Part shown: positions 1-64,000 of the stretch, piece after piece
Numbering within the stretch: position 1 is the stretch's first letter
Layout: each line of letters begins with the position of its first letter
Assembly (NCBI GenBank): GCA_003244255.1
Contig: QHCD01000043.1
Location: forward strand, 1-64,000
DNA: 64,000 nt
DNA from: Pseudonocardiales bacterium
GTDB lineage: Bacteria > Actinomycetota > Actinomycetes > Mycobacteriales > QHCD01
Reading direction: 5' to 3'
The notes under the pieces: generated by a model
Seen by the model: the letters and a program-made list of their open reading frames with translations, nothing else
Databases searched by the model: none
Told to the model about the DNA's origin: nothing
Program-made: the position numbers and the translations under genes

Positions 1-465
1 ACCGAGTTCCTCACCGAGACCCGCGGCACCGGGCTGCTACACCACGTCTTCGACGGCTACGAGCCGTGGGCGGGGGAGCTGCGCACCCGGCCGACCGGCT
101 CGCTGGTCGCCGACCGCCGCGGCGCGGTCACGGCCTATGCGTCCTACAACCTGCAACAGCGCGGCACCCTCTTCGTCACCCCGACCACCGAGGTCTACGA
201 AGGCATGGTGGTGGGGGAGAACTCCCGCGGCGACGACATGGACGTCAACCCCACCAAGGAGAAGAAGCTCACCAACATGCGGTCCTCGACCGGTGACGAG
301 CTGGTCCGGCTGACCCCGCCGCGCGCGCTCTCCCTCGAGCAGGCCTTGGAGTTCTGCCGGGAGGACGAGTGCGCTGAGGTCACACCGGCCACGGTCCGGG
401 TGCGCAAGGTCGTGCTCTCCGCCGGCGACCGGGGCCGGCAGCGATCTCGGAGCGCGGCCGGCTGA
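1..465 (+). CDS. typA: C-terminal part of translational GTPase TypA/BipA
   Basis: Open from the first base of the window to a TGA at 463-465, so only the last 154 residues are visible and the GTPase domain lies outside. The visible part carries the TypA-specific C-terminal signature: a [13 protein letters not shown] block near residues 10-22, then [15 protein letters not shown], then the [19 protein letters not shown] block and the conserved [13 protein letters not shown] stretch. TypA (BipA) is a ribosome-associated translation-factor GTPase needed for growth under stress and for late ribosome assembly in the bacteria studied. It ends in a short basic, Ser-rich tail. The next gene is convergent and ends only 10 bp away. 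Confidence 0.95.
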
Positions 466-475
466 GGTCGGTTCG

Positions 476-877
476 TCACGAGAGCAGATCGAAGGCACAG
501 CGGGTTCCGCTGGCGGCCGCCAGCTTCGCATCGCACGTGATGACCGGCGCCCCGAGCATTTCGCCGAGGGCAACGTAAGCGGCGTCGTAGGCGGTGACGT
601 TCGCGCGAAGCGCCCACATACGATCAAGCAGCTGGGCCAGCGGCATCCGCCGAACGGGCAATCCCGCGAGATGGCGCAACGCGGCCGGCGCTACGCGTCC
701 CAGTGTCGGGTTGCCGCGCGCGAGACCGCGAAGAGCGGACACCACCTCGGCATCCAGATGCGCTGGCGCATACAACCTGTCCCCGGCGGCGAGCCGCGCG
801 ACGACCGCGTCCCGACGCGGATCCTCGGCGAGGTAGAACACCGCCAAGACAGAAGCGTCGACGACCGCGAGACTCAC
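476..877 (-). CDS. VapC-like PIN-domain toxin
   Basis: 133-residue PIN-domain protein. The N-terminal VVDASVLAVFYL holds the first conserved Asp, EVVSAL gives the conserved Glu near residue 44, and TAYDAAYVALGEMLGAPVITCDAKL gives the two C-terminal acidic positions, so the usual Asp/Glu metal site of VapC ribonucleases looks intact. The start is a GTG at 875-877 that overlaps the TGA of the preceding antitoxin gene in a GTGA junction, as expected for translational coupling. VapC toxins cleave tRNA or rRNA when released from their antitoxin; the target here is unknown. Size is normal for the family. Confidence 0.85.
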   Translation of the reverse strand: MSLAVVDASVLAVFYLAEDPRRDAVVARLAAGDRLYAPAHLDAEVVSALRGLARGNPTLGRVAPAALRHLAGLPVRRMPLAQLLDRMWALRANVTAYDAAYVALGEMLGAPVITCDAKLAAASGTRCAFDLLS

Positions 878-1104
878 GACGCTTCGCGCACCTCACGAAC
901 GGCAGCGACCGCCTTCTCCAGCGTGACATCGCTGCCCTCCGCGGGACGGTACTCGAAGAGATAGTCGCCAATCCGCGCGACCAGAGCAGCTTCGGCCAAC
1001 AGGTCGACCACATACGCGCTTAGGGACTGACGGTTCACCGATGCCGCCTCGGACAGCGCGGCGTAGACGTCGTCGGGGACATCTCGCAGGTTCATCCGTT
1101 TCAT
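874..1104 (-). CDS. VapB/FitA-like ribbon-helix-helix antitoxin
   Basis: 76 residues, first gene of the pair. The N-terminal MNLRDVPDDVYAALSEAASVNRQSLSAYV reads as an RHH DNA-binding fold (short strand, then two helices) of the FitA/VapB kind; the C-terminal half, ending in VTLEKAVAAVREVREAS, would wrap the toxin. Two in-frame Met codons lie at 1102-1104 and 1093-1095. The first sits 6 nt after a CATAAT -10-like hexamer, so a leaderless mRNA starting near 1104 is plausible. Antitoxins of this type repress their own promoter, and the palindrome at 1104-1122 fits that. Confidence 0.8.
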   Translation of the reverse strand: MKRMNLRDVPDDVYAALSEAASVNRQSLSAYVVDLLAEAALVARIGDYLFEYRPAEGSDVTLEKAVAAVREVREAS

Positions 1105-1141
1105 GGTGCCATTATGGCACCAGTGCCAGGTACACGGTCAG
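1104..1141 (-). promoter_or_regulatory. Promoter and palindromic operator of the vapBC-like pair
   Basis: Reading on the minus strand there is a -35-like CTGACC (1141-1136), a -10-like CATAAT (1116-1111) and then GGCACC before the ATG. A perfect 7-bp inverted repeat, TGGTGCC-ATTAT-GGCACCA (1104-1122), overlays the -10 and the first base of the start codon. A repressor bound there would block initiation. Seen directly as sequence; the operator role is inferred from how VapB/FitA antitoxins autoregulate. Confidence 0.5.
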
Positions 1142-1209
1142 CCGCTGAACGGCTCCCGACGCACTACTGGGGATCGGCCGCGGAGGGGAAGACCGTGGTC
1201 GGCGGGAAT

Positions 1210-2031
1210 TCACCCCCCGGCTCGCAGTTCGAGGACGTCTGCGTCCCGCACCCGCAGCAGGCTCGCGGCGTTGCCGCCGTTGACGGCCAGCGCGAGGTGG
1301 TCGTAGGAGTCGACGAAGGACACCAGCTCGCCCGGTCCCGCGTCGGCGAACGACCGCTGGTGGCTTCCCCGGTGCTCGGTCGAGCCGGTGACCACGACGA
1401 CGTCGTCACCGGCGGCGAAACCGGCGCTGACGACGTCGCCGGCCGTGGCGCTGGTGGTGACGTTGCCGAAGCGGTCGGACGTGAGCGCACTGCAGCGGAT
1501 CAGGCCGGAAGTCGCCTCGTGCGGCGGCTCCGGCAGCCGGACCAGGCCGTCGGCCGCCAGCTGTGGCCCGAGATCGGCCGGCGGCGTCCCGACGGCGATG
1601 TGTGCCGCAACCGGCGTGAAGATGTCGCGTCCGTGGAAGGTCGGGGAGACCGGCCGGCCGTGATAGGCAGCGTCGGCGAGCTCGTACACGGCGTCCGCGC
1701 CGCCCAGTGCCTCGGCCGCCCAGCCCAGCAGCCCGTTGTCCGGCCCGACCAGAATGCCGTCGGCGCAGGCGATCGCGATGCCTCGGCGCGCCGTCCCGAC
1801 CCCGGGGTCGACGACGCCGACGTGCACCGCCCGCGGCAGATACGGCACGGTCTGGGCGAGTACGACGGCACCGCGGTGGATGTCTCCCGGCGGCACCTCG
1901 TGCGTGACGTCGATGACGCGAGCGGACGGAGCCGTCCGAGCGATCACGCCATGACAGGCGGCGACGAACCCGTCGTACGTGCCGTAGTCGGTAGTCAGCG
2001 AAACCCAGTCGTAGCTCACGCCGGTGCTCAT
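1210..2031 (-). CDS. SAM hydroxide adenosyltransferase (DUF62, SAM hydrolase)
   Basis: 273 residues from the ATG at 2029-2031, chosen because the family N-terminus (WVSLTTDYGTYDGFVAACHGVI) begins eight residues later and a GGTGGAG ribosome site precedes it; an open frame continues upstream without homology. Family signatures visible: LTTDYG near the start (binding Asp), HVGVVDPGVGT, GPDNGLL, FHGRDIFTPVAAHIA (conserved His region), and DRFGNVTT in the C-terminal domain. Members hydrolyse S-adenosylmethionine to adenosine and methionine; the fluorinase and chlorinase are specialised relatives, but nothing here suggests halogenation. Divergent from the sugar ABC operon, with 121 bp between the starts. 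Confidence 0.85.
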   Translation of the reverse strand: MSTGVSYDWVSLTTDYGTYDGFVAACHGVIARTAPSARVIDVTHEVPPGDIHRGAVVLAQTVPYLPRAVHVGVVDPGVGTARRGIAIACADGILVGPDNGLLGWAAEALGGADAVYELADAAYHGRPVSPTFHGRDIFTPVAAHIAVGTPPADLGPQLAADGLVRLPEPPHEATSGLIRCSALTSDRFGNVTTSATAGDVVSAGFAAGDDVVVVTGSTEHRGSHQRSFADAGPGELVSFVDSYDHLALAVNGGNAASLLRVRDADVLELRAGG

Positions 2032-2152
2032 CACTCCACCGTAGGCCGGACGGGGGATTCGCCGGATCGCCACCCGCCAGAGGTGGACGACTCGACTTTG
2101 TAGTGACAAGTTATTGGCTGTACATGCCGCCCACCCGCTCCGGAGGCAAGTC

Positions 2153-3580
2153 ATGCGTGTGACCCGACGTGCGAGTGCCTACGTCATTGGGCTCGTGGTC
2201 ATCTCCGTCGTCGCCACCGGCTGCGTCGGTGCCAAGAAGAACAACGCCGACAAGAAGCGCAACGCGACCGCGAAGAACGTGACCCTGGTGATCGGCAGCA
2301 ACTCGATCAAGGGCGGCAAGAACACCGAGGGCGCCGTGCACACCCTCGACTACACCATCCCCAAGTTCGAGGCGATGGAGAAGGCCAAGGGCGTGAACGT
2401 CAAGGTCACCTTCCAGGGCTCGGGTGCCGACGACGAGATCTACAAGCAGCGGCTGGCGCTGAGCCTGAAGGTGGGCGGCGGCCCCGACGTGTTCTCGATG
2501 GACGGCATCTGGCTGGGAGAATTCGCACAGGCCGGCTACATCAAGCCGCTGGACCAGGTCGTCGGATCGTCGGTGGGCTCGTGGGACGGGTGGTCGCAGA
2601 TCTCGTCGTCGATCATGCAGAACGCCACCTTCGGCGGCCAGCGCTACGGCATCCCCTCCGGAACGGACGGCCGCATCCTCTACTTCAACAAGAAGCTGTT
2701 CGCGAAGGCGGGCCTGCCTGCCACCTGGCAGCCGAAGAGCTGGGCCGACATCATCGCCGCCGGCAAGGCGCTGAAGAAGCTGCCCGGCATCACGCCGCTG
2801 CAGATCGACGCCGGCACCGCCATGGGCGAGGCCACGACGACGCAGGGCTTCCTTCCGCTGCTCGCCGGCGCCGGCCAGCTGATCTACGACGACAAGACGA
2901 AGAAGTGGCAGGGCGCCACGCCCGCGGTGAAGAACGTGCTGAGCTTCTACCAGCAGATCTATTCGGGCGGGCTCGGCGATCCGAAGCTGCAGGAGGACCA
3001 GAACGGCCGCGACCAGTCCTTCGCCGCGTTCTCCCAGGGCAAGGTCGGAGTGCTGGCCGAGAGCGACTACCTGTGGCGCTCGGTCATCTGCCCGGACAAG
3101 AGCAAGTGCAACACGACGGCGATGCCCGATCGCAACCAGACCGTCGGGTTCGCCCTCATCCCGGCGATGAAGCCTGGCTCGGGTGTAGCTGGGCAGAACT
3201 TCGTGAGCATCTCCGGCGGCGGTGACGAGGTGATCAACCCGAACACGAAGTACCCGCAACAGGCGTGGGAGCTCATGCAGTTCATGGCGTCCAAGGCGTC
3301 GGTGATCGCCGGACTGGCTGGTACCGCCCAGATCACCGAGCGCAGTGACGTCAACGCCGAGGTGCTCAAGAACGACCCGCTGCTGTCGTTCATCAACACC
3401 AAGGTGCTGCCGATCACCCGATTCCGGCCGGGACTCGCTGTCTACAGCACGACGATCACCACGGCGATCCAGCAGGCGACCCTCGACGTCGTGACCGGCA
3501 AGAGCGTGGGTCAGGCGGCGCAGACCTATCAACAGACCGTGGAGAAAGCCGTTGGCGCAAACGCCATCCAAACTGGCTGA
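2153..3580 (+). CDS. CUT1-type sugar ABC importer, solute-binding lipoprotein
   Basis: 475 residues. The signal peptide (basic MRVTRRAS, hydrophobic YVIGLVVISVVAT) ends in a lipobox, ATGC, so the mature protein is lipid-anchored at Cys24. The body has the family-1 solute-binding pattern (KVGGGPDVFSMDGIWLGEFAQAGYIKPLD; YGIPSGTDGRILYFNKKLF; GKVGVLAESDYLW). The ATG at 2153 follows a clear GGAGG at 2142-2146; a TTG further upstream is less likely. First gene of an operon with two permeases, an ATPase and a PHP hydrolase. Substrate is probably a sugar or glycerol-phosphate-like compound, but the sequence does not settle which. A possible promoter is TTGTAG (2098-2103), 17 nt, TACATG (2121-2126). 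Confidence 0.85.
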   Translation: MRVTRRASAYVIGLVVISVVATGCVGAKKNNADKKRNATAKNVTLVIGSNSIKGGKNTEGAVHTLDYTIPKFEAMEKAKGVNVKVTFQGSGADDEIYKQRLALSLKVGGGPDVFSMDGIWLGEFAQAGYIKPLDQVVGSSVGSWDGWSQISSSIMQNATFGGQRYGIPSGTDGRILYFNKKLFAKAGLPATWQPKSWADIIAAGKALKKLPGITPLQIDAGTAMGEATTTQGFLPLLAGAGQLIYDDKTKKWQGATPAVKNVLSFYQQIYSGGLGDPKLQEDQNGRDQSFAAFSQGKVGVLAESDYLWRSVICPDKSKCNTTAMPDRNQTVGFALIPAMKPGSGVAGQNFVSISGGGDEVINPNTKYPQQAWELMQFMASKASVIAGLAGTAQITERSDVNAEVLKNDPLLSFINTKVLPITRFRPGLAVYSTTITTAIQQATLDVVTGKSVGQAAQTYQQTVEKAVGANAIQTG

Positions 3581-4523
3581 ACCCGGCCCGGCGGCGAAGG
3601 ACGCCGGACCAGCACTCGGCGAGCGAGCAGTCGTCACGACCGCCCCGAGCAGCGACGTCGCCGGCCTTGGTAGGTGGCGGGCTGTCGGCTTCGTCGTTCC
3701 AGCGTTGGTGATGACCGGCGTCTTTCTCGTCTTTCCCGCACTGTGGACGGTCTACATCGGGCTGCTGCGGTACAGCCTGACCGGAGTGTCGGCCTCGGCG
3801 CCGACGTTCCGCGGCATCCACAACTACACCGACGCACTGCGCGACCCGCTGTTCCGCAACGCGCTGAAGCTCACCATCTTCTTCGTGCTGCTGTCGGCGG
3901 TCATCGGACAGAGCATGCTCGGATTCGCCATCGCCTGGCGGATGCGCCGTTCGAACGCCATCACCCGAAGCGTCGTCCAGACGCTCGTGCTGCTCGCGTG
4001 GATCCTGCCGAGCACGGTCGTCGTGTTCCTGTGGCAGGCACTGCTGTCCCGCAACGACGGCACCCTGAACGCCCTGCTGCGCAGTGGCTCGACCGACTGG
4101 GCGCTGTCCCACCCGCTCGCCACGATCGTGGTGTTCAACATCTGGCGCGGGACGGCGTTCTCGATGCTGCTCTTCTCTGCCGCGCTCGCGGCGGTTCCGA
4201 ACTCGCAGCTGGAGACTGCCAGGCTGGTCGGTGCCAGCGGGCTGCAGCAGCTGCGCGACGTCGTCTTCCCGCACATCCGCGGCCACGTGCTCACCAACAC
4301 GCTGCTGATCAGCCTCTGGACGTTCAACGACTTCACGCCGTACCTGCTCACCGGCGGCGGGCCCAACCACAGGTCCGAGACGCTGCCCGTCTACGTCTAC
4401 AACGTGGCGCTGAAGGGCGGACAACTCGGCTTCGGATCGGCGATCTCGCTGATCATGCTGCTGATCAACCTGGTCGTCGCGCTGTTCTACCTGCGACTGC
4501 TGCGGGAGCGCCGGCGCGCATGA
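3552..4523 (+). CDS. Sugar ABC importer permease (MalF/UgpA type)
   Basis: 323 residues starting at a TTG (3552) with GGAGAAAG just upstream; the start lies inside the end of the binding-protein gene (29-bp overlap). About six membrane segments are visible, the first being VGFVVPALVMTGVFLVFPALW. The EAA loop that contacts the ATPase is the ETARLVGASGLQQLRDVVFPHIRG stretch near residues 223-246. An N-terminal cytoplasmic stretch of about 45 residues is Ala/Pro-rich. It would form the membrane channel together with the next gene. The 4-bp ATGA junction with the next start indicates coupled translation. Confidence 0.85.
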   Translation: MAQTPSKLAEPGPAAKDAGPALGERAVVTTAPSSDVAGLGRWRAVGFVVPALVMTGVFLVFPALWTVYIGLLRYSLTGVSASAPTFRGIHNYTDALRDPLFRNALKLTIFFVLLSAVIGQSMLGFAIAWRMRRSNAITRSVVQTLVLLAWILPSTVVVFLWQALLSRNDGTLNALLRSGSTDWALSHPLATIVVFNIWRGTAFSMLLFSAALAAVPNSQLETARLVGASGLQQLRDVVFPHIRGHVLTNTLLISLWTFNDFTPYLLTGGGPNHRSETLPVYVYNVALKGGQLGFGSAISLIMLLINLVVALFYLRLLRERRRA

Positions 4524-5359
4524 CACCGAACTCGACCGAGGTCGTGCGCCGATCGCTCGGGCGGATCGGCAGTTACGTGTTCGTCTGCGTGATCACGCTG
4601 TTCTTCGCGCTGCCGATGGTGTGGCTCGTGCTGACACCGTTCTCGACCTCGCCGTCCTACCGCGTGCCGTCACCGTCGTTCACCCTGCACAACTTCAGGG
4701 ACGTCGCCCACAACCCTTATGCACTTGGCTCGTTGAAGAACTCGCTCTTCCTCGCGCTGGGGACGATGGTGCTCGTGGTGGTGCTCGCGGCGCTCGCGTC
4801 CTACGCGCTGTCGCGGGTGCGGATACCCGGCCGCGACGCGCTGCTCTACGCGCTCCTGCTGCTCTCATCGATCGTCACCGGCACTGCCACGATGGTGCCG
4901 ATCTTCGTGATGATCTACCAGCTGAACCTGATCAACACCCAGACCGGCGTGGTGCTGGTGATGACCGGCGGCCTGTTGCCCGCCGCGATCTTCATCATCA
5001 AGGACTTCATGGACGCGATGCCACGATCGCTGGAGGAGTCGGCCCGGGTGTTCGGCGCGAGCCCGCTGCAGATCCTGCGGCACGTCGTGACGCCGGTGGT
5101 GCGGCCCGGGCTCGCCACGATTGCGGTGTGGGCGGTCGTGAACGTATGGGGCAACTTCCTGCTGCCCTACATCCTGTTGCAGGACCCGGGCAAGCAGCCC
5201 GGCGCTGTCATCATGTTCAACTTCTACGACGAGGGCGGCCAGCCGGACTTCGGCCTGATCGCGGCGTTCTCGCTGATCTACTCGATCCCCGTCGTCGTGC
5301 TCTATCTGGTCATCAACAAGCGGTACGGGTTTCGGTTCCAGGGAGGGATCAAGGGCTGA
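4520..5359 (+). CDS. Sugar ABC importer permease (MalG/UgpE type)
   Basis: 279 residues; ATG at 4520 overlaps the stop of the preceding permease. Six membrane segments are apparent, starting with YVFVCVITLFFALPMVWLVL. The EAA motif is EESARVFGASPLQILRHVVTPVVRPG, in the usual place about 100 residues from the C-terminus, and the protein ends in the short basic tail (NKRYGFRFQGGIKG) typical of MalG-like subunits. Partner of the previous permease; its own stop overlaps the ATPase start (TGATG). Confidence 0.88.
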   Translation: MTPNSTEVVRRSLGRIGSYVFVCVITLFFALPMVWLVLTPFSTSPSYRVPSPSFTLHNFRDVAHNPYALGSLKNSLFLALGTMVLVVVLAALASYALSRVRIPGRDALLYALLLLSSIVTGTATMVPIFVMIYQLNLINTQTGVVLVMTGGLLPAAIFIIKDFMDAMPRSLEESARVFGASPLQILRHVVTPVVRPGLATIAVWAVVNVWGNFLLPYILLQDPGKQPGAVIMFNFYDEGGQPDFGLIAAFSLIYSIPVVVLYLVINKRYGFRFQGGIKG

Positions 5360-6474
5360 TGGCAGGCATCAGCATGAACGGCCTGTCAAAGGTCTATCCG
5401 GGCGGCGTCGTCGCCGTCGATCGGCTCGACCTGCAGGTCGAGGACGGCGAGTTCTTCGCGCTGCTGGGCCCCTCGGGCTGTGGCAAGACGACGCTGCTGC
5501 GCACGATCGCCGGGCTGGAACAGAGCAGTGCCGGCAGCCTCTCCATCGGCGGCCGCGTCGTCACCGACCTCCCGCCGGGCGACCGGAACGTCGCCATGGT
5601 GTTCCAGGACTACGCCTTGTTCCCGCACATGACGGTCGCCGACAACATCGCATATCCGTTGCGGATCCAGAAGGTCGGGCGCACCGAACGGCGCGGCAGC
5701 GCCGAGGAGACCGCGAACGGACTGAGCCTCGCCGGCCTGCTCGAACGCCGGCCGGCTGAGCTCTCCGGTGGCCAGCAGCAACGGGTGGCGCTGGCGCGGG
5801 CCATCGTCTCCCGTCCGTCGGTATTCCTGTTCGACGAGCCGCTCTCCAACCTGGACGCGCGGCTGCGGCTGGAGGCGCGCACCTTCCTCAAGCGGCTGCA
5901 GAAGGAACTCGGCGTCACCACGGTCTTCGTCACCCACGACCAGGCCGAGGCGCTCGCGCTCGCCGACCGGATGGCGATCATGGAGCACGGCCGGATCCGC
6001 CAGATCGGCTCGCCACGCGAGGTCTTCGCCCGCCCGGCCAACACGTTCGTCGCGAACTTCATCGGTTCGACGCCGATGAACCTGCTCGACGCCACCGTCG
6101 CGGACGGCTCGCTACACCTTGCCTGCGGGACGATTCCGGTCCCGGCCGACGTGCGGTCACTGGTGCACGAGGGCGACACGTTGGTCGTCGGCATCCGGCC
6201 GGAGTACCTGACGATGACGCCCGGCGAGCACGACGACGGCCTGCGCGGCACGGTGTCGGTGGTCGAGAACCTCGGCACGTACGCACTGGTGACGCTGGAG
6301 AACGAAGCTCAGACGTTCGGCGTCGTCACCGGTGAGGCCGACGAGCCTGCGCTCGGGGCGCGGTGTTCGGCCGTCCCGCAGCCCGGCCGGGTGTTGCTCT
6401 ACGGCGCCGAGGACGGCGAGTTGATCACGGCGGAGCGGACGGAGCAGCAGGAACCGGCCGAGGCCGCGTCGTGA
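5359..6474 (+). CDS. Sugar ABC importer ATPase (MsmK/UgpC/MalK type)
   Basis: 371 residues. Walker A GPSGCGKTT, Q-loop in VFQDYALFPHM, signature LSGGQQQR, Walker B VFLFDEPLSNLD and switch His in VFVTHDQAEAL are all intact. After about residue 235 comes a C-terminal regulatory TOBE-type domain with the family block VVGIRPEYL. It powers the two permeases just upstream. Having a dedicated ATPase in the operon is notable because many actinobacterial CUT1 importers share one ATPase encoded elsewhere. The stop overlaps the GTG of the PHP gene. Confidence 0.9.
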   Translation: MAGISMNGLSKVYPGGVVAVDRLDLQVEDGEFFALLGPSGCGKTTLLRTIAGLEQSSAGSLSIGGRVVTDLPPGDRNVAMVFQDYALFPHMTVADNIAYPLRIQKVGRTERRGSAEETANGLSLAGLLERRPAELSGGQQQRVALARAIVSRPSVFLFDEPLSNLDARLRLEARTFLKRLQKELGVTTVFVTHDQAEALALADRMAIMEHGRIRQIGSPREVFARPANTFVANFIGSTPMNLLDATVADGSLHLACGTIPVPADVRSLVHEGDTLVVGIRPEYLTMTPGEHDDGLRGTVSVVENLGTYALVTLENEAQTFGVVTGEADEPALGARCSAVPQPGRVLLYGAEDGELITAERTEQQEPAEAAS

Positions 6475-7688
6475 CCTCCACCGTCCATCGTGGACGGTGG
6501 ACACGCGACGACCGCGCGGAGTCGATGTACCACTACCTACCGGTCGACGTCCCGGCCGGCGCGAGCGGGCTCGACGTGACACTCACGTACGACACCTCCG
6601 CCGGCGTCATCGATCTCGGTTGCTTCGGCCCGGACGGATTCCGCGGCTGGTCCGGGGGCGCGCGCGACCGCTATCGCATCACGCCCGCCGCGGCGACTCC
6701 CGGCTATCTGCCCGGCGAGATCGCCGCAGGCACGTGGCAGGTGGCGCTCGGCCTGCACCGGGTCGCTTCCGACGGCCTGGACTACGAGGTGCGGGTGCGC
6801 ACCGACGACGTCGTCGTCACGGCGCCGTCGGACCCGCGGCCGACGCCGTCGCGACCGCCGCGACGCGAACTGCCCGCGCCGTCGGGCATGCGCTGGCTCG
6901 CCGGTGACCTGCATGCGCACACGGTGCACTCCGACGGCGGCCTCTCGATCGACGAACTCGCCTGCGCAGCGGTCGAGCAGGGACTGGATTTCCTCGCCGT
7001 GACCGATCACAACACCGTGAGCCACCACCCCCACCTGGCGCAGGTGTCCGCCCGGCACGGGATCGTCCTGGTGCCCGGCCAGGAGGTGACGACCGACACC
7101 GGACACGCCAATGCGTTCGGTGACATCGGCTGGATCGACTTCCGCGAGCACTCCGACCGGTGGGCGCGCGACGTGCATGATCGAGGCGGCCTGCTCTCGA
7201 TCAACCACCCGGTCGCTGGCGACTGCGCCTGGCGCAGACCGCTGACGACGCGGCCGCCGCTCGCGGAGGTCTGGCACTGGTCCTGGCTGGAGCGGCGCTG
7301 GGGCGGCCCGCTGGCGTGGTGGCGGGCGTGGTCTCCGACGGAGGCGGGGCAGCTCGCCACGCCGGTCGGCGGTAGCGACTTCCACGCACCGGAGCAGGGC
7401 CGGCCGCTCGGCGTGCCGACCACCTGGGTGCTCTGCGACGACGAGAGCCCGGGCGCGGTGATCGCTGGCCTGCGCGCCGGGCGGACGGCCGTGAGCGCCG
7501 GCCGGCAGGCGCCCGTCGCGCTGCGCGTCGACGGTGATGTCGTGGTCCTGGGCGCGGCCGGCACCCTGCTGGTCGGCGCGGACGGCAGCCGGATAGCTGT
7601 ATCGAGCGATCGGGCCGCGTTCGGCGGCCGGAGCGGACCCTGCTACGTCGAGGACCACGACGGCGGCGTGGTGGCGCTGTGTGGTTGA
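6471..7688 (+). CDS. PHP-domain metallohydrolase, CehA/McbA-like
   Basis: 405 residues; GTG start at 6471 overlaps the ATPase stop. Residues 1-130 form a beta-rich N-terminal domain. The PHP domain starts near residue 143 with GDLHAHTVHSDG, followed by FLAVTDHNT, VPGQEVTT, HANAFG, INHPV and a late GGSDFHA, which supply the His/Asp/Glu ligands of the trinuclear metal site. PHP proteins hydrolyse phosphoesters, and CehA/McbA relatives act on other esters and carbamates. No export signal is visible, so it probably acts in the cytoplasm on what the importer brings in. Being last and coupled in the operon supports catabolism of the imported compound (inference). Confidence 0.8.
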   Translation: MTSTVHRGRWTRDDRAESMYHYLPVDVPAGASGLDVTLTYDTSAGVIDLGCFGPDGFRGWSGGARDRYRITPAAATPGYLPGEIAAGTWQVALGLHRVASDGLDYEVRVRTDDVVVTAPSDPRPTPSRPPRRELPAPSGMRWLAGDLHAHTVHSDGGLSIDELACAAVEQGLDFLAVTDHNTVSHHPHLAQVSARHGIVLVPGQEVTTDTGHANAFGDIGWIDFREHSDRWARDVHDRGGLLSINHPVAGDCAWRRPLTTRPPLAEVWHWSWLERRWGGPLAWWRAWSPTEAGQLATPVGGSDFHAPEQGRPLGVPTTWVLCDDESPGAVIAGLRAGRTAVSAGRQAPVALRVDGDVVVLGAAGTLLVGADGSRIAVSSDRAAFGGRSGPCYVEDHDGGVVALCG

Positions 7689-7813
7689 GCCGAGCCCCCG
7701 CTGGCGACGGCGTGCGATGAGCGGCCGGCCCGGACGCAACGTTTGGATGAACGCTCGCCCGGTGAATGTCGCCATGTCTTGACATCAGACAGGCGACGAG
7801 CCAGCCTCAGGGC

Positions 7814-7898
7814 ACGACCAAGCCGCCTGGCATTGGTCGTCGAGCTGCGCCGGGGAGGTGATTCCGGCGTAACACGCCGGCAACCGCCGGGAAGGGAG
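7814..7898 (+). promoter_or_regulatory. Structured leader with alternative hairpins before the second binding-protein gene
   Basis: Three elements are visible ahead of the ribosome site. Hairpin 1 pairs ACGACCA (7814-7820) with TGGTCGT (7834-7840), with a small inner stem GCC/GGC. CCGGCG (7864-7869) can pair either backwards with CGCCGG (7848-7853) or forwards, as CCGGCGT/ACGCCGG with a 3-nt loop (7864-7880). Another CCGCCGG follows at 7884-7890, next to the ribosome site GAAGGGAG (7891-7898). The pairing is exact; a switch function is inference. No known riboswitch consensus was recognised. A TTGACA at 7779-7784 could be a -35. Confidence 0.4.
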
Positions 7899-7906
7899 CG
7901 CCAACT

Positions 7907-9061
7907 ATGAGGTCGGTACCCGGATGGGGATCCAGAGCTCGCGGTGTGGCTGTGGTCGGCGTTGCCCTGCTCGCCAGCGTCGCCGTGACGGCGTGCGGCG
8001 CGGCCAAGTCCGGCGGCGGTGGCGGCAGCAAGGCCATCCAGATGTACATCTCCGGCGACACGAACGTCCGTGACCTGTGGGCCAACCAGATCGTGCCGGG
8101 GTTCGTGAAGGCCAACAAGGGCTACAGCGTCCACATCACGTTCTCCGCGCACGGCGCCAACGACACGCAGACCCTGGCCGGTATCGCTGTCGCGGTCAGG
8201 GGAAAGAAGAAGCCGGCGTTCGATCTCGTCGAGGGTGGCATTCCGCTCACGATGGCGCAGAACAAGTGGAGCCTGCCTGTCACGACGGACAAGGTGCCGG
8301 GCCTCGCGCAGGTGCCGGCCGAGCTGCGAGCTCCCGCGTTGGGGCAGGCCGTTGCCTATCGCGGCACCACCGTCGTACTCGCCTACAACAGCAAGTTCGT
8401 CAGCTCGGCGCCGAAGACGCTGCCCGAACTGATCAGCTGGATCAAGGCCCATCCCGGCAAGTTCGCCTACAACACACCGGATTCCGGTGGTTCCGGTGGC
8501 TCGTTCGTCGAGACCGTGCTCGATCAGTACGTGCCCGAATCGGTTCGCACCAAGATGGACGGGGGCGACTACACGGCCGGCGAGCGGTACTGGACCAAGG
8601 GTCTGGCCGAGCTAAAGAGCCTGAAGCCGTTCATGTATCAGAAGACGTACACGAGCGGTAACCAGGGCACGCTGGATCTGCTCGGACAGGAACACATCTA
8701 CATGGCGCCGGTCTGGGTCGACCAGACCCTCACCGGCATCGGCAACGGCTCGATCCCGAAGACCGTGAAGCTGACGCAGGTGTCCAGCCCGAGCTTCACC
8801 GGCGGCGGGTCATACCTGGGCGCGCCGAAGACCACAGCCGCCGCCGACGCCGACTACAAGCTGATGAACTATGTGCTGACCCCGACCGTGCAGGCAACGA
8901 TCGCGAAGGTACTGTCCGGCTTCCCGGTCATCTCCTTCGCCAAGCTCCCGGCGGCCATCCAGGCCAAGTTCAGCGGCGTCGCCAATCCGAAGTTCCGGCT
9001 GGGATACCAGAGCATGATCACCTCGGATATGAACCAGAAGTGGCAGCACCAGGTCGCGTGA
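7907..9061 (+). CDS. ABC importer solute-binding lipoprotein (AfuA/Fbp/PhnS-like)
   Basis: 384 residues from the ATG at 7907, preceded by GAAGGGAG. The signal peptide (VAVVGVALLASVAVTAC) ends in a lipobox with acylation at Cys27. The mature protein has the compact two-lobe pattern seen in iron, polyamine, phosphonate and sugar-phosphate binders (DTNVRDLWANQIVPGFVKAN; FDLVEGGIPLTM; TVVLAYNSKFV; PELISWIKAHPGKFAYNTPDSGGSGGSFV). The Gly/Ser run at about residues 190-200 could hold an oxyanion such as phosphate, but this is only suggestive. First gene of a second complete ABC operon. Confidence 0.8.
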   Translation: MRSVPGWGSRARGVAVVGVALLASVAVTACGAAKSGGGGGSKAIQMYISGDTNVRDLWANQIVPGFVKANKGYSVHITFSAHGANDTQTLAGIAVAVRGKKKPAFDLVEGGIPLTMAQNKWSLPVTTDKVPGLAQVPAELRAPALGQAVAYRGTTVVLAYNSKFVSSAPKTLPELISWIKAHPGKFAYNTPDSGGSGGSFVETVLDQYVPESVRTKMDGGDYTAGERYWTKGLAELKSLKPFMYQKTYTSGNQGTLDLLGQEHIYMAPVWVDQTLTGIGNGSIPKTVKLTQVSSPSFTGGGSYLGAPKTTAAADADYKLMNYVLTPTVQATIAKVLSGFPVISFAKLPAAIQAKFSGVANPKFRLGYQSMITSDMNQKWQHQVA

Positions 9062-9147
9062 GCGAGCCCGCCTCCCGCAAACCCGCGGAGCCGGCTGCGC
9101 GTTTCCAGGGGACGATCCGTCCCCGCGCTTCGGCCGGAGTTCACTAG
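9058..9147 (+). CDS. Possible 29-residue coupling ORF, or relic N-terminus of the permease
   Basis: A GTG overlaps the binding-protein stop (GTGA at 9058-9061). It opens a 29-codon frame (SEPASRKPAEPAARF...) that ends in a TAG whose last base is the first base of the permease GTG (TAGTG, 9145-9149). Two exact stop-start overlaps in a row suggest translational relay. The alternative is a frameshift: the permease frame is open all the way back to 9060 but has no start codon there, so this could be the original N-terminus of the permease now out of frame. Confidence 0.3.
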   Translation: MSEPASRKPAEPAARFQGTIRPRASAGVH

Positions 9148-10043
9148 TGCGCCGCGCCAACGCGCTCGGGCTGGCGATGATCGCGCTGCCGATGCTCGTC
9201 ATCACGGTGTTCATCGGGCTGCCGATCGTGCTGGCCGTCGCGTTCTCCCTCGGCCATACCGGCGGGCCGAACAGCAACCTCTCGGCAATCGCACAGCACG
9301 AGCACAAGAGCAACGGCGGCCTCGGGACGACGGCGGCCTACCACGAGGTGCTCTCAGATCATCAGAACATTCGCGACCTGATCGTGACGATCGTGGTCAC
9401 CCTGATCTCGGTGATCGCGGTGCTGGTGGCGTCATGGGCGGTCGCACTGTACCTGCGGCTGTCGGGCAGCCGGCTCGCGAAGACGTTCGCCGCGCTGTCG
9501 GTAGTGCCGCTGTTCATCCCGGTGGTCATCGCGTCGTACGCGATCCGCCAGTTCTACAACGGAGACGGCTTCTTCCGCGGCCTGGCACATCACGCGGGCT
9601 GGTCGAACCCGCCGATCCTTTCGAGTACAACCGCCGGCATCACGCTCGGCGAGATCTGGGTGAGCATCCCGTTCGCGGTGCTGATGATCAGCTCCGGCCT
9701 GGCCGCCGTCCCGGACGCGCTGATCGAGGCTGCGCGTGATGCCGGCGCGTCGCTGGCCCGCACGGTGCGGACGATCCTGGTGCCGATGTGCGCGATCCCG
9801 ACGGTCATCGCCGTGACGTTCACCGCGATCGGCATCCTCGGCAGCTTCACGGTGCCCTACCTCACCGGGCCGGCCTCGCCGAACATGCTCGGCGTGACGA
9901 TGCAGCACTACTTCAGCGCGTTCGCCGAACCGCAGCAGGCGGAGGTGCTCGCCGTCGTGGTGTTCGTGATCGCCTCGCTGGCCGCCGTCTGGTACGTGCG
10001 GGCCAACGCAACGGCGGCGCGCAGATCCGGGGCGACGTCGTGA
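9147..10043 (+). CDS. ABC importer permease (first membrane subunit)
   Basis: 298 residues from the GTG at 9147, the only usable start near the first membrane helix (LAMIALPMLVITVFIGLPIVLAVAF). About six segments are visible. The EAA loop is EAARDAGASLARTVRTILVPMCAIPT near residues 194-219. The periplasmic loop after helix 1 is longer than usual. The frame stays open upstream without a start codon, so the true N-terminus may be longer if the frameshift noted at 9058-9147 is real. Pairs with the next permease. Confidence 0.82.
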   Translation: MRRANALGLAMIALPMLVITVFIGLPIVLAVAFSLGHTGGPNSNLSAIAQHEHKSNGGLGTTAAYHEVLSDHQNIRDLIVTIVVTLISVIAVLVASWAVALYLRLSGSRLAKTFAALSVVPLFIPVVIASYAIRQFYNGDGFFRGLAHHAGWSNPPILSSTTAGITLGEIWVSIPFAVLMISSGLAAVPDALIEAARDAGASLARTVRTILVPMCAIPTVIAVTFTAIGILGSFTVPYLTGPASPNMLGVTMQHYFSAFAEPQQAEVLAVVVFVIASLAAVWYVRANATAARRSGATS

Positions 10044-10053
10044 GAAGTCCGCT

Positions 10054-10869
10054 GTGACCACGCAGATCGTGCGCCGCGCGCTCACCGCGCTGTTCGTGCT
10101 GCTGCTCGCGGTCTTCATCCTCGGGCCGCTGCTCTGGCTCGCGTTGCAGGCGTTCTCCCAGCGCCCGTCGCAGTTCCCGGCCTTCTGGCCGAAAAGCTGG
10201 TCGCTGGTGTGGTGGCACACGGTCTTCCACGACCCCGTCCTGGCTCAGGCCATCAAGGCCAGCTTCATCTTCGCCCCGGTCGTCACCTTGGTTTCGGCCG
10301 CGATCTGCCTGCCGGCCGCCTACGCCTTCTCGCGGTTCCTGTTCCCTGGCCGGCGGCTGTTTCTCGTCTCGATCTTCGCGGTCAACGCGTTCCCGAAGTT
10401 CGGGCTCTACGTCGCGCTGGCCGGTCTGTTCTACGCACTGAACCTGATTCCGTCGTTCACCGGCGTCGTGATCGTGCAGCTGCTCGGCACGATCGTGTTC
10501 ATGACCTGGATTCCGTCGGCGGCATTTGCCGCGGTCCCGCGCAGCCTCGAGGAGGCGGCGCGCGACGCCGGTGCCGGGCCGCTGCGGGTATTCGCGCGGA
10601 TCACCCTGCCACTCGCCGCGCCCGGAATCCTGGTCGCGCTGATCCTGTCGTTCCTCGCGAGCTTCGACGAGGCACAGGGCACCTTCCTGGTCGGCGTGCC
10701 CACCTACGTCACGATGCCGACCGAGATGTACAACCTGGTCGGCAGCTACCCGCCCGGCACGGCCGCGGTGTTCTCGATCCTGCTCGCGATCCCCTCGATG
10801 GTGCTGCTGCTGCTCGTGCGAAAGCACGTCATGGGCGGGTACCTTGCCGAGGGCTTCCAGCTGCGTTAG
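10054..10869 (+). CDS. ABC importer permease (second membrane subunit)
   Basis: 271 residues; GTG start 10 bp after the previous stop. Six predicted membrane segments, the first ALTALFVLLLAVFILGPLLWLAL. The EAA motif EEAARDAGAGPLRVFARITLPLAAPG lies near residues 166-191. The gene arrangement (binding protein, two permeases, ATPase) matches spermidine/AfuABC/phosphonate-type importers, which use two distinct permeases. Followed after 7 bp by the ATPase gene. Confidence 0.85.
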   Translation: MTTQIVRRALTALFVLLLAVFILGPLLWLALQAFSQRPSQFPAFWPKSWSLVWWHTVFHDPVLAQAIKASFIFAPVVTLVSAAICLPAAYAFSRFLFPGRRLFLVSIFAVNAFPKFGLYVALAGLFYALNLIPSFTGVVIVQLLGTIVFMTWIPSAAFAAVPRSLEEAARDAGAGPLRVFARITLPLAAPGILVALILSFLASFDEAQGTFLVGVPTYVTMPTEMYNLVGSYPPGTAAVFSILLAIPSMVLLLLVRKHVMGGYLAEGFQLR

Positions 10870-10876
10870 GGGAACG

Positions 10877-12004
10877 ATGACGACGCCAACGCCTGACACC
10901 AGTGAGCGCCCGAGCGCACAGGCGGACCCGGCCGCCGCCGACCGGCCCGCGCTGGTGATCGACGGCGTGACGAAGGTGCTCGGTGGCCGGACGATCATCG
11001 ACGATCTGGACCTGTCGATCGGCGCCGGCGAACTGGTCTGCCTGCTCGGCCCGTCCGGCTGTGGCAAGACGACGACACTGCGGATGATCGGCGGCTTCAT
11101 CCGGCCCGATCACGGACAGATCCGCATCGCGGGCAAGGATGTCACGCCGAGCCCGCCCGAGCGCCGACCGACGGCGATGGTGTTCCAGAACTACGCGCTC
11201 TGGCCACACATGACGGTCTTCAAGAACGTCGCCTTCGGCCTGAAATTGCGCAAGCTGCCCAAGGCGGAGATCGAGCAGCGGGTCGAACAGGCGCTGTCGC
11301 TGGTGAACCTGACGCATCACACCCAGTCCCATCCTGCGCAGATTTCCGGTGGTGAGCAGCAGCGGGTTGCGCTGGCCCGCGCTCTGGTGCTCGAGCCCGA
11401 GGTGCTGCTGCTCGACGAGCCGTTGTCGAACCTCGATGCCAAGTTGCGGGTGAGGGTGCGCGAGGACATCCGCGAAATCCAGCAGCGGGTGGGAATCACG
11501 ACGGTCTTCGTCACCCACGACCAGGACGAGGCACTGGCGATCTCGGACCGGATTGCCGTGATGAGCAAGGGAAGGATCGAGCAGTACGCCGACGCAGGCA
11601 CGCTGTATTCGATGCCGCAGACCCGTTTCGTCGCGGACTTCGTCGGCGCCATGAACACCTTCGACGGCGTGCCGGGCATCGGATCGGTGACCGTTGACGG
11701 CAAGCCGATCCCGGCCACGATGGTCACCGACACGGCGAGCGAGCCGGCGCAGTTGTGCGTGCGCCCGGAGGATGTGCGGATCAGCTCCGACGGCGACGGG
11801 CCGCTCGCCAGCGTGCTCCGCGAGATGCCCCGCGGGCACTACAAGGAGATCGTGCTCGCGATTGGCGAGACCGAGGTGCGGGCGTTCGTCGCCGCCGACT
11901 TCACCGGCGAGCAGGCGCATGTCGTGTTCTCCCGGGTACTGGTCTATCGCGACGGCGTTCTCATCGACACTCGTCCAGGTGCGGATTCGGCTCGCCGGCG
12001 CTAG
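10877..12004 (+). CDS. ABC importer ATPase (FbpC/PotA/PhnT-like)
   Basis: 375 residues. The ATG at 10877, preceded by TTAGGGGAACG, is preferred over a GTG 33 bp upstream. Walker A GPSGCGKTT, Q-loop FQNYALWPHM, signature ISGGEQQR, Walker B LLLDEPLSNLD and switch VFVTHDQDEAL are intact. The C-terminal third is a TOBE-like regulatory domain (LCVRPEDVRIS). The FQNYALWPHM wording is typical of the AfuC/FbpC/2-aminoethylphosphonate group rather than MalK. It would energise the two preceding permeases. Confidence 0.88.
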   Translation: MTTPTPDTSERPSAQADPAAADRPALVIDGVTKVLGGRTIIDDLDLSIGAGELVCLLGPSGCGKTTTLRMIGGFIRPDHGQIRIAGKDVTPSPPERRPTAMVFQNYALWPHMTVFKNVAFGLKLRKLPKAEIEQRVEQALSLVNLTHHTQSHPAQISGGEQQRVALARALVLEPEVLLLDEPLSNLDAKLRVRVREDIREIQQRVGITTVFVTHDQDEALAISDRIAVMSKGRIEQYADAGTLYSMPQTRFVADFVGAMNTFDGVPGIGSVTVDGKPIPATMVTDTASEPAQLCVRPEDVRISSDGDGPLASVLREMPRGHYKEIVLAIGETEVRAFVAADFTGEQAHVVFSRVLVYRDGVLIDTRPGADSARRR

Positions 12005-12039
12005 CCCACCGCCGAGCCAATCGTTACCGGCGAGGCGGC

Positions 12040-12909
12040 ATGAGACCGCCGAGCCAGAAGGAGATACCGCTGAGCGCGGACCAGCAGCACGAGATCTGGC
12101 AGGAGTACGTCGACACCGCCACGCAGCTCGCCCGGATGGCCATCGACATCATCAACGAGCACCATCTCGTCGGCGCCGAGATCAGCACGAAGGCCAACGA
12201 CGCCGACTACGTCACCGTCGTCGACCACGCCGTCGAACAGCGGGTGCGCGATGTCATTGCCGAACGTTTCGGTGACCACCGCGTTGTCGGCGAGGAGTTC
12301 GGCGCGACGGCGGACGACGCCGATTACACTTGGTACGTCGATCCGATCGACGGCACCACCAACTTCGTATACGGAGTGCCGTGGTCGTCGTTCAGTCTCG
12401 CTCTGGCCGATCGCGACGGCGCAATCGTCGGCGTGGTAGCCGATCCGCACCGCAACGAGATCATCGCGGCCGCTCGAGGGCGCGGGACGACGGTGACCGG
12501 GCCCGGCGGAACGTGGCCGGCACGGTGTGCGGGCACCAAGGCCCTGGCTGGGGCCGTGCTGCTCACCGAGTGGGCGTCATTTCGAGCCTGGCCGGGGATG
12601 ATCGAGATGCTGCACACGCTCTCCGCCGCAGGCGTGACGTCGCGGGTGATGGGATCCTCCGCGCTGTCGGTGGCGAGCGCTGCGATCGGCCGCGGTTCGG
12701 CGGCCGTGCTCGGCGGCTACAACACCTGGGACGTACTCGCCGCGGTGCTCATCGCCCGCGAATCCGGCGCGACCGTGCTCGGCCGGGACGGCCATCCGCT
12801 GCCGGCAATCCCCGAAGCCGGCGACGGCGGCCTGCTGGTGTCGGCGCCATCGATCGCCGAGCCGCTATGGCGGGCCTGGACCGGCGCCCCACCCCTCGAT
12901 AAACCGTGA
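12040..12909 (+). CDS. Inositol monophosphatase family phosphatase
   Basis: 289 residues if the ATG at 12040 is used. A strong AAGGAGA ribosome site lies inside that reading, 6 nt before a CTG at 12070, so a shorter CTG-started form is possible. Metal-site motifs are intact: the VVGEEF Glu pair, YVDPIDGTTNFVYG with Asp101 and Asp104, and the late YNTWDVLAAVLIARESGA. Family members remove phosphate from inositol-1-phosphate, histidinol phosphate, fructose-1,6-bisphosphate or related small compounds. Lying 35 bp after the ABC ATPase, it is probably in the same transcript and may dephosphorylate an imported phosphorylated substrate (inference). Confidence 0.85.
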   Translation: MRPPSQKEIPLSADQQHEIWQEYVDTATQLARMAIDIINEHHLVGAEISTKANDADYVTVVDHAVEQRVRDVIAERFGDHRVVGEEFGATADDADYTWYVDPIDGTTNFVYGVPWSSFSLALADRDGAIVGVVADPHRNEIIAAARGRGTTVTGPGGTWPARCAGTKALAGAVLLTEWASFRAWPGMIEMLHTLSAAGVTSRVMGSSALSVASAAIGRGSAAVLGGYNTWDVLAAVLIARESGATVLGRDGHPLPAIPEAGDGGLLVSAPSIAEPLWRAWTGAPPLDKP

Positions 12910-12910
12910 T

Positions 12911-12940
12911 CAAAGAAAAACGCTGACCGGTCCTGACCGG
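12911..12940 (-). terminator. Possible terminator between two convergent genes
   Basis: On the minus strand CCGGTC-AG-GACCGG (12940-12927) is followed by TCAGCG and a T-rich run, TTTTTCTTTG, down to 12911. The loop is only two bases, so the real stem is probably four pairs. It lies 17 bp after the stop of the nitrilase-family gene and could terminate it. Confidence 0.4.
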
Positions 12941-12956
12941 AAGAAGTCTCTGCTGA

Positions 12957-13760
12957 TCATGGTCGGGTGAGGTCGGCGGGAACGACGTTATCGGCTCTGT
13001 CGGTGAGAAACGGGAACTCCGCGCGCACCGCGTCCACCCGCTCGGGTTCGATGTCGACGACGAGCGTCTGCTCGCCGTCTCCGGCCTCGGCCACGATCTC
13101 ACCGAGCGGGTCGACCACCATCGAGTGCCCGCCCAGGGTGACACCGTTGTCGTCTCCGACGGCGTTGCAGGCGATCAGGAAGGCGAGGTTCTCCAGCGCG
13201 CGAGCCCGGCACAGGATCCGCCAGTGCTCCAGCCGGGCGGCCGGCCACGCGGAGGTGACGAGGAAGCACTGGGCGCCGTCGTCCTGCATCGCGCGGAAGA
13301 TCTCCGGGAAGCGCAGGTCGTAGCAGGTCGCCGCGCCGGCCCTCAGCCCGCCCGGCCCGTCGGTCACCGACGCCGTCCGGCCGGGGTGGAGCAGCGCCTG
13401 CTCGCGCGACTGATAGCCGAAGAGGTGGACCTTGCGGTAGTGCAGCCGCGGTGTCCCGGTTGGATCGACGAGCACGCTCGTGTTGTGCAGCAGCGCGCTG
13501 GCCTGCTCTACGAAGCTGCCGCCGTGCACCCAGCAGGACCGCGCGGCTGCGAGGTCGGCAGCGAACCGCGCCGTCGGACCGTCGAGCGGTTCGGCGAATC
13601 GGTCGTAGTCATCAAAGTGAAAGAAGCCGACCGGCCAGAGCTCGGGCAGCACGATCAGGTCGACGGGCGGCACGTCTGCCAGCACCGCCGCGGCGGCGAC
13701 CCGGCGCGCGTCGGGATCGGGCAGGGACTGTCCCCCGAGTTGCACGAGCGCGAGGCGCAT
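12957..13760 (-). CDS. Carbon-nitrogen hydrolase (nitrilase superfamily, omega-amidase-like)
   Basis: 267 residues from the ATG at 13758-13760 (MRLALVQLGG is the normal family N-terminus; the frame runs far upstream without homology). The catalytic triad is readable: Glu40 in LPELWPVGFF, Lys110 in YRKVHLFGY and Cys146 in ATCYDLRFPE. Length and the GHSMVVDPLGEIVAEAG C-terminus fit the Nit2/YafV type, which hydrolyse omega-amides such as alpha-ketoglutaramate; other small amides cannot be excluded. Cytoplasmic. Divergent from the Hsp70-like gene. Confidence 0.85.
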   Translation of the reverse strand: MRLALVQLGGQSLPDPDARRVAAAAVLADVPPVDLIVLPELWPVGFFHFDDYDRFAEPLDGPTARFAADLAAARSCWVHGGSFVEQASALLHNTSVLVDPTGTPRLHYRKVHLFGYQSREQALLHPGRTASVTDGPGGLRAGAATCYDLRFPEIFRAMQDDGAQCFLVTSAWPAARLEHWRILCRARALENLAFLIACNAVGDDNGVTLGGHSMVVDPLGEIVAEAGDGEQTLVVDIEPERVDAVRAEFPFLTDRADNVVPADLTRP

Positions 13761-13877
13761 CTGCTGATCGTCCACCGCGCGGCCGGTCGGGACAACGCCG
13801 GCGCCCCGGAGCCGGCGAGCGGGCACGCGGAATCGCGACCGGGGGCGGACCGGGATGGCAGGATTGGCCCGAACGGC

Positions 13878-13898
13878 GCCGGTTCGGTACGAACCGGC
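13878..13898. promoter_or_regulatory. Perfect 21-bp palindrome upstream of the Hsp70-like gene
   Basis: GCCGGTTCG-GTA-CGAACCGGC: nine paired bases on each side of a 3-bp centre, 23 bp before the Hsp70-like ATG and 118 bp from the divergent nitrilase start. It fits neither CIRCE nor HAIR, the known heat-shock operators. It could be a repressor site for either gene or a hairpin in the 5' leader; the sequence does not decide. Confidence 0.45.
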
Positions 13899-13920
13899 CA
13901 ACGAGCGTGGAGAGGGAGGC

Positions 13921-15945
13921 ATGCGGGTCCTCGCCGTCGACTTCGGCACCTCGAACACGGTGGCTGCCATCGGGATCGACGGCGGTGCACCGCGGCTGGT
14001 GGCGATCGACGGGTCGCCGCTGATGCCGTCGTCCGTGTACCGCACCGACGACGGCATGCTGGCCGTGGGACGAGACGCCGACCGGCAGGCCCGGATCGAC
14101 CCCAGCCGATACGAGGCGAACCCAAAGCGCCGGATCGACGACGGCGAGGTGATGCTCGGCGATGTCGTCGTGTCGCTGGTGGGCATCGTCGCGGCCGTAC
14201 TGGGCCGGGTAGGGACCGAGGTCACCCGCCAGCTGTCCGGGCGACCCGACCAGGTGCGGCTCACCCACCCCGCGCACTGGGGCCAGCGCCGGCGGGAGAC
14301 CCTGATCGGCGCTGCGCGTGCGAGCGGGCTGGTCCAGGCCGACGCCACTCCGCAGCTGATTCCAGAACCGGTCGCGGCGGCGACGCACTTCGCCACGCTG
14401 TCCGGGTCCGGGCTCACCGAGGGCGGCACGCTCGCCGTCTACGACCTCGGTGGTGGCACATTCGACGTCGCCGTCGTACGGCGTCGCGGCGACGGGTACG
14501 ACGTGCTGGCCGAGGGTGGACTGCCCGACCTCGGTGGCGTCGACTTCGACCACGCGATCGTCGAGCACATCGGCCGCACGCACGTGGCCGACGAACAGCG
14601 CGGTGAGTGGGATGCGCTGCTGCACCCCACCGATGCGGCCGCTCGGCGCAGGTCGCGGGTGCTGATGACCGATGTGCGCGATGCCAAGGAGGCGCTATCG
14701 CGTTACCCCCACACCGACATCGCGCTGCCAGAGCCCTTCCCCGACCTCCACCTGACCCGGGGCGAGTTCGAAGACCTGATCCGCGCCGACGTCGGTCGCA
14801 GCGTCGACCTGCTGCGGAACACCATTGCCGCCGCACGCTGCGGGCCACGCGACCTCGCCGGCGTCTACCTGGTCGGCGGCTCGTCGCGGATTCCGCTTGT
14901 CGCACAGTCGATCCAGCACGGCCTGCAGCTCACACCGACGACACTGGACCAGCCGGAGACGAGCGTCGCCACCGGCGCGCTGTACCTGCCGATGGGCACG
15001 GCGAGTCCGGCGGCGGCTGGACCGGTCGCGTTTGCCACCGGTATGCAGCCGGCGGCCCGCCCGGTGCCCGGTGGGCCCGTGGTGCAGTCGGTCTCACCAC
15101 GCCGGCCGGCCGGGTACGGCGGTGTACCGGCTGCACGCCCTGCGGGCGGGCCCTCGCCGACCCGAGGCACCGCCCCGATCGGGCTTCGCGCGCAGCCGGG
15201 TGGCCATCCAGCCGGTCGCCCCGGCGGTCCGGGCGGGCTCCGCGGCGGACCACCCACCGGCGGGCAGGGCTCCACGCCACCGCCACCCAATCGGCCGGCG
15301 CCGAGGACCGGTGGTGCCTCGGCGCCGGCCGCGCCGGGGCGGGGTCGCCGGAAGGGCCCGGTGCTCATCGCCGCCGCTGTCGCCGTCGCCGTTGCCGCTG
15401 CGATCGGGATCATCATCGCCACGCAGCATCACGGCTCACCCCAGGCCAACCCGCCACCGTCCGGCTCGACCAGCCCGACGCAGACCCCGCCGTCACCGAA
15501 CGTCTCGACGCCGAACTACGACACCTTCTTCCTCAACGCGACGCTCCGCTCCTACGTCAAGCCGGTCTACGGTCAGATCACCAAGTGCACGAAGGGTGCC
15601 GGCGGCCAGAGCAGCCCGGGGTTGAACCAGGCCAACGCGACGACGTGCTCGTTCGAGCAGGGTTATCAGGTGATCTTCGCGCTGGCCCAGCCACCGCTCG
15701 ACCTGGACACGTTCCGGAGCAGCCTGCTGACCAGCCTCGCCGGCTCGTTCCGCAAGCAGGGCACGGCGACGTGGCGGAAGAGCGGCCAGCACGGCAACCT
15801 GGCGACCTTCCTCGGCACCGGCACCAACGTCGGTGCGCTGCTCTACTGGGACCGGGAGCCGACGATCCTCGGGATCGCAGTGGACGAGGGAACGCCGTCG
15901 TCGTCGGGGCTGCAGAAATGGTGGACCGCGAATTTCGAACGCTGA
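13921..15945 (+). CDS. Membrane-anchored Hsp70-like ATPase with extracytoplasmic domain
   Basis: 674 residues; ATG at 13921 behind GAGGGAGG. Residues 1-360 are an actin-like Hsp70 nucleotide-binding domain: phosphate-1 AVDFGTSNTVAAI, phosphate-2 VYDLGGGTFDVAV, adenosine motif VYLVGGSSRIPLV. There is no recognisable substrate-binding domain. Instead comes a Pro/Gly/Ala-rich linker (about 360-475), basic residues, one membrane helix (481-502) and about 170 residues outside, with two Cys (in TKCTKGAGG and NATTCSFEQG) that may form a disulfide. Related actinobacterial genes occur near dynamin-like and GrpE-like genes, as at 22-26 kb here. It may be a client-free ATPase linking cytoplasmic state to the envelope (inference). 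Confidence 0.8.
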   Translation: MRVLAVDFGTSNTVAAIGIDGGAPRLVAIDGSPLMPSSVYRTDDGMLAVGRDADRQARIDPSRYEANPKRRIDDGEVMLGDVVVSLVGIVAAVLGRVGTEVTRQLSGRPDQVRLTHPAHWGQRRRETLIGAARASGLVQADATPQLIPEPVAAATHFATLSGSGLTEGGTLAVYDLGGGTFDVAVVRRRGDGYDVLAEGGLPDLGGVDFDHAIVEHIGRTHVADEQRGEWDALLHPTDAAARRRSRVLMTDVRDAKEALSRYPHTDIALPEPFPDLHLTRGEFEDLIRADVGRSVDLLRNTIAAARCGPRDLAGVYLVGGSSRIPLVAQSIQHGLQLTPTTLDQPETSVATGALYLPMGTASPAAAGPVAFATGMQPAARPVPGGPVVQSVSPRRPAGYGGVPAARPAGGPSPTRGTAPIGLRAQPGGHPAGRPGGPGGLRGGPPTGGQGSTPPPPNRPAPRTGGASAPAAPGRGRRKGPVLIAAAVAVAVAAAIGIIIATQHHGSPQANPPPSGSTSPTQTPPSPNVSTPNYDTFFLNATLRSYVKPVYGQITKCTKGAGGQSSPGLNQANATTCSFEQGYQVIFALAQPPLDLDTFRSSLLTSLAGSFRKQGTATWRKSGQHGNLATFLGTGTNVGALLYWDREPTILGIAVDEGTPSSSGLQKWWTANFER

Positions 15946-15956
15946 CCGACGGCGAA

Positions 15957-16382
15957 CTACGCCGGCGGAGCCAGCTGCACGCCTGCCGCCTGCGCCCCGG
16001 TTCGGAGCCGCTGGTCCCAAGCGGCGAGCAGCGTGTCCGCGGCGCCGACCGCGAGCAGGCTGGCCAGGTGCACCGCGTCGGCCCCTCGCAGCGCATACTG
16101 GCCGGCCAGATGTCCGGCGTGAGCGGTGACGGGTTCGGTCAGCCCGACCGTCCTGGTCGCCGCCCAGTAGTCCTCCCAGGCTGTCTCGGCCCGGCTCTGA
16201 TCGACGGGGCGCAGACGACGGGCACGCCCGGCGGCGGCGAGTGCGGCGCACACCTCGGGATAGGCAAGTCGGCTGGACACGGCGGCATCGCAGCCGTCCC
16301 AGAGTGCGGCGGCGAGGTCGCTACCGTCCTCTCCGACGACCAGCTTGACGAACGCGCTGCTGTCAAAATAGACGATGGTCAC
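15957..16382 (-). CDS. PIN-domain toxin (VapC family)
   Basis: 141 residues from a GTG (16380-16382). PIN motifs: IVYFDSSAFVKLVVGE (first Asp), YPEVCAALA (Glu), and RGADAVHLASLLAVG with AAWDQRL (C-terminal acidic residues). The spacing fits VapC ribonucleases. It starts 3 bp after the antitoxin stop and ends 11 bp from the convergent Hsp70-like stop. Its partner is of Phd type rather than RHH type, a common mixture. Confidence 0.85.
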   Translation of the reverse strand: MTIVYFDSSAFVKLVVGEDGSDLAAALWDGCDAAVSSRLAYPEVCAALAAAGRARRLRPVDQSRAETAWEDYWAATRTVGLTEPVTAHAGHLAGQYALRGADAVHLASLLAVGAADTLLAAWDQRLRTGAQAAGVQLAPPA

Positions 16383-16385
16383 CTG

Positions 16386-16649
16386 TCAGCGGCGCTGTTC
16401 GCTCACCAGGTCGGCCACCGGTCCGTGCGCGTGGACCCGGCGGGCACCGCGCGCGGCGGGGCGATCGGCCCGGCGGGGCTTGCTCAGCACGCCACGCTGA
16501 ACGAGTTGATCGAGCAGCGGCGCGGTGTCCACCGGCAGCAACCGTGCCACCGGAGTACCTCGATCGGTGACGACGACCTCCTCGCCAGCATGAGCCCGTT
16601 CGATCCACCTCGACAGCTCCGCGCGCAGAGTGCTAATCGCTACGTCCAT
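16386..16649 (-). CDS. Phd/YefM-type antitoxin
   Basis: 87 residues from the ATG at 16647-16649 (MDVAISTLRAELSRWIERAHAGEEVVVTDRGTPVARLLPV). This is the Phd/YefM N-terminal fold that dimerises and binds DNA; the rest is a basic, presumably flexible toxin-binding tail (SKPRRADRPAARGARR). A TTG five codons earlier is possible but too close to the GGAG. The pair would autoregulate from the roughly 125-bp upstream gap, in which no clear palindrome was seen. Confidence 0.8.
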   Translation of the reverse strand: MDVAISTLRAELSRWIERAHAGEEVVVTDRGTPVARLLPVDTAPLLDQLVQRGVLSKPRRADRPAARGARRVHAHGPVADLVSEQRR

Positions 16650-16775
16650 GGACCGAGCGTACAACTCCGCAACCTGACTCTGTACGTAGACGTGTAACCG
16701 ACCGTGGTTCGCTGCGGCAATCGTCCCGGGAAGCTCGACGCCACGGCGGCGCGCAGCGCGGTCGAGACGGCAGGG

Positions 16776-17132
16776 TTAGGGAAGTAGGGCGGCGATCATG
16801 CCGTCGACGATGAAGCGGCCGTAGCGGTGGATCGACCAGTGTCGGCGCACGACGAGCAGGTCATAGAGGTCGGGCGAGCTGTAGGTCCGCAGGATCTCGG
16901 CTGTCGCGTTTTGTGTGATGCCAGGGCGCAGGTGGCTCGCCAGCACCTGGGCGTTGTGCCGCATGCGAAGTAGTCGCTGCCGATCGGTGTCGACGAGCAG
17001 TTGTTGCATGTCGGGGTCGGCTGCCGCCGCAGAGCGGATGAGGAGCAGGATTGGGGCGACCGGCGGCGCCATCTCCGTCGTCAGCCGGCCCCAAGCGCGG
17101 ATGATCTGGCGGGGATCGCTCTCCTGCGCTGA
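16776..17132 (-). pseudogene. C-terminal fragment of a TetR-family regulator
   Basis: About 118 codons with the typical TetR C-terminal ligand-domain pattern: AWGRLTTEMAPPVAPILLLIRSAAAADPDMQQLL, then LASHLRPGITQNATAEILRTYSSPDLYDLLVV, ending RYGRFIVDGMIAALLP. The reading frame continues upstream but the sequence loses all similarity, and no N-terminal helix-turn-helix can be found in any frame nearby. Full-length relatives are about 190-210 residues, so the DNA-binding half is gone. The 5' limit is where recognisable sequence begins, not a start codon. Most likely a deletion remnant. Confidence 0.7.
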
Positions 17133-17562
17133 CCTGGTTGCCGGACCGGCCGCTCGCAGTACCGTCGGTCGGCTGGGCGCGGGTGGGTGTGCGGCCCGGC
17201 GGGGGGAGCACACCCACCCGCCGTCATTACGGCCGGAACGGCGACGGCAGCACGTGCCCGGGCTCGGGCCGCAGGTGCGGCGCCGGCGCGACGTGCGGCA
17301 CCGGGGTCCTGGCCTGCGAGCTGGCGCCCGACGTACCGGCGAAGCCGATCGCGAACACGTGCGCGTCGCATGTCGCTGTCGATTCCTGCCGGCGACGATC
17401 GTCGTATACCCGAACTCTACGTCGACCAGCAGCTTCTGCGACGCTTGGGCACGGCACGCGACGACGACACCTGACCTCCTCGACGGCGTTGAGGGACGGT
17501 CTTGGGTGGCGCCGTAGAGGATCGTGATACGAGATAGGTTCACGAGCGGCACCTGGCGCCGG
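17133..17562. other. 430-bp stretch without a recognisable gene
   Basis: Between the tetR fragment and the yoeB-like gene. Several short open frames exist on both strands, among them a 76-codon one at 17227-17457 on the minus strand, but none has a convincing ribosome site or a protein pattern that I recognise. Read with the neighbouring gene fragments, this looks like decayed DNA. Confidence 0.5.
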
Positions 17563-17829
17563 CTACTCGTAGTGGGTCCACATCCGCAGGACATGCACGA
17601 CGTGGCGATCGGGGAAAACCTCGTAGACAAGCCGATGCTGGATGTTGATGCGTCGCGAGTAGCAGCCCGCCAGGTCACCGACAAGCTTTTCGTACCGTGG
17701 AGGTGTACCGAACGGGTCCGCGGCGAGCACGTCGAGGAGCCCTTGGGCCCGCTGCTTCAAGCCCGACGATGCGAGCCGTTTCGCATCTTTCTGCGCTTGG
17801 GGCGAATAGACCAGCGTCCAGTCACTCAC
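17563..17829 (-). CDS. yoeB: YoeB/Txe-like toxin (RelE superfamily)
   Basis: 88 residues; GTG start overlapping the antitoxin stop (GTGA). The sequence WTLVYSPQAQKDAKRLASSGLKQRAQGLLDVL is followed by PPRYEKLVGDLAGCYSRRINIQHRLVYEV and ends in VVHVLRMWTHYE. The late Arg-Leu-Val-Tyr segment and the terminal His-Tyr are the catalytic features of YoeB, a ribosome-dependent mRNA endonuclease. Length matches the family (84-90). Confidence 0.9.
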   Translation of the reverse strand: MSDWTLVYSPQAQKDAKRLASSGLKQRAQGLLDVLAADPFGTPPRYEKLVGDLAGCYSRRINIQHRLVYEVFPDRHVVHVLRMWTHYE

Positions 17830-18068
17830 CAGTCGAGTTCGGTTGAGGCGGCCTCAATACCCTCGGCTCGCGCGTGACGGATCGACTCGGCAAATCCCGG
17901 AACCGACTCCAGGAACAGGGTCTCTTGGATCGCCTGCCAGTCGGCTTCGCCGATCAGCACCGCATTGCCCCGCTGCCCGGTGATGGTCAGCGGCTGAGAC
18001 TCCTCGTTTACTTGGTCGATGAGCCGGTACAGGTTCGACCGGGCCGACGTTGCACTCACAGCAGTCAT
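17826..18068 (-). CDS. yefM: YefM-like antitoxin
   Basis: 80 residues from the ATG at 18066-18068, behind GGAGG and GAAGG; an in-frame GTG six codons earlier is less likely because it overlaps the ribosome site. AVSATSARSNLYRLIDQVNEESQPLTITGQRGNAVLIGEADW is the standard YefM/Phd N-terminal domain; WQAIQETLFLESVPG continues into the toxin-binding tail. It binds the palindrome between its own -35 and -10 (inferred from E. coli yefM-yoeB). Confidence 0.9.
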   Translation of the reverse strand: MTAVSATSARSNLYRLIDQVNEESQPLTITGQRGNAVLIGEADWQAIQETLFLESVPGFAESIRHARAEGIEAASTELDW

Positions 18069-18087
18069 ACCTTCTACCTCCACCACG

Positions 18088-18116
18088 ACCGTACGTCATA
18101 ACGTACGTATTCGCAA
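18088..18116 (-). promoter_or_regulatory. yefM-yoeB promoter with operator inside the spacer
   Basis: On the minus strand: -35 TTGCGA (18116-18111), a 17-nt spacer, and -10 TACGGT (18093-18088). The spacer contains GTACGT-TATG-ACGTAC (18106-18091), an exact inverted repeat built from GTAC cores, much like the TGTACA-cored operator of E. coli yefM-yoeB. The ribosome site follows about 10 nt after the -10. Confidence 0.6.
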
Positions 18117-18557
18117 GCTGAATCCCGGCGGCTGGTGCAAGGAACGGCCCGCCGCACACATGTCAGGCTGTCCCGCCGCGCGATCGACAAGTGACACAAA
18201 AGCAATCTCGGTCGAGGAGATCGTCGCCGCAAGCCGTTCCGGTTACGGGAGCGGGATCAAGGGTCTGCGGCCCGGTGTGGCTGGCCGAGCGGTGCGCGAT
18301 TTGACCTGGGCCGGTTCGCCGCCGGGGGAGCTGGTGTTGAGACCCTGCGTCTACAGGCCGGTGCGGCCGTCGATCCGCTCGCGCAGGATGTCGGCCTGGC
18401 CATCGTGCGCGCTGTATTCGCGGATCATGTGCAGATAGACCCGTCGGCTAGCCCGAGACGGACGGGCCCATACGGAGTTGGCGTTGTACAGCCGGTCAGC
18501 TCGGCATACTCACGTCACTGGCGAGCGACACCAAGCGTGTGGAAGGCGACGACAACC
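18117..18557. other. 440-bp gap, mostly decayed DNA
   Basis: Upstream of the yefM promoter and before the DUF1801 gene. The only recognisable content is the short dinB-like fragment (18351-18446). The rest has no open frame with a ribosome site or familiar protein pattern. Confidence 0.45.
18351..18446 (-). pseudogene. C-terminal scrap of a DinB/DUF664-family gene
   Basis: Reading the minus strand back from a TAG at 18351-18353 gives RRVYLHMIREYSAHDGQADILRERIDGRTGL, which matches the end of DinB-superfamily (DUF664) proteins, whose C-terminus normally reads WV.[22 protein letters not shown]. Only about 30 residues remain before similarity stops; full-length relatives are about 170 residues. 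This fragment is too short to fold and has no start. Confidence 0.6.
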
Positions 18558-19046
18558 ATGGCCAAGGGGAACAGCAGCTCGACGAACGGCAAGTCCAGCT
18601 CGAAGAAGACGACGTCCAGCGCGAAGAAGAAAACGTCTAGCGCGAAGAAGGCGACGTCGAGCACAAAGAAGGGAACGGGAACGAAGTCTCCCGCGGTGCG
18701 CATCACAGAGCGGATCAGAGAGCTGGGTGATTGGCGCGGCGACACCCTGTCCAGGATCCGAAAGATCGTCAAGCAGGCCGACCCCGACATCGTCGAGGAG
18801 TGGAAGTACCGAGGGGTTCCGGTCTGGTATCACGACGGGATCGTCTGCACCGGTGAGACCTACAAGGACCACGTGAAGATGACCTTCGCCAAGGGTGCCT
18901 CGCTGAAAGATCCGTCCGGCTTGTTCAACGGCACTCTCGGGGGCGAAACCTGGCGGGCCATCGACATCCACGAAGGCGACAAGATCAACGCGAACGCGTT
19001 GAAGGCGCTCATCCGCGAGGCCGTGGACCTGGACACCTCCGACTAG
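18558..19046 (+). CDS. DUF1801 protein with Lys/Ser-rich N-terminal tail
   Basis: 162 residues; ATG at 18558, with GGAAGG 11 nt upstream. Residues 3-45 are a low-complexity tail of repeated Ser-Ser-(Ala)-Lys-Lys units, resembling eukaryotic H1 tails and the actinobacterial Lys-rich tails of HupB/Lsr2-type proteins. Residues 48-162 are a DUF1801 (YdhG-like) domain: ITERIRELGDWRGDTLSRIRKIVKQADPDIVEEWKYRGVPVWYHDGIVCTGETYKDHVKMTFAKGASL. The DUF1801 domain has no established function. A tail this basic would bind nucleic acid nonspecifically (inference). Confidence 0.75.
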   Translation: MAKGNSSSTNGKSSSKKTTSSAKKKTSSAKKATSSTKKGTGTKSPAVRITERIRELGDWRGDTLSRIRKIVKQADPDIVEEWKYRGVPVWYHDGIVCTGETYKDHVKMTFAKGASLKDPSGLFNGTLGGETWRAIDIHEGDKINANALKALIREAVDLDTSD

Positions 19047-19117
19047 CTAAGGGGACCCCGATGACCCCGGTCCGCACAGCCTGAGGATCACCGGACGAAT
19101 CGGGCCCGGAGTGTGGG

Positions 19118-19609
19118 CTAGTCGGCGCGGTTCCTCGCGTACCGGAGGACGGCCTCACGGGTGGTCGTGACCTGCAGGGCGGACCTCGCCTCGGCCAGCC
19201 TGCGGTTGGCCGTGCGCAGCGAGAGGTACAGGCGTTCGGCCGCGTCGGCGATCGACGCCCCTTGGGCCAGCAGTTCGAGCACCCGACGCTGGTCACGGGT
19301 GAGCGGCAGGTCATCTGTCGCCGCCGTCCCCGCCGTTTCCGCGACCCGGCCGACATCCGCGACGAATCCGGGCGCCCAAGGCGCTCTCTGGTCCACCCGC
19401 ACGATCAATCCGGCGCCGCGCACGGTGAGCAGCAGTGCCTGCCGCGCGTCGGATTCGGTGCGCACCTCCCCGCTCGCGACGTAACGCCCCGGTGCCAGAT
19501 CCCATGGTTGCGGCGGGCCGAGGAATCCATTGTGGACAGCCCATCCGGCGGCGCGGGCATCGCTGGTCGCACCGCTGAGATCGTCGACGACGTCGTACGG
19601 CGTCGTCAC
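19118..19609 (-). CDS. Small LuxR-type HTH regulator, coupled to the large LuxR gene
   Basis: 163 residues; GTG at 19607-19609 overlapping the stop of the large LuxR regulator (GTGA). The C-terminal 60 residues are a LuxR HTH: PLTRDQRRVLELLAQGASIADAAERLYLSLRTANRRLAEARSAL. The N-terminal 95 residues (WAVHNGFLGPPQPWDLAPGRYVASGEVRTESDARQALLLTVRGAGLIVRVD) are not a receiver or PAS domain that I recognise. No phosphorylation site is apparent. It could modulate or dimerise with its larger neighbour. Confidence 0.75.
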   Translation of the reverse strand: MTTPYDVVDDLSGATSDARAAGWAVHNGFLGPPQPWDLAPGRYVASGEVRTESDARQALLLTVRGAGLIVRVDQRAPWAPGFVADVGRVAETAGTAATDDLPLTRDQRRVLELLAQGASIADAAERLYLSLRTANRRLAEARSALQVTTTREAVLRYARNRAD

Positions 19610-22005
19610 GACAACATCCGGCTGGCCCGGACGGCGGCCTCGGTGCGGGTGCGGGCGCCGAGCTTGGTGACCGCCGACTTCACGTACGTCTCGACGGTGT
19701 TCGGTGAGAGGCCGAGCCGGTCGGCGATGCGCCGGGTGGAGTGACCGGCGGCGACGAGCTCGAGCACCTCGTGCTCTCGCGGGCTGAGCAGGCTGGCCTC
19801 CCGGCCCGAGGTTGGTCTGCGGACGATGCCGCGCTGTCGGAGCGCGCGCTGGATCCGCCCGAGCAGCACGGTGTAGCCGCGGTCGGTGGCCAGCCGCTCG
19901 GCGGACAGCAGCAGGTCGACCGCGCCATTGGGGGCGCGCTCGTCGGCCGCCAGCAGGCAGCGGAGTTGCTCGCGGACGCACACGCCGTCCCAATCGCCTG
20001 CCGCATCGGAAAAATCGCCGTCGTCGAAGGCCGCCAGGGTTGCCGCCACCGGTTGCGGGAGACCACGGGCGTGCCGCGAGCTGGGCAGCGCGGGCGCGGC
20101 CCAGGCCCGAGTGAGTTCGGCGAGACTGCCGGCCAGATCCGGCCGACCGCCGAGCAGCGCGTCCGCCCCCGTGCGGGCCTCGGCACTGTCGCCGTCGAGC
20201 CAGTCGATCTCGACGGCCACCCAGCGCAGCAGCCGGTTCCGCTCGCCGCGCACCATGCCGCGGGCCGCGGTGATCGCGCCACCATCGGCATGCGCAAGCG
20301 CCGCCGCCGACACCGCGACGACGCGAGCCTCCGCCGGCAGCTCGCGGGCCAGCAGGGCAGCTCCGCCCCGCACCGCCGCATCGATCGCGCCGTCGGCGAG
20401 CAGCCGCAGCCACAGTGATTCGGCGCGCAGCGACGTCTCCCACAGGTACGCGCCGCGGCTGGCGCAGTCCGCCGCGGAGCGGTCGGCGAGTTCAGCAGCC
20501 TCGGCGTGACGCATCAGATCCCGCATTCCCCGCACCAGCAGCAGTTCCGCGGTCCACGCCGTGACGCCGTCGGCGTGTTCCAGGCTTGTCCACAGTGGAC
20601 GGTCCCAGCCGTCGCGGCGGGCGGCCAGCAGCGCGGCGCCGTAGGCGATCAGCACCTCTGCCGGCAGCGATTCACCGGCGGCGGCCGCGCGTCCCCCGAG
20701 CTCGCAGGCGGCGTCGGGATCCAGCCCGGTCAGCACGCGCAGCCGCGCCGTCAGGTGCTGCGCGCGCAGGGTCGGCGATACGTCGTCGAGCAGCGGCGTC
20801 ACGCCGTCCAGCCGCTGCAGGCCGTCGGCGAGGTCACCGCCAGCGGCCGCCGCGGTGGCCGCCACGACGGCAGCGGCGACCAGGTGTTCCGGCGCAGCCG
20901 GCCCGGATGTGTCGGCAGCCAGCCGGCGTGCCGCGGCCGTGTCGCCAGCCGCGAGCGCTGCCTGCGCGGCCGCGAGCCCGCGGGCAGCGGAAGGTGCCGC
21001 CTCGGCCGCCAGCCGCAGCAGGGCAGCGCGGTCGTCGACACCGCGCGCGGTCGTCGCCGCCCGCTCGGCCCGGCCCGCCGCCGCAGCCAGATCGCCGGCC
21101 GCGGCCAGATGCCGGGCCGCCTCGGCGTCCTCGACGTGCTCGGCAATCGCGCGGTGCATCGCCGCCCGCGCACCGACTGACGCGACTCCGGCCGCGACGT
21201 CGGCGAGCAGCCGGTCGCGGGGACAGACCAGGTCGGCGGCGACGACCGCCAGGTCAAGCCGTACCAGACCGTCCGCTCCAGGCCCGAGCAGCGACGCCGG
21301 CGCCGGCCGCCCGATCAGGCCGAGCGCGGCGAGGGCGGTCCGCTCTGCCTGCGGCAGCTCGGCCACCAGCGCCGCGAGCGCGGTGAGCCCGCGGGTCGGC
21401 GGGCCGTCGGGATGCCGCGCGAGCAGGGTGAGCAGCAGCGGGTTGCCGACGGCGCGCTCCACCACGGTCTGCGCGGTGACGTCCGCTAGGTGCGGCGCCG
21501 TCGCGGCCACCAGCTCGATCGCCGCATCCGCTCCCAACGGCTCCAGGTCGCGCCAGCAGGCGGCCCGCTGACGGATCGGGCCGATCCATCGTTCGACCAG
21601 TGGCGCCGGCGTGCGGCAGGCCAGCAGCAACCGGCAGTACCGCGCGATCCTCGGCAGCAGCCCGATGGTGAGCCGGTCGGCCCACTGCAGGTCGTCGACG
21701 ATCAGCAGGCCGTCGCCGACCCGCGCCCGCACCGCCTCGACCGTGAGCGGCGGGTCGTCGACGGGCAGCGGCGCCCGGACGGCGCGGGTCAGCGCCAGCG
21801 CCGGCACATCGCGCAGGGTGAGCAGGCCGCCGCCCGCGAACACCACGCCCCCGCACCGCCGGGCCACCTCGGCGGCGACCGCCGTCTTGCCGATGCCCGG
21901 CGGGCCGGCGACGACGGTGAGTCCCGGCTGCCGCACCGCGTCGAGCAGCACGTCGACGTCGACGTCGCGTCCGATCAGATGCGAAGCCGACGCCGGTCCG
22001 GTCAA
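19606..22005 (-). CDS. Large LuxR-family (LAL-type) AAA regulator
   Basis: 799 residues if started at the TTG at 22003-22005, which sits 12 residues before the family start (SHLIGRDVDVDVLLDAV) behind GGCGGAT; the start is uncertain. Walker A GPPGIGKT (about 33-40), Walker B LLIVDDLQWAD, then a long Ala-rich helical TPR-like middle, and a C-terminal LuxR HTH (LLSPREHEVLELVAAGHSTRRIADRLGLSPNTVETYVKSAVTKLG). LAL regulators sense ligands through the central repeat region and activate transcription. It is divergent from the dynamin operon, 120 bp apart, and is its most likely regulator. Confidence 0.82.
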   Translation of the reverse strand: MTGPASASHLIGRDVDVDVLLDAVRQPGLTVVAGPPGIGKTAVAAEVARRCGGVVFAGGGLLTLRDVPALALTRAVRAPLPVDDPPLTVEAVRARVGDGLLIVDDLQWADRLTIGLLPRIARYCRLLLACRTPAPLVERWIGPIRQRAACWRDLEPLGADAAIELVAATAPHLADVTAQTVVERAVGNPLLLTLLARHPDGPPTRGLTALAALVAELPQAERTALAALGLIGRPAPASLLGPGADGLVRLDLAVVAADLVCPRDRLLADVAAGVASVGARAAMHRAIAEHVEDAEAARHLAAAGDLAAAAGRAERAATTARGVDDRAALLRLAAEAAPSAARGLAAAQAALAAGDTAAARRLAADTSGPAAPEHLVAAAVVAATAAAAGGDLADGLQRLDGVTPLLDDVSPTLRAQHLTARLRVLTGLDPDAACELGGRAAAAGESLPAEVLIAYGAALLAARRDGWDRPLWTSLEHADGVTAWTAELLLVRGMRDLMRHAEAAELADRSAADCASRGAYLWETSLRAESLWLRLLADGAIDAAVRGGAALLARELPAEARVVAVSAAALAHADGGAITAARGMVRGERNRLLRWVAVEIDWLDGDSAEARTGADALLGGRPDLAGSLAELTRAWAAPALPSSRHARGLPQPVAATLAAFDDGDFSDAAGDWDGVCVREQLRCLLAADERAPNGAVDLLLSAERLATDRGYTVLLGRIQRALRQRGIVRRPTSGREASLLSPREHEVLELVAAGHSTRRIADRLGLSPNTVETYVKSAVTKLGARTRTEAAVRASRMLS

Positions 22006-22125
22006 GGTTTCGATCCGCCGAGCGTAGGCGAGATCCTCGTTCTGGCACGATGACGGGAGGCGCGAAACTCCCGGCCTGCGTAACGTCGAACCTGCCCGGC
22101 CTGCGGACAACCATCGGATGAGAGC

Positions 22126-23685
22126 GTGACGCCACCGGACACCACGACGGACGCCGGCGCGGTCGGCCCGCTGTGCCGGCTGGTGGCGGCTGTGTGCACC
22201 TCGATGCGGACGAACCTGTCCGGACCGGCGGCCGAAGCCGTCGATGACGTCGTCCGCCGGATCTTCGGCCCGCTGCAACTGGCCGTCGCCGGCCGGATCA
22301 AGTCGGGCAAGTCGACGGTCGTGAACGCGCTGATCGGGCGCCGGGTCTCGCCGACCGACGTGCGTGAATGCACGCGACTGGTCACCCGCTTCCGTTACGG
22401 CACGGTCGATCGGGTCGAGGTGGTCCGCCTCGACGGCTCGCGCGCGCAGCTGCCCTACGACGCCGACGGCATGGTGCCGGCGGACCTGCATGTTCAGGTC
22501 GACGACGTCGCGTTCATCGACGCCTACCTGACCAGCGCGCTGCTGCGGGACGTCACGGTGATCGACACACCTGGACTGGGTTCGGTGGACAGCGGGAGCG
22601 TGACGCGCACCCGAGCGCTGCTCGGCGCGGAGGACCTCGACGAGGCCTCCCGGGCCGCGATCGCCAGCGCCGAGGCCGTCGTGTTCGTGCTCACCCAGGC
22701 AGCGCGTGCCGACGACGTCGAGGCTCTCGCGATCTTCCGGGCGGCGACGACACGGCAGGCCAGCAGCCCGATCAACGCTGTCGGGGTGCTGAACAAGGCC
22801 GACCAGATCACCGCCGGATCAGACGACGACGGCGGGGCCGGAGTCCCGGCCACCGGCGCCGACGATCCGATGGCTGCGGCCCGATCCCTCGCGCGCGCGC
22901 AGGCGATCGCCTTGCAGCATCGGGTATCCGACGTGCTCCCGCTGATGGGCCTGGTGGCCGAGACCGCGGAGGCCGGCCTGTTCACCGAGGCCGACGCCGA
23001 CGCGCTGCGGCAGATCGCGGCCCTGGACGCCGCCGAACGCGAGGTGCTGTTCTACTCGGCCGACCTGTTCCTGCGGCCCGACGTCGACGTCCCGCTCACG
23101 GCCCGAACGCGTCTGCTGGAACGGCTCGATGTGGAGGCAATCCGCCACGGTGTCGGCATGCTCGCCGTCGACGACCGGCTGCAGGCGGGGGAGCTGCGCC
23201 GCCGGCTGGCCGCGATCTCCGGATTCGGCGCGGTTCGCGACGCTGTCGACTCCGAGTTCCGGCGCCGGGCCGATGCGATCAAGGCCAACGTCGCCCTGGC
23301 GAGCCTCGAGTCGCTCGCAGGTGCGTCGCCCGAGCCGGACTCCAACCGGATCCGCGACGGCATCGAGTCCTTGCTGCAGCGCCCGGAGGCACACCGGCTG
23401 CGGCTGGTGGAGGCGGCGTCGCTGGTGGCTTCGGCGACCGTGCCGCTGCCCGAGGACCTCGCCCGCGAGGTCGCGCGGTTTGCCGTCGGGCGGACCGCCG
23501 CCGACCAACTCGGCCGGCCGGGCGCATCGGCCGACGAGCTCGCGGCCGCCGCGTTGGCAGCAGCGAGACGGTGGCGCTCGTTCGCCTCGTTCGGGTCGAC
23601 GCCGGCGCAGAGCAGGGTGGCGCACACGGTCCATCGCGGATACTTCCTGTTGTGGCAGGAACTGCAATCGGCGACACGATCGTGA
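22126..23685 (+). CDS. Dynamin-like GTPase 1 (IniA/IniC-like)
   Basis: 519 residues; GTG at 22126 with a weak GAGAG site. GTPase motifs: G1 GRIKSGKST (56-64), G2 Thr in ECTRLVTRFRYG, G3 DTPGLG (147-152), G4 NKAD (223-226). The region after the G domain is helical, with no clear membrane anchor. Bacterial dynamin-like proteins bend or fuse membranes and usually work in unequal pairs, as with IniA/IniC of mycobacteria and DynA/DynB of Streptomyces; a second one is encoded two genes downstream. The stop overlaps the GTG of the GrpE-like gene. Confidence 0.82.
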   Translation: MTPPDTTTDAGAVGPLCRLVAAVCTSMRTNLSGPAAEAVDDVVRRIFGPLQLAVAGRIKSGKSTVVNALIGRRVSPTDVRECTRLVTRFRYGTVDRVEVVRLDGSRAQLPYDADGMVPADLHVQVDDVAFIDAYLTSALLRDVTVIDTPGLGSVDSGSVTRTRALLGAEDLDEASRAAIASAEAVVFVLTQAARADDVEALAIFRAATTRQASSPINAVGVLNKADQITAGSDDDGGAGVPATGADDPMAAARSLARAQAIALQHRVSDVLPLMGLVAETAEAGLFTEADADALRQIAALDAAEREVLFYSADLFLRPDVDVPLTARTRLLERLDVEAIRHGVGMLAVDDRLQAGELRRRLAAISGFGAVRDAVDSEFRRRADAIKANVALASLESLAGASPEPDSNRIRDGIESLLQRPEAHRLRLVEAASLVASATVPLPEDLAREVARFAVGRTAADQLGRPGASADELAAAALAAARRWRSFASFGSTPAQSRVAHTVHRGYFLLWQELQSATRS

Positions 23686-24086
23686 GGCTCCGTCGCCGTG
23701 GCGCACCGACCGCAGACGCTGCGGACGCCGTCGACGCCGCCGTCGAGGCCGCTGTCGAGACGGTCGAGGACGAGCAGGCCCACTGGGCGGCGCAGCGCGT
23801 CGAGCTGATCAACCTCTGCCTGTACGCGCGGGATCGCGTGGGCAGTCCGGCGACGGCGCGCAAGATCGACGATCGGCTCGCAGAGCTCGGGATCGTCGCC
23901 GTCTGCCCGGATGGCGAGCTCTTCGATCCCGCCGCGCACGAGGCCGGCAGCACCGTGATCACCGATGACCCCGACCTGCACGGCCTGGTGGCTTCGACCG
24001 AGCAGCCCGGCTATGTCGACAACGGCGCGCCGCTGCAGGTGCCGGTCGTCGCCGTCTACCGCCGTCGCGACGGAGCGACGTCGTGA
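23682..24086 (+). CDS. GrpE-like nucleotide-exchange-factor domain protein
   Basis: 134 residues; GTG overlapping the previous stop. The N-terminal part is an Ala/Asp/Glu-rich helix (AADAVDAAVEAAVETVEDEQAHWAAQRVELINLCLYARDRVG) that could dimerise like GrpE's long helix. The C-terminal part, LAELGIVAVCPDGELFDPAAHEAGSTVITDDPDLHGLVASTEQPGYVDNGAPLQVPVVAVYR, follows the GrpE beta-domain pattern (conserved FDPAxHEA and PGY). GrpE opens Hsp70 for ADP release, so its natural partner here would be the membrane-anchored Hsp70-like protein encoded at 13.9 kb rather than DnaK (inference). Confidence 0.75.
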   Translation: MRLRRRGAPTADAADAVDAAVEAAVETVEDEQAHWAAQRVELINLCLYARDRVGSPATARKIDDRLAELGIVAVCPDGELFDPAAHEAGSTVITDDPDLHGLVASTEQPGYVDNGAPLQVPVVAVYRRRDGATS

Positions 24087-25987
24087 GCCCTCCGGCGGTC
24101 CGCCAGCAGCCGACGGCCGCTGGCCGCACCGGTGGAATCGCCCGCGGGATCGCCGACGAGGCCATCGCCGTGCTGCGCGGATCGTTCCCCGACGGCGCCG
24201 CCGAGATCGCCCGGATCCGCTCCGAGCGCCCGGATCGACCGACCGTCGTCGTCGTGGGGGAGACCAAGCGTGGAAAGAGCTCGCTGGTCAACGCACTGCT
24301 GAACCGGCCCGGACTCTCGCCCGTCGACGCCATGGTGGCCACCAGCACCTACCTGGTGTTCCGGCACGGCGAGGTGAACCACGCCGCGGCCGTGCTGCCC
24401 GGCGCGGGCCGGCCCGTGACCATCCCCATCGATCGGCTGCGCGACTGGGCTACCGAGCTCGGCGAGCTGCCCGAAGGCCAGCCACCGCCGCGCATGGTCG
24501 AGGTCGAGTGCACGGCTCCGCTGCTCACCAACCTGACCCTGATCGACACCCCTGGCGTCGGCGGTCTGGTGGCGGCGCATGCCGAGATCGCGCTGCACGC
24601 GGCCCGCCAGGCAACGGCCCTGCTGTTCGTCGTCGACGCGTCGGCCCCGTTCGCGAGGAGCGAGCTGGACTTCCTGCGCACCGCGAGCGAGTCGATCGAC
24701 CTGGTGCTGTTCGCGGTGACGAAGATCGACGCCTACCGCGGCTGGCGGCAGATCGTCGAGACCGATCGCGCGCTGCTGCGAACGCATGCGCCCCGGTTCG
24801 CCGACGCCGAAATGATGCCCGTCTCGAGCCAGCTGTTCGAACGCGCCGTCGACGCTCCCGCGCCCGAGGTCGCACGCGTGCTGCGTACCGAATCGCAGGT
24901 CATCGGCATGCAGATCGGCCTGCAGAGCAGGGTAGCCGCGAAGGCCGACGCACTGCACGACGCCAATGTGCTGCGGGGCGCGCGATCGCAGTTGGCGGCG
25001 TACTTTCGCGCGTTGGCGGCCGGGATCGCCGCCGTGGACCCCGACCCCGCCAAGGTCGCGCAGATGCGCGCCGACCGGGAGCGACTGGTCGCCCAGCGCC
25101 GATCCGATGCGCGCACCTGGCAGCTCACCATGCGGGCGCAGATGGGCCGGGCCCGCACCGACTCGATGCTTGACGTGCAGCGGGAGGTCCGCGACGCGCT
25201 GCACCGCTGGCGGATCGAGATCGACCGAGCCGACCGCGACTCACTCAAGGCGTTGCCACGTGAGGTCGACGCGGTGCTGCAAGCGACGACGCTGCGGGTC
25301 TTCGACCGAATCCTCGGCCGGCTCCGTTCGGTCACCGAGGTCGTGCTGCACCAGATGTTCGCACCGGACGAGCTCGAGGACGTCTATGCCGGGCTGGCCC
25401 GCGCGCCGACTATCCGTGCGACGCTGGCGCCGCCCGAGGCCCGCCAGCAGACCGTCGAGGACAAGATCGTGATGTTCGGTGGTGTCGCGGCCGGACTGTC
25501 GGCCGGCCGGCTGGTCGCCTTCGTGCCCGCCATGCTCGGGGCGGGCGCGGCGTCCGTGGTGATGGCACCGGTGTCGATCGGTCTCGGTCTGGCCGCGACG
25601 ACGTGGATGGTGTTCTCCCGTCGGCGAGTAGCGGAGAAGAACCATCTGAAGGTCTGGATCGTCGAGGCGATGACCGAGGCCAGGGCCAGCCTCGAGTCCG
25701 AGGTCGCGAGCCAGTTCATCGACGCCGAGCACACCCTGACCCTCGCCCTTGATGCCGCCGTGCAGCGCCGCGTCGACGCCCTGGACGCCGAGGTGCGCTC
25801 CATCGACGCCGCGCTCAAGCTCGATGCACAGCAGAAAGACCGGCGGCGCCAGGAACTATTGGCCAAACAGGCCGTCATACGACAAGTAGTCGCAAAGGTC
25901 GACACGACCCTGCAGACACTGCAAACGAGTGGTCATGGCGCTCAGGCTGGTGTCCAGCTTCCCGCGTTGGGAGGGGGTTCGGCGTGA
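24083..25987 (+). CDS. Dynamin-like GTPase 2 with membrane-insertion segment
   Basis: 634 residues; GTG overlapping the GrpE-like stop. GTPase motifs: G1 GETKRGKSS (59-67), the switch region around VATSTYLVF, G3 DTPGVGG, G4 TKID. After a long helical stalk (RSDARTWQLTMRAQMGRARTD...), residues about 459-515 are hydrophobic and Gly/Ala-rich (VMFGGVAAGLSAGRLVAFVPAML, then VVMAPVSIGLGLAATTWMVF), forming the paddle or membrane anchor of bacterial dynamins. The C-terminus returns as a coiled coil. Partner of GTPase 1. The stop overlaps the next GTG. Confidence 0.83.
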   Translation: MSPPAVRQQPTAAGRTGGIARGIADEAIAVLRGSFPDGAAEIARIRSERPDRPTVVVVGETKRGKSSLVNALLNRPGLSPVDAMVATSTYLVFRHGEVNHAAAVLPGAGRPVTIPIDRLRDWATELGELPEGQPPPRMVEVECTAPLLTNLTLIDTPGVGGLVAAHAEIALHAARQATALLFVVDASAPFARSELDFLRTASESIDLVLFAVTKIDAYRGWRQIVETDRALLRTHAPRFADAEMMPVSSQLFERAVDAPAPEVARVLRTESQVIGMQIGLQSRVAAKADALHDANVLRGARSQLAAYFRALAAGIAAVDPDPAKVAQMRADRERLVAQRRSDARTWQLTMRAQMGRARTDSMLDVQREVRDALHRWRIEIDRADRDSLKALPREVDAVLQATTLRVFDRILGRLRSVTEVVLHQMFAPDELEDVYAGLARAPTIRATLAPPEARQQTVEDKIVMFGGVAAGLSAGRLVAFVPAMLGAGAASVVMAPVSIGLGLAATTWMVFSRRRVAEKNHLKVWIVEAMTEARASLESEVASQFIDAEHTLTLALDAAVQRRVDALDAEVRSIDAALKLDAQQKDRRRQELLAKQAVIRQVVAKVDTTLQTLQTSGHGAQAGVQLPALGGGSA

Positions 25988-26574
25988 CTGACGACGTCCT
26001 CGGCTTCGGCGACCCACACGACCCCAACGGCGACCCGCATGGCGACCCGCACTCTGCCGGCCACGATCTGGACCTCCCAGCCGCCGACCCGCTCGCCCAC
26101 GACCCCGCCGGCCACGAGCCGTTGGGCCCAGAGCCGTCGCCGGGCGGGGAACTCAGCCAGGATCTTGACCACGACCGGGGTCATGACTTGGGCCACGATC
26201 TGCGCCACTCGGGCGAGCTGCCGGCCGACCTTGCCACCGATCCAGCCACTGATCCAGCCGATCCAGCTACCGATCCGGCCACCGATCCGGCCGCCGGCCT
26301 GTTGGCCGGCCACGACGACGGGCCGTTCCCCGTCCGTCTCGATGTCGACGTCGAGACGGCCGACGGACTCGACTGGGTCGATCCCGAGCTGCTCGGGAAC
26401 GGACCTGCCGGATTTCTGGCCGACCCGCTGCCGCCGTATGCCCCGCGGGCCGACCTGCTTGCGGACCTGCACCACGCCGCCGGCAGTGACGGCGCGGCGA
26501 GCTGGGAATCACTGGCCGGTTCCGACGATCCGGCGGTCCGGGCCCTCGCCATGCACTGGCGCGGCGCCGAATAG
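25984..26574 (+). CDS. Acidic Asp/His/Pro-rich repeat protein of the dynamin operon
   Basis: 196 residues; GTG overlapping the GTPase 2 stop, so clearly the last operon member. I do not recognise it. Residues 1-85 are rich in Asp, His, Gly and Pro (GDPHGDPHSAGHDLDLP; HDRGHDLGHDLRH). Residues about 86-105 are tandem DPAT/DP units coded by near-identical GATCCGGCCACC blocks. The last 90 residues look folded (LDWVDPELL; PPYAPRADLLADLHHAAG; SWESLAGSDDPAVRALAMHWRG). The His/Asp density suggests metal or pH responsiveness (speculative). Its position mirrors the accessory protein found beside IniA/IniC in mycobacteria, but no IniB similarity was seen. Confidence 0.7.
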   Translation: MTDDVLGFGDPHDPNGDPHGDPHSAGHDLDLPAADPLAHDPAGHEPLGPEPSPGGELSQDLDHDRGHDLGHDLRHSGELPADLATDPATDPADPATDPATDPAAGLLAGHDDGPFPVRLDVDVETADGLDWVDPELLGNGPAGFLADPLPPYAPRADLLADLHHAAGSDGAASWESLAGSDDPAVRALAMHWRGAE

Positions 26575-26648
26575 CCGCCCGGTAGGGTCGGCTGCGTTGT
26601 CCGTCGCGCGGGTCCAACGCTGGAGATCGCGCATCAATAGGAGGCGCG

Positions 26649-28154
26649 GTGCGCGAGCTCGATCCGATATTCCTTGCACTGCCGATGCGCGAGCTGGCCG
26701 CGACGGCGCTGCAGCGGGCCCGCGAACTCGGTGTCGATCACGCCGACTTCCGGCTCGAGCGCATTCGCGCGCAGGACATCTCGCTTCGCGACGCCAAGCT
26801 GGAGGGGGCGCGCACCGGTGAGCAGCTCGGCTTCGCGGTACGCGTCGTGCACGAGGGCACCTGGGGATTCGCCGCCGGCGTCGACCTGACCACCGACGAG
26901 GCGGCCCGGGTCGCCGGCCGTGCCGTCGAGGTCGCGAAGGCCAGCGCGCCGGTGAACTCCGAACGGATCGAGCTCGCCGCCGAACCAACCTACGGCGACG
27001 TCACGTGGATCTCCGCCTACGACGTCGATCCGTTCTCGGTCCCCGACGCCGAGAAGATCGCGCTGCTCACCGACTACTCCGAGCGGCTGACCGCGTCCGA
27101 CGGCGTCGACCATGTCAGCGCCGCGTTGCAGCAGGTGCTGGAGAACAAGTTCTACGCCGACACCGCGGGCACCATGACCACCCAGCAGCGGGTGCGGCTG
27201 ATGGCGGATTTCACCGCCGTCGCCGTCGACGCCGCACATGGCGGCTTCGAGACGATGCGTACCGTAGCGCCGCCGGTCGGCCGCGGGTGGGAGTACCTCA
27301 CCGGCACCGGATGGGACTGGAACGCCGAGCTTGCCCAGTTGCCGGAACTCCTTGTGGAGAAGACGAAAGCGCCATCGGTCGAGGCGGGAAGCCACGACCT
27401 GGTGATCGAGCCGTCGAACCTGTTCCTGACCATCCACGAGTCGATCGGCCACGCCACCGAGCTCGACCGCGCGCTCGGCTACGAAGCCGCCTACGCCGGC
27501 ACCTCGTTCGCCACGTTCGACCAGCTCGGCACCCTGCGGTATGGCTCCCAGGTCATGAACGTCACCGGTGACCGGACGGCCGAACACGGTCTCGCCACGA
27601 TCGGTTACGACGACGAGGGCGTCGCCGGTCAGCAATGGGATCTGGTCAGCGACGGCGTGCTGGTCGGCTACCAGCTCGATCGCCGGATGGCACACATGAA
27701 GGGCCTCGGCCGCTCCAACGGGTGCGCCTTCGCCGATTCGCCCGGTCACATCCCGCTGCAGCGGATGGCGAACGTGTCGTTGCAACCCGCGCCGGGCGGC
27801 CCGAGCACCGAGGAATTGATCGGCGCCGTCGACCGCGGGCTCTACGTCGTCGGCGACAAGTCGTGGTCCATCGACATGCAGCGGTACAACTTCCAGTTCA
27901 CCGCACAGCGCTTCTACAAGATCGAGAAGGGACGGCTGGCCGGGCAGGTCCGCGACGCTGCCTACCAGGCGACGACCACCGACTTCTGGAGGTCCATGGA
28001 GGCGGTCGGCGGTCCCGAGACCTACCTGCTCGCCGGCGCGTTCAACTGCGGCAAGGCGCAGCCGGGCCAGACCGCGGCGGTGAGCCACGGCTGCCCATCG
28101 ACGCTCTTTCGCGGTGTGAACATCCTGAACGCACGGACGGAGGCCGGCCGGTGA
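26649..28154 (+). CDS. tldD: TldD-family metalloprotease
   Basis: 501 residues; GTG at 26649 with GGAGG upstream. The zinc motif HESIGHATELDR begins at His263 (HExxxH form of the TldD family). Flanking family blocks: GVDHADFRLERIRAQDISLRD at the N-terminus, GTSFATFDQLGTLRYGSQVMNVTGDRT after the zinc site, and GHSMGCP-like C-terminal residues. With TldE it forms a heterodimeric protease that degrades unfolded peptides and matures microcins and modified peptides in the systems studied. No precursor-peptide gene is apparent next to it, so a housekeeping role is more likely. Confidence 0.93.
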   Translation: MRELDPIFLALPMRELAATALQRARELGVDHADFRLERIRAQDISLRDAKLEGARTGEQLGFAVRVVHEGTWGFAAGVDLTTDEAARVAGRAVEVAKASAPVNSERIELAAEPTYGDVTWISAYDVDPFSVPDAEKIALLTDYSERLTASDGVDHVSAALQQVLENKFYADTAGTMTTQQRVRLMADFTAVAVDAAHGGFETMRTVAPPVGRGWEYLTGTGWDWNAELAQLPELLVEKTKAPSVEAGSHDLVIEPSNLFLTIHESIGHATELDRALGYEAAYAGTSFATFDQLGTLRYGSQVMNVTGDRTAEHGLATIGYDDEGVAGQQWDLVSDGVLVGYQLDRRMAHMKGLGRSNGCAFADSPGHIPLQRMANVSLQPAPGGPSTEELIGAVDRGLYVVGDKSWSIDMQRYNFQFTAQRFYKIEKGRLAGQVRDAAYQATTTDFWRSMEAVGGPETYLLAGAFNCGKAQPGQTAAVSHGCPSTLFRGVNILNARTEAGR

Positions 28155-29560
28155 CGGCGGCGCGGCAGGTCCTCACCCCCCAGGACACGATCGAGCGGGT
28201 GCTCGAGCTCTCGACGGCCGACGGCTGCGTCGTCGTGTCCGAGGAGCGGTCGGAGGCGAACGTGCGGTGGGCCAACAACACGCTCACCACCAACGGCGAG
28301 ATGCGCTCGCGCAAGCTCGCGGTCATCAGCGTCGTCGACGGCGCCACCGGCACGGCGTCCGGCGTGGTCGAGCGCAGTGCCGTGACCGCCGAGGATCTGG
28401 AGCCGCTGGTGCGTGCGGCCGAGCAGGCCGCAAGAGATGCTGGCCCGGCCGATGATGCCTCGCCGCTGGTGCAACCGTCCGGCGACAGTCCAGGCTGGGA
28501 GGCGCCACCGGCCGTCACGAGCACCGAGACGTTGGCGGGATTCGCGGCGTCGCTCGGGCAGGCCATGGACGCAGCGCGCGCACAGCAGCGGCTGCTGTTC
28601 GGCTTCGCCGAGCACGTGATGACGTCGACGTATGTGGGCAGCTCCACCGGCGTCCGGCTCCGTAACGACCAGCCGACCGGCAAGGTCGAGATCAACGGCA
28701 AGTCGGCGGATCTGAAACGCTCGGCCTGGGTTGGCGCGTCGACCCGTGACTTCGGCGACATCGATGTGGCGGCGCTCGACACCGACCTGCAGCAGCGGCT
28801 CGCCTGGGCCGAGCGCAGCGTCGAGCTGCCCGCCGGCAGGTACGACACGCTGCTTGCGCCGACGGCGATCGCCGACGTGCTGATCTACCTGTACATCTCC
28901 GCAACGGCGCGGGCGGCCGACGAGGGCCGCACGGTGTTCTCCAGGCAGGGCGGCGGAAACCGGATCGGCGACCGGCTCTGCGAGCTGCCGCTGTCCCTGC
29001 GCAGCGACCCCGCGGCGGCCGGTCTGCAGACGTCGCCGTTCTTCGCCGTCACCTCCTCGAACGAGCTGTGGTCGGTGTTCGACGTCGGTATGCCGGTCGG
29101 TGCCACCGACTGGATCCGCGACGGCGTGCTCACCTCGCTGGTCGGTAGCCGCGCGTGGGCGCAGCGCAGCGGCAACGAGGCGGTGAAGCCGATGATCGAC
29201 AACCTGATCCTCGATGCCGGCTCCGACTCCAGCCGGTCGCTTGCCGACATGGCGGCCGGCGTCGAGCGTGGCCTGATGCTGACCTGTCTCTGGTACATCC
29301 GCGAGGTGGATCCGCAGAACCTATTGCTGACCGGTCTTACCCGCGACGGCGTCTATCTCATCGAGGACGGCGAGGTGACGGGCGCAGTCAACAACTTCCG
29401 GTTCAACGAGAGCCCGGTCGACCTGCTCGGCCGCATCAGCGACGTCGGCGCGAGCTCGATCACACTGCCCCGGGAGTGGAACGACTTCTTCACCCGCACG
29501 TCGATGCCGCCGGTCCGGGTGCCGGACTTCAACATGTCCACGGTGAGCCAGGCGTCCTGA
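28151..29560 (+). CDS. pmbA: TldE/PmbA-family protein (TldD partner)
   Basis: 469 residues; GTG overlapping the tldD stop (GTGA). It has the TldE fold without a zinc motif: ERSEANVRWANNTLTTNGEMRSRKLAVISVVDG, AGRYDTLLAPTAIADVLIYLYISATARAADEGRTVFS, and the C-terminal EVDPQNLLLTGLTRDGVYLIEDGEVTGAVNNFRFNESPVDLLGRI. TldE shapes the active site of TldD in the heterodimer. Coupled translation agrees with fixed stoichiometry. Confidence 0.92.
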   Translation: MTAARQVLTPQDTIERVLELSTADGCVVVSEERSEANVRWANNTLTTNGEMRSRKLAVISVVDGATGTASGVVERSAVTAEDLEPLVRAAEQAARDAGPADDASPLVQPSGDSPGWEAPPAVTSTETLAGFAASLGQAMDAARAQQRLLFGFAEHVMTSTYVGSSTGVRLRNDQPTGKVEINGKSADLKRSAWVGASTRDFGDIDVAALDTDLQQRLAWAERSVELPAGRYDTLLAPTAIADVLIYLYISATARAADEGRTVFSRQGGGNRIGDRLCELPLSLRSDPAAAGLQTSPFFAVTSSNELWSVFDVGMPVGATDWIRDGVLTSLVGSRAWAQRSGNEAVKPMIDNLILDAGSDSSRSLADMAAGVERGLMLTCLWYIREVDPQNLLLTGLTRDGVYLIEDGEVTGAVNNFRFNESPVDLLGRISDVGASSITLPREWNDFFTRTSMPPVRVPDFNMSTVSQAS

Positions 29561-29572
29561 GGAGCTTCGGTG

Positions 29573-30166
29573 ATGGCTGCTGCGTCGATTGACGTCCGCC
29601 GGCGGATCGTGCTGGCCGACCTGCTCGCTGGCGGGATCGTGCGCGATGTCGTGCTGGTTGCCGCGTTCGCGTCGCTTACCGGGATGGCCGCGCAGCTTTC
29701 GTTCCACATTCCCGGGACGCCGGTGCCCGTGACCGGTCAGACCTTCGCGGCGCTGCTCGCCGGCGCGGCCGTCGGACCGGTACGGGGATTCGCCAGCATG
29801 GCGGTGTACTTGCTCGTCGGTACAGCCGGTGTGCCCTGGTTTGCGGGGCACGCCTCGGGCGCTGGCGCGGTGTCGTTCGGCTACGTCGTCGGCTTCGTCG
29901 TCGCGGCGACCGTCGTCGGCTGGCTGGCCCGCCGGGGCGGTGACCGGACGCCGCTGCGGACGGTCGCGACGATGGTGCTCGGCACGGTGGTGATCTACGC
30001 GTTCGGCGTGCCGTGGCTCGCGGCGAGCGCGCACCTGTCGCTGGCCGATGCCCTGTCGCAGGGCGCTCGGCCGTTCCTGCCCGGCGACCTGCTGAAGGTG
30101 GTCGTGGCCGCGGCGTTGCTTCCCTCCTGCTGGTCCGCCGCCCAGCGGTTCCGCCGCCCCAGCTGA
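29573..30166 (+). CDS. bioY: BioY biotin transporter (ECF S component)
   Basis: 197 residues from the ATG at 29573; the GTG three bases earlier shares the same GGAG site. It has six hydrophobic segments and the BioY signatures QLSFHIPGTPVPVTGQTFAALLAGAAVGPVRGF and FGYVVGFVVAATVVG. The late block AFGVPWLAASAHLSLADALSQGARPFLPGDLLKVVVAA is also typical. BioY binds biotin in the membrane and works alone or with an ECF energy-coupling module (AT); no bioM/bioN genes follow here. Confidence 0.92.
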   Translation: MAAASIDVRRRIVLADLLAGGIVRDVVLVAAFASLTGMAAQLSFHIPGTPVPVTGQTFAALLAGAAVGPVRGFASMAVYLLVGTAGVPWFAGHASGAGAVSFGYVVGFVVAATVVGWLARRGGDRTPLRTVATMVLGTVVIYAFGVPWLAASAHLSLADALSQGARPFLPGDLLKVVVAAALLPSCWSAAQRFRRPS

Positions 30167-30303
30167 GTCGCCCGCGCCGGTGGCCGGCCGAGCCGGCCCG
30201 AGCGAGGCACCTCACCTTGCCGGACCCTCGGGTGGCTGGACCGACCTGGTTCCGGTGCCGCTGTCCCTGCCGGCGGTCGGTGCATGCCCGGCTGGCGCCG
30301 TGC

Positions 30304-30852
30304 CTACAGATTTCCGCCAGCTGCGGGCGGCCCGTCCGTCCCGTCGTCCCCCACCTTCTCGCGGCTCAAGAACTCCTCGATCTTGAACAGGTCGGCGCCG
30401 GCGCGCTCGGTCACAGTGAGCAGCGTGTTCATCGACGCGATCTCCTCCACCTGCTCCTTCAGGAACCAGGAGGTGAACTGCTCGCCGAGGTAGTCGCGCT
30501 CGTCGCGGGCGGCTCCGAACAGGGCCTCGATCTGCACAGTCACGACCCGCTCCTGCTGGAGCGCCGTCGCAATCAGCTCGCGCACGTCGGCGAAATCGTT
30601 GCGCACCTCGTCGACGCCGGGGATCTGGATCGATATGTTCCGGTCAAGCATGTACTGCACCATCATCATCGCGTGGTTGTGTTCTTCGAGTGCCTGCCGA
30701 TAGAAGTGCGCAGCGAGCCGAGGCAGGTCGTGCGCGTCCAGCCACACCGCCGCGGCCACGTACTGCTGGTTCGCCGTGAACTCGTGCCTGATCTGCTCCC
30801 GCAGCAGGCCGACGAAGTTGGATTCCGGCGCGGCCCGCTGCTTCGCTCTCAT
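30304..30852 (-). CDS. bfrB: Ferritin, BfrB-like
   Basis: 182 residues from the ATG at 30850-30852, although the open frame extends far upstream antisense to pckG. It closely follows the M. tuberculosis BfrB pattern: LLREQIRHEFTANQQYVAAAVWLDAHDLPRLAAHFYRQALEEHNHAMMMVQYMLDR, IPGVDEVRNDFADVRE, LGEQFTSWFLKEQVEEIASMNTLL. Ferroxidase ligands (Glu, EEH, Glu, Gln) are present, and no haem-binding Met typical of bacterioferritin is needed. Stores iron as a 24-mer. Divergent from pckG. Confidence 0.93.
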   Translation of the reverse strand: MRAKQRAAPESNFVGLLREQIRHEFTANQQYVAAAVWLDAHDLPRLAAHFYRQALEEHNHAMMMVQYMLDRNISIQIPGVDEVRNDFADVRELIATALQQERVVTVQIEALFGAARDERDYLGEQFTSWFLKEQVEEIASMNTLLTVTERAGADLFKIEEFLSREKVGDDGTDGPPAAGGNL

Positions 30853-30924
30853 GGCCCGCAGCGTACCTGCGTCGATGCCCACCGGTTGTGAGGCATCCGA
30901 CACAGCCGTGCGCCGTTTCGGCGC

Positions 30925-30999
30925 TAGTCTGTACCGATTCCCAAGCCGGCGACCCCGACACCGTTGTCGGGTCTCTGCACCGTTGCAGGGAACGAAGGA
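30925..30999 (+). promoter_or_regulatory. pckG promoter and double-hairpin 5' leader
   Basis: A -10-like TAGTCT lies at 30925-30930. The leader then carries two hairpins in series: CCCGACA-CCGT-TGTCGGG (30954-30971) and CTGCA-CCGT-TGCAG (30975-30988). Both have exact stems and the same CCGT loop, and both end just before the GAAGGAG ribosome site (30993-30999) of pckG. No good -35 was seen. The structures are direct observations; a regulatory role is inference. Confidence 0.45.
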
Positions 31000-31008
31000 G
31001 CCAGTGGT

Positions 31009-32832
31009 ATGACCCTCTCGACGATTCCCGGCCTCGACGAGCCTCCGACCGCGAATGCCCGCCTGATCGACTGGGTGAGCGAGGTGGCCGAGCTCACCAT
31101 GCCGGATCGGATCACCTGGTGCGACGGTTCCGAGGACGAATGGCACCGGGTCACCGGCGAGCTGGTCGCCGCGGGCACGTTCCGCCCGCTGGCCGCGGAC
31201 AAGAAGCCGAACTCGTTCTGGTGTGCCTCTGCGCCGAGTGACGTCGCCCGAGTTGAGGACCGCACCTTCATCTGCTCGCACCGGCGCGACGACGCCGGCC
31301 CGACGAACAACTGGGTCGAGCCGTCGCACATGAAGAGGACGCTGAACAAGCTCTTTCGTGGCTCCATGCGAGGTCGCACGCTCTACGTCGTGCCGTTCTG
31401 CATGGGACCGCTCACCGCCGAGAACCCCAAACTCGGTGTCGAGCTCACCGACTCCGCTTACGTTGTGGCGTCGATGCGCATCATGACCCGGATGGGCACG
31501 GCCGCCCTCGCCAAGATCGACGCGGGCGGCGAATGGGTGCCGTGCCTGCACTCGGTGGGCGCGCCGCTCGAGGACGGCCAGGTCGACGTGGCGTGGCCGT
31601 GCAACGTGACGAAATACATCGTGCACTTCCCCGAGGAACGCTCGATCTGGTCCTACGGATCGGGCTACGGCGGCAACGCACTGCTCGGCAAGAAGTGCTA
31701 TTCGCTGCGCATCGCCAGCGCGATGGCGCGCGACGAGGGTTGGCTCGCCGAGCACATGCTGATCCTCAAGCTCACCGGCCCCGAGGGCGCCGTGCACTAT
31801 GTCGCCGCGGCGTTCCCGTCGGCATGCGGCAAGACAAACCTCGCCATGCTGGAACCGACGATCCCGGGCTGGACCGTGCAGACGATTGGCGACGACATCG
31901 CCTGGATGCGGTTCGGCGAGGACGGCCGGCTGTGGGCCCTGAACCCGGAGGCCGGATTCTTCGGCGTCGCTCCGGGAACCGGCTACGCCACCAACGCCAA
32001 CGCGATGCACACCATCGAGCGCGGCAATTCGATCTTCACGAACGTGGCGCTGACCGACGACGGCGACGTGTGGTGGCCCGGCATGACCGACGCACCGCCC
32101 GCGCACCTCACGTCGTGGAAGCAGCAGGACTGGACACCGGAATCCGACGAGCCGCCCGCGCACCCGAACAGCCGGTTCTGCACCCCGGCCGGCCAGTGCC
32201 CCACCATCGCACCGGAGTGGGAAGACCCGCGCGGCGTGCCGATCTCCGCGATCTTCTTCGGCGGCCGGCGCGGCTCGACCGTGCCACTGATCACCGAGGC
32301 GCGCGACTGGCAGCACGGCGTGTTCCTCGGCGCCACGCTCTCCAGCGAGACCACCGCCGCCGCCACCGGCGCCGTCGGCGTGGTGCGTCGCGACCCGATG
32401 GCGATGCTGCCCTTCCTCGGCTACGACGGCGGCGACTACTTCGCCCACTGGCTCGACATCGGCAAGCAGGCCGATGCGGCCAAGCTGCCCCGCATCTTCT
32501 ACGTGAACTGGTTTCGCAAGGACGCGACCGGTAAGTACCTCTGGCCCGGTTACGGCGAGAACAGCCGGGTGCTGAAGTGGGCCATGGAGCGCCTCGAGGG
32601 CCGGCAGGGCGCCCTCGACACCCCGATCGGCCTGCTGCCCGAGCCAGGCTCCCTCGACCTCTCCGGCCTATCTGTCAGCGCCGACGACGTCGAACGTGCG
32701 TTGGTGGTCGACACCCGGGAGTGGCAGGCCGAGGTGCCGCTGATCGAGGCGTGGTTCGCGCGATTCGGCGACCGGCTGCCAGCCGCCCTGTCCGAGGAGC
32801 TGGAGTCGCTCGCCCAGGCCCTCGAACGCTAA
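31009..32832 (+). CDS. pckG: Phosphoenolpyruvate carboxykinase, GTP-dependent
   Basis: 607 residues; ATG at 31009 behind GAAGGAG. Kinase-1 loop [12 protein letters not shown] (269-280), kinase-2 [13 protein letters not shown], substrate loop [13 protein letters not shown] and the GTP-enzyme block [12 protein letters not shown] are all present; length matches the GTP class (about 600), not the ATP class (about 530). Converts oxaloacetate to PEP in gluconeogenesis, or the reverse as an anaplerotic step in some actinobacteria. It stands alone with its own leader; the genes downstream are unrelated. Confidence 0.97.
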
Positions 32833-32858
32833 GACGCCGACGCTGGAACACTGGCGGT

Positions 32859-33203
32859 ATGCAACGTCGCACTGCACCCTTCCACCGGACCCCGCGGGCC
32901 GCCGTCGCCGCCGTCGCGATGCTGACGGTGGTCGGGCTCTCCGGCTGCCACTCCGGCGGGGCCGACAAGCACACCGTGCCCACCCCGTCGCTACTCACCC
33001 GGCTGACCGCGCAGATCGCGAACGACCCGAGCCTGCACGGCATCACCGGGCCGCAGGCCGCGTGCTACGCCAAGATCGTGGTCAAGTACGTTCCGATCAG
33101 TGACATCACCGCATACCTGCGGGGGGACACGGCGACGGTGAAGTTCCCGAACTCGACCGACGCCGCGGTGCGGGTGGCAGCGAAGCAGTGCCTCGCGTCC
33201 TGA
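32859..33203 (+). CDS. Small secreted lipoprotein of unknown function
   Basis: 114 residues. Basic MQRRTAPFHRTPR, hydrophobic AAVAAVAMLTVVGLSGC with lipobox LSGC, so it is exported and lipid-anchored, leaving about 85 mature residues (LTRLTAQIANDPSLHGITGPQAACYAKIVVKYVPISDITAYLRG) with two further Cys (in AACYAK and AKQCLAS) that probably form a disulfide. I do not recognise the family. The last 16 bp overlap the start of the amidohydrolase gene. Confidence 0.7.
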   Translation: MQRRTAPFHRTPRAAVAAVAMLTVVGLSGCHSGGADKHTVPTPSLLTRLTAQIANDPSLHGITGPQAACYAKIVVKYVPISDITAYLRGDTATVKFPNSTDAAVRVAAKQCLAS

Positions 33204-34516
33204 ACCTCACCGGCGCCCGACTGCACGCGGACGCCGTTCTCACCTGCGACGCCGCGATGACGCTGCACCGCCCCGGCACCGTGGACATCGATGACGACGG
33301 CCGGATCAAGTGGTCCGGCCCGACGGGCGACGCTCCCGCCCGCGCACCCGGCGTCGAGCACCGGGTCGAGGGCCTGCTGATGCCCGGCCTGGTGAACGCC
33401 CACGGGCACGCGCCGATGATCGCGCTGCGTGGGCTCGGCGAGGGGTTACCGCTGCACCGCTGGCTGACCGAGGTGATGTGGCCACGCGAGGCACGGCTTC
33501 GAGCCGATGACATCGTGGCCGCCACCAGCCTCGCCGCGTCCGAGTACCTGTGCTACGGCGTGACGACGACGTGCGAGATGTACTTCCATCCGGCGCGGAT
33601 CGCGACCGCGCTGCGATCGGCCGGCATGCGTGGTGTCGTCGCCGCGGCCATCATGGAGGCCGCACCGGAGTGGCTCGGCGACTGGCGATCCCAGCTCGAC
33701 GGCGTCGCCCGCTTCGTCGAGGAGTGCCCGAGTGATCCGCTGATCACGCCGATGATCGGCGCGCATTCTGCCTATCTGGTCGGCGATGACGCGCTGCGGG
33801 CGGTCGGTGACCTCGCCCGCTTGCAGCAACTCGCCGTCACGATCCACGTCGCCGAATCGGCGCACGAATCCGATTCCTTATCCGCCGCGCACGGCGGTGC
33901 CAGCGTGCCGCGGCTGCTCGCGGACCTCGGTCTCTTTGACGGCGTTCGCGTGCTGGCTGCGCACGCGGTCTGGCTCGACGACGCCGACATCGAGCTGTTC
34001 GCCCGGCACGGTGTGGCCGTCGCACACTGCCCGGGCAGCAACGCCAAGCTCGCCTCGGGCACCGCGCGGGTGCGCGACCTGCGCACGGCCGGCGTGCCGG
34101 TCGCGCTCGGCACCGACGGGGCGGCGTCCGGCGACGACCTCGACATCTGGGAGGAGGCCCGGCTCGCGGCGCTGCTCGCCCGCCTGCAAGCCGACGACGC
34201 GACGGCGCTGCAGGCGGCGGATGCGATCGCGATGGCGACCCGCGAGGGCGCCGCGGCGCTCGGCGTCGATGCCGGAACGCTCGCGCCGGGCCGGTTCGCG
34301 GACATCCTGCGGATCGACCTGCGGGACCCGGGATTCGTGCCGCACCTCGACGACGCCGACCTGCTCGCCCACCTGCTGTGGTCGGTGCCGCGCCGGGCGA
34401 TCCGCGACGTCTGGGTCGCCGGCCGGCACGTCGTCGTCGACGGTGAGTGCACGACCGTCGACGTCGACGCCGCAGCCGCCGCGGTGCAGGCGACGGCCGC
34501 ACGCATCGCCGGCTGA
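33188..34516 (+). CDS. Amidohydrolase, MTA/SAH-deaminase (TRZ/ATZ) type
   Basis: 442 residues; GTG at 33188 inside the end of the lipoprotein gene. Metal motif NAHGHAPM (His72, His74), then HVAESAHE, AAHAVWLDDADIELFARHGVAVAHCPGSNAKLASG, and the catalytic Asp in LGTDGAASGDDLDIWEEARLA. The C-terminal RFADILRIDL and VWVAGRHVVVDG complete the composite fold. Such enzymes deaminate 5'-methylthioadenosine, S-adenosylhomocysteine, guanine-like or triazine compounds; the exact substrate is not decidable. Cytoplasmic. Confidence 0.85.
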   Translation: MPRVLNLTGARLHADAVLTCDAAMTLHRPGTVDIDDDGRIKWSGPTGDAPARAPGVEHRVEGLLMPGLVNAHGHAPMIALRGLGEGLPLHRWLTEVMWPREARLRADDIVAATSLAASEYLCYGVTTTCEMYFHPARIATALRSAGMRGVVAAAIMEAAPEWLGDWRSQLDGVARFVEECPSDPLITPMIGAHSAYLVGDDALRAVGDLARLQQLAVTIHVAESAHESDSLSAAHGGASVPRLLADLGLFDGVRVLAAHAVWLDDADIELFARHGVAVAHCPGSNAKLASGTARVRDLRTAGVPVALGTDGAASGDDLDIWEEARLAALLARLQADDATALQAADAIAMATREGAAALGVDAGTLAPGRFADILRIDLRDPGFVPHLDDADLLAHLLWSVPRRAIRDVWVAGRHVVVDGECTTVDVDAAAAAVQATAARIAG

Positions 34517-34643
34517 GGGAGCAGAGCACTTCTCGCAGCGATCTCTCACGCTCAGTGCTGCGGCCGATCGGCGTCTTGCCACCGACCCGGACCGATGCCA
34601 GCATCAGGGCCACTGGACACTCGCGCACTCGGAGGTGGCAGGA

Positions 34644-36857
34644 ATGGCCCGTCCGGCGTATCTCACCGGCGCAGTCGCGCTGTTCGTGGCGGCTGGGCTC
34701 AGCACGCCAGCCCTTGCCGCCGGCCCGGCGCAGCCGCCACAACCGGGACAGCCGGCGGCGACCGCGCCGTCGATCGCGCCGCGCCAGCTGACGCTGGTGA
34801 CCGGCGACGTCGTCACGATCACCTCCGGCGCGACCGGGCGGCTGCAGGCCCAGGTGGCTCGCGGGCAGCGCACCGGCGTCGGGCGGCTCTTCCAGCTCAG
34901 GCGGTCCGGCTCGCACCTGTACGTGCTCCCCCAGTCCGCGACGCCGTACCTGGGCACCGGCATCGATCCGGCGCTGTTCGACGTGTCGAGCGCCGGCGCC
35001 GGGCAGACGGCGACGTCGACACCGGTGAGCATCACCTACCGGCACGGCGTCATGCACAAGGCGATTCCCGGCGTGCGCATCACCTCGACGTCCGGCGACA
35101 CCGCGACCGGCGTCGTCACCCGAGCGACGGGTCGTTCGTTCGGTGCCGCGCTGGCGGCGCAGTACGACGCCGACCATTCCTCGCCGACGCACACGACCGG
35201 CCTGTTCGCGTCGCTGTCCCGGATCGCACCGATGCATGCCCCGGCCGCGACCCGCCCGGCGTTCAACATGTACACGCTGACCGTGAAGGGCATCGACTCG
35301 GCGGGCAAGCCAGACACCGGTGACACGGTGGGCATCTACAACGTCGACAACCTCGCCAAGTACGCCGGCTTCCCCTTCTTCGTCAACGGCATCGCGAAGG
35401 TAAGCGTCCCGGTCGGCCACTACGCCGCCATCGCGACGTTCTTCGACTTCACCACCCTCCAGGTGCGGTTCGTGACCGTCCCGCAGTTCACCGTGAGCGG
35501 CAACGGCTCGGTCACGGTCGACGCCCGAACCGCGACGTCGAAGGTGACGATCGCGACGCCGCGCCCGGCCACCTCGCAGTCGACGCTCGTCGAGGTCGGC
35601 CGGACCGATGCACTGGGCAACACCGGCTCGAGCGCGTTCCTCGGCGACGCGAGCACGCCGTTCCTGGTTACTCCGACCAGCACTCCGCCGTCGGTCGGCC
35701 AGCTGCACTACTACGTCTACGCACACGAGACGTCGCCATCCGGCGTTGCTCCATACACCTACGACGTGGAGTTCCCGAGCGACGGCACGATTCCCGCGGC
35801 CGAGCACTTCGTCGCGACCGCCGGATCGCTCGCGACCGTGAAAGCGCGCTACGACAGCGATTCCGGGCGCCGCCCCGGTCTCGAGACGGAGTTCTCCGCA
35901 CTGCCCTGGGAGTTCTTCATCTTCCGCAGCCTCTTCGACGTGACCACGCCGCTCGTGCGCACCGAGTACTACTCGGCCAACCCGCAAGTCGCCTGGCAGC
36001 ACGTCATCTTCCCCTACGTCGACAACGCGACCTTCACCCTCGAAGGCGAGACCAACTCGGCATGGCGGAAGTACACGCCGGGCGTGACGTCGTCGTCGCA
36101 CTGGTTCGGGCAGCCGCTGCATCCGCGGTTGGAGCAGGGCAACCTCTTCCCCGGCCAGACCGTCTGCCCGGCATGCATCAACGGGCGGAAGGTGAGCGTT
36201 CTCGCGTTCCCGTTCGGTGACAACGACCCGGATCACTTCGGCTACCCGAGCGGAACGCAGCCCGGCCTGACCGAGAACATCTCCTACGGCATCTTCGCCG
36301 ACGACGTGCCGGTGCGGGCCGGCACCGACTTCTTCGACGCCGTTGCAACCCTGCCGGCCGCGGCGACCACGCTCCGGCTGGACTACCACGTCGCACGCGT
36401 CGGCGCGCACTTCAAGCTGTCCTCGGACGTCCGCACTCGCTGGACGGTGCCGATCCGCACGGCAACGACGCCGTTGCCGGTCGGGTGGACGTGCAGCGAC
36501 AGGAGCACGTCGACGGCGTGCACCGTGCTGCCGTTGCTGCAGAGCAACTACCAGCTGCCGACCAATCAGCAGGGCGCCCTCGCGAGCGGCGCGGTGACGG
36601 CGATCGTCAACCTCTCGCACATCGGCAACTCACCCGCGCTCGCCCTGTCGACGTTCAAGGTCCAGGTGTCCTACGACGGCGGCGACCACTGGAGCACCGT
36701 GTCGAGCACCAGCCTCGGCTCCGGCACCTACCGGCTGCACTTCACGGTGCCGGCCAAGGGTTCGACCGACGGATACGGCGCGCTGAAGCTGACGGCGACC
36801 GACCCCGCACACAGCACGCTGAGTGAAACCATCACCCGCGCGTTCGCGGTGGCCTGA
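34644..36857 (+). CDS. Large secreted protein with subtilase-prodomain-like N-terminus
   Basis: 737 residues; ATG at 34644 behind GGAGG and CAGG. The signal peptide AYLTGAVALFVAAGLSTPALAA ends near residue 24. Residues about 50-120 (RQLTLVTGDVVTITSGATGRLQAQ...GRLFQLRRSGSHLYVLPQSATPYLG...IDPALFDV) resemble the prodomain of the large actinobacterial S8 subtilases. The rest is beta-rich (VTVDARTATSKVTIATPRPA; two Cys in QTVCPACING; a CSDRSTSTAC pair) and has no Asp-His-Ser protease motifs, so it should not be a peptidase. Directly upstream of two S53 peptidases; it might bind or chaperone them (inference). Confidence 0.6.
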   Translation: MARPAYLTGAVALFVAAGLSTPALAAGPAQPPQPGQPAATAPSIAPRQLTLVTGDVVTITSGATGRLQAQVARGQRTGVGRLFQLRRSGSHLYVLPQSATPYLGTGIDPALFDVSSAGAGQTATSTPVSITYRHGVMHKAIPGVRITSTSGDTATGVVTRATGRSFGAALAAQYDADHSSPTHTTGLFASLSRIAPMHAPAATRPAFNMYTLTVKGIDSAGKPDTGDTVGIYNVDNLAKYAGFPFFVNGIAKVSVPVGHYAAIATFFDFTTLQVRFVTVPQFTVSGNGSVTVDARTATSKVTIATPRPATSQSTLVEVGRTDALGNTGSSAFLGDASTPFLVTPTSTPPSVGQLHYYVYAHETSPSGVAPYTYDVEFPSDGTIPAAEHFVATAGSLATVKARYDSDSGRRPGLETEFSALPWEFFIFRSLFDVTTPLVRTEYYSANPQVAWQHVIFPYVDNATFTLEGETNSAWRKYTPGVTSSSHWFGQPLHPRLEQGNLFPGQTVCPACINGRKVSVLAFPFGDNDPDHFGYPSGTQPGLTENISYGIFADDVPVRAGTDFFDAVATLPAAATTLRLDYHVARVGAHFKLSSDVRTRWTVPIRTATTPLPVGWTCSDRSTSTACTVLPLLQSNYQLPTNQQGALASGAVTAIVNLSHIGNSPALALSTFKVQVSYDGGDHWSTVSSTSLGSGTYRLHFTVPAKGSTDGYGALKLTATDPAHSTLSETITRAFAVA

Positions 36858-36883
36858 CCCCAACCGACCCACGGAGGCAACTG

Positions 36884-38083
36884 GTGAAACTCCCGCTGAT
36901 GCGAGGAAGGAGCGTGGGCGTCGTCGCGACGCTTGCATCCGCTGCGATGGTCGCCGGCTGGGCCGTGCCGGCCGGTGCGGTTGACACTGCCGCGAGCACA
37001 TCGGTGCGGCCGGCGTCGTGTGCAAGCACCGTCGCGCCCGGCTACGCCCGCTGCATGGCGGTGGTCGCCGGCGGCGGCGTACCCGTCGGTGTACCCAAGC
37101 CTCCGTCAAGGGGACTCGGGCCGTCGGATCTGGACAATGCCTACGCGCTGCCGACCTCGCGCGGGGCGGGCCAGACCGTCGGAATCGTCGACGCGCAGGA
37201 CGACCCACACGCCGAGTCCGATCTCGCGTTCTACCGCAAGGCCTACGGCCTGCCCGCATGCACGACCGCCAACGGCTGCTTTTCGAAGGTGAACCAGCGC
37301 GGCCAGCAGCGGAACTACCCGGCGGTCGATTCCGGGTGGGCGCTGGAGATATCCCTTGATCTGGACATGGTTTCGGCGGCCTGCCCGAAGTGCCACATCC
37401 TGCTGGTCGAAGGTGATTCCCCGCTGGTCAGTGATCTGGGCGCATCGGTGACCGAGGCCGTGAAGCTCGGCGCATCGGTCGTCTCGAACAGCTACGGGCT
37501 GGACGAGTTCAACGGCATGCGTGCCTACTTCAAGTACTACCAGCACTCGGGTGCCACGATCGTCGCGTCCTCCGGTGACTTCGGTTTCACCGCCGCGCAG
37601 TTCCCCGCCGTCACGCCCGGGGTGGTCGCCGTTGGCGGCACCAGCCTGCGCCGCGCCGACAACGCGCGCGGCTGGACCGAGCACGCGTGGTCCGGAGCCG
37701 GTAGCGGTTGTTCGGCGTACGTCCCGAAGCCTGCGTACCAGACCGACAACCACTGCCACATGCGCACGATCGCCGACGTTTCCGGCGACGCCGACCCGTA
37801 CACCGGTCCCGCGGTGCGCGACACCGTTCCCTACTTCGGCCAGAGCGGATGGTTCGTCGTCGGCGGCACCAGCGCCTCCTCGCCGTTCATCGCTGGCGTG
37901 ATCGGCCTGGCCGGCAACGCCAGGAGCCTGACGCCGAGCTACCTCTATCGGCACGCCTCGGCGCTGAACGACGTCGTCGGAGGCAGTAACGGGTTCTGCG
38001 GTGGCGACTACCTGTGCACCGCGAAGAAGGGCTACGACGGGCCCACCGGGCTCGGATCACCCAACGGCACCGGCGGGTTCTGA
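36884..38083 (+). CDS. Secreted S53-family peptidase 1 (sedolisin-like)
   Basis: 399 residues; GTG at 36884 behind GGAGG. The signal peptide ends near AGAVDT. Sedolisin catalytic features: Glu155 and Asp159 in WALEISLDLD, the oxyanion Asp232 in ASSGDFGF, the nucleophile Ser330 in GGTSASSPFIAG, and the C-terminal GYDGPTGLGSPNGTGGF resembling the calcium-site region. Unlike classical sedolisins it has no long prodomain: only about 60 residues, with two Cys and a PGYARCM motif, separate the signal from the catalytic core. Acts outside the cell, often with an acidic optimum in this family. Confidence 0.88.
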   Translation: MKLPLMRGRSVGVVATLASAAMVAGWAVPAGAVDTAASTSVRPASCASTVAPGYARCMAVVAGGGVPVGVPKPPSRGLGPSDLDNAYALPTSRGAGQTVGIVDAQDDPHAESDLAFYRKAYGLPACTTANGCFSKVNQRGQQRNYPAVDSGWALEISLDLDMVSAACPKCHILLVEGDSPLVSDLGASVTEAVKLGASVVSNSYGLDEFNGMRAYFKYYQHSGATIVASSGDFGFTAAQFPAVTPGVVAVGGTSLRRADNARGWTEHAWSGAGSGCSAYVPKPAYQTDNHCHMRTIADVSGDADPYTGPAVRDTVPYFGQSGWFVVGGTSASSPFIAGVIGLAGNARSLTPSYLYRHASALNDVVGGSNGFCGGDYLCTAKKGYDGPTGLGSPNGTGGF

Positions 38084-38135
38084 GATCTCCTCGGCCGTCC
38101 CAAGATCGAGCCGGCCACCCATTCCAGGGAGCGAC

Positions 38136-39350
38136 GTGAAGCGATTCATCTCCGGTCGGGCTGCTGCGCCGGTCGCGGCCGGGCTCGCGGCAGCGGCGAT
38201 CGTGGCCGCATGGGCTGTTCCAGCGGGCGCCTCGCCGGCGGCTGGGGCGCCGTCGCGAGCGCGGCCGGCATCCTCGCCGGTGTCCTGTGCACGCGCCGCC
38301 GCGCCCGGATACGCCCGCTGCATGTCCGTTCTGGCCGCCTCGGGCGCACGTGCCGGTTCGCCGTCCGCGCTGCCGGCCGGCTACAGTCCCGCAACCCTGC
38401 AGAGCGCTTACAAGCTGCCCGCGCTCGGCGGGTCGGGCAAGACTATCGCCATCGTCGACGCGCAGGACGATCCGAAGGCCGAGACCGATCTCGCCTTCTA
38501 CCGCGCTACCTTCGGCCTGCCGGCCTGCACCGCGGCCAACGGCTGCTTCAAGAAGGTCAACCAGCGTGGCGTTGCCGGCAGCTACCCGGCCCCCGACTCG
38601 GGCTGGGCGTTGGAGATCTCCCTCGACGTCGACATGGTGTCGGCCGCCTGCCCGAAGTGCCACATCCTGCTCGTCGAGGGCGATTCGGCGTCGCTGGACA
38701 ACCTCGGCGCCGCCGTCAACACCGCCGTCCGGCTCGGCGCGACCGTGGTCTCCAACAGCTACGGGCTCTCGGAGTTCGCCGGGATGAGCGGCTACTACCA
38801 CTACTACCAGCACCCGGGGCACCCGATCGTCGCGTCCTCCGGCGACTCGGGCTTCACCACGGCGCAGTTCCCGGCCGTGGTGCCCGGCGTCCTTGCCGTC
38901 GGTGGCACCAGCCTGCGCCGGTTCAGCAACGCGCGTGGCTGGATCGAGCACGCCTGGTCCGGAGCCGGTAGCGGCTGCTCGACGCTGGTCGCGAAGCCGG
39001 CCTACCAACATGATGTGCTGTGTCCCAAGCGGACCATCGCCGATGTATCGGCCGACGCCGACCCGAACACCGGCCCGGCGGTCCGCGACACCGTTCCGTA
39101 CAACGGCCAGAGCGGCTGGTTCATCGTCGGCGGTACGAGCGCCTCGGCGCCGTTCATCGCCGGCGTCATCGGCGTCGCGGGTAACGCGTCGACGTACACA
39201 CCTGCGTTCAGCTACTCGCACACCGCTGCCACCTACGACGCCGTCGGCGGCAGCAACGGCACGTGCGGCGGCACCTACCTATGCACCGCGAAGAAGGGCT
39301 ACGACGGGCCCACCGGCCTCGGCACCCCGCACGGCACCGGCGCGTTCTAG
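38136..39350 (+). CDS. Secreted S53-family peptidase 2, tandem paralogue
   Basis: 404 residues; GTG at 38136 behind AGGGAG. Signal peptide AAPVAAGLAAAAIVAAWAVPAGASPA. Catalytic Glu160 and Asp164 (WALEISLDVD), oxyanion Asp237 (ASSGDSGF), Ser335 (GGTSASAPFIAG) and terminal GYDGPTGLGTPHGTGAF are intact. It is closely similar to the preceding gene over the full length, including the PGYARCM and DAQDDP stretches, so the two arose by tandem duplication. Most differences lie in the N-terminal linker. Confidence 0.88.
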   Translation: MKRFISGRAAAPVAAGLAAAAIVAAWAVPAGASPAAGAPSRARPASSPVSCARAAAPGYARCMSVLAASGARAGSPSALPAGYSPATLQSAYKLPALGGSGKTIAIVDAQDDPKAETDLAFYRATFGLPACTAANGCFKKVNQRGVAGSYPAPDSGWALEISLDVDMVSAACPKCHILLVEGDSASLDNLGAAVNTAVRLGATVVSNSYGLSEFAGMSGYYHYYQHPGHPIVASSGDSGFTTAQFPAVVPGVLAVGGTSLRRFSNARGWIEHAWSGAGSGCSTLVAKPAYQHDVLCPKRTIADVSADADPNTGPAVRDTVPYNGQSGWFIVGGTSASAPFIAGVIGVAGNASTYTPAFSYSHTAATYDAVGGSNGTCGGTYLCTAKKGYDGPTGLGTPHGTGAF

Positions 39351-39400
39351 GAGGGCGCTGAACAGTGCACTGCTCTGCTGCGCGGCGCCCGGATCGGATG

Positions 39401-39449
39401 TTGCAGTCCGACCCTTAGCGATATATCTTCGATCTATCGAGATAGATCG
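39401..39449 (+). promoter_or_regulatory. padR promoter and palindromic operator
   Basis: -35 TTGCAG (39401-39406), 17-nt spacer, -10-like TATCTT (39424-39429), then the exact inverted repeat CGATCTAT-CGAG-ATAGATCG (39430-39449) at the expected transcription start. A/T-rich GATATATC-type repeats like this are bound by PadR regulators, so autoregulation is likely. The AT-rich patch stands out in this GC-rich DNA. Confidence 0.6.
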
Positions 39450-39461
39450 TTGAGAGGATCG

Positions 39462-40088
39462 ATGATGAGTGCAACCTCACGCGAACGCCCCCCCGGACGG
39501 GGCGGACCGTTCGCGGCGTTCGGGCCGTTCGGACCGCTCGCCGCCTTCGGTTTCGGGCCCGGGCGCGGCGGGTTCGGCGGGCCCGGCGGGTTCGGTGGGC
39601 CTGGCCGATTCCGCTTCGGCCCGGGCCCGCGCCGGCGCCGGCGCGGTCGCGGCGACGTGCGATCGGCCGTGCTGAGCCTGCTCGCCGAAGCACCGATGCA
39701 CGGCTACCAGCTGATCGCGGAGATCAACGAGCGCAGCGGTGGCTCGTGGCGGCCGAGCCCGGGCTCGGTGTACCCGCTGCTGCAGTTGCTCGAGGACGAG
39801 GGCCTGGTGAGCATCGACCAGGTGGAGGGGCGACGGCTGGTCTCCCTCACCGACGGCGGCCGCGCGTACGTCGAGGAGCACCGTGCCGAGCTCGACGACG
39901 TGTGGGACGCAGACGAGGACGAGCAGGACGGCTCGTGGGAGCCGGTGGGCCAGCTGGTCCAGGCCGTGATCCAGGTCTACACCGCGGGCACCGCCGCGCA
40001 GGTCGAGGCGGCGACCGAGGTGCTGGATGAGACGCGCCGCAAGCTCTACGCCATTCTCGCCGAAGACGCCGCGGAGGACTCTCGATAG
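39462..40088 (+). CDS. PadR-family regulator with Gly/Pro/Phe-rich N-terminal tail
   Basis: 208 residues from the ATG at 39462; a second ATG follows immediately, and GAGAGG precedes. Residues 8-62 are a low-complexity tail (repeated GGFGGPG and FGPF units) ending in basic PGPRRRRRGR. The winged-helix PadR domain follows: VRSAVLSLLAEAPMHGYQLIAEINERSGGSWRPSPGSVYPLLQLLEDEGLVSIDQVEGRRLVSLTDGG. The C-terminal helix for dimerisation is acidic. Tails of this kind are common in actinobacterial PadR proteins. It probably represses its own promoter. Confidence 0.88.
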   Translation: MMSATSRERPPGRGGPFAAFGPFGPLAAFGFGPGRGGFGGPGGFGGPGRFRFGPGPRRRRRGRGDVRSAVLSLLAEAPMHGYQLIAEINERSGGSWRPSPGSVYPLLQLLEDEGLVSIDQVEGRRLVSLTDGGRAYVEEHRAELDDVWDADEDEQDGSWEPVGQLVQAVIQVYTAGTAAQVEAATEVLDETRRKLYAILAEDAAEDSR

Positions 40089-40134
40089 GGTCGCCGGCAG
40101 CGAGCCCGAATGCAGTCGAGCGCGGGGAGCGGCG

Positions 40135-40962
40135 TTGAAGATCCTGGTGTCGGCCGACATGGAGGGCGCCACCGGCGTGACCTGGCCAGCCGACGTGGAG
40201 CCGGGATCGCCGCAGTGGCAACGGTTCCGGGTACTCTTCAACGGCGATGTGAACGCCGCCGTGGCCGGTCTGTTCGATGGTGGCGCCACCGAGGTGCTGG
40301 TCAACGAGGCGCACTCGAACATGCGCAACCTGCTGCTGGAAGACCTGGACGAGCGCGCCGACCTGCTCACCGGCCGGCACAAGACGCTCTCGATGATGGA
40401 GGGCGTCGACGCCGACGTCGACGGTGTCGTGTTCATCGGATACCACGCCGGGGCCGGCCGCGACGGCATCCTGTCGCACACCTACCTCGGCAACTCGATC
40501 ACCGGCGTATTCCTCGACGGTGACCCCGCGAGCGAGGGCTGGCTCAATGCCGCCCTCGCCGACGAGTACGGCGTGCCGGTGCTGCTGGTGACCGGCGATG
40601 ACCACACGTGTGACGACGCCGCGGCCTACGCGCCGGACTGCCAGCGGGTCGCGGTCAAGAAGGCCGTGTCGCGCTACGCCGCCGTCTGCCATCCCCCGAC
40701 CCGGACCGGCAAGCTGATCCGGGCCGCGGCCGTGGCGTCGATGGCGCGGGCCGGCCACCGCACCGGCGTGGTACGACCGCACCGCGTCACCGTGGAGTTC
40801 GATGCAACGCACCTCGCGCTCGCAGCCACCGCCGTACCGACCGTCGAGCGCACCGGCGCTCGCGCTGTCGGCTACGACGCTGGCTCGATGCGCGATGCGA
40901 TGACCTGCTTCAAAACGCTCACCTACGTCGTCGACGGCGCGATCGAGGACGGCTTCGGCTGA
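40135..40962 (+). CDS. dppA: M55-family D-aminopeptidase (DppA-like)
   Basis: 275 residues; TTG at 40135 with GGGGAG upstream. Signature KILVSADMEGATGVTWPADV (metal Asp and Glu), VLVNEAHSNMRNLL (His in place), FIGYHAGAGRDGILSHT (His) and LVTGDDHTCDDAAA match the M55 family. B. subtilis DppA is a zinc D-aminopeptidase that releases D-Ala from D-peptides and lies beside a dipeptide importer; this copy likewise lies beside an oligopeptide importer and an LD-carboxypeptidase, on the opposite strand and convergent. Confidence 0.87.
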   Translation: MKILVSADMEGATGVTWPADVEPGSPQWQRFRVLFNGDVNAAVAGLFDGGATEVLVNEAHSNMRNLLLEDLDERADLLTGRHKTLSMMEGVDADVDGVVFIGYHAGAGRDGILSHTYLGNSITGVFLDGDPASEGWLNAALADEYGVPVLLVTGDDHTCDDAAAYAPDCQRVAVKKAVSRYAAVCHPPTRTGKLIRAAAVASMARAGHRTGVVRPHRVTVEFDATHLALAATAVPTVERTGARAVGYDAGSMRDAMTCFKTLTYVVDGAIEDGFG

Positions 40963-40968
40963 TCGCGT

Positions 40969-41259
40969 TCAATCGTCGAGGTCGAGTCTCGCGTGCGCGG
41001 ACTCGCCCAGCAGCTGGGCGAGCACGGCGCCGTCGCGGTTCCCAGGTGCGAAGAGTCCTGCGCGCCGGGCCTGGATCACCAGCGGGTCGGCCGCGTCGAT
41101 GACCGACGATATGTGGCCGGTACCGATGGTGTCCCACCATGCGTCGAGATTGCGGCCGAACCAGTCCGGCAGGGCGAGGGGTCCGGACACGGCGTCCCAG
41201 AAGTCCTCGAGGGTGTCGATCCGCTCCTCGCGAAGGTCGAGAACGAGCGGGGCGCTCAC
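40969..41259 (-). CDS. Barstar-family protein
   Basis: 96 residues; GTG overlapping the S66 peptidase stop (GTGA). The barstar core is clear: LVLDLREERIDTLEDFWDAVSGPLALPDWFGRNLDAWWDTI. Barstar inhibits the RNase barnase; no barnase-like gene is visible in this window, so it may be an orphan immunity protein or act on another target. It is the last gene of an eight-gene operon and ends 6 bp from the convergent D-aminopeptidase stop. Confidence 0.82.
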   Translation of the reverse strand: MSAPLVLDLREERIDTLEDFWDAVSGPLALPDWFGRNLDAWWDTIGTGHISSVIDAADPLVIQARRAGLFAPGNRDGAVLAQLLGESAHARLDLDD

Positions 41260-42205
41260 GGCGTGGCCGGTTGCAACGGCGGGTCGAGCAGCCGCAGCCG
41301 GCCCGCGTCGGCGTCGAGCTCGGCCGCGACGCCGATGGGATAGCTCTGGAAGTACCCGCCGTGACCGACGTTCGCCCGCATCAGCATCGGCACGCCGAGG
41401 TCGCCCAGCCGCTCGGCGAGTATCGCCTCCACCGCCGCCTGCTCGCCGCAGTGCGTGAACGTGCCGGTGATGATGCCGGCAACCCCGTCGAGGTAGCCCG
41501 AACGCCGCAGCTGGGTCAGCATGCGGTCGATGCGGTAGTCGTCCTCGGTCTCCTCCTCGATCAGCAGGATCCCCCCGCGCGCGGGGTACGACGTGTCGGT
41601 GCCGATCGAGGATGTCAGCAGCGTCAGGCAGCCGCCGAGCGTGATGCCGGTCGCGGTGCCGCCGACGGCGCAAACGGCTTCCGGATAGGCGATCTCGGTC
41701 GCCCGCTCGGGTTGGGTGAGGGTGCGGAACATCGACCCGAACGAGTACTGCGACCTCGGGCCGCTCGAGGTCACCATCGGGCTGAGCAGCGACGCCCAGC
41801 CGAGCTTCGCGGCGACCGCTTCCAGCACGGCGGTGACGTCGGAGTAACCCGCGAGAACTTTGGGCGGCTGCGCACCGATGCCGGTCCAGTCCATTGCGGC
41901 GAGGGTGCGCTGCGCCCCGTAACCGCCGGTGGCGAAGAGAATCCCGGCGACGTCGGGATCGGTCAGAGCGCGGCGCAGGTCGCCCGCGCGCATGGCGTCG
42001 TCGCCGGCCAGGTAACCCCGCATGGTTCCGACGTCGACCGCGGTGTCGTACACGATCGGATCGAGGCCGGCAAAGCGCAGCGTATCGAGCCCGACGGCGA
42101 GCTCGGGCTGCTCGGCCGGGCTGCTGGCGCAGAGCACGGCAACCCGGTCGCCCGGCCGGAGCGCGCGCGGACGCAACAGGGAGCGGGGCGGCACCGTGGC
42201 CGCCG

Positions 42206-42209
<4 letters not shown>
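41256..42209 (-). CDS. LD-carboxypeptidase (S66, LdcA/MccF family)
   Basis: 317 residues; ATG at 42207-42209 overlapping the ATPase stop (ATGA). S66 features: RPGDRVAVLCASSPA at the start, the nucleophile elbow LAGYSDVTAVLEAV, a Glu-rich block LLIEEETEDDYRIDRML, and a late His in ITGTFTHCG. LdcA removes the terminal D-Ala from murein tetrapeptide in the cytoplasm; MccF relatives inactivate microcin C. With the importer, D-aminopeptidase and DAP-decarboxylase-like genes alongside, murein peptide recycling is the better reading. Confidence 0.87.
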
Positions 42210-43251
<1,042 letters not shown>

Positions 43252-43255
<4 letters not shown>

Positions 43256-44262
43256 GATGCCGCCTCGATTGCTGGTTCGTGCGGCAGTGCGGGACGATCG
43301 GCAAACTCCGGCAACACCCGCAGGCAGGCCGACTCGCGGTGCGCACCGGCGCTCCACAGGCCGATGTCGTGCGAGCGGCACTCCGCGAACGACACCGCGC
43401 AACGAGGGGCGAACGGGCAGCCCTCGATCGTCTGGCGCAGGTCAGGGGGATCGCCGGGCAGGCCGGCCGGCGCCAGCCGGGACGACGGATCGCCGATTCG
43501 TGGGAATGCGCCCGAGAGCGCTTGCGTGTAAGGGTGTTTCGGCTCGCCGATCAGCTGGTGGGACGGCCCGATCTCGACGACGTGCCCGGCGTACATGACG
43601 GCCATGCGATCGCACGTCTCGGCCAGCACGGAGAGGTCGTGGCTGATCATGATCATGCCGATCCTGGTGTCGCGCACGAGGTCGGTGAGCAGGGTGAGGA
43701 TCTGTGCCTGCACGATGACATCGAGCGCCGTCGTCGGCTCGTCGGCGATGATTAGGTTCGGCCGGCACGCCATCGCCATCGCGATCATCACGCGTTGCCG
43801 CTGGCCCCCGGAGAGTTCGTGCGGATAGCTGCCCGCGCGCCGGGACGCAACGCCGACGGCGTCCAGCAGCTCGGCCGTTCGCGCGCTCGCGGCTCGCTCT
43901 CCCACCCTCTCGTGCAACAGGATCGGCTCGCGGATCTGCTCGCCGATGTTGCGTACCGGGTTCAGGGCGCTCATCGCACCCTGGAAGACCACCGATGCTC
44001 CGGCCCAGCGCACCGCCCGCATCCTGGCCCAGTTCGCCTCGACCAGGTTCTCGTCCTCGAACCGCACCGTGCCGGTGACGATGGCCGACGCCGGCAGCAG
44101 CCGTAGCAGGCTGAGCGCGACGGTGGACTTGCCGGAGCCGGATTCACCTGCCATGGCGAGGGTTTCCCCCGCGTCGAGGGTGAAGCTGACGCCGCGCACC
44201 GCTCGCACCGTGTCGTTGCCGGTGCGGTAGGTGACGGACAGGTCGTCGACCTCGAGCAGCAT
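43252..44262 (-). CDS. Oligopeptide ABC importer ATPase (OppD/DppD type)
   Basis: 336 residues; ATG at 44260-44262. Walker A GESGSGKST, Q-loop VVFQGAMSALNPVRNIGEQI, signature LSGGQRQR, Walker B LIIADEPTTALD, switch MISHDLSVLAE. The Cys-rich C-terminal block (GCPFAPRCAVSFAEC) is present. FQGAMSALNP is typical of the DppD/OppD partner rather than OppF. Starts 10 bp after the permease stop. Confidence 0.9.
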
Positions 44263-44272
44263 CAGGTCATCC

Positions 44273-45166
44273 TCACCGCATGCGCGGGTTGAGGATGGCC
44301 TCCACCGCGCGGCCGGTGAGCGTGAAGCCGAGGACCACGATCACGATCGCGACTCCGGGCGGCAGCAGGTACCACCACGCCCCGCCGGTGACCGCGCCCT
44401 GGTTGAACGCCTGGTTCAGCATCGAGCCCCACGAGACGTTCGTCGGGTCACCGAGGCCGAGAAAGGTGAGCGTCGTCTCGGAGAGGATGGCGCCCGCAAC
44501 GGTCAACGTGCTCGACACCAGGATCAGCGGCATCACGTTCGGCAGCACGTGCCGCGACACGATCTGCAGGTTGCCGGCGCCGAGGGCGCGGGCACGTTCG
44601 ACGAACGGCCGCGCCTCGACCGCGAGGGTCTGCGCACGCACCAGCCGCGCGGTACCGGTCCACGACGTCGCAGCGATGGCGATCGTGATCGACGTCGGAC
44701 CCTGACCGAGCACCGCCGCCAGCGAAATTGCCAGCGGCAGGCCCGGCAGGGCGATGAACCAGTCGGTGACATGCATCAGGGCGCGGCTGATGATGCCGCC
44801 GTAATGCCCTGCCACCAGGCCGATCGCCGATCCGACGACCATCGTCAACGCGGTGGCGATCACGCCGATCGCGAGCGACGCCCGGGTTCCCCAGATGACC
44901 AGCAGCAGCACGGATCGGCCAGCCTGATCGGTGCCGAGCGGGTAGTGCGCTGTCGGTGGTGCGAGCGATGCGCCGGTGGCCTTGATGACGTTGAGGTCGT
45001 CCTGGCTGATGAACAGCGGCGCGCCGAGCGCGAGCGCGACGAACGCGACGAGGACGACGAGCCCGGCGATGCCCGTCGGCATCCGCACGTACGCCCGGAC
45101 GAACCGCCGCAGTGCCTCCGTGCGCGGTGGTGCGGCGACCCGCACGGGTGCGGTGACGGCCGTCAT
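44273..45166 (-). CDS. Oligopeptide ABC importer permease (OppC/DppC type)
   Basis: 297 residues; ATG at 45164-45166 overlapping the OppB stop. N-terminal OppC_N segment (MPTGIAGLVVLVAFVALALGAPLF), then PLGTDQAGRSVLLLVIWGTRASLAIGV, the family hallmark, and the EAA-type loop VERARALGAGNLQIVSRHVLPNVMPLILV. Six membrane segments in all. Channel partner of OppB. Confidence 0.9.
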   Translation of the reverse strand: MTAVTAPVRVAAPPRTEALRRFVRAYVRMPTGIAGLVVLVAFVALALGAPLFISQDDLNVIKATGASLAPPTAHYPLGTDQAGRSVLLLVIWGTRASLAIGVIATALTMVVGSAIGLVAGHYGGIISRALMHVTDWFIALPGLPLAISLAAVLGQGPTSITIAIAATSWTGTARLVRAQTLAVEARPFVERARALGAGNLQIVSRHVLPNVMPLILVSSTLTVAGAILSETTLTFLGLGDPTNVSWGSMLNQAFNQGAVTGGAWWYLLPPGVAIVIVVLGFTLTGRAVEAILNPRMR

Positions 45167-46224
45167 TGCGCGCGCACCCGTGGGTCGAGGAACCGGTAGA
45201 GGATGTCGGCGAACAGGTTCATCACGATGATCGAGGCGCTGAAGATGATGAACGTGCCCTCGAGCAGCTGCAGGTCGGGGATGCGCAGCGCGTTGAAGGT
45301 GAGGTACCCGAGGCCCGGCCAGGAGTACACCGTCTCGACCGTGATCGCGCCGCCGACCAGACCGCCGATCTGCAGGAAGATCACGGTGACCGTGGGCAGC
45401 AGCGCGTTCGGCACGGCGTGCTTGCGGCGCACGTCGTCGTCGCGCAGACCCTTTGCTCGCGCGGTCAGCAGGTACGGGTTGCCGAGCTCGTCGATGATCG
45501 ACGACCGCATGATCGTCACGTACTGCGCGAAGACGACGAGTACCAACGTGAGGCACGGCAACACCAGGTGCCGCGAGACGTCGAGGACCTGACCGATCAC
45601 CCCGCCACCGACGCCGGCCGACGTCATGCCGCCGGCGGGGAACAGCGACGGGATCGGCCCGAAGCCGACGCTGAAGGCGACGAGAAGGATCAGGCCGAGC
45701 CAGAAGGTGGGCACCGACCACAACGTGAGCGACACACCGGAGGACAGCCGGTCCAGGCGGCTGCCGTGCCGCCATCCGCTGCGCACGCCGAGCCAGATCC
45801 CGAGCACGATGGAGATCAGCGTCGAGCTGCCGGTGAGCAGCAGGGTCGGGCCGATTCGGCTCGCGATCAGCGACGTGACCGTCGCGTGGTACTGGTAGGA
45901 GTAGCCGAGGTCGAGTGTGAACGTGCGGTGCAGGAAGTCGACGAAACGCACCCAGACCGGCTTGTCGACCCCGAGTTGCCGGCGCAGAGCGGCCAGCTGC
46001 CTCGGGCTGGTGGGCCGGCCGCGGGTCAGCGCCGCCACCGGGTCCGACGGCATGATCGAGAAGATCGTGAACCCGATGACCAGCGTGACGAAGAAGCTCA
46101 CGATCGCCGCGGCGACCTTGCTGAGCAGGTAGCTGCCGAAATCCGAGCGTTCGGCGACGTCGCCGGACGCCGCCGAGACCGCGTCGCCCGCGGCCTCGAC
46201 GGTGACGGGATCGACCGTCGTCAT
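45163..46224 (-). CDS. Oligopeptide ABC importer permease (OppB/DppB type)
   Basis: 353 residues from the ATG at 46222-46224; the open frame upstream reads into the binding-protein gene and is unlikely to be used. The N-terminal 35 residues are cytoplasmic, then comes the first membrane segment AAIVSFFVTLVIGFTIFSIMPSDPV with the DPV motif typical of DppB. Later blocks: LDLGYSYQY, VPTFWLGLILLVAF, and the EAA loop LLTARAKGLRDDDVRRKHAVPNALLPTVTV. About six membrane segments. Confidence 0.9.
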   Translation of the reverse strand: MTTVDPVTVEAAGDAVSAASGDVAERSDFGSYLLSKVAAAIVSFFVTLVIGFTIFSIMPSDPVAALTRGRPTSPRQLAALRRQLGVDKPVWVRFVDFLHRTFTLDLGYSYQYHATVTSLIASRIGPTLLLTGSSTLISIVLGIWLGVRSGWRHGSRLDRLSSGVSLTLWSVPTFWLGLILLVAFSVGFGPIPSLFPAGGMTSAGVGGGVIGQVLDVSRHLVLPCLTLVLVVFAQYVTIMRSSIIDELGNPYLLTARAKGLRDDDVRRKHAVPNALLPTVTVIFLQIGGLVGGAITVETVYSWPGLGYLTFNALRIPDLQLLEGTFIIFSASIIVMNLFADILYRFLDPRVRAQ

Positions 46225-46252
46225 CCGCTCTGCCAGGTGCCGCGGACCATCG

Positions 46253-48097
46253 CTACTCTCGCTCGGCGGCCGTGGACCGCCGGCGGAGCAGGATCGCGGC
46301 AACGAGCGCCACGACCACGACGACAGCGACGATCACGCCGATGTAGGTGGCGGTGTGGTTCGAGCTCTTCGCGTCGACCGGCGCCGCCTGCGACCAGTTG
46401 ACGAAGTGGTTCTGCAGCGGGTAGACGCCGTTGGAATCTGGCGATCCGGTCAGGTAGCCCGACGTCGAGTTCGTGCGCAGGCCGGAGATCTGGTCCTTGT
46501 AGTAGAGGATGATGTCGATGTTCGCGGTGTAGAGGATCGACTGCATCGCCCGGATGTTCGCGGCGCGGGCCTTCAGGTCCGACGTCGACAGCTGCGCGGC
46601 GAAGAGCTTGTCGTAGCTCTTGTTGCAGTAGAACGCGTCGGTGCTGCCCGACTGCGTCTTGCTCGGCGGCAGCGCACCGCAGGTCTGGATCGAGAGCAGG
46701 TAGGTCGGGTCGGCACCGGTGGACCAGCCGTCCATCAGCATGTCCCAGTCGCCCTTGACCAGGTTCTTGTTCAGCGCGTCGAAGCTCAGCGACTGGATCG
46801 TCACGTGAATGCCGATCGCCTTGAGCCACTGCACCAGGTACTGCGAAATCTGCGCGTCCTGGTCGTCGTCGGAGTGGATGCCCAGCCGCAGGTTCAGCGG
46901 CTTGTTGGTCTTCGGATCGATCCGGACTCCGTTGCTGCCCTTCCTATAGCCGGCCTGGTCGAGGATCTGGTTCGCCTTGGTCGGGTTGTAGGTGATCGCC
47001 TGACCGGCGCTGGGTTTCCACGCCCACTCCGGGTACGAGGTCGGGATGTAGCTGGCACCGGGATCGCCGAGACCGTCGAGAATCCTGCTGACCAGCAGCG
47101 GCCGGTTGAACGAGTAGGCAATCGCTGCGCGCAGCCGCTGGTCGGCGAGCGCGGGGTTGGCGGTACCGAACTTCTGGCCGCCCTTGGTGCGCGCGCCGGG
47201 GTTGACCTCCACCGCGGTCCACCCGACCGGCGCGGTGCGGTAGGTCTTGATGCCGCCCACCTTGGCGAGCGCCTTGAACTCCGTCGGCGTCATGCCGGTG
47301 AGCTGATCGAGCGCACCGGTTCGCAGGGCGGCGACCGAGGCGTCCGAGCTCTTGAAGTAGTAGGAGATCAGTTCGCTGTATTTCGGCGCTCCCTTGAACA
47401 TGCCGGTGTTCATGAAGTCCTTGTTTGGCTTCATGGTGGCGAACTGGTCGGTCTTGAACGCCGTGAGCCGCCAGGGCCCGTAGCCGACGACGGGCATCTC
47501 GGTGTTGAGCTCCTTGGCGATGTTCTTCACCCGCGAGGCCCAGACGTGCTGCGGGACGACGGGAAGGCTGACGTAGGGGATGTTGCCCTGCGGCGTCTTG
47601 GTCTTGATGACGACGGTCGAGGCGTTCGGCGCCGTCACGCTGGCGAAGTTGGTGACGAGCGAGCCGTTCGCCGACGCGGCGGCGTCGTTGTGCATGACGA
47701 GGTTGTACGTCCACGTCACGTCCTGCGCCGTGATCGGCTTGCCGTCGGTCCACTTCAGCCCGGTGCGCAGCGGGAACGTCCAGGTCTTGTTGTCCGGGGA
47801 GTGTGACCAGGACTTCGCGAGGTAGGGCTGCGGAACGTTGTGCGAGTCGCCCACCGTCAACGACGGATAGATGACGGCGATGATGTTCAGCTCGCCGTCG
47901 TAGTAGGACGTGAACGGGTTGAACGTCGTCAGTTCGGTGTCCGACGCGATCTTCAGGATCGGGTTCGAGGCGGCGCCGGCGGGAGCGCCGCCGCCGACGA
48001 GCGCCGACACCGCGACGACGCCGAGCCCCAGCAGTGCGGCTCCCGCCCTGCGCAGTCGCCCGTGACGCATGACCGATCCGGCCTGCTGACGTCTCAT
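46253..48097 (-). CDS. Family-5 peptide-binding protein with C-terminal membrane anchor
   Basis: 614 residues; ATG at 48095-48097 behind GAAGGAG, overlapping the stop of the decarboxylase-like gene (ATGA). The signal peptide (GAALLGLGVVAVSALVGGGAPAGAAS) has no lipobox Cys. The body is a family-5 binder: TTFNPFTSYYDGELNIIAVIYPSL, FPLRTGLKWTDGKPITAQDVTWTYNLVM, NPALADQRLRAAIAYSFNRPLLV. Unusually, residues about 580-602 form a membrane helix (YIGVIVAVVVVVALVAAILL) followed by RRR, so the protein is tethered by its C-terminus rather than by lipid. The substrate is probably an oligopeptide. Confidence 0.85.
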   Translation of the reverse strand: MRRQQAGSVMRHGRLRRAGAALLGLGVVAVSALVGGGAPAGAASNPILKIASDTELTTFNPFTSYYDGELNIIAVIYPSLTVGDSHNVPQPYLAKSWSHSPDNKTWTFPLRTGLKWTDGKPITAQDVTWTYNLVMHNDAAASANGSLVTNFASVTAPNASTVVIKTKTPQGNIPYVSLPVVPQHVWASRVKNIAKELNTEMPVVGYGPWRLTAFKTDQFATMKPNKDFMNTGMFKGAPKYSELISYYFKSSDASVAALRTGALDQLTGMTPTEFKALAKVGGIKTYRTAPVGWTAVEVNPGARTKGGQKFGTANPALADQRLRAAIAYSFNRPLLVSRILDGLGDPGASYIPTSYPEWAWKPSAGQAITYNPTKANQILDQAGYRKGSNGVRIDPKTNKPLNLRLGIHSDDDQDAQISQYLVQWLKAIGIHVTIQSLSFDALNKNLVKGDWDMLMDGWSTGADPTYLLSIQTCGALPPSKTQSGSTDAFYCNKSYDKLFAAQLSTSDLKARAANIRAMQSILYTANIDIILYYKDQISGLRTNSTSGYLTGSPDSNGVYPLQNHFVNWSQAAPVDAKSSNHTATYIGVIVAVVVVVALVAAILLRRRSTAAERE

Positions 48098-49470
48098 CTT
48101 GGGTCACTCCTTCGTGCGTGCCGCGAATCCGCGGCTGCCGTGAACTTCGACTCGTCGGTGTCGTGCGCCCCGTCCTGACCGGCGCGCGCAGCGTACCCGT
48201 CGGCGATGGGCGTCACGTCGAGGCGCTGGCGATCGGCTCGTTCGAGCCGGCCGTCCGGCCAGAGCAGCGCTTCGGCCGGCGCCGGCCGGCCGTTGTACCG
48301 GGAGGTGAACGACGCGCCGTACGCGCCCGCTCCCTCGATGGCGACCAGCTCCCCGCGCTGCATGCGCGGCAGCGGGTGCGTGCCGAACGTGTCCGTCGAT
48401 TCGCAGACCGGGCCCTCGACGGCGGTGTCGACCGCATCGGCGTCGTGGCCGAGTGCGACGACGGCGTGCCGGCTGCCGTAGAGCGCCGGCCGGATGAACT
48501 CCGTCATGCCGACGTCGAGCACGATTTGCTGTGGCATCCCGCCGCGCGCCCGTGCATGCAGGACCGACCCGACCAGCCAGCCCGAGTCACCGACCAGATA
48601 CCGGCCCGGCTCGATCGCAGGGCGCGCGGGCAGGGCGAGCCCGGCGGCGTGCAATGCGCTGATCAGCGCATCGAAGAAGTCCTGCGGCGTAGGCGAATCC
48701 GGGCGAGCCGGTGGGAAACCACCGCCGAAGTCGATGGTGTCAGCGGTATCGAACACGGCCGCGATCTCGGCGAGCAGGCGGGCCGCGCGCACTCCGGCGG
48801 CGGCGTAGGCGCGCACGTCGCGCAGGTCGGAGCCGATGTGCACGTGAACGCCACGCAACCGTAGGCCGTTGTGGTCGAAGACCCCACCGGTAACCAGTTC
48901 GCGGATCTCGGCGATGTCCATCCCGAACTTGCTGCTGCCGGACCCGACCGCGAACTCGATGCGCGTCTCGGGATGCACCTGCGGATTGAGCCGCAGCAGC
49001 ACGTCGATCGGTGGCCGGCCGTCGTGGCCGAGCCGGTGTTGCGCGGCGAGCTCGGCGAGCCGATGCGCCTCGGCCGCCGACTCGACGGCGAGCCACCGTG
49101 GCGCCTCGTGCTCGGCGGTCGCGATGACGGCGGTGCGCAGTTCGGCGTCGGTCTTGCCGATCCCCTCGAACGTCACGTCGGCGGCCGGCACACCGGCCTT
49201 TCGGGCGCTGCGCCACTCGCCCGTCGACACCACGTTCGCTCCCCAGCCGAGTTGCTGCAGGAACGCGGTGATGGCGGGCAGGTCGTTGGCTTTCAGCGAG
49301 TACTGCAGCTGCCAGGGCTCGGGGAACGCGGCGCGGACGTCGGCCGCCGCCCGGGCCACCGAGTCGAGGTCGACGACGTACACGGGGGTGCCGAACCGCC
49401 CGGCGGCGTCGGCCAGGGCGTCGGCGAGGGTGGCGAGCTCTCGCGGTCGCGAGGCACTCGGCGCTAGCAT
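48094..49470 (-). CDS. Diaminopimelate-decarboxylase-like PLP enzyme (fold III)
   Basis: 458 residues; ATG at 49468-49470. Fold-III motifs: PLP-lysine Lys60 in LQYSLKANDLP, HVHIGSDL, the glycine-rich phosphate loop FGGGFP, EPGRYLVGDSGWL, and the second active-site region EGPVCESTDTFG with the conserved Cys. GAYGASFTSRYNGRPAP closes the site. Most like DapDC, which turns meso-DAP into L-lysine; ornithine or other diamino acids are possible. It heads a transport operon, so it is probably a catabolic paralogue rather than the biosynthetic lysA (inference). The C-terminal 35 residues are an unrelated polar tail. Confidence 0.82.
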   Translation of the reverse strand: MLAPSASRPRELATLADALADAAGRFGTPVYVVDLDSVARAAADVRAAFPEPWQLQYSLKANDLPAITAFLQQLGWGANVVSTGEWRSARKAGVPAADVTFEGIGKTDAELRTAVIATAEHEAPRWLAVESAAEAHRLAELAAQHRLGHDGRPPIDVLLRLNPQVHPETRIEFAVGSGSSKFGMDIAEIRELVTGGVFDHNGLRLRGVHVHIGSDLRDVRAYAAAGVRAARLLAEIAAVFDTADTIDFGGGFPPARPDSPTPQDFFDALISALHAAGLALPARPAIEPGRYLVGDSGWLVGSVLHARARGGMPQQIVLDVGMTEFIRPALYGSRHAVVALGHDADAVDTAVEGPVCESTDTFGTHPLPRMQRGELVAIEGAGAYGASFTSRYNGRPAPAEALLWPDGRLERADRQRLDVTPIADGYAARAGQDGAHDTDESKFTAAADSRHARRSDPR

Positions 49471-49487
49471 GCGCCGGAGTACAGCAT

Positions 49488-49535
49488 GGTTCAGAACACA
49501 GGGTCAAGACGTGAACCTGAACGAAACCGTACGGT
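49488..49535. promoter_or_regulatory. Operator-like repeats between the divergent decarboxylase and rpiR genes
   Basis: The 91-bp gap between the divergent starts contains an inverted repeat GGTTCA (49488-49493) / TGAACC (49512-49517) and a perfect 10-bp palindrome ACCGTACGGT (49526-49535). Either could be bound by the RpiR protein encoded next door. No convincing -35/-10 pair was picked on either strand. Confidence 0.4.
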
Positions 49536-49561
49536 AACCGAAGGGCGGCCGGAGGGTGGCG

Positions 49562-50506
49562 ATGAGCGGCACTGCGGCGCCACGGGTCCGGCCGATCGGG
49601 GTGTCCGAGCAGATTCGGGCGCGGGTCAGCGAGATGTCTCCGGCCGAGCGGCGGGTGGCGCGGGCCCTGCTTGCCGGCCCACCGACGATCGGCCTGGAAT
49701 CCTCCGCTCGGCTGGCCAAGCATGCCGGGGTCAGTGGGCCGACCGTGAGCCGGTTCGTCGCGCGGCTCGGCTTCGAGAACTACGCCGGCTTCCAGCGCGC
49801 GCTGCACGACGACATTGCGGCCCGGGTGATGTCGCCGGTCGAGGTATACCGGCAGCACCAGGCCGCGGAGCAGCCCGACGGCGCGGTGTCGGGCGAGGGT
49901 GCGGGCGCACGGCTGTTGCGGGCGAGCGGTGCCGCCCTCGGCGAGGCGGTGATGGCGAGCCTGCGCACGCTCGACGGCGCCGAGTTCGACCGCGCGGTGG
50001 ATCTGCTGGTCGACACCGGGCGGCAGGTGCTCACTGTCGGCGGCTGGTTCAGCCACCTGCTGGCCGGTTACCTGGCCGCGGTGCTGCGCGAGATCCGGCC
50101 GCGGGTGCGCGCAGTGCCGCCGGTGGCGAGCGAGCGTGCGGCCGCCATTGCCGACGTCGCCAGGAGGGACGTCGTCGTGATCTTCGACTTCCGCCGCTAC
50201 GAGAGCGACACGCTGGAGTTCGCGCAAGCCGTCCGCGGTGCCGGCGCGCGCATCGTGCTGTTCACCGACCCGTGGCTCTCGCCGGTGGCCGAGATCGCCG
50301 ACGCGGTGCTGCCGGCGCAGGTCGTCGGCCCGTCGCCGTTCGAGAGCCTCACCCCGACGCTCGCCGTCGCCGAGACGTTGATGACCTCGGTTGCGGCGAC
50401 CCTCGGTCGGGCCGGACGCCGGCGGTTCGAGCACTTCGGCGGTATCGCCGACCGGTGGGTGCGAGCCTGGCCGGTCGACGGCGCAAGCCCGGAATCGACC
50501 GGCTGA
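49562..50506 (+). CDS. RpiR/MurR-family regulator (HTH plus SIS domain)
   Basis: 314 residues from the ATG at 49562, behind GGAGGG; a GTG two codons earlier shares the site. The N-terminal HTH_6 domain (MSPAERRVARALLAGPPTIGLESSARLAKHAGVSGPTVSRFVARLGFENYAGFQRAL) is followed by a SIS sugar-phosphate-binding domain from about residue 125 (VLTVGGWFSHLLAGYLAAVLREI; VVVIFDFRRYESDTLEFAQAVRGAGARIVLFTD). MurR, a relative, responds to MurNAc-6-phosphate. Divergent from the peptide-uptake operon, which it most likely controls. Confidence 0.88.
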   Translation: MSGTAAPRVRPIGVSEQIRARVSEMSPAERRVARALLAGPPTIGLESSARLAKHAGVSGPTVSRFVARLGFENYAGFQRALHDDIAARVMSPVEVYRQHQAAEQPDGAVSGEGAGARLLRASGAALGEAVMASLRTLDGAEFDRAVDLLVDTGRQVLTVGGWFSHLLAGYLAAVLREIRPRVRAVPPVASERAAAIADVARRDVVVIFDFRRYESDTLEFAQAVRGAGARIVLFTDPWLSPVAEIADAVLPAQVVGPSPFESLTPTLAVAETLMTSVAATLGRAGRRRFEHFGGIADRWVRAWPVDGASPESTG

Positions 50507-50552
50507 GCGAGCTGGCACGGCCTCTGTGGGCCGCCCCAGGCGGGCATCGGGT

Positions 50553-50573
50553 GGCTCCGACGCGACCGGAGCC
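50553..50573 (+). terminator. Possible terminator hairpin after rpiR
   Basis: GGCTCC (50553-50558) pairs with GGAGCC (50568-50573) around a 9-nt loop, 47 bp after the rpiR stop. No T-run follows, so termination would need Rho or be weak. Confidence 0.3.
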
Positions 50574-50642
50574 CGCCGTCTGAGAAGATGGAACGGATCC
50601 GCAACGGTGATCCCGGCGGCGGGTCGGAGCGAGGAGAGGCGC

Positions 50643-51782
50643 ATGGGCATCGGCGACAGCTTCGTCACCGCGGGAGACCTCGATGCCGAGCGCCTGACGA
50701 CGATCAACCCCGACCCGGAGTCGGTGCAGCTGTTGACCCCCGAGGGCGAACGGGTCGAACATCCCGATTACGAGATCTCCCTCTCCGACGCCGAGTACTG
50801 CGGCCTCTACCGCGATCTGGTCATGGTTCGCCGAATCGACGTCGAGGCCACTGCCCTGCAGCGCCAGGGCGAGCTCGGCATCTGGGCCTCGCTGCTCGGG
50901 CAGGAGGCTGCACAGGTCGGGTCGGGGCGCGCGATGGCTCCCGACGACATGGCGTTCCCGACCTACCGTGAGCACGGCGTCGCCTGGTGCCGCGACGTCG
51001 ACCCGCTGGTGCTGCTCGGCCTCTTCCGCGGCACGAACCTCGGTGGCTGGGATCCGAGGGCCCACAACTTCGGCCTCTACACGATCGTGATCGGATCGCA
51101 GACCCTGCACGCCACCGGCTATGCGATGGGCATTCAGCGCGACGGCGGCGAGAACGCCGTCATCGCATACTTCGGTGACGGCGCATCAAGCCAGGGCGAC
51201 GTCAACGAGGCCTTCGTCTATGCCGCCGTCTACAACGCGCCGGTGATCTTCTTCTGCCAGAACAACCAGTGGGCGATCTCCGAGCCACTCGACCGTCAGA
51301 CGCGGATTCCCTTGTACCGCAGGGCAAGCGGCTTCGGCTTTCCCGGCGTACGCGTCGACGGCAACGACGTCCTGGCCGTGTATGCCGTCACCAAGGCAGC
51401 GCTCGACGATGCCCGCAGCGGGCAGGGGCCGCGACTGATCGAGGCCTACACCTACCGCATGGGTGCGCACACGACGTCCGACGACCCGACCCGGTACCGG
51501 CTGGCCGCTGAGCTGGAAGCCTGGCGGCTCAAGGATCCGCTGGAGCGCATGCGGTCATTCCTGTACAAGCAGCAGCTGGCTGAGAAGTCGTTCTTCGACG
51601 ATCTCGACGCCGAGGCCGACGATCTGGCCCGAAACCTGCGGCGCGCGTGCCGAGAGATGCCCGACCCGCGGCCGCTGGAAATGTTCGCCCACGCATACTC
51701 CGACACCCCGCCCCTCCTTGCCGAGCAGCGCGACCGCTTCGGGACCTATCTCGGCTCCTTCGCCGAGGAGGTCGCGCGCTGA
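50643..51782 (+). CDS. bkdA: 2-Oxoacid dehydrogenase E1 alpha (branched-chain type)
   Basis: 379 residues; ATG at 50643 behind GAGGAGAGG. E1-alpha signatures: LQRQGELGIWASLLGQEAAQVGSG, the thiamine-diphosphate motif GDGASSQGDVNEAFVYAAVYNAPVIFFCQNNQWAIS, and the phosphorylation-loop-like block YRMGAHTTSDDPTRYR. The wording is closest to actinobacterial BkdA (branched-chain 2-oxoacids from Val/Leu/Ile) though a pyruvate role is possible. First of three genes encoding the complex; E3 is not in the operon. Confidence 0.9.
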   Translation: MGIGDSFVTAGDLDAERLTTINPDPESVQLLTPEGERVEHPDYEISLSDAEYCGLYRDLVMVRRIDVEATALQRQGELGIWASLLGQEAAQVGSGRAMAPDDMAFPTYREHGVAWCRDVDPLVLLGLFRGTNLGGWDPRAHNFGLYTIVIGSQTLHATGYAMGIQRDGGENAVIAYFGDGASSQGDVNEAFVYAAVYNAPVIFFCQNNQWAISEPLDRQTRIPLYRRASGFGFPGVRVDGNDVLAVYAVTKAALDDARSGQGPRLIEAYTYRMGAHTTSDDPTRYRLAAELEAWRLKDPLERMRSFLYKQQLAEKSFFDDLDAEADDLARNLRRACREMPDPRPLEMFAHAYSDTPPLLAEQRDRFGTYLGSFAEEVAR

Positions 51783-51849
51783 TGGCCGAACTTCCCGGGC
51801 ACCACCTTTCCTGCGCTCCTGTTGTGTGCTCGGAAAGGAGGATGCCGTC

Positions 51850-52824
51850 GTGACCATCCTCACCCTGGCGAAGGGCCTCAACGAAGGCCTGCGCCGCGCC
51901 ATGGAGGACGACCCCAAGGTCGTGATCATGGGAGAGGACGTCGGCAAGCTGGGCGGGGTCTTCCGAGTGACGGATGGGCTGCAGAAGGACTTCGGCGAGG
52001 ATCGAGTCATCGATACCCCGCTCGCCGAGTCGGGCATCGTCGGAACCGCGATCGGCCTGGCAATGCGGGGTTTCCGGCCGGTCTGTGAGATTCAGTTCGA
52101 CGGTTTCGTGTTCCCGGCGTTCGATCAGATCGTCACCCAGTTGGCGAAGATGCACAATCGCTCGGCCGGCAACGTGCCGATGCCGGTGACGATCCGTATC
52201 CCGTTCGGCGGCGGCATCGGCGCCGTCGAGCACCACAGCGAGTCGCCCGAGGCGCTGTTCTGCCACACGGCCGGGCTGAAGGTGGTGGCCTGCTCCAATT
52301 CCGTCGACGCCTACTTCATGGTCCAGCAGGCGATCGCAGCCGACGACCCGGTGATCTTCTTCGAGCCGAAGCGGAGGTACTGGGAGAAGGCCGACGTCGA
52401 CACCGCCCGCACGCCCGATGCGCTGCATACCGCCCGGGTGATCCGGCCGGGCGCCGACGTGACCGTGCTGGCCTACGGACCGATGGTAAAGACCGCGATG
52501 GACGCAGCGACGGCAGCCGAGGCCGACGGTCACGACCTCGAGGTCATCGACCTGCGCACGCTGTCGCCGCTCGACATGACTACGGTGCTCGATTCCGTGC
52601 GCCACACGGGGCGCTGCGTCGTCGTGCATGAGGCGCCAGGCAACGTCGGACTCGGCGCCGAGGTCGCCGCCCGCGTGACCGAAGACGCGTTCTATTCACT
52701 CGAGGCGCCGGTCCTGCGGGTCACCGGTTTCGACACGCCCTACCCGGCCTCGCGATTGGAAGAGGACTACCTGCCCGACCTCGACCGGGTGCTCGACGCC
52801 GTCGACCGCTCGCTCGCCTTCTGA
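51850..52824 (+). CDS. bkdB: 2-Oxoacid dehydrogenase E1 beta (branched-chain type)
   Basis: 324 residues from the GTG at 51850 behind a near-perfect AAAGGAGGAT. An ATG inside that site at 51842 opens only Met-Pro-Ser before a TGA overlapping the GTG. Key blocks: VVIMGEDVGKLGGVFRVTDGLQKDFG, DTPLAESGIVGTAIGLAMRGFRPVCEIQF, GGGIGAVEHHSESPEALFCHTAGLKVV, and the C-terminal transketolase domain (DVTVLAYGPMVKTAMDAA). Pairs with E1 alpha to form the heterotetramer. Confidence 0.93.
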   Translation: MTILTLAKGLNEGLRRAMEDDPKVVIMGEDVGKLGGVFRVTDGLQKDFGEDRVIDTPLAESGIVGTAIGLAMRGFRPVCEIQFDGFVFPAFDQIVTQLAKMHNRSAGNVPMPVTIRIPFGGGIGAVEHHSESPEALFCHTAGLKVVACSNSVDAYFMVQQAIAADDPVIFFEPKRRYWEKADVDTARTPDALHTARVIRPGADVTVLAYGPMVKTAMDAATAAEADGHDLEVIDLRTLSPLDMTTVLDSVRHTGRCVVVHEAPGNVGLGAEVAARVTEDAFYSLEAPVLRVTGFDTPYPASRLEEDYLPDLDRVLDAVDRSLAF

Positions 52825-52848
52825 CCGCATCGCCAAAGGGGCCGCACC

Positions 52849-54324
52849 GTGCCGCAGCTGCGCCAGTTCAAGCTTCCCGACGTCGGCGAGGGGCTGACCG
52901 AGGGCGAGATCCTCAAGTGGCTGGTGCAGCCCGGCGACCGGGTAACCGACGGCCAGCCGATCGTCGAGATCGAGACCGCGAAGGCGGCCGTGGAGCTTCC
53001 GTCGCCGTTCGACGGCGTCGTCGCGGAGCTGCACTTTCCCGAAGGCGCGACAGTGGACGTGGGAGCGCCGATCGTCACCGTCGACACCGATCCCGACGGT
53101 GCCGGGGCCACCGATCCGGGCGGTGCCGGCGGTCAGGTGGCCCAGCCGCCGACCGCCCAGCCGCCGACCGCCCAGCCGCCGGCTACCGCGCCGGCCATGG
53201 CCGACGACCTGGTGCCCGACATCGGAAAACCGGCGGATGATGAGGCGGTCGAGCCCGGCATCATCGGCGGGCCCGCTCCTGGCGGGCGGACCTCCGTGCT
53301 GGTGGGTTACGGGCCGCGCTCGACCGAGGCCGTTCGCCGGCCGCGCAAGAACGCGGCACCGCCCGCCGCTGCCGTCGCCGCGCAGGCCGCCCCGGCGCCG
53401 CCGCCCGCGCCAGCCCCCACCGACCCACCGCCGATCGCGCGGACCGGCGTGGTCGCCAAGCCGCCGGTTCGCAAGCTGGCAAGAGACCTCGGCGTCGACC
53501 TCGGCGGCCTGGTCGGCAGCGGGCAGCACGGTGCCGTAACCCGCGAGGACGTCTACGGCGCGGCAGCGAACGGGTCGCCGCCGAGCACCGGCCCACTGCC
53601 CGCGCCGTCGTTCGATCCGGCGACCCGCGAGCACCGCATCCCCGTCAAGGGAGTGCGCAAGCACACCGCGGCCGCGATGGTCGCGAGCGCCTTCACCGCG
53701 CCGCACGTCACCGAGTTCCTGACCATCGACATGACGCCGACCATGCGGCTGCGCGAGCGGGTCGCCGGCAGCCTCGAGTTCTCGGGCGTGAAGGTCAGCC
53801 CGCTGCTGTTCGTCGCCAAGGCGCTGATCACCGCCGTCAAGCGCCACCCGATGATCAACTCGTCGTGGGACGCCGAGGCCGGCGAGATCGTCGTCAAGGA
53901 GTACGTCAACCTCGGCATCGCCACCGCAACCGGGCGCGGGCTGATCGTGCCGAACATCAAGGACGCCGGGTGCCTCTCGCTGCGCGAGCTGGCCGATGCG
54001 CTCGCCGCGCTCACCGAGACGACGCGCGCCGGCAAGGCGACGCCGGAGGACCTCGCCGGTGGCACCATCTCGATCACCAACGTCGGCGTCTTCGGTGTCG
54101 ACACCGGAACGCCGATCCTGCCGCCCGGCGAGACGGCAATCCTCGCTCTCGGCGCCGTGCGACCGACGCCGTGGGTGCACGAAGGCGAGATCGCGATCCG
54201 CCAGGTCACCCAGCTGGCGCTGTCCTTCGACCATCGCGTCGTCGACGGCCAGCTCGGCTCGCTGTTCCTCGCCGAGGTTGGCCTGCTGCTCGCCGATCCC
54301 GCGATGGCCGCCGTTCTCGGTTAA
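52849..54324 (+). CDS. bkdC: 2-Oxoacid dehydrogenase E2 (lipoyl acyltransferase)
   Basis: 491 residues; GTG at 52849. A single N-terminal lipoyl domain (FKLPDVGEGLTEGEILKWL) carries the lipoyl Lys45 in IETAKAAVELPS. An Ala/Pro linker with a triplicated AQPPT unit follows, then a peripheral subunit-binding domain (AKPPVRKLARDLGVDLGGLVGSGQHGAVTREDV), a second linker, and the catalytic domain ending in DHRVVDGQLGSLFLAEV (His462, Asp466). It transfers the acyl group to CoA. Just past the stop is a small hairpin, CGGGG-TCT-CCCCG (54329-54341), of uncertain role. Confidence 0.92.
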   Translation: MPQLRQFKLPDVGEGLTEGEILKWLVQPGDRVTDGQPIVEIETAKAAVELPSPFDGVVAELHFPEGATVDVGAPIVTVDTDPDGAGATDPGGAGGQVAQPPTAQPPTAQPPATAPAMADDLVPDIGKPADDEAVEPGIIGGPAPGGRTSVLVGYGPRSTEAVRRPRKNAAPPAAAVAAQAAPAPPPAPAPTDPPPIARTGVVAKPPVRKLARDLGVDLGGLVGSGQHGAVTREDVYGAAANGSPPSTGPLPAPSFDPATREHRIPVKGVRKHTAAAMVASAFTAPHVTEFLTIDMTPTMRLRERVAGSLEFSGVKVSPLLFVAKALITAVKRHPMINSSWDAEAGEIVVKEYVNLGIATATGRGLIVPNIKDAGCLSLRELADALAALTETTRAGKATPEDLAGGTISITNVGVFGVDTGTPILPPGETAILALGAVRPTPWVHEGEIAIRQVTQLALSFDHRVVDGQLGSLFLAEVGLLLADPAMAAVLG

Positions 54325-54488
54325 GCCGCGGGGTCTCCCCGGAGCCGAGAAGATCTTCTGCCTAAGGCGGCTCGAAGCAGAGGATCTCCGCCGATGTGTG
54401 CGAGATCACGCAACTGTCGGGATCAATTCCGGTCGGCCGGGCGTCCTACTAGATGCCGATCCACTCGCAACACCAGGAGCTGATAGCC

Positions 54489-54674
54489 GTGAAGACGCGC
54501 CACCCCCGGCACCGTGCACACAGTGAACACCGTGACCACAGTGTCCACCTTGAACACAGTGAAGACAGTGCCCGCCGGGCTCAGGACCCAACCACCCAGA
54601 CCCTGCTCGACCGGGACTACCCAGACGCCATGCTTGCGCGGCGATCACACATCGCCAGCCTGCTGATCCGGTAG
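54489..54674 (+). CDS. Possible small His-rich repeat protein
   Basis: 61 codons from a GTG at 54489, with AGGAG nine bases upstream. Residues 8-28 are seven tandem tripeptides of the form His-X-X (HRA, HSE, HRD, HSV, HLE, HSE, DSA), coded by a 9-bp tandem repeat that keeps the frame. The C-terminal part (QDPTTQTLLDRDYPDAMLARRSHIASLLI) looks like normal protein. I do not recognise it. His at every third position could bind metal or be simple slippage-derived sequence. Whether it is expressed is unknown. Confidence 0.4.
   Translation: MKTRHPRHRAHSEHRDHSVHLEHSEDSARRAQDPTTQTLLDRDYPDAMLARRSHIASLLIR
54510..54572 (+). repeat. 9-bp tandem repeat, seven units
   Basis: Seven consecutive nonamers of consensus CACAGTGAA (CACCGTGCA, CACAGTGAA, CACCGTGAC, CACAGTGTC, CACCTTGAA, CACAGTGAA, GACAGTGCC). 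The units differ mainly at positions 4-5 and 7-9. In frame with the small ORF at 54489-54674. Confidence 0.8.
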
Positions 54675-54694
54675 CCAGGTAGCGCACCACCATC

Positions 54695-54725
54695 GGCCCC
54701 GCCCCGACACCTCGGGCGCGGGGCC
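54695..54725. terminator. GC-rich hairpin between convergent ORFs
   Basis: GGCCCCGC (54695-54702) pairs with GCGGGGCC (54718-54725), with inner CCGA/TCGG pairs, forming a long stable stem 32 bp before the acetyltransferase stop. It could end transcription from both sides. No T-run is present on either strand. Confidence 0.4.
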
Positions 54726-54756
54726 GGCGCATGTCCGGCCTTGGAGCCCGGACCGT

Positions 54757-55266
54757 CTACAGGGCCGGGCTCCGCCGCTCGATCAGGACGACGTGACGCC
54801 ACCGGCCGTGCTGCCGGCCCAGCCGCTCCCGCACGCCGACTTCGCGGAAGCCGACCCGCCGGTGCACCGCGAGACTTGCGGCGTTCTCGGGGAAGACGAG
54901 GCTCTCGATCGTCCAGATCCCCGCGGTCTCGGTCGAGGAGATGAGTGCTAGCAGCAGAGCGCGTCCGACACCAGCGCCGGCATGGTCCGGATCGACGTAG
55001 ACGCTGTGCTCGACGACGCCGGCGTAGACGGGCCGTCGCGAGACCGGCGACGCGGCGACCCAGCCGACGATCCGCTCCCCCGGCGTGGTCGCGACGAACC
55101 GATGCCCGGGCAGCCTGGCGGCGTCGAAGGACTCCCAGCCCGGCGGCTCGGTCTCGAACGTCGCATTGCCCGCCGCGATGCCGGCGGCATAGATGGTCCG
55201 CACGACGGACCAGTCGACGGCCATCATCGGCCGGATGGTGACCGCGACGGGGGGTCGGGGATTCAT
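54757..55266 (-). CDS. GNAT N-acetyltransferase (phosphinothricin acetyltransferase-like)
   Basis: 169 residues from the ATG at 55264-55266. PAT/GNAT pattern: VTIRPMMAVDWSVVRTIYAAGIAAGNATFETEPPGWESFDA, the central strand HSVYVDPDHAGAGVGRALLLALI with the acetyl-CoA loop (HAGAGVGRAL), and FPENAASLAVHRRVGFREVGVRERLGRQHGRWRHVVLIER at the end. This is the PAT group acting on phosphinothricin, methionine sulfoximine or related amino acids; in most bacteria the natural substrate is unknown. Its ATG overlaps the stop of a 42-codon ORF. Confidence 0.88.
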   Translation of the reverse strand: MNPRPPVAVTIRPMMAVDWSVVRTIYAAGIAAGNATFETEPPGWESFDAARLPGHRFVATTPGERIVGWVAASPVSRRPVYAGVVEHSVYVDPDHAGAGVGRALLLALISSTETAGIWTIESLVFPENAASLAVHRRVGFREVGVRERLGRQHGRWRHVVLIERRSPAL

Positions 55267-55391
55267 CGGACCAGTCTGTCCAACGCGCGGAAGTCCCGTG
55301 GCGCGCCGGTCGGGGGTCCACCGCGCCACGGGACGACTCCATCCTGTCGTGCCGACATCTGTTCGGTCAGCACATCGCCGATCTTTACCAT
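55263..55391 (-). CDS. Possible 42-residue ORF coupled to the acetyltransferase
   Basis: ATG at 55389-55391, 42 codons, ending in a TGA that overlaps the acetyltransferase ATG (ATGA). The peptide reads MVKIGDVLTEQMSARQDG, then a Trp-Arg-Gly-Gly-Pro-Pro stretch and a basic end (ALDRLVR). The ribosome site is weak. The exact 4-bp overlap is the only positive sign; it could be a chance frame. Confidence 0.3.
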   Translation of the reverse strand: MVKIGDVLTEQMSARQDGVVPWRGGPPTGAPRDFRALDRLVR

Positions 55392-55521
55392 CGAGTTCTG
55401 CTTGGTGTCCTGCCCTTTCCGTCGGGGAGCGCCGTCGCGATGCAGGCCCGCATGGGTGACTGCCCGCGCCCGGGGCGACGCCGTAGGCTCGGCGCGTCCC
55501 CTGTCCGTGTGGAGGTCAGCC

Positions 55522-56673
55522 ATGCCCGTGACGGTCGGCGTCGCGAAAGAGACGGCGCCGGGTGAACGTCGGGTCGCAATGGTGCCCGAGGTGGTGCCAC
55601 GGCTGACCGGGCCGTCCGGGATCGGCGTCGAGGTGCTGGTCGAGAGCGGTGCGGGCACCGCGGCGCAGTTCGCCGATGGCGCCTACACCGAGGCCGGCGC
55701 ACGGATCGTGGACCGCACGCAGCTGCTCGCCGACGCCGACGCGGTGCTGATTGTGGGCCCGCCGGACGAGTCGTTGATTGGGGGCATGCGACCCGGCCAG
55801 CTGCTGATCGGGTTGCTGCGGCCACTGTCGTCGCCGGATCTGGTCAAGGCGTGCGCGGCGGGCGACCTTACGGCGGTCAGCCTCGACGGCCTGCCGCGCA
55901 CGCTGCCCCGGGCGCAGACGATGGACGCGCTCTCCTCGCAGGCGAGCGTCGCGGGGTACAAGGCCGTGCTCGTCGCGGCGACGGCGTACGGCCGTTACTT
56001 CCCGATGCTGATCACAGCCGCCGGCACCGCCCGGCCGGCGATGGTGCTGGTACTCGGTACCGGAGTGGCCGGCCTCCAGGCGATCGGCACCGCGCGGCGG
56101 CTCGGCGCCAGCGTCTCTGCATACGACGTCCGGCCGCAGACCCGCGGCGAGGTGGAGTCCCTCGGAGCGACGTTCATCGAGCTGACGTCGGTAGGGTCCG
56201 GCGCCGGCGAGGGCGGCTACGCTCGCGAGCTGACCGAGGACGAACAGCGCGCGCAGCAAGAGGAGCTGGCCGGTCACATCGCGCGGCACGACATCGTCAT
56301 CACGACGGCGCAGGTGCCCGGCCGCAAGCCGCCGGTGCTGGTGACCGCCGACGTCGTCGGCGCGATGAAGGCCGGCTCGGTGATCGTCGATCTCGCCGCG
56401 AGCCCGCTCGGCGGCAATGTCGAGGGCTCGGGGGCCGAACAGACGACGATCGCCGAGAACGGCGTCACGGTGATCGGCGCCGGCAACCTTCCTGCGACGG
56501 TGCCGGCCGCGGCGTCGTCGGCGTACGCACGGAACATCACCGCCCTGCTCGCACACCTGATGCAGGACGGCGCGCTGGCTATCGACCTCGACGACGAGAT
56601 CACCCGTGGTGTCCTCGTCACCCACGGCGGGCAGGTCGTGCTGCCCGCGCTCGCGGACCGCCCAGAGGAGTGA
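55522..56673 (+). CDS. pntAA: NAD(P) transhydrogenase alpha subunit, domain I part
   Basis: 383 residues; ATG at 55522 behind GGAGG. VGVAKETAPGERRVAMVPEVVPRL is the alanine-dehydrogenase/PntA N-terminus. The NAD-binding Rossmann loop is VLVLGTGVAGLQAIGTARRLGASVSAYDVRP, and the mobile loop is in ELTEDEQRAQQEELAGHIARHDIVITTAQVPGRKPPVLV. This is the soluble NAD(H) domain of a three-polypeptide transhydrogenase that uses the proton gradient to make NADPH. The stop overlaps the next start (TGATG). Confidence 0.93.
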   Translation: MPVTVGVAKETAPGERRVAMVPEVVPRLTGPSGIGVEVLVESGAGTAAQFADGAYTEAGARIVDRTQLLADADAVLIVGPPDESLIGGMRPGQLLIGLLRPLSSPDLVKACAAGDLTAVSLDGLPRTLPRAQTMDALSSQASVAGYKAVLVAATAYGRYFPMLITAAGTARPAMVLVLGTGVAGLQAIGTARRLGASVSAYDVRPQTRGEVESLGATFIELTSVGSGAGEGGYARELTEDEQRAQQEELAGHIARHDIVITTAQVPGRKPPVLVTADVVGAMKAGSVIVDLAASPLGGNVEGSGAEQTTIAENGVTVIGAGNLPATVPAAASSAYARNITALLAHLMQDGALAIDLDDEITRGVLVTHGGQVVLPALADRPEE

Positions 56674-56996
56674 TGTCGGTGAGCACGCAGCTGGTGTCCG
56701 ACCTGTCGATCTTTGTGCTGTCGGTGCTGGTGGGATTCGAGGTGATCAGCAAGGTGCCGGCAATGCTGCACACGCCGTTGATGTCGGGCGCGAACTCGAT
56801 CCACGGCGTCGTCATCGTCGGCGCGATGCTGATTGCGGCCAGCGCGCACACCGCCGCCGGGTACGTCCTCGCGTTCGTCGCGATGGCATTTGCGGCAATG
56901 AACGTTGCCGGCGGGTACGTCGTTACCGACCGGATGCTGCAGATGTTCCGCCGTCGTCCGACTCCGCCGGGTAAGACCGACGGGCCCGCTGCATGA
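56673..56996 (+). CDS. pntAB: NAD(P) transhydrogenase small membrane subunit
   Basis: 107 residues with three to four membrane helices (LSIFVLSVLVGFEVISKVPAMLHTPLMSGANSIHGVVIVGAMLIAA and TAAGYVLAFVAMAFAAMNVAGGYVVTDRMLQMF). The VPAMLHTPLMSGANSIHG block is invariant in PntA membrane parts. In organisms with split subunits it is a separate gene, as here. Overlaps pntAA and pntB by 1 and 4 bp. Confidence 0.94.
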   Translation: MSVSTQLVSDLSIFVLSVLVGFEVISKVPAMLHTPLMSGANSIHGVVIVGAMLIAASAHTAAGYVLAFVAMAFAAMNVAGGYVVTDRMLQMFRRRPTPPGKTDGPAA

Positions 56997-58405
56997 GCGA
57001 TTTCGACACCGCGGTCCGGCTGGTCTACCTCGCCTCGGCCGTGTGCTTCGTCCTCGGCCTGCACCTGATGAACTCGCCGGCTTCGGCGCGGCGCGGCAAC
57101 CAGGTTTCGGCGGCCGGCATGGGTGCCGCGATCGTCGTCACGTTCGTCGTCGTCGCACACGATTCGACGATCACCAGCACCGGCTGGATCGTGCTGATCT
57201 CGGGCGCGGCGCTCGGCACCGCCGCTGGTCTGGTGGGTGCGCGTCGAGTCGCGATGACGGCGATGCCGCAGCTGGTCAGCCTGTTCAACGCGGTCGGCGG
57301 CGGCGGGGCGGCCCTGGTGGCGATCGACGACGTCGTGCGGCTGCATTCCCTGCACATCGGCACGGCGCCGCTGCAGGTCAGCACCACCACCGCGCTTGAC
57401 GTCGTCATCGGTGCGGTGACGTTCTCCGGATCCCTTGTGGCGGTGGGAAAACTGCAGGGTATCGTCCCCGGCCGGCCGCTGATGCTGCCGGGTGGCCGCG
57501 CCGTCACATACGCGATCGCGGCGATCGCAGCCGCCGGCGCGATCTATGAGATGACCGGGCGGCTGAACCTCTGGGTGCTCATCGTCGTCGTGGTTGCGGC
57601 GCTGGTGTTCGGCGTCGCCACGGTGCTGCCGATCGGCGGCGCCGACATGCCGGTGGTGATCTCGCTGCTGAACGCCTTCACCGGAACCGCCGTGGCGATG
57701 GCCGGATTCGTCATCGACTCATCGGCGCTGATCATCGGCGGCGCTCTGGTCGGTGCCTCCGGCGGCATCCTCACCAAGCTGATGGCCGATGCGATGAACC
57801 GGTCGATCGGCAACATCATGGTGGGCGGCTTCGGCACCGGCGACGCCGCGGCCGCCGTCGCTGGCGACCCGTCGGCGACGGTGCGCGAGGTGTCGGCCGA
57901 CGACGTCGCGATCCAGCTCGCCTACGCCGCACGCGTCATCATCGTGCCGGGCTACGGGCTCGCGGCGGCGCAGGCCCAGCACGAGATCAGCGCGCTGGCC
58001 GACCTGCTCGAGGACCGCGGCGTCGACGTGTCGTACGCGATCCACCCGGTGGCCGGCCGGATGCCGGGGCACATGAACGTGCTGCTCGCCGAGGCGAACG
58101 TGCCCTACCCGCAGCTGAAGGAGATGGAGGCGGTGAACCCGGAGTTCGGCCAGGCCGACGTCGCGCTGGTCGTCGGCGCGAACGACGTCACCAACCCGGC
58201 GGCTCGGCGCGCCGGCACGGCGATCTCGGGCATGCCGATCCTCGACGTCGACGCCGCCAAGAGCATCGTCGTCATCAAGCGCTCGATGGGCCACGGCTAC
58301 GCCGGCATCGACAACGAGCTCTACGCCAACCCGAAGACGGGCATGTTCTTCACCGACGCCAAGGCCGGCATCGCCTCGCTGTCCACCGCCGTCAAGTCCC
58401 TCTGA
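56993..58405 (+). CDS. pntB: NAD(P) transhydrogenase beta subunit
   Basis: 470 residues; ATG overlapping the pntAB stop. The N-terminal half is membrane (about eight to nine helices, with GTAAGLVGARRVAMTAMPQLVSLFNAVGGGGAALVA and GADMPVVISLLNAFTGTAVAMAGF). The C-terminal 180 residues are the NADP(H) domain: VIIVPGYGLAAAQAQHEISALADLL, YAIHPVAGRMPGHMNVLLAEANVPY, VALVVGANDVTNPAAR, VIKRSMGHGYAGIDNELY. Completes the pump. A 64-bp hairpin repeat begins 14 bp after the stop. Confidence 0.96.
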   Translation: MSDFDTAVRLVYLASAVCFVLGLHLMNSPASARRGNQVSAAGMGAAIVVTFVVVAHDSTITSTGWIVLISGAALGTAAGLVGARRVAMTAMPQLVSLFNAVGGGGAALVAIDDVVRLHSLHIGTAPLQVSTTTALDVVIGAVTFSGSLVAVGKLQGIVPGRPLMLPGGRAVTYAIAAIAAAGAIYEMTGRLNLWVLIVVVVAALVFGVATVLPIGGADMPVVISLLNAFTGTAVAMAGFVIDSSALIIGGALVGASGGILTKLMADAMNRSIGNIMVGGFGTGDAAAAVAGDPSATVREVSADDVAIQLAYAARVIIVPGYGLAAAQAQHEISALADLLEDRGVDVSYAIHPVAGRMPGHMNVLLAEANVPYPQLKEMEAVNPEFGQADVALVVGANDVTNPAARRAGTAISGMPILDVDAAKSIVVIKRSMGHGYAGIDNELYANPKTGMFFTDAKAGIASLSTAVKSL

Positions 58406-58418
58406 CCCCTTCTCCTTT

Positions 58419-58482
58419 CGCCGAGATCGCATGTCACCACCGCGCCACGCCGTCACGGAGGTGGTGAACTGCGATCTCGGCG
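58419..58482 (-). repeat. 64-bp palindromic repeat, copy A (reverse orientation)
   Basis: Outer arms CGCCGAGATCGCA (58419-58431) and TGCGATCTCGGCG (58470-58482) pair perfectly over 13 bp, and inner CACCAC/GTGGTG pairs continue the stem. Two more copies of exactly the same length occur at 59461 and 61295, both in the opposite orientation to this one. Placed right after pntB. Confidence 0.85.
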
Positions 58483-58583
58483 GGACCAGTTGGGGGCGTC
58501 AGCGGCGTCCACAGGCTGGCTGGCTGTCCACAGCTGGCCCGTTCCCGCCGTCACGGGTCGGCGCGCACCGCGACGCTGGACCG

Positions 58584-59567
58584 ATGCGATCTCCCGGTCG
58601 GCCGCTCCCGACGGCGTTCACCCGCGATGCGGCGCTCGCCGTCGGCTGGACCGGCCGTCAGCTCGAGGGCTACCGATTTCGACTGCTGACTCGCGGTGCA
58701 TACGCCTGGGCCGGCGTGCAGCCGCGGCCGGCCGAGCTGTGCCGAGCGCTGAGCTCGCTGCTGCCACCCGGGTCGGGCTGGAGCCACCAGACCGCGGCGG
58801 AGTTGCTCGGCCTGCCACGGGTCGGCGCGCCGCGGCTCGGCCGAACCCTGCACGTGACCGTGCTTCGGGCTGCCGCCGTTCCGCGGCGCCACGGGCTGAC
58901 CGCGCACCGCGCCGAGATTCTCCCCGGGGATCTGGCCCTGGTCGACGGCGTCCCGGTCACCTCGATGCCTCGCACCTTCGTCGACCACGCCGCCGCGGTC
59001 GATCTGGAGCAGCTGGTCGCGATCGGCGACGCGATGATCCGATCCGGGCGTTGCACGGCGGCCGAGTTGGCGAGACGAGTGGCTGCCGCGGCGGGCCACC
59101 GCGGTGTCCGGCGGGCACGGCGGGCGCTGTCGCTGCTCGATCCGCGCGCGGCGTCGGTGCCGGAGTCGGTCATGCGCGTGCGCATCGTGGACGCCGGGAT
59201 GCCCGCGCCGACACCGCAGCTGAACGTCGTCGACAGTCGTGGTCGTTGGATCGCGCGTGTCGACCTCGGCTACGAGCAGGAGCGGATCGCGATCGAGTAC
59301 GAGGGCAGGCAGCACGCCGAGCGCGACCAGTTCGCCCGCGACATCGATCGTTACAGCTCGCTCAGCGCCGCCGGCTGGCGGGTCCTTCGGGAGGGCGCCG
59401 CCGACCATGCGGCCGGCGGCCAGCGGATGCTCGCTCAGCTCGGCGACCTGCTAAGTCCGCCGTCGAGATCGCAGTTGACCACCGGTGCGACGGCGCGGCG
59501 CGGTGGTGACATGCGATCTCGGCGGGGAGACGGGGCGGGGGTGGGCACCCGCAGTGTGAACGCTTGA
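58584..59567 (+). CDS. DUF559 endonuclease-like protein (AbiEi-like N-terminus)
   Basis: 327 residues from the ATG at 58584; the start is uncertain because the frame is open to 58431, inside repeat copy A. Residues 5-100 resemble the winged-helix-like N-terminus of AbiEi-type antitoxins (DAALAVGWTGRQLEGYRFRLLTRGAYAWAG). The C-terminal part has the Vsr-like DUF559 core: WIARVDLGYEQERIAIEYEGRQHAERDQFARDIDRYSSLSAAGWRVLR, with Asp, Glu and His in nuclease positions. The last about 35 residues are encoded by repeat copy B, so the original stop was probably near 59455. No partner toxin is visible. Confidence 0.75.
   Translation: MRSPGRPLPTAFTRDAALAVGWTGRQLEGYRFRLLTRGAYAWAGVQPRPAELCRALSSLLPPGSGWSHQTAAELLGLPRVGAPRLGRTLHVTVLRAAAVPRRHGLTAHRAEILPGDLALVDGVPVTSMPRTFVDHAAAVDLEQLVAIGDAMIRSGRCTAAELARRVAAAAGHRGVRRARRALSLLDPRAASVPESVMRVRIVDAGMPAPTPQLNVVDSRGRWIARVDLGYEQERIAIEYEGRQHAERDQFARDIDRYSSLSAAGWRVLREGAADHAAGGQRMLAQLGDLLSPPSRSQLTTGATARRGGDMRSRRGDGAGVGTRSVNA
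59461..59524 (+). repeat. 64-bp palindromic repeat, copy B (inside the DUF559 gene)
   Basis: CGTCGAGATCGCA (59461-59473) and TGCGATCTCGGCG (59512-59524) pair with one mismatch; the inner GACCACCG and CGGTGGTG arms extend the stem. Near-identical to copy C outside the loop. It supplies the codons for the C-terminal tail SQLTTGATARRGGDMRS of the DUF559 protein. Confidence 0.85.
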
Positions 59568-59626
59568 CCCGGGCCGCTCGTGGGCGTTTAGGTCGCGTTA
59601 AGCCACCGACCGTCAGGAGCACCGTC

Positions 59627-61249
59627 ATGCGTCGTCACACCCTTCGGATCGTCTCGGCAATCGCGATGGCGGCGGCGGCCACTTCAGCCGCACTCGTCGC
59701 CACCGGCAGCGGATCGGCCAATCCCGCCCCGGCGCCGCCCACAGACACCCGCGGCCCGGGTGGGCTGAACCTGGATACGACCACGATCCCGCAGCTGCAG
59801 ACGGCGATGAACGCGCATCGGCTGACCTCGGCAGCACTCACGACGTTCTACCTCGACCGCATCCGCCGGCTGAATCCGGAGCTGCACGCCGTCATCACGA
59901 CCAACCCAGCCGCGCTCACCGAAGCAGCAGCGAGCGACCGGTCCCGCCGCAACGGCCACCTCCGCAGCCCGCTCGAGGGCATCCCGGTGCTGTTGAAGGA
60001 CAACGTCGACACTCGTGACGCCGAGGCGACGACGGCGGGATCGCTTGCACTCGCCCAGGCCCGACCGGCGAGCGATGCGTTCCTGGTGACGAAGCTGCGT
60101 ACGGCCGGCGCCGTGATCCTCGGCAAGGCCAACCTCTCCGAGTGGGCCAACTTCCGGTCCACCCAGTCCTCCAGCGGCTGGAGCGGTGTCGGCGGTCAGA
60201 CCAACAACCCATACGTGCTCGACCGCAACCCGTGCGGCTCGAGTTCCGGCTCGGGGGCCGGAGTCGCGGCCGACCTCGCGACCGTCGCCATCGGCACCGA
60301 GACCGACGGCTCGATCGTCTGCCCGTCCGGGGCGAACGGCGACGTCGGAATCAAGCCGACCCTCGGGCTGATCAGCCGGAGCGGGGTCGTCCCGATCAGC
60401 GCCGAGCAGGACACGGCCGGTCCGATCGCCCGCAGCGCCACCGACGCCGCCGTCACCCTCGGCGTGCTCACCGGCGTCGATCCCTCCGATCCAGCCACCA
60501 AGGCGAGCGCCGGGCACTCCTACTCCAACTATGCGCAGTTCCTGAGGCCAGGATCGCTGCGGGGCAGGCGGATCGGCATCTGGGCGTCGTGCTGCAGCGG
60601 CGTCAGCAACGAGACGGACAGCATCCTCGCGCGCACGATCACCCAGCTGCACCAGCTCGGCGCGACGACGGTGATGGTGAACCTGCCCGATCAGGCGACG
60701 ATCGGCGCCAACGAGACGACGGCGCTCGATGTGGAGTTCAAGCACGACATCAACGCCTACCTCTCGACGCTCGGGGGCAGGCACCCGGCGAATCTGGCCG
60801 GACTGATCGCCTTCGACCGGGCCCACGCACGCCAAGAGATGCCCTACTTCAGGCAGGAGACGTTCCTCGCCGCGCAGGCGACCAGCGGCAACCTGTCCGA
60901 TCCCGCGTACAAGAAGGCGCGCGCGACCGCGACCGGGCTGGCGCAGAAGTCGATCAACCAGACGATGGCGGCCAACCATCTCGACGCGATCGCCGCGCCG
61001 ACCAACAGCCCGGCCTGGACCACGGACCTCACCAACGGTGATCACTTCACCCTGGCCAGCTCGAGCCCGGCGGCCGTCGCCGGCTATCCCGACGTCACCG
61101 TGCCGATGGGATACGCGAGCGGCCTGCCGGTTGGACTGTCCTTCTTTGCCTCCCGCTGGCAGGAGCCGAAGCTGATCGGGCTGGCCTACGCCTTCGAGCA
61201 GGGCACGCACGTCCGGCACGCACCGCGGTTCCTGGCCTCGACGCCGTAA
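59627..61249 (+). CDS. Secreted amidase (amidase signature family)
   Basis: 540 residues; ATG at 59627 behind CAGGAG. The signal peptide IVSAIAMAAAATSAALVATGSGSANPA indicates export. The Ser-cisSer-Lys triad is readable as Lys124 (VLLKDNVD), Ser205 (PCGSSSGSGAG) and Ser229 (TETDGSIVCPSG), with the classical 24-residue spacing between the serines. LGLISRSGVVPISAEQDTAGPIARSATDAA and YPDVTVPMGYASGLPVGLSFFA are family blocks. Hydrolyses amides outside the cell; the substrate is unknown. Related to peptide amidases by its block pattern. Confidence 0.9.
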   Translation: MRRHTLRIVSAIAMAAAATSAALVATGSGSANPAPAPPTDTRGPGGLNLDTTTIPQLQTAMNAHRLTSAALTTFYLDRIRRLNPELHAVITTNPAALTEAAASDRSRRNGHLRSPLEGIPVLLKDNVDTRDAEATTAGSLALAQARPASDAFLVTKLRTAGAVILGKANLSEWANFRSTQSSSGWSGVGGQTNNPYVLDRNPCGSSSGSGAGVAADLATVAIGTETDGSIVCPSGANGDVGIKPTLGLISRSGVVPISAEQDTAGPIARSATDAAVTLGVLTGVDPSDPATKASAGHSYSNYAQFLRPGSLRGRRIGIWASCCSGVSNETDSILARTITQLHQLGATTVMVNLPDQATIGANETTALDVEFKHDINAYLSTLGGRHPANLAGLIAFDRAHARQEMPYFRQETFLAAQATSGNLSDPAYKKARATATGLAQKSINQTMAANHLDAIAAPTNSPAWTTDLTNGDHFTLASSSPAAVAGYPDVTVPMGYASGLPVGLSFFASRWQEPKLIGLAYAFEQGTHVRHAPRFLASTP

Positions 61250-61294
61250 TCGCATCGGCCGCTGAGGCAACCGCTCGACGGCGACCGAATACCC

Positions 61295-61358
61295 CGCCGA
61301 GATCGCAGTTGACCACCGTCCGCGCGGCGTGGCGCGGTGGTGACATGCGATCTCGACG
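61295..61358 (+). repeat. 64-bp palindromic repeat, copy C
   Basis: CGCCGAGATCGCA (61295-61307) and TGCGATCTCGACG (61346-61358), one mismatch, with inner GACCACCG/CGGTGGTG pairing. Lies between the convergent amidase and DUF4097 genes, 45 bp and 13 bp from their stops, where it could act as a bidirectional terminator. Confidence 0.85.
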
Positions 61359-61371
61359 GGGGGCAGCGGGG

Positions 61372-62244
61372 TTAGGGCGCGTACTTGGCCGTTGCGTCGC
61401 CCGAGCCGGTGCGCAACACGATGGTGTACGGCGACGACGAGTTGGTCGCGACGTCGACCCGCCGATTCCCCGAGCCGGTGTCGGCAGTGACCCCGTAGAT
61501 GCGCGGCCCGCGCGGTACGGCGACCGTCGCATCGCCGCTGCCCGTGTCGGCAAGCACGGCGGCCGGGGGTGTGGTGAAGGCGAGTGACACCGAACCCGAT
61601 CCGGTCTCGGCGCTCACGCGGGCCGCGTGCACGCGGGTGGCCGTCACGTCGCCGGATCCGGTCTTCAGCCGCACCCCGCGACCGCCGACGTCGTCGGCCG
61701 TGATGTCGCCGGAATCCGTCTGCAGCGACACCGCGCCGGAGAGGTCGGTGGCGTCGACGTCGCCGGAGCTGGTGCTGATGGTGACGGGCCCCGCAACGCC
61801 GCTCACCGAGACATCGCCCCGGCGCAGCTGCGCCCGGATCGCCGTGCCGGGCGGCATGCTGACGACGTAGTTCACCGAGCAACGTCCGGTCAGCTGCCAG
61901 CCGCTGCAACCACCCGCGAGAGTCAGGGTGGTGCCGTCGACCGACGCCGACGGGTGGACGGAGAACATCGACTCGATGACGGTGCGCCGAACCGTGACGC
62001 CGGCATCGGGCGGCCCGGCGACGAAGCGGACGCTGCCGCGGTCCTGCACGTCGACGGCGGTGATCGCCGAGCCGTAGTGCAGCTGCGCGACGTGATGCCG
62101 CGACTGCGCGGTGAGCCCGACGATCTCGAAGCCGGCGAAGCCCATCATCACCACGGCGATCAGCGCGCCGATCACCACCGCCGCCGAGCGTCCGCTCTGC
62201 GGCGCGCCGTGCAACGCCGGGCGCACCGGTGCCTGGCTGTTCAT
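61372..62244 (-). CDS. DUF4097-type membrane-anchored beta-helix protein
   Basis: 290 residues; ATG at 62242-62244 overlapping the response-regulator stop (ATGA). One N-terminal membrane helix (SAAVVIGALIAVVMMGFAGFEIVGL), then an outside domain of repeating short strands with SGDV/GSGD turns (VTISTSSGDVDATDLSGAVSLQTDSGDITADDVGGRGVRLKTGSGDVTATRV), typical of the DUF4097/adhesin-like beta-helix. Function not established; often next to two-component systems of the envelope. Confidence 0.8.
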   Translation of the reverse strand: MNSQAPVRPALHGAPQSGRSAAVVIGALIAVVMMGFAGFEIVGLTAQSRHHVAQLHYGSAITAVDVQDRGSVRFVAGPPDAGVTVRRTVIESMFSVHPSASVDGTTLTLAGGCSGWQLTGRCSVNYVVSMPPGTAIRAQLRRGDVSVSGVAGPVTISTSSGDVDATDLSGAVSLQTDSGDITADDVGGRGVRLKTGSGDVTATRVHAARVSAETGSGSVSLAFTTPPAAVLADTGSGDATVAVPRGPRIYGVTADTGSGNRRVDVATNSSSPYTIVLRTGSGDATAKYAP

Positions 62245-62915
62245 CGGCGGGTCTCCGGTCCCGGCGTCGGGTCGGATTCCAGGAAGCGCAGGGTGGCGAG
62301 CACCCGGCGGTGGTCCTGTTCCGCGGGCGGGAGATCGAGCTTGGTGAAGATGTTGCTCACGTGCTTCTCAACGGCGCCTTCGGTGACCACCAGCAGCTGC
62401 GCGATGGCGGCATTTGAGCGGCCTTCTGCCATCAGCCGAAGCACGTCCCGCTCGCGCGGGGTCAGCCTGGCCAGTGGATCGCGTCGGCGGGAGCGGACGA
62501 GCAGCTGCGCCACGACCTCGGGGTCCAGCGCCGTGCCGCCCGCGGCCACCCGGCGCAGCGCCTCGATGAACTCAGCGACGTCGGCGACCCGATCCTTCAG
62601 CAGGTAGCCCACACCGCGGGTCTCGCCGGCGATCAGGTCGACCGCGTACCGCTCCTCGACGTACTGCGAAAGCACCAGCACGGCGGTCTCGGGCCACTGC
62701 CGGCGGATGACCAGGCCGGCCCTGATGCCCTCGTCGGTGAAGGTCGGCGGCATCCGCACGTCGACGACGCAGGCGTCGGGCCGGTGCCGCTCGACCGCCC
62801 GCAGCAGCGCCTCGCCGTCGTCGACCGCGGCGACCACGGTTACGCCCGCTTCTTCGAGCAGCCGGGTGAGGCCCTCCCGCAATAGCACGGCGTCCTCGGC
62901 GATTACGACGCGCAT
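62241..62915 (-). CDS. NarL/LuxR-type response regulator
   Basis: 224 residues; ATG at 62913-62915, overlapping the kinase stop by 13 bp. Receiver domain MRVVIAEDAVLLREGLTRLLEEAGV with acidic pocket, phospho-Asp in ACVVDVRMPPTF, Lys in YLLKDRV. C-terminal HTH LTPRERDVLRLMAEGRSNAAIAQLLVVTEGAVEKHVSNIFTKLDL. Partner of the kinase that follows on the minus strand; they probably control an envelope function that includes the DUF4097 protein. Confidence 0.93.
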   Translation of the reverse strand: MRVVIAEDAVLLREGLTRLLEEAGVTVVAAVDDGEALLRAVERHRPDACVVDVRMPPTFTDEGIRAGLVIRRQWPETAVLVLSQYVEERYAVDLIAGETRGVGYLLKDRVADVAEFIEALRRVAAGGTALDPEVVAQLLVRSRRRDPLARLTPRERDVLRLMAEGRSNAAIAQLLVVTEGAVEKHVSNIFTKLDLPPAEQDHRRVLATLRFLESDPTPGPETRR

Positions 62916-64000
62916 GGCAGCTCCGCGTAGATGGTGGTGTTGCCGCCCGGCGGGCTGGACACGACGAAGGTGCCGTCGACGGCTTCCACCCTGTTGCGCA
63001 GGCCGCCGAGACCGCTGCCGGCGCAGGTGTCGGCACCGCCGATGCCGTCGTCGATCACCTGCACCACGAGCACGTCGTCGAGCCGCCGCGCTGCGATCCA
63101 GGCCTGTGTGGCGCGGGAGTGTTTGGCGACGTTGGTCAACGATTCGGCGACCAGGAAGTACGCGACAGCCTCGATGGCCATGGGCGCGCGCGGCTCGACG
63201 TCGACGCTCACCTCGACCGGCACGGGACAGGCGCTCGTGAGTGCCGAGAGCGCGGCGTCGAGCCCGCGGTCGGTCAGGATCGCCGGGTGGATCCCGCGGG
63301 CCAGGTCTCGCAGGTCGGCCAGCGCGCGCTTGGCCTGATCATGCGCCTCGGCAAGCAGGTCGCGTGCCGTCTCGGGGTCGTCGTCGAACCGGCCCTGCGC
63401 CCGCCCGAGTGTCATGGCGACCGAGACCAGGCGCTGCTGCGCGCCGTCATGCAGGTCGCGCTCGATCCGGCGGCGTTCGGCGTCGGCGGCGTCGACCATG
63501 CCCGACCGGGTGTGCTGCAGGGTGTCCACTCGCTGGTGCAGCCGCTCGGTGTCGCTCGGTGCCAGCATGGCGCGGGCGGCGGCCACGTTGACGACCGCGA
63601 CGGCACGGGTGATCCAGGGTGCGGCGAGGAGCAGCGCCAGACCGCCGACGACGTGGATCAGCGCCGATGAAACGTAGGACGCTGACCAGGACGCGATGCC
63701 CGGCCCCGCGGCGTTCGCCCAGCCGTAGGCAGGGAACAGCACGAAGGCGAGGCCGCCACCCCAGCAGACCATCGTGATCGTTGCCCCGAACCACGCGATC
63801 GGCGGCAGCACCAGCACGCCGTAGACCAGCTCCAGCCACGAGCCGCGGGCGGTGAGCCGCCCGAAGAACCGGCGGAAGCCGGTCCCGTCGCCGTGGGGGG
63901 CCGCGCGCACCGGCACGTCGGCGCCCAGGTACATCGCCGCGCGACTCCGCTCCATCAGCGCGACGCCGTGGGCGACCGTCATTGCCAGGCACAGCAGCGG
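62903..64000 (-). CDS. Sensor histidine kinase, truncated by the window edge
   Basis: 365 visible residues; the frame is open to the last base (64000) and reads as membrane sequence upstream of the Met at 63982, so the true start is outside. About four membrane helices (LVYGVLVLPPIAWFGATITMVCWGGGLAFVLF; SALIHVVGGLALLLAAPWI), then a HisKA_3 dimerisation region with the phospho-His in ERDLHDGAQQRL, and an HATPase domain (N box ESLTNVAKHSRA, G box VIDDGIGGAD and GSGLGGLRNRVEAVDG). NarX-class kinase, cognate to the overlapping response regulator. Confidence 0.9.
   Translation of the reverse strand, partial: PLLCLAMTVAHGVALMERSRAAMYLGADVPVRAAPHGDGTGFRRFFGRLTARGSWLELVYGVLVLPPIAWFGATITMVCWGGGLAFVLFPAYGWANAAGPGIASWSASYVSSALIHVVGGLALLLAAPWITRAVAVVNVAAARAMLAPSDTERLHQRVDTLQHTRSGMVDAADAERRRIERDLHDGAQQRLVSVAMTLGRAQGRFDDDPETARDLLAEAHDQAKRALADLRDLARGIHPAILTDRGLDAALSALTSACPVPVEVSVDVEPRAPMAIEAVAYFLVAESLTNVAKHSRATQAWIAARRLDDVLVVQVIDDGIGGADTCAGSGLGGLRNRVEAVDGTFVVSSPPGGNTTIYAELPCAS

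Follow-up and report, generated by a model that had tools for sequence, protein, structure and literature searches.

Dispersed 64-bp palindromes of a Pseudonocardiales genome as probable cognate sites of DUF559 proteins

The window analysed here, a 64,000-nucleotide stretch of DNA from a Pseudonocardiales bacterium, contains three copies (A, B and C) of a 64-bp palindrome. The locus raises the question of what kind of element these palindromes represent, and of whether the gene enclosed by two of them has a part in their spread. The first-pass annotation of the window likened them to REP or MITE elements and to bidirectional terminators. The palindromes and the genes around them are:

56993..58405, plus strand: NAD(P) transhydrogenase beta subunit gene (PF02233), left neighbour
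58419..58482, minus strand: palindrome copy A, type 1, 64 bp, left end of the proposed unit, inverted relative to B and C
58419..59524, plus strand: proposed mobile unit, composed of A, the DUF559 gene and B
58584..59567, plus strand: DUF559/MTES_1575 gene, with an AbiEi-like N-terminal region and a Vsr-like/EDxHD-type nuclease domain, putative cognate enzyme
59461..59524, plus strand: palindrome copy B, type 1, 64 bp, right end of the unit, overlapping the 3' end of the DUF559 frame
59627..61249, plus strand: amidase gene (PF01425), between B and C
61295..61358, plus strand: palindrome copy C, type 1, 64 bp, a solo copy with convergent genes on either side
61372..62244, minus strand: DUF4097 protein gene (PF13349), convergent, right of C

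The coordinates, equal 64-bp lengths and arms reported for the three copies by the first-pass annotation all agree with the sequence, and the inverted orientation that it gave for A is reproduced by a covariance model, which sets A on the minus strand and B and C on the plus strand. Its description of the loops as variable applies to about six hypervariable nucleotides, after which comes a conserved aCGGCGtGtCGC. The sequence CGAGATCGCA occurs six times in the window, always within the arms of A, B and C, and shuffled windows contain it 0.57 times on average and at most four times. The arms are absent elsewhere in the window. Folded as single DNA strands, the three copies are much more stable than shuffled sequences (z -3.7 to -7.1). 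Their covariance model scores are 84.7-89.6 bits (E 4e-20 to 8e-19), which are not independent values, as all three belong to the model's own training set.

Copy A lies 13 bp past the stop codon of the NAD(P) transhydrogenase beta gene, and copy C lies between the stop codons of a convergent gene pair, 45 and 13 bp away. Copy B is located inside the 3' end of the DUF559 frame, whose stop codon is 43 bp beyond it. The earlier statement that all copies occupy gene 3' ends is thus roughly correct, with the qualification that B is within a reading frame. The last ~37 codons of the window DUF559 gene come from copy B and the bases beyond it. DUF559 frames often enter or end in the right-hand palindrome, as at window positions 59461-59567, at L338 2389-2459 and in L225.

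The first-pass annotation had suggested counting copies genome-wide, and took a lack of further copies as a sign of local triplication. A covariance model built from 19 copies and run on the host genome finds about 46 sites. Therefore, A, B and C are members of a dispersed family and not the product of a local triplication. All 46 sites are well supported by the model; 44 are exactly 64 bp long and two are 65 bp. The copies, inspected with their flanks, mostly have CGCC at the start and arms of about 23 bp. The family comprises 28 sites of type 1, the type found in the window, and 18 sites of a sister type, type 2. Type 1 is arranged as CGCCGAGATCGCAGTTnACCACC, about six hypervariable bases, aCGGCGtGtCGC and GGTGGTGAACYGCGATCTCGGCG, and type 2 as CGCCGAGATCCGGATTTGCCACCG, 16 variable bases and CGGTGGYAAATCCGGATCTCGGCG.

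Each type keeps its arm sequence, and compensatory changes are not in excess. An excess appears when type 1 and type 2 are pooled, and merely reflects the two subfamilies. Because the arm sequence itself is kept without an excess of compensatory changes, a protein-recognition site fits the palindromes better than an RNA hairpin does. An RNA with a covarying stem was considered and rejected, as within-family compensatory changes are not in excess.

The palindromes avoid genes, as judged from gene calls made with a simple codon-usage script. Predicted genes are overlapped by 2 of the 46 sites, whereas sites placed at random within the same stretches overlap them in 91% of cases. Among the 44 intergenic sites, 80% are at most 60 bp from a stop codon (32% at random), and 34% have convergent genes on either side (7% at random). 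This placement and the strong hairpins are what would be expected if the palindromes were bidirectional transcription terminators or RNA stabilisers at gene ends. However, the same placement would be expected of inserts that stay clear of genes and promoters, so it does not prove a terminator role. Inspection of the sequence revealed no run of T residues beside A, B or C, and no Rfam family reaches its cut-off. Moreover, a terminator is expected neither to be a near-identical 64-mer of fixed length with conserved arm sequence nor to be paired with one gene family, as described below. The terminator interpretation made at first pass does not explain these properties, and we regard it as very unlikely, although the palindromes possibly affect termination as a side effect.

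The first-pass annotation also proposed a check for association with DUF559 genes, and A and B indeed enclose such a gene. Four DUF559 genes were found in the host genome: the window gene and those designated C62, C31 and C26. When the window DUF559 protein was the sole query, the other three genes escaped detection, and the C62 gene was not recognised by the Pfam DUF559 model; tblastn together with a profile search recovered all four. The host assembly consists of 93 contigs with a total of 3.02 Mb, and its completeness is 86%; the absent part could include a fifth DUF559 gene or a transposase. Each of the four genes is enclosed by two copies of a gene-specific palindrome with a fixed length of 64-66 bp. 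The C62 gene is enclosed by type 2 palindromes, the C31 gene by 64-bp palindromes with arms GACTGAGTAGAGATCGACGT, and the C26 gene by 66-bp palindromes with arms TTGTTGATCATGCGCTTTCGGGACG.

These additional palindromes are dispersed as well. The C31 type is present at nine sites in the host genome and the C26 type at about 44; both arms are matched at 33 of the latter, and all 33 have identical arm spacing. The C26 type and type 1 have in common an asymmetric core, CGGCGTGTCGC, located right after 5-6 hypervariable bases. The most similar pair of proteins, C43 and C62 (50% identity), also has the most similar palindromes. The signal of coevolution between protein and palindrome is weak and, between taxonomic families, not significant. 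The C62 gene (L082 2666-3362) is degenerate, with a broken frame and ends that are not intact, and type 2 may be an inactive family without an active enzyme of its own.

We consider the most probable explanation, at roughly two chances in three, to be that the family of A, B and C is the cognate site of the DUF559 protein, that palindrome-gene-palindrome is a REPtron-like mobile unit, and that solo copies such as C are its non-autonomous relatives. Positions 58419..59524 are proposed as such a unit by analogy with the three other units of the host genome and from the presence and absence of a unit in a related genus, which is described below.

True REP elements are accompanied by RAYT genes, which invariably lie between two REPs in inverted orientation (PMC2817692). 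The palindrome-DUF559 units share with REPtrons the arrangement of an enzyme gene between two inverted palindromes, the occurrence of the same palindrome as dispersed solo copies, the use of a separate palindrome type for each enzyme, and a mostly intergenic location. Perhaps, then, the palindromes are REP elements mobilised by a RAYT encoded elsewhere in the host genome. REPs have been defined (PMC3733652) by a GTAG or CGTC tetranucleotide at one end, a length of 20-40 bp and a stem of 5-13 bp. In contrast, the palindromes described here are 62-72 bp long, have arms of about 23 bp and lack the GTAG foot and the CGTC tag, and several types carry the asymmetric loop motif next to a hypervariable stretch. 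Their putative enzyme is an AbiEi/Vsr-like fusion rather than an HUH tyrosine transposase like RAYT. The earlier observation that there is no RAYT nearby extends to the genome, where the only Y1 protein found is IS200-sized and has no repeat copy within about 4 kb. A RAYT/IS200 origin was rejected on this basis, and mobilisation by RAYT is exceedingly unlikely. Of the earlier comparison with REP and MITE elements, the dispersed, palindromic, intergenic and multi-copy character is retained, but the palindromes are not REPs in the RAYT sense. The palindrome-DUF559 unit is a REPtron in layout and not a member of the REPtrons.

DUF559 relatives are widespread: a profile of the four host proteins detects them in 74 of the 81 genomes of the order, host included, and genes of this type often number 5-15 per genome. 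We compared 29 DUF559 loci from 29 other genomes, with a threshold of at least 45 bp for a palindrome; a first pass of this comparison used shuffles, and loci of the transhydrogenase beta gene (n=49) served as controls. A palindrome is present on at least one side of 23 of the 29 DUF559 loci, compared with 7 of the 49 control loci, and on both sides of 12 DUF559 loci, compared with no control locus. In all 12 two-sided loci the palindrome on the left matches that on the right, compared with about 1% of mismatched pairs. At the chosen threshold, no palindrome was detected at 6 of the 29 loci and no pair at 17.

In the complete genome G046, an 18-base arm from the palindromes beside DUF559 occurs 46 times, within palindromes of 70-72 bp, and the reversed pattern does not occur. 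On the Arthrobacter sp. ERGS1:01 plasmid NZ_CP012477.1, the DUF559-type gene AL755_RS00945 has matching palindrome arms on both sides. A mycobacterial-type palindrome consensus had no matches in the plasmid collection. Several further palindrome types, such as GATCTTGGTACCGATCC and GATCAAGGAGTTCG, occur in intergenic regions of the G046 genus (L242, L237 and L218) and may be linked to the remaining DUF559 genes that these genomes carry. We found no prior account of DUF559 genes beside palindromes among the openly accessible papers searched. Titles and abstracts of those papers that name DUF559 do not mention the pairing, and the available portions of a paper on GTAG/CGTC repeats and of a paper on a DUF559 protein do not describe it.

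Alternatively, the palindromes might be MITE-like ends that are moved by an unrelated transposase or another unrecognised factor, with DUF559 genes as passengers between two copies. Like MITEs, the solo palindromes are short, non-coding and dispersed, and a longer unit has the same sequence at its ends. By itself, a nuclease that lacks strand-transfer activity does not account for the arrival of a solo palindrome at a new site, the incomplete assembly could lack the transposase, and the loci at which no pair was detected would be natural for a passenger. However, the palindromes differ from MITEs in being fixed in length, and in the host genome the gene that lies between two copies is a DUF559 gene, rather than any other, for each of four different palindrome types. 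Unrelated palindromes enclose the same gene family elsewhere, and a chance passenger would not recur in this way. This makes the MITE-like explanation rather unlikely.

Direct comparison of orthologous sites is possible in the well-sampled related genus of G042, where a palindrome-DUF559-palindrome unit occupies query bases 545-1562. Four species (G042, G135, G114 and G168) carry the complete unit at the same intergenic site. In G195 the site contains a lone degenerate palindrome, and in G061, G138 and G180 the unit is absent and the conserved flanks are just 17-47 bp apart. G211, G128 and G177 have a single palindrome there, which is of another subtype and lies beside other sequence. Homology stops at 1562 in G051, G066, G185 and G197, and in G182 the match is limited to 547-1562 and lies at a shifted place. 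Because homology ends at the palindromes, the palindromes are the ends of what moves. Taken together, the pairing of gene and palindrome and their mobility as a unit are well supported. The unit junction was compared at one orthologous site, which is too diverged for a target-site duplication to be read.

This site seems to have been used repeatedly. Near its left junction, L267, L268 and L269 have a palindrome of another subtype (GCGTGTTTGTACACCGACACGCCG...) with the core motif in the opposite orientation and ~1 kb of other sequence. In the G046 genus, L242/L249 and L245/L253 represent the same orthologous position with a different loop, which suggests replacement by other copies, with independent insertion as a possible alternative. 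The pair L241/L252 is almost unchanged.

The DUF559 protein has the features of a nuclease. Four residues, E194, D227, H244 and D253, do not vary among 32 DUF559 members, and E238 is almost invariant. The predicted structure (pLDDT 94.4) has as its best PDB match in Foldseek the catalytic domain of the homing endonuclease I-Bth0305I (probability 1.00, target TM 0.69, E only 0.026), and profile searches with the nuclease domain match I-Bth0305I (E 4e-4) and the endonuclease-like protein 3hrl (E 2e-6). Thus, the protein has the Vsr-like fold and conserved catalytic residues that characterise EDxHD homing endonucleases. The resemblance to enzymes of the I-Bth0305I type lies in nuclease fold and sequence. 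In contrast to these, the DUF559 gene is not in an intron or intein, the N-terminal region is AbiEi-like in place of the DNA-binding region of the phage enzyme, and the proposed target exists in many copies, with one on either side of the gene.

The N-terminal part of the protein matches AbiEi models in PADLOC. AbiEi antitoxins are reported to bind inverted repeats in their own promoter (PMC7319586), so perhaps DUF559 is an AbiEi-like DNA-binding protein and the palindromes are operators, acting in autoregulation, chromosome organisation or defence and spread by ordinary recombination. However, the copies are mostly near stop codons or between convergent genes and not in promoters, and a second palindrome is found at the other end of the gene. 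Moreover, presence and absence concern a whole unit that ends at palindromes, and the nuclease residues are conserved. Whereas AbiEi antitoxins have a similar N-terminal region, here it is fused to a nuclease domain, and the neighbours of the window DUF559 gene include no adjacent AbiEii toxin gene. We therefore consider the operator explanation quite improbable.

If the palindromes are indeed the cognate sites of DUF559 proteins, the AbiEi-like regions of a DUF559 dimer might bind the two palindrome arms, the fixed palindrome length might correspond to the spacing of two half-sites, and the Vsr-like domains might cut in or near the variable centre. Such a dimer, bound at the arms with its nuclease domains in the centre, would explain why the length is fixed and the centre is free; I-Bth0305I is reported to dimerise on a target that is almost 60 bp long (PMC3943268). 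Repair of the break from another copy could then move the gene or the palindrome and swap loops, and recombination between the two flanking palindromes could leave solo copies. More tentatively, and with somewhat less than even odds, the units may represent a widespread class of actinobacterial mobile DNA in which DUF559, and not a transposase, spreads itself and many fixed-length palindromes through double-strand-break repair, with palindrome length set by the two half-sites that a dimer occupies and the place of the cut marked by the hypervariable centre.

Pfam lists DUF559 as a family of unknown function. If DUF559 proteins drive palindromic repeats in actinobacteria, this would give a role to a large family of unknown genes and a source to many unexplained repeats. 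The REP/RAYT system would also have a second counterpart, which is unrelated to it and relies on a homing-type nuclease, and the two could be compared experimentally.

Some host genome copies show additional features in their flanks. The type 1 copies at C18:16685 (L110) and C19:14073 (L033) have a common repeat, TTGTCATGAGCGGGCCTCCG, in the left flank, part of which recurs to the right of the C19 copy, so it possibly belongs to another repeat family or a local duplication. A short tandem repeat, GGGTCAGCCGGCC, directly adjoins a type 2 copy (L091, C73:59184 onwards). The copies at C37:25882 and C37:37929 (L034), 12 kb apart, have the same loop, the same arms and a few flanking bases in common (CTTC / AGAGACGG). 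This pair looks like a recent duplication, and could reveal the true ends of the element.
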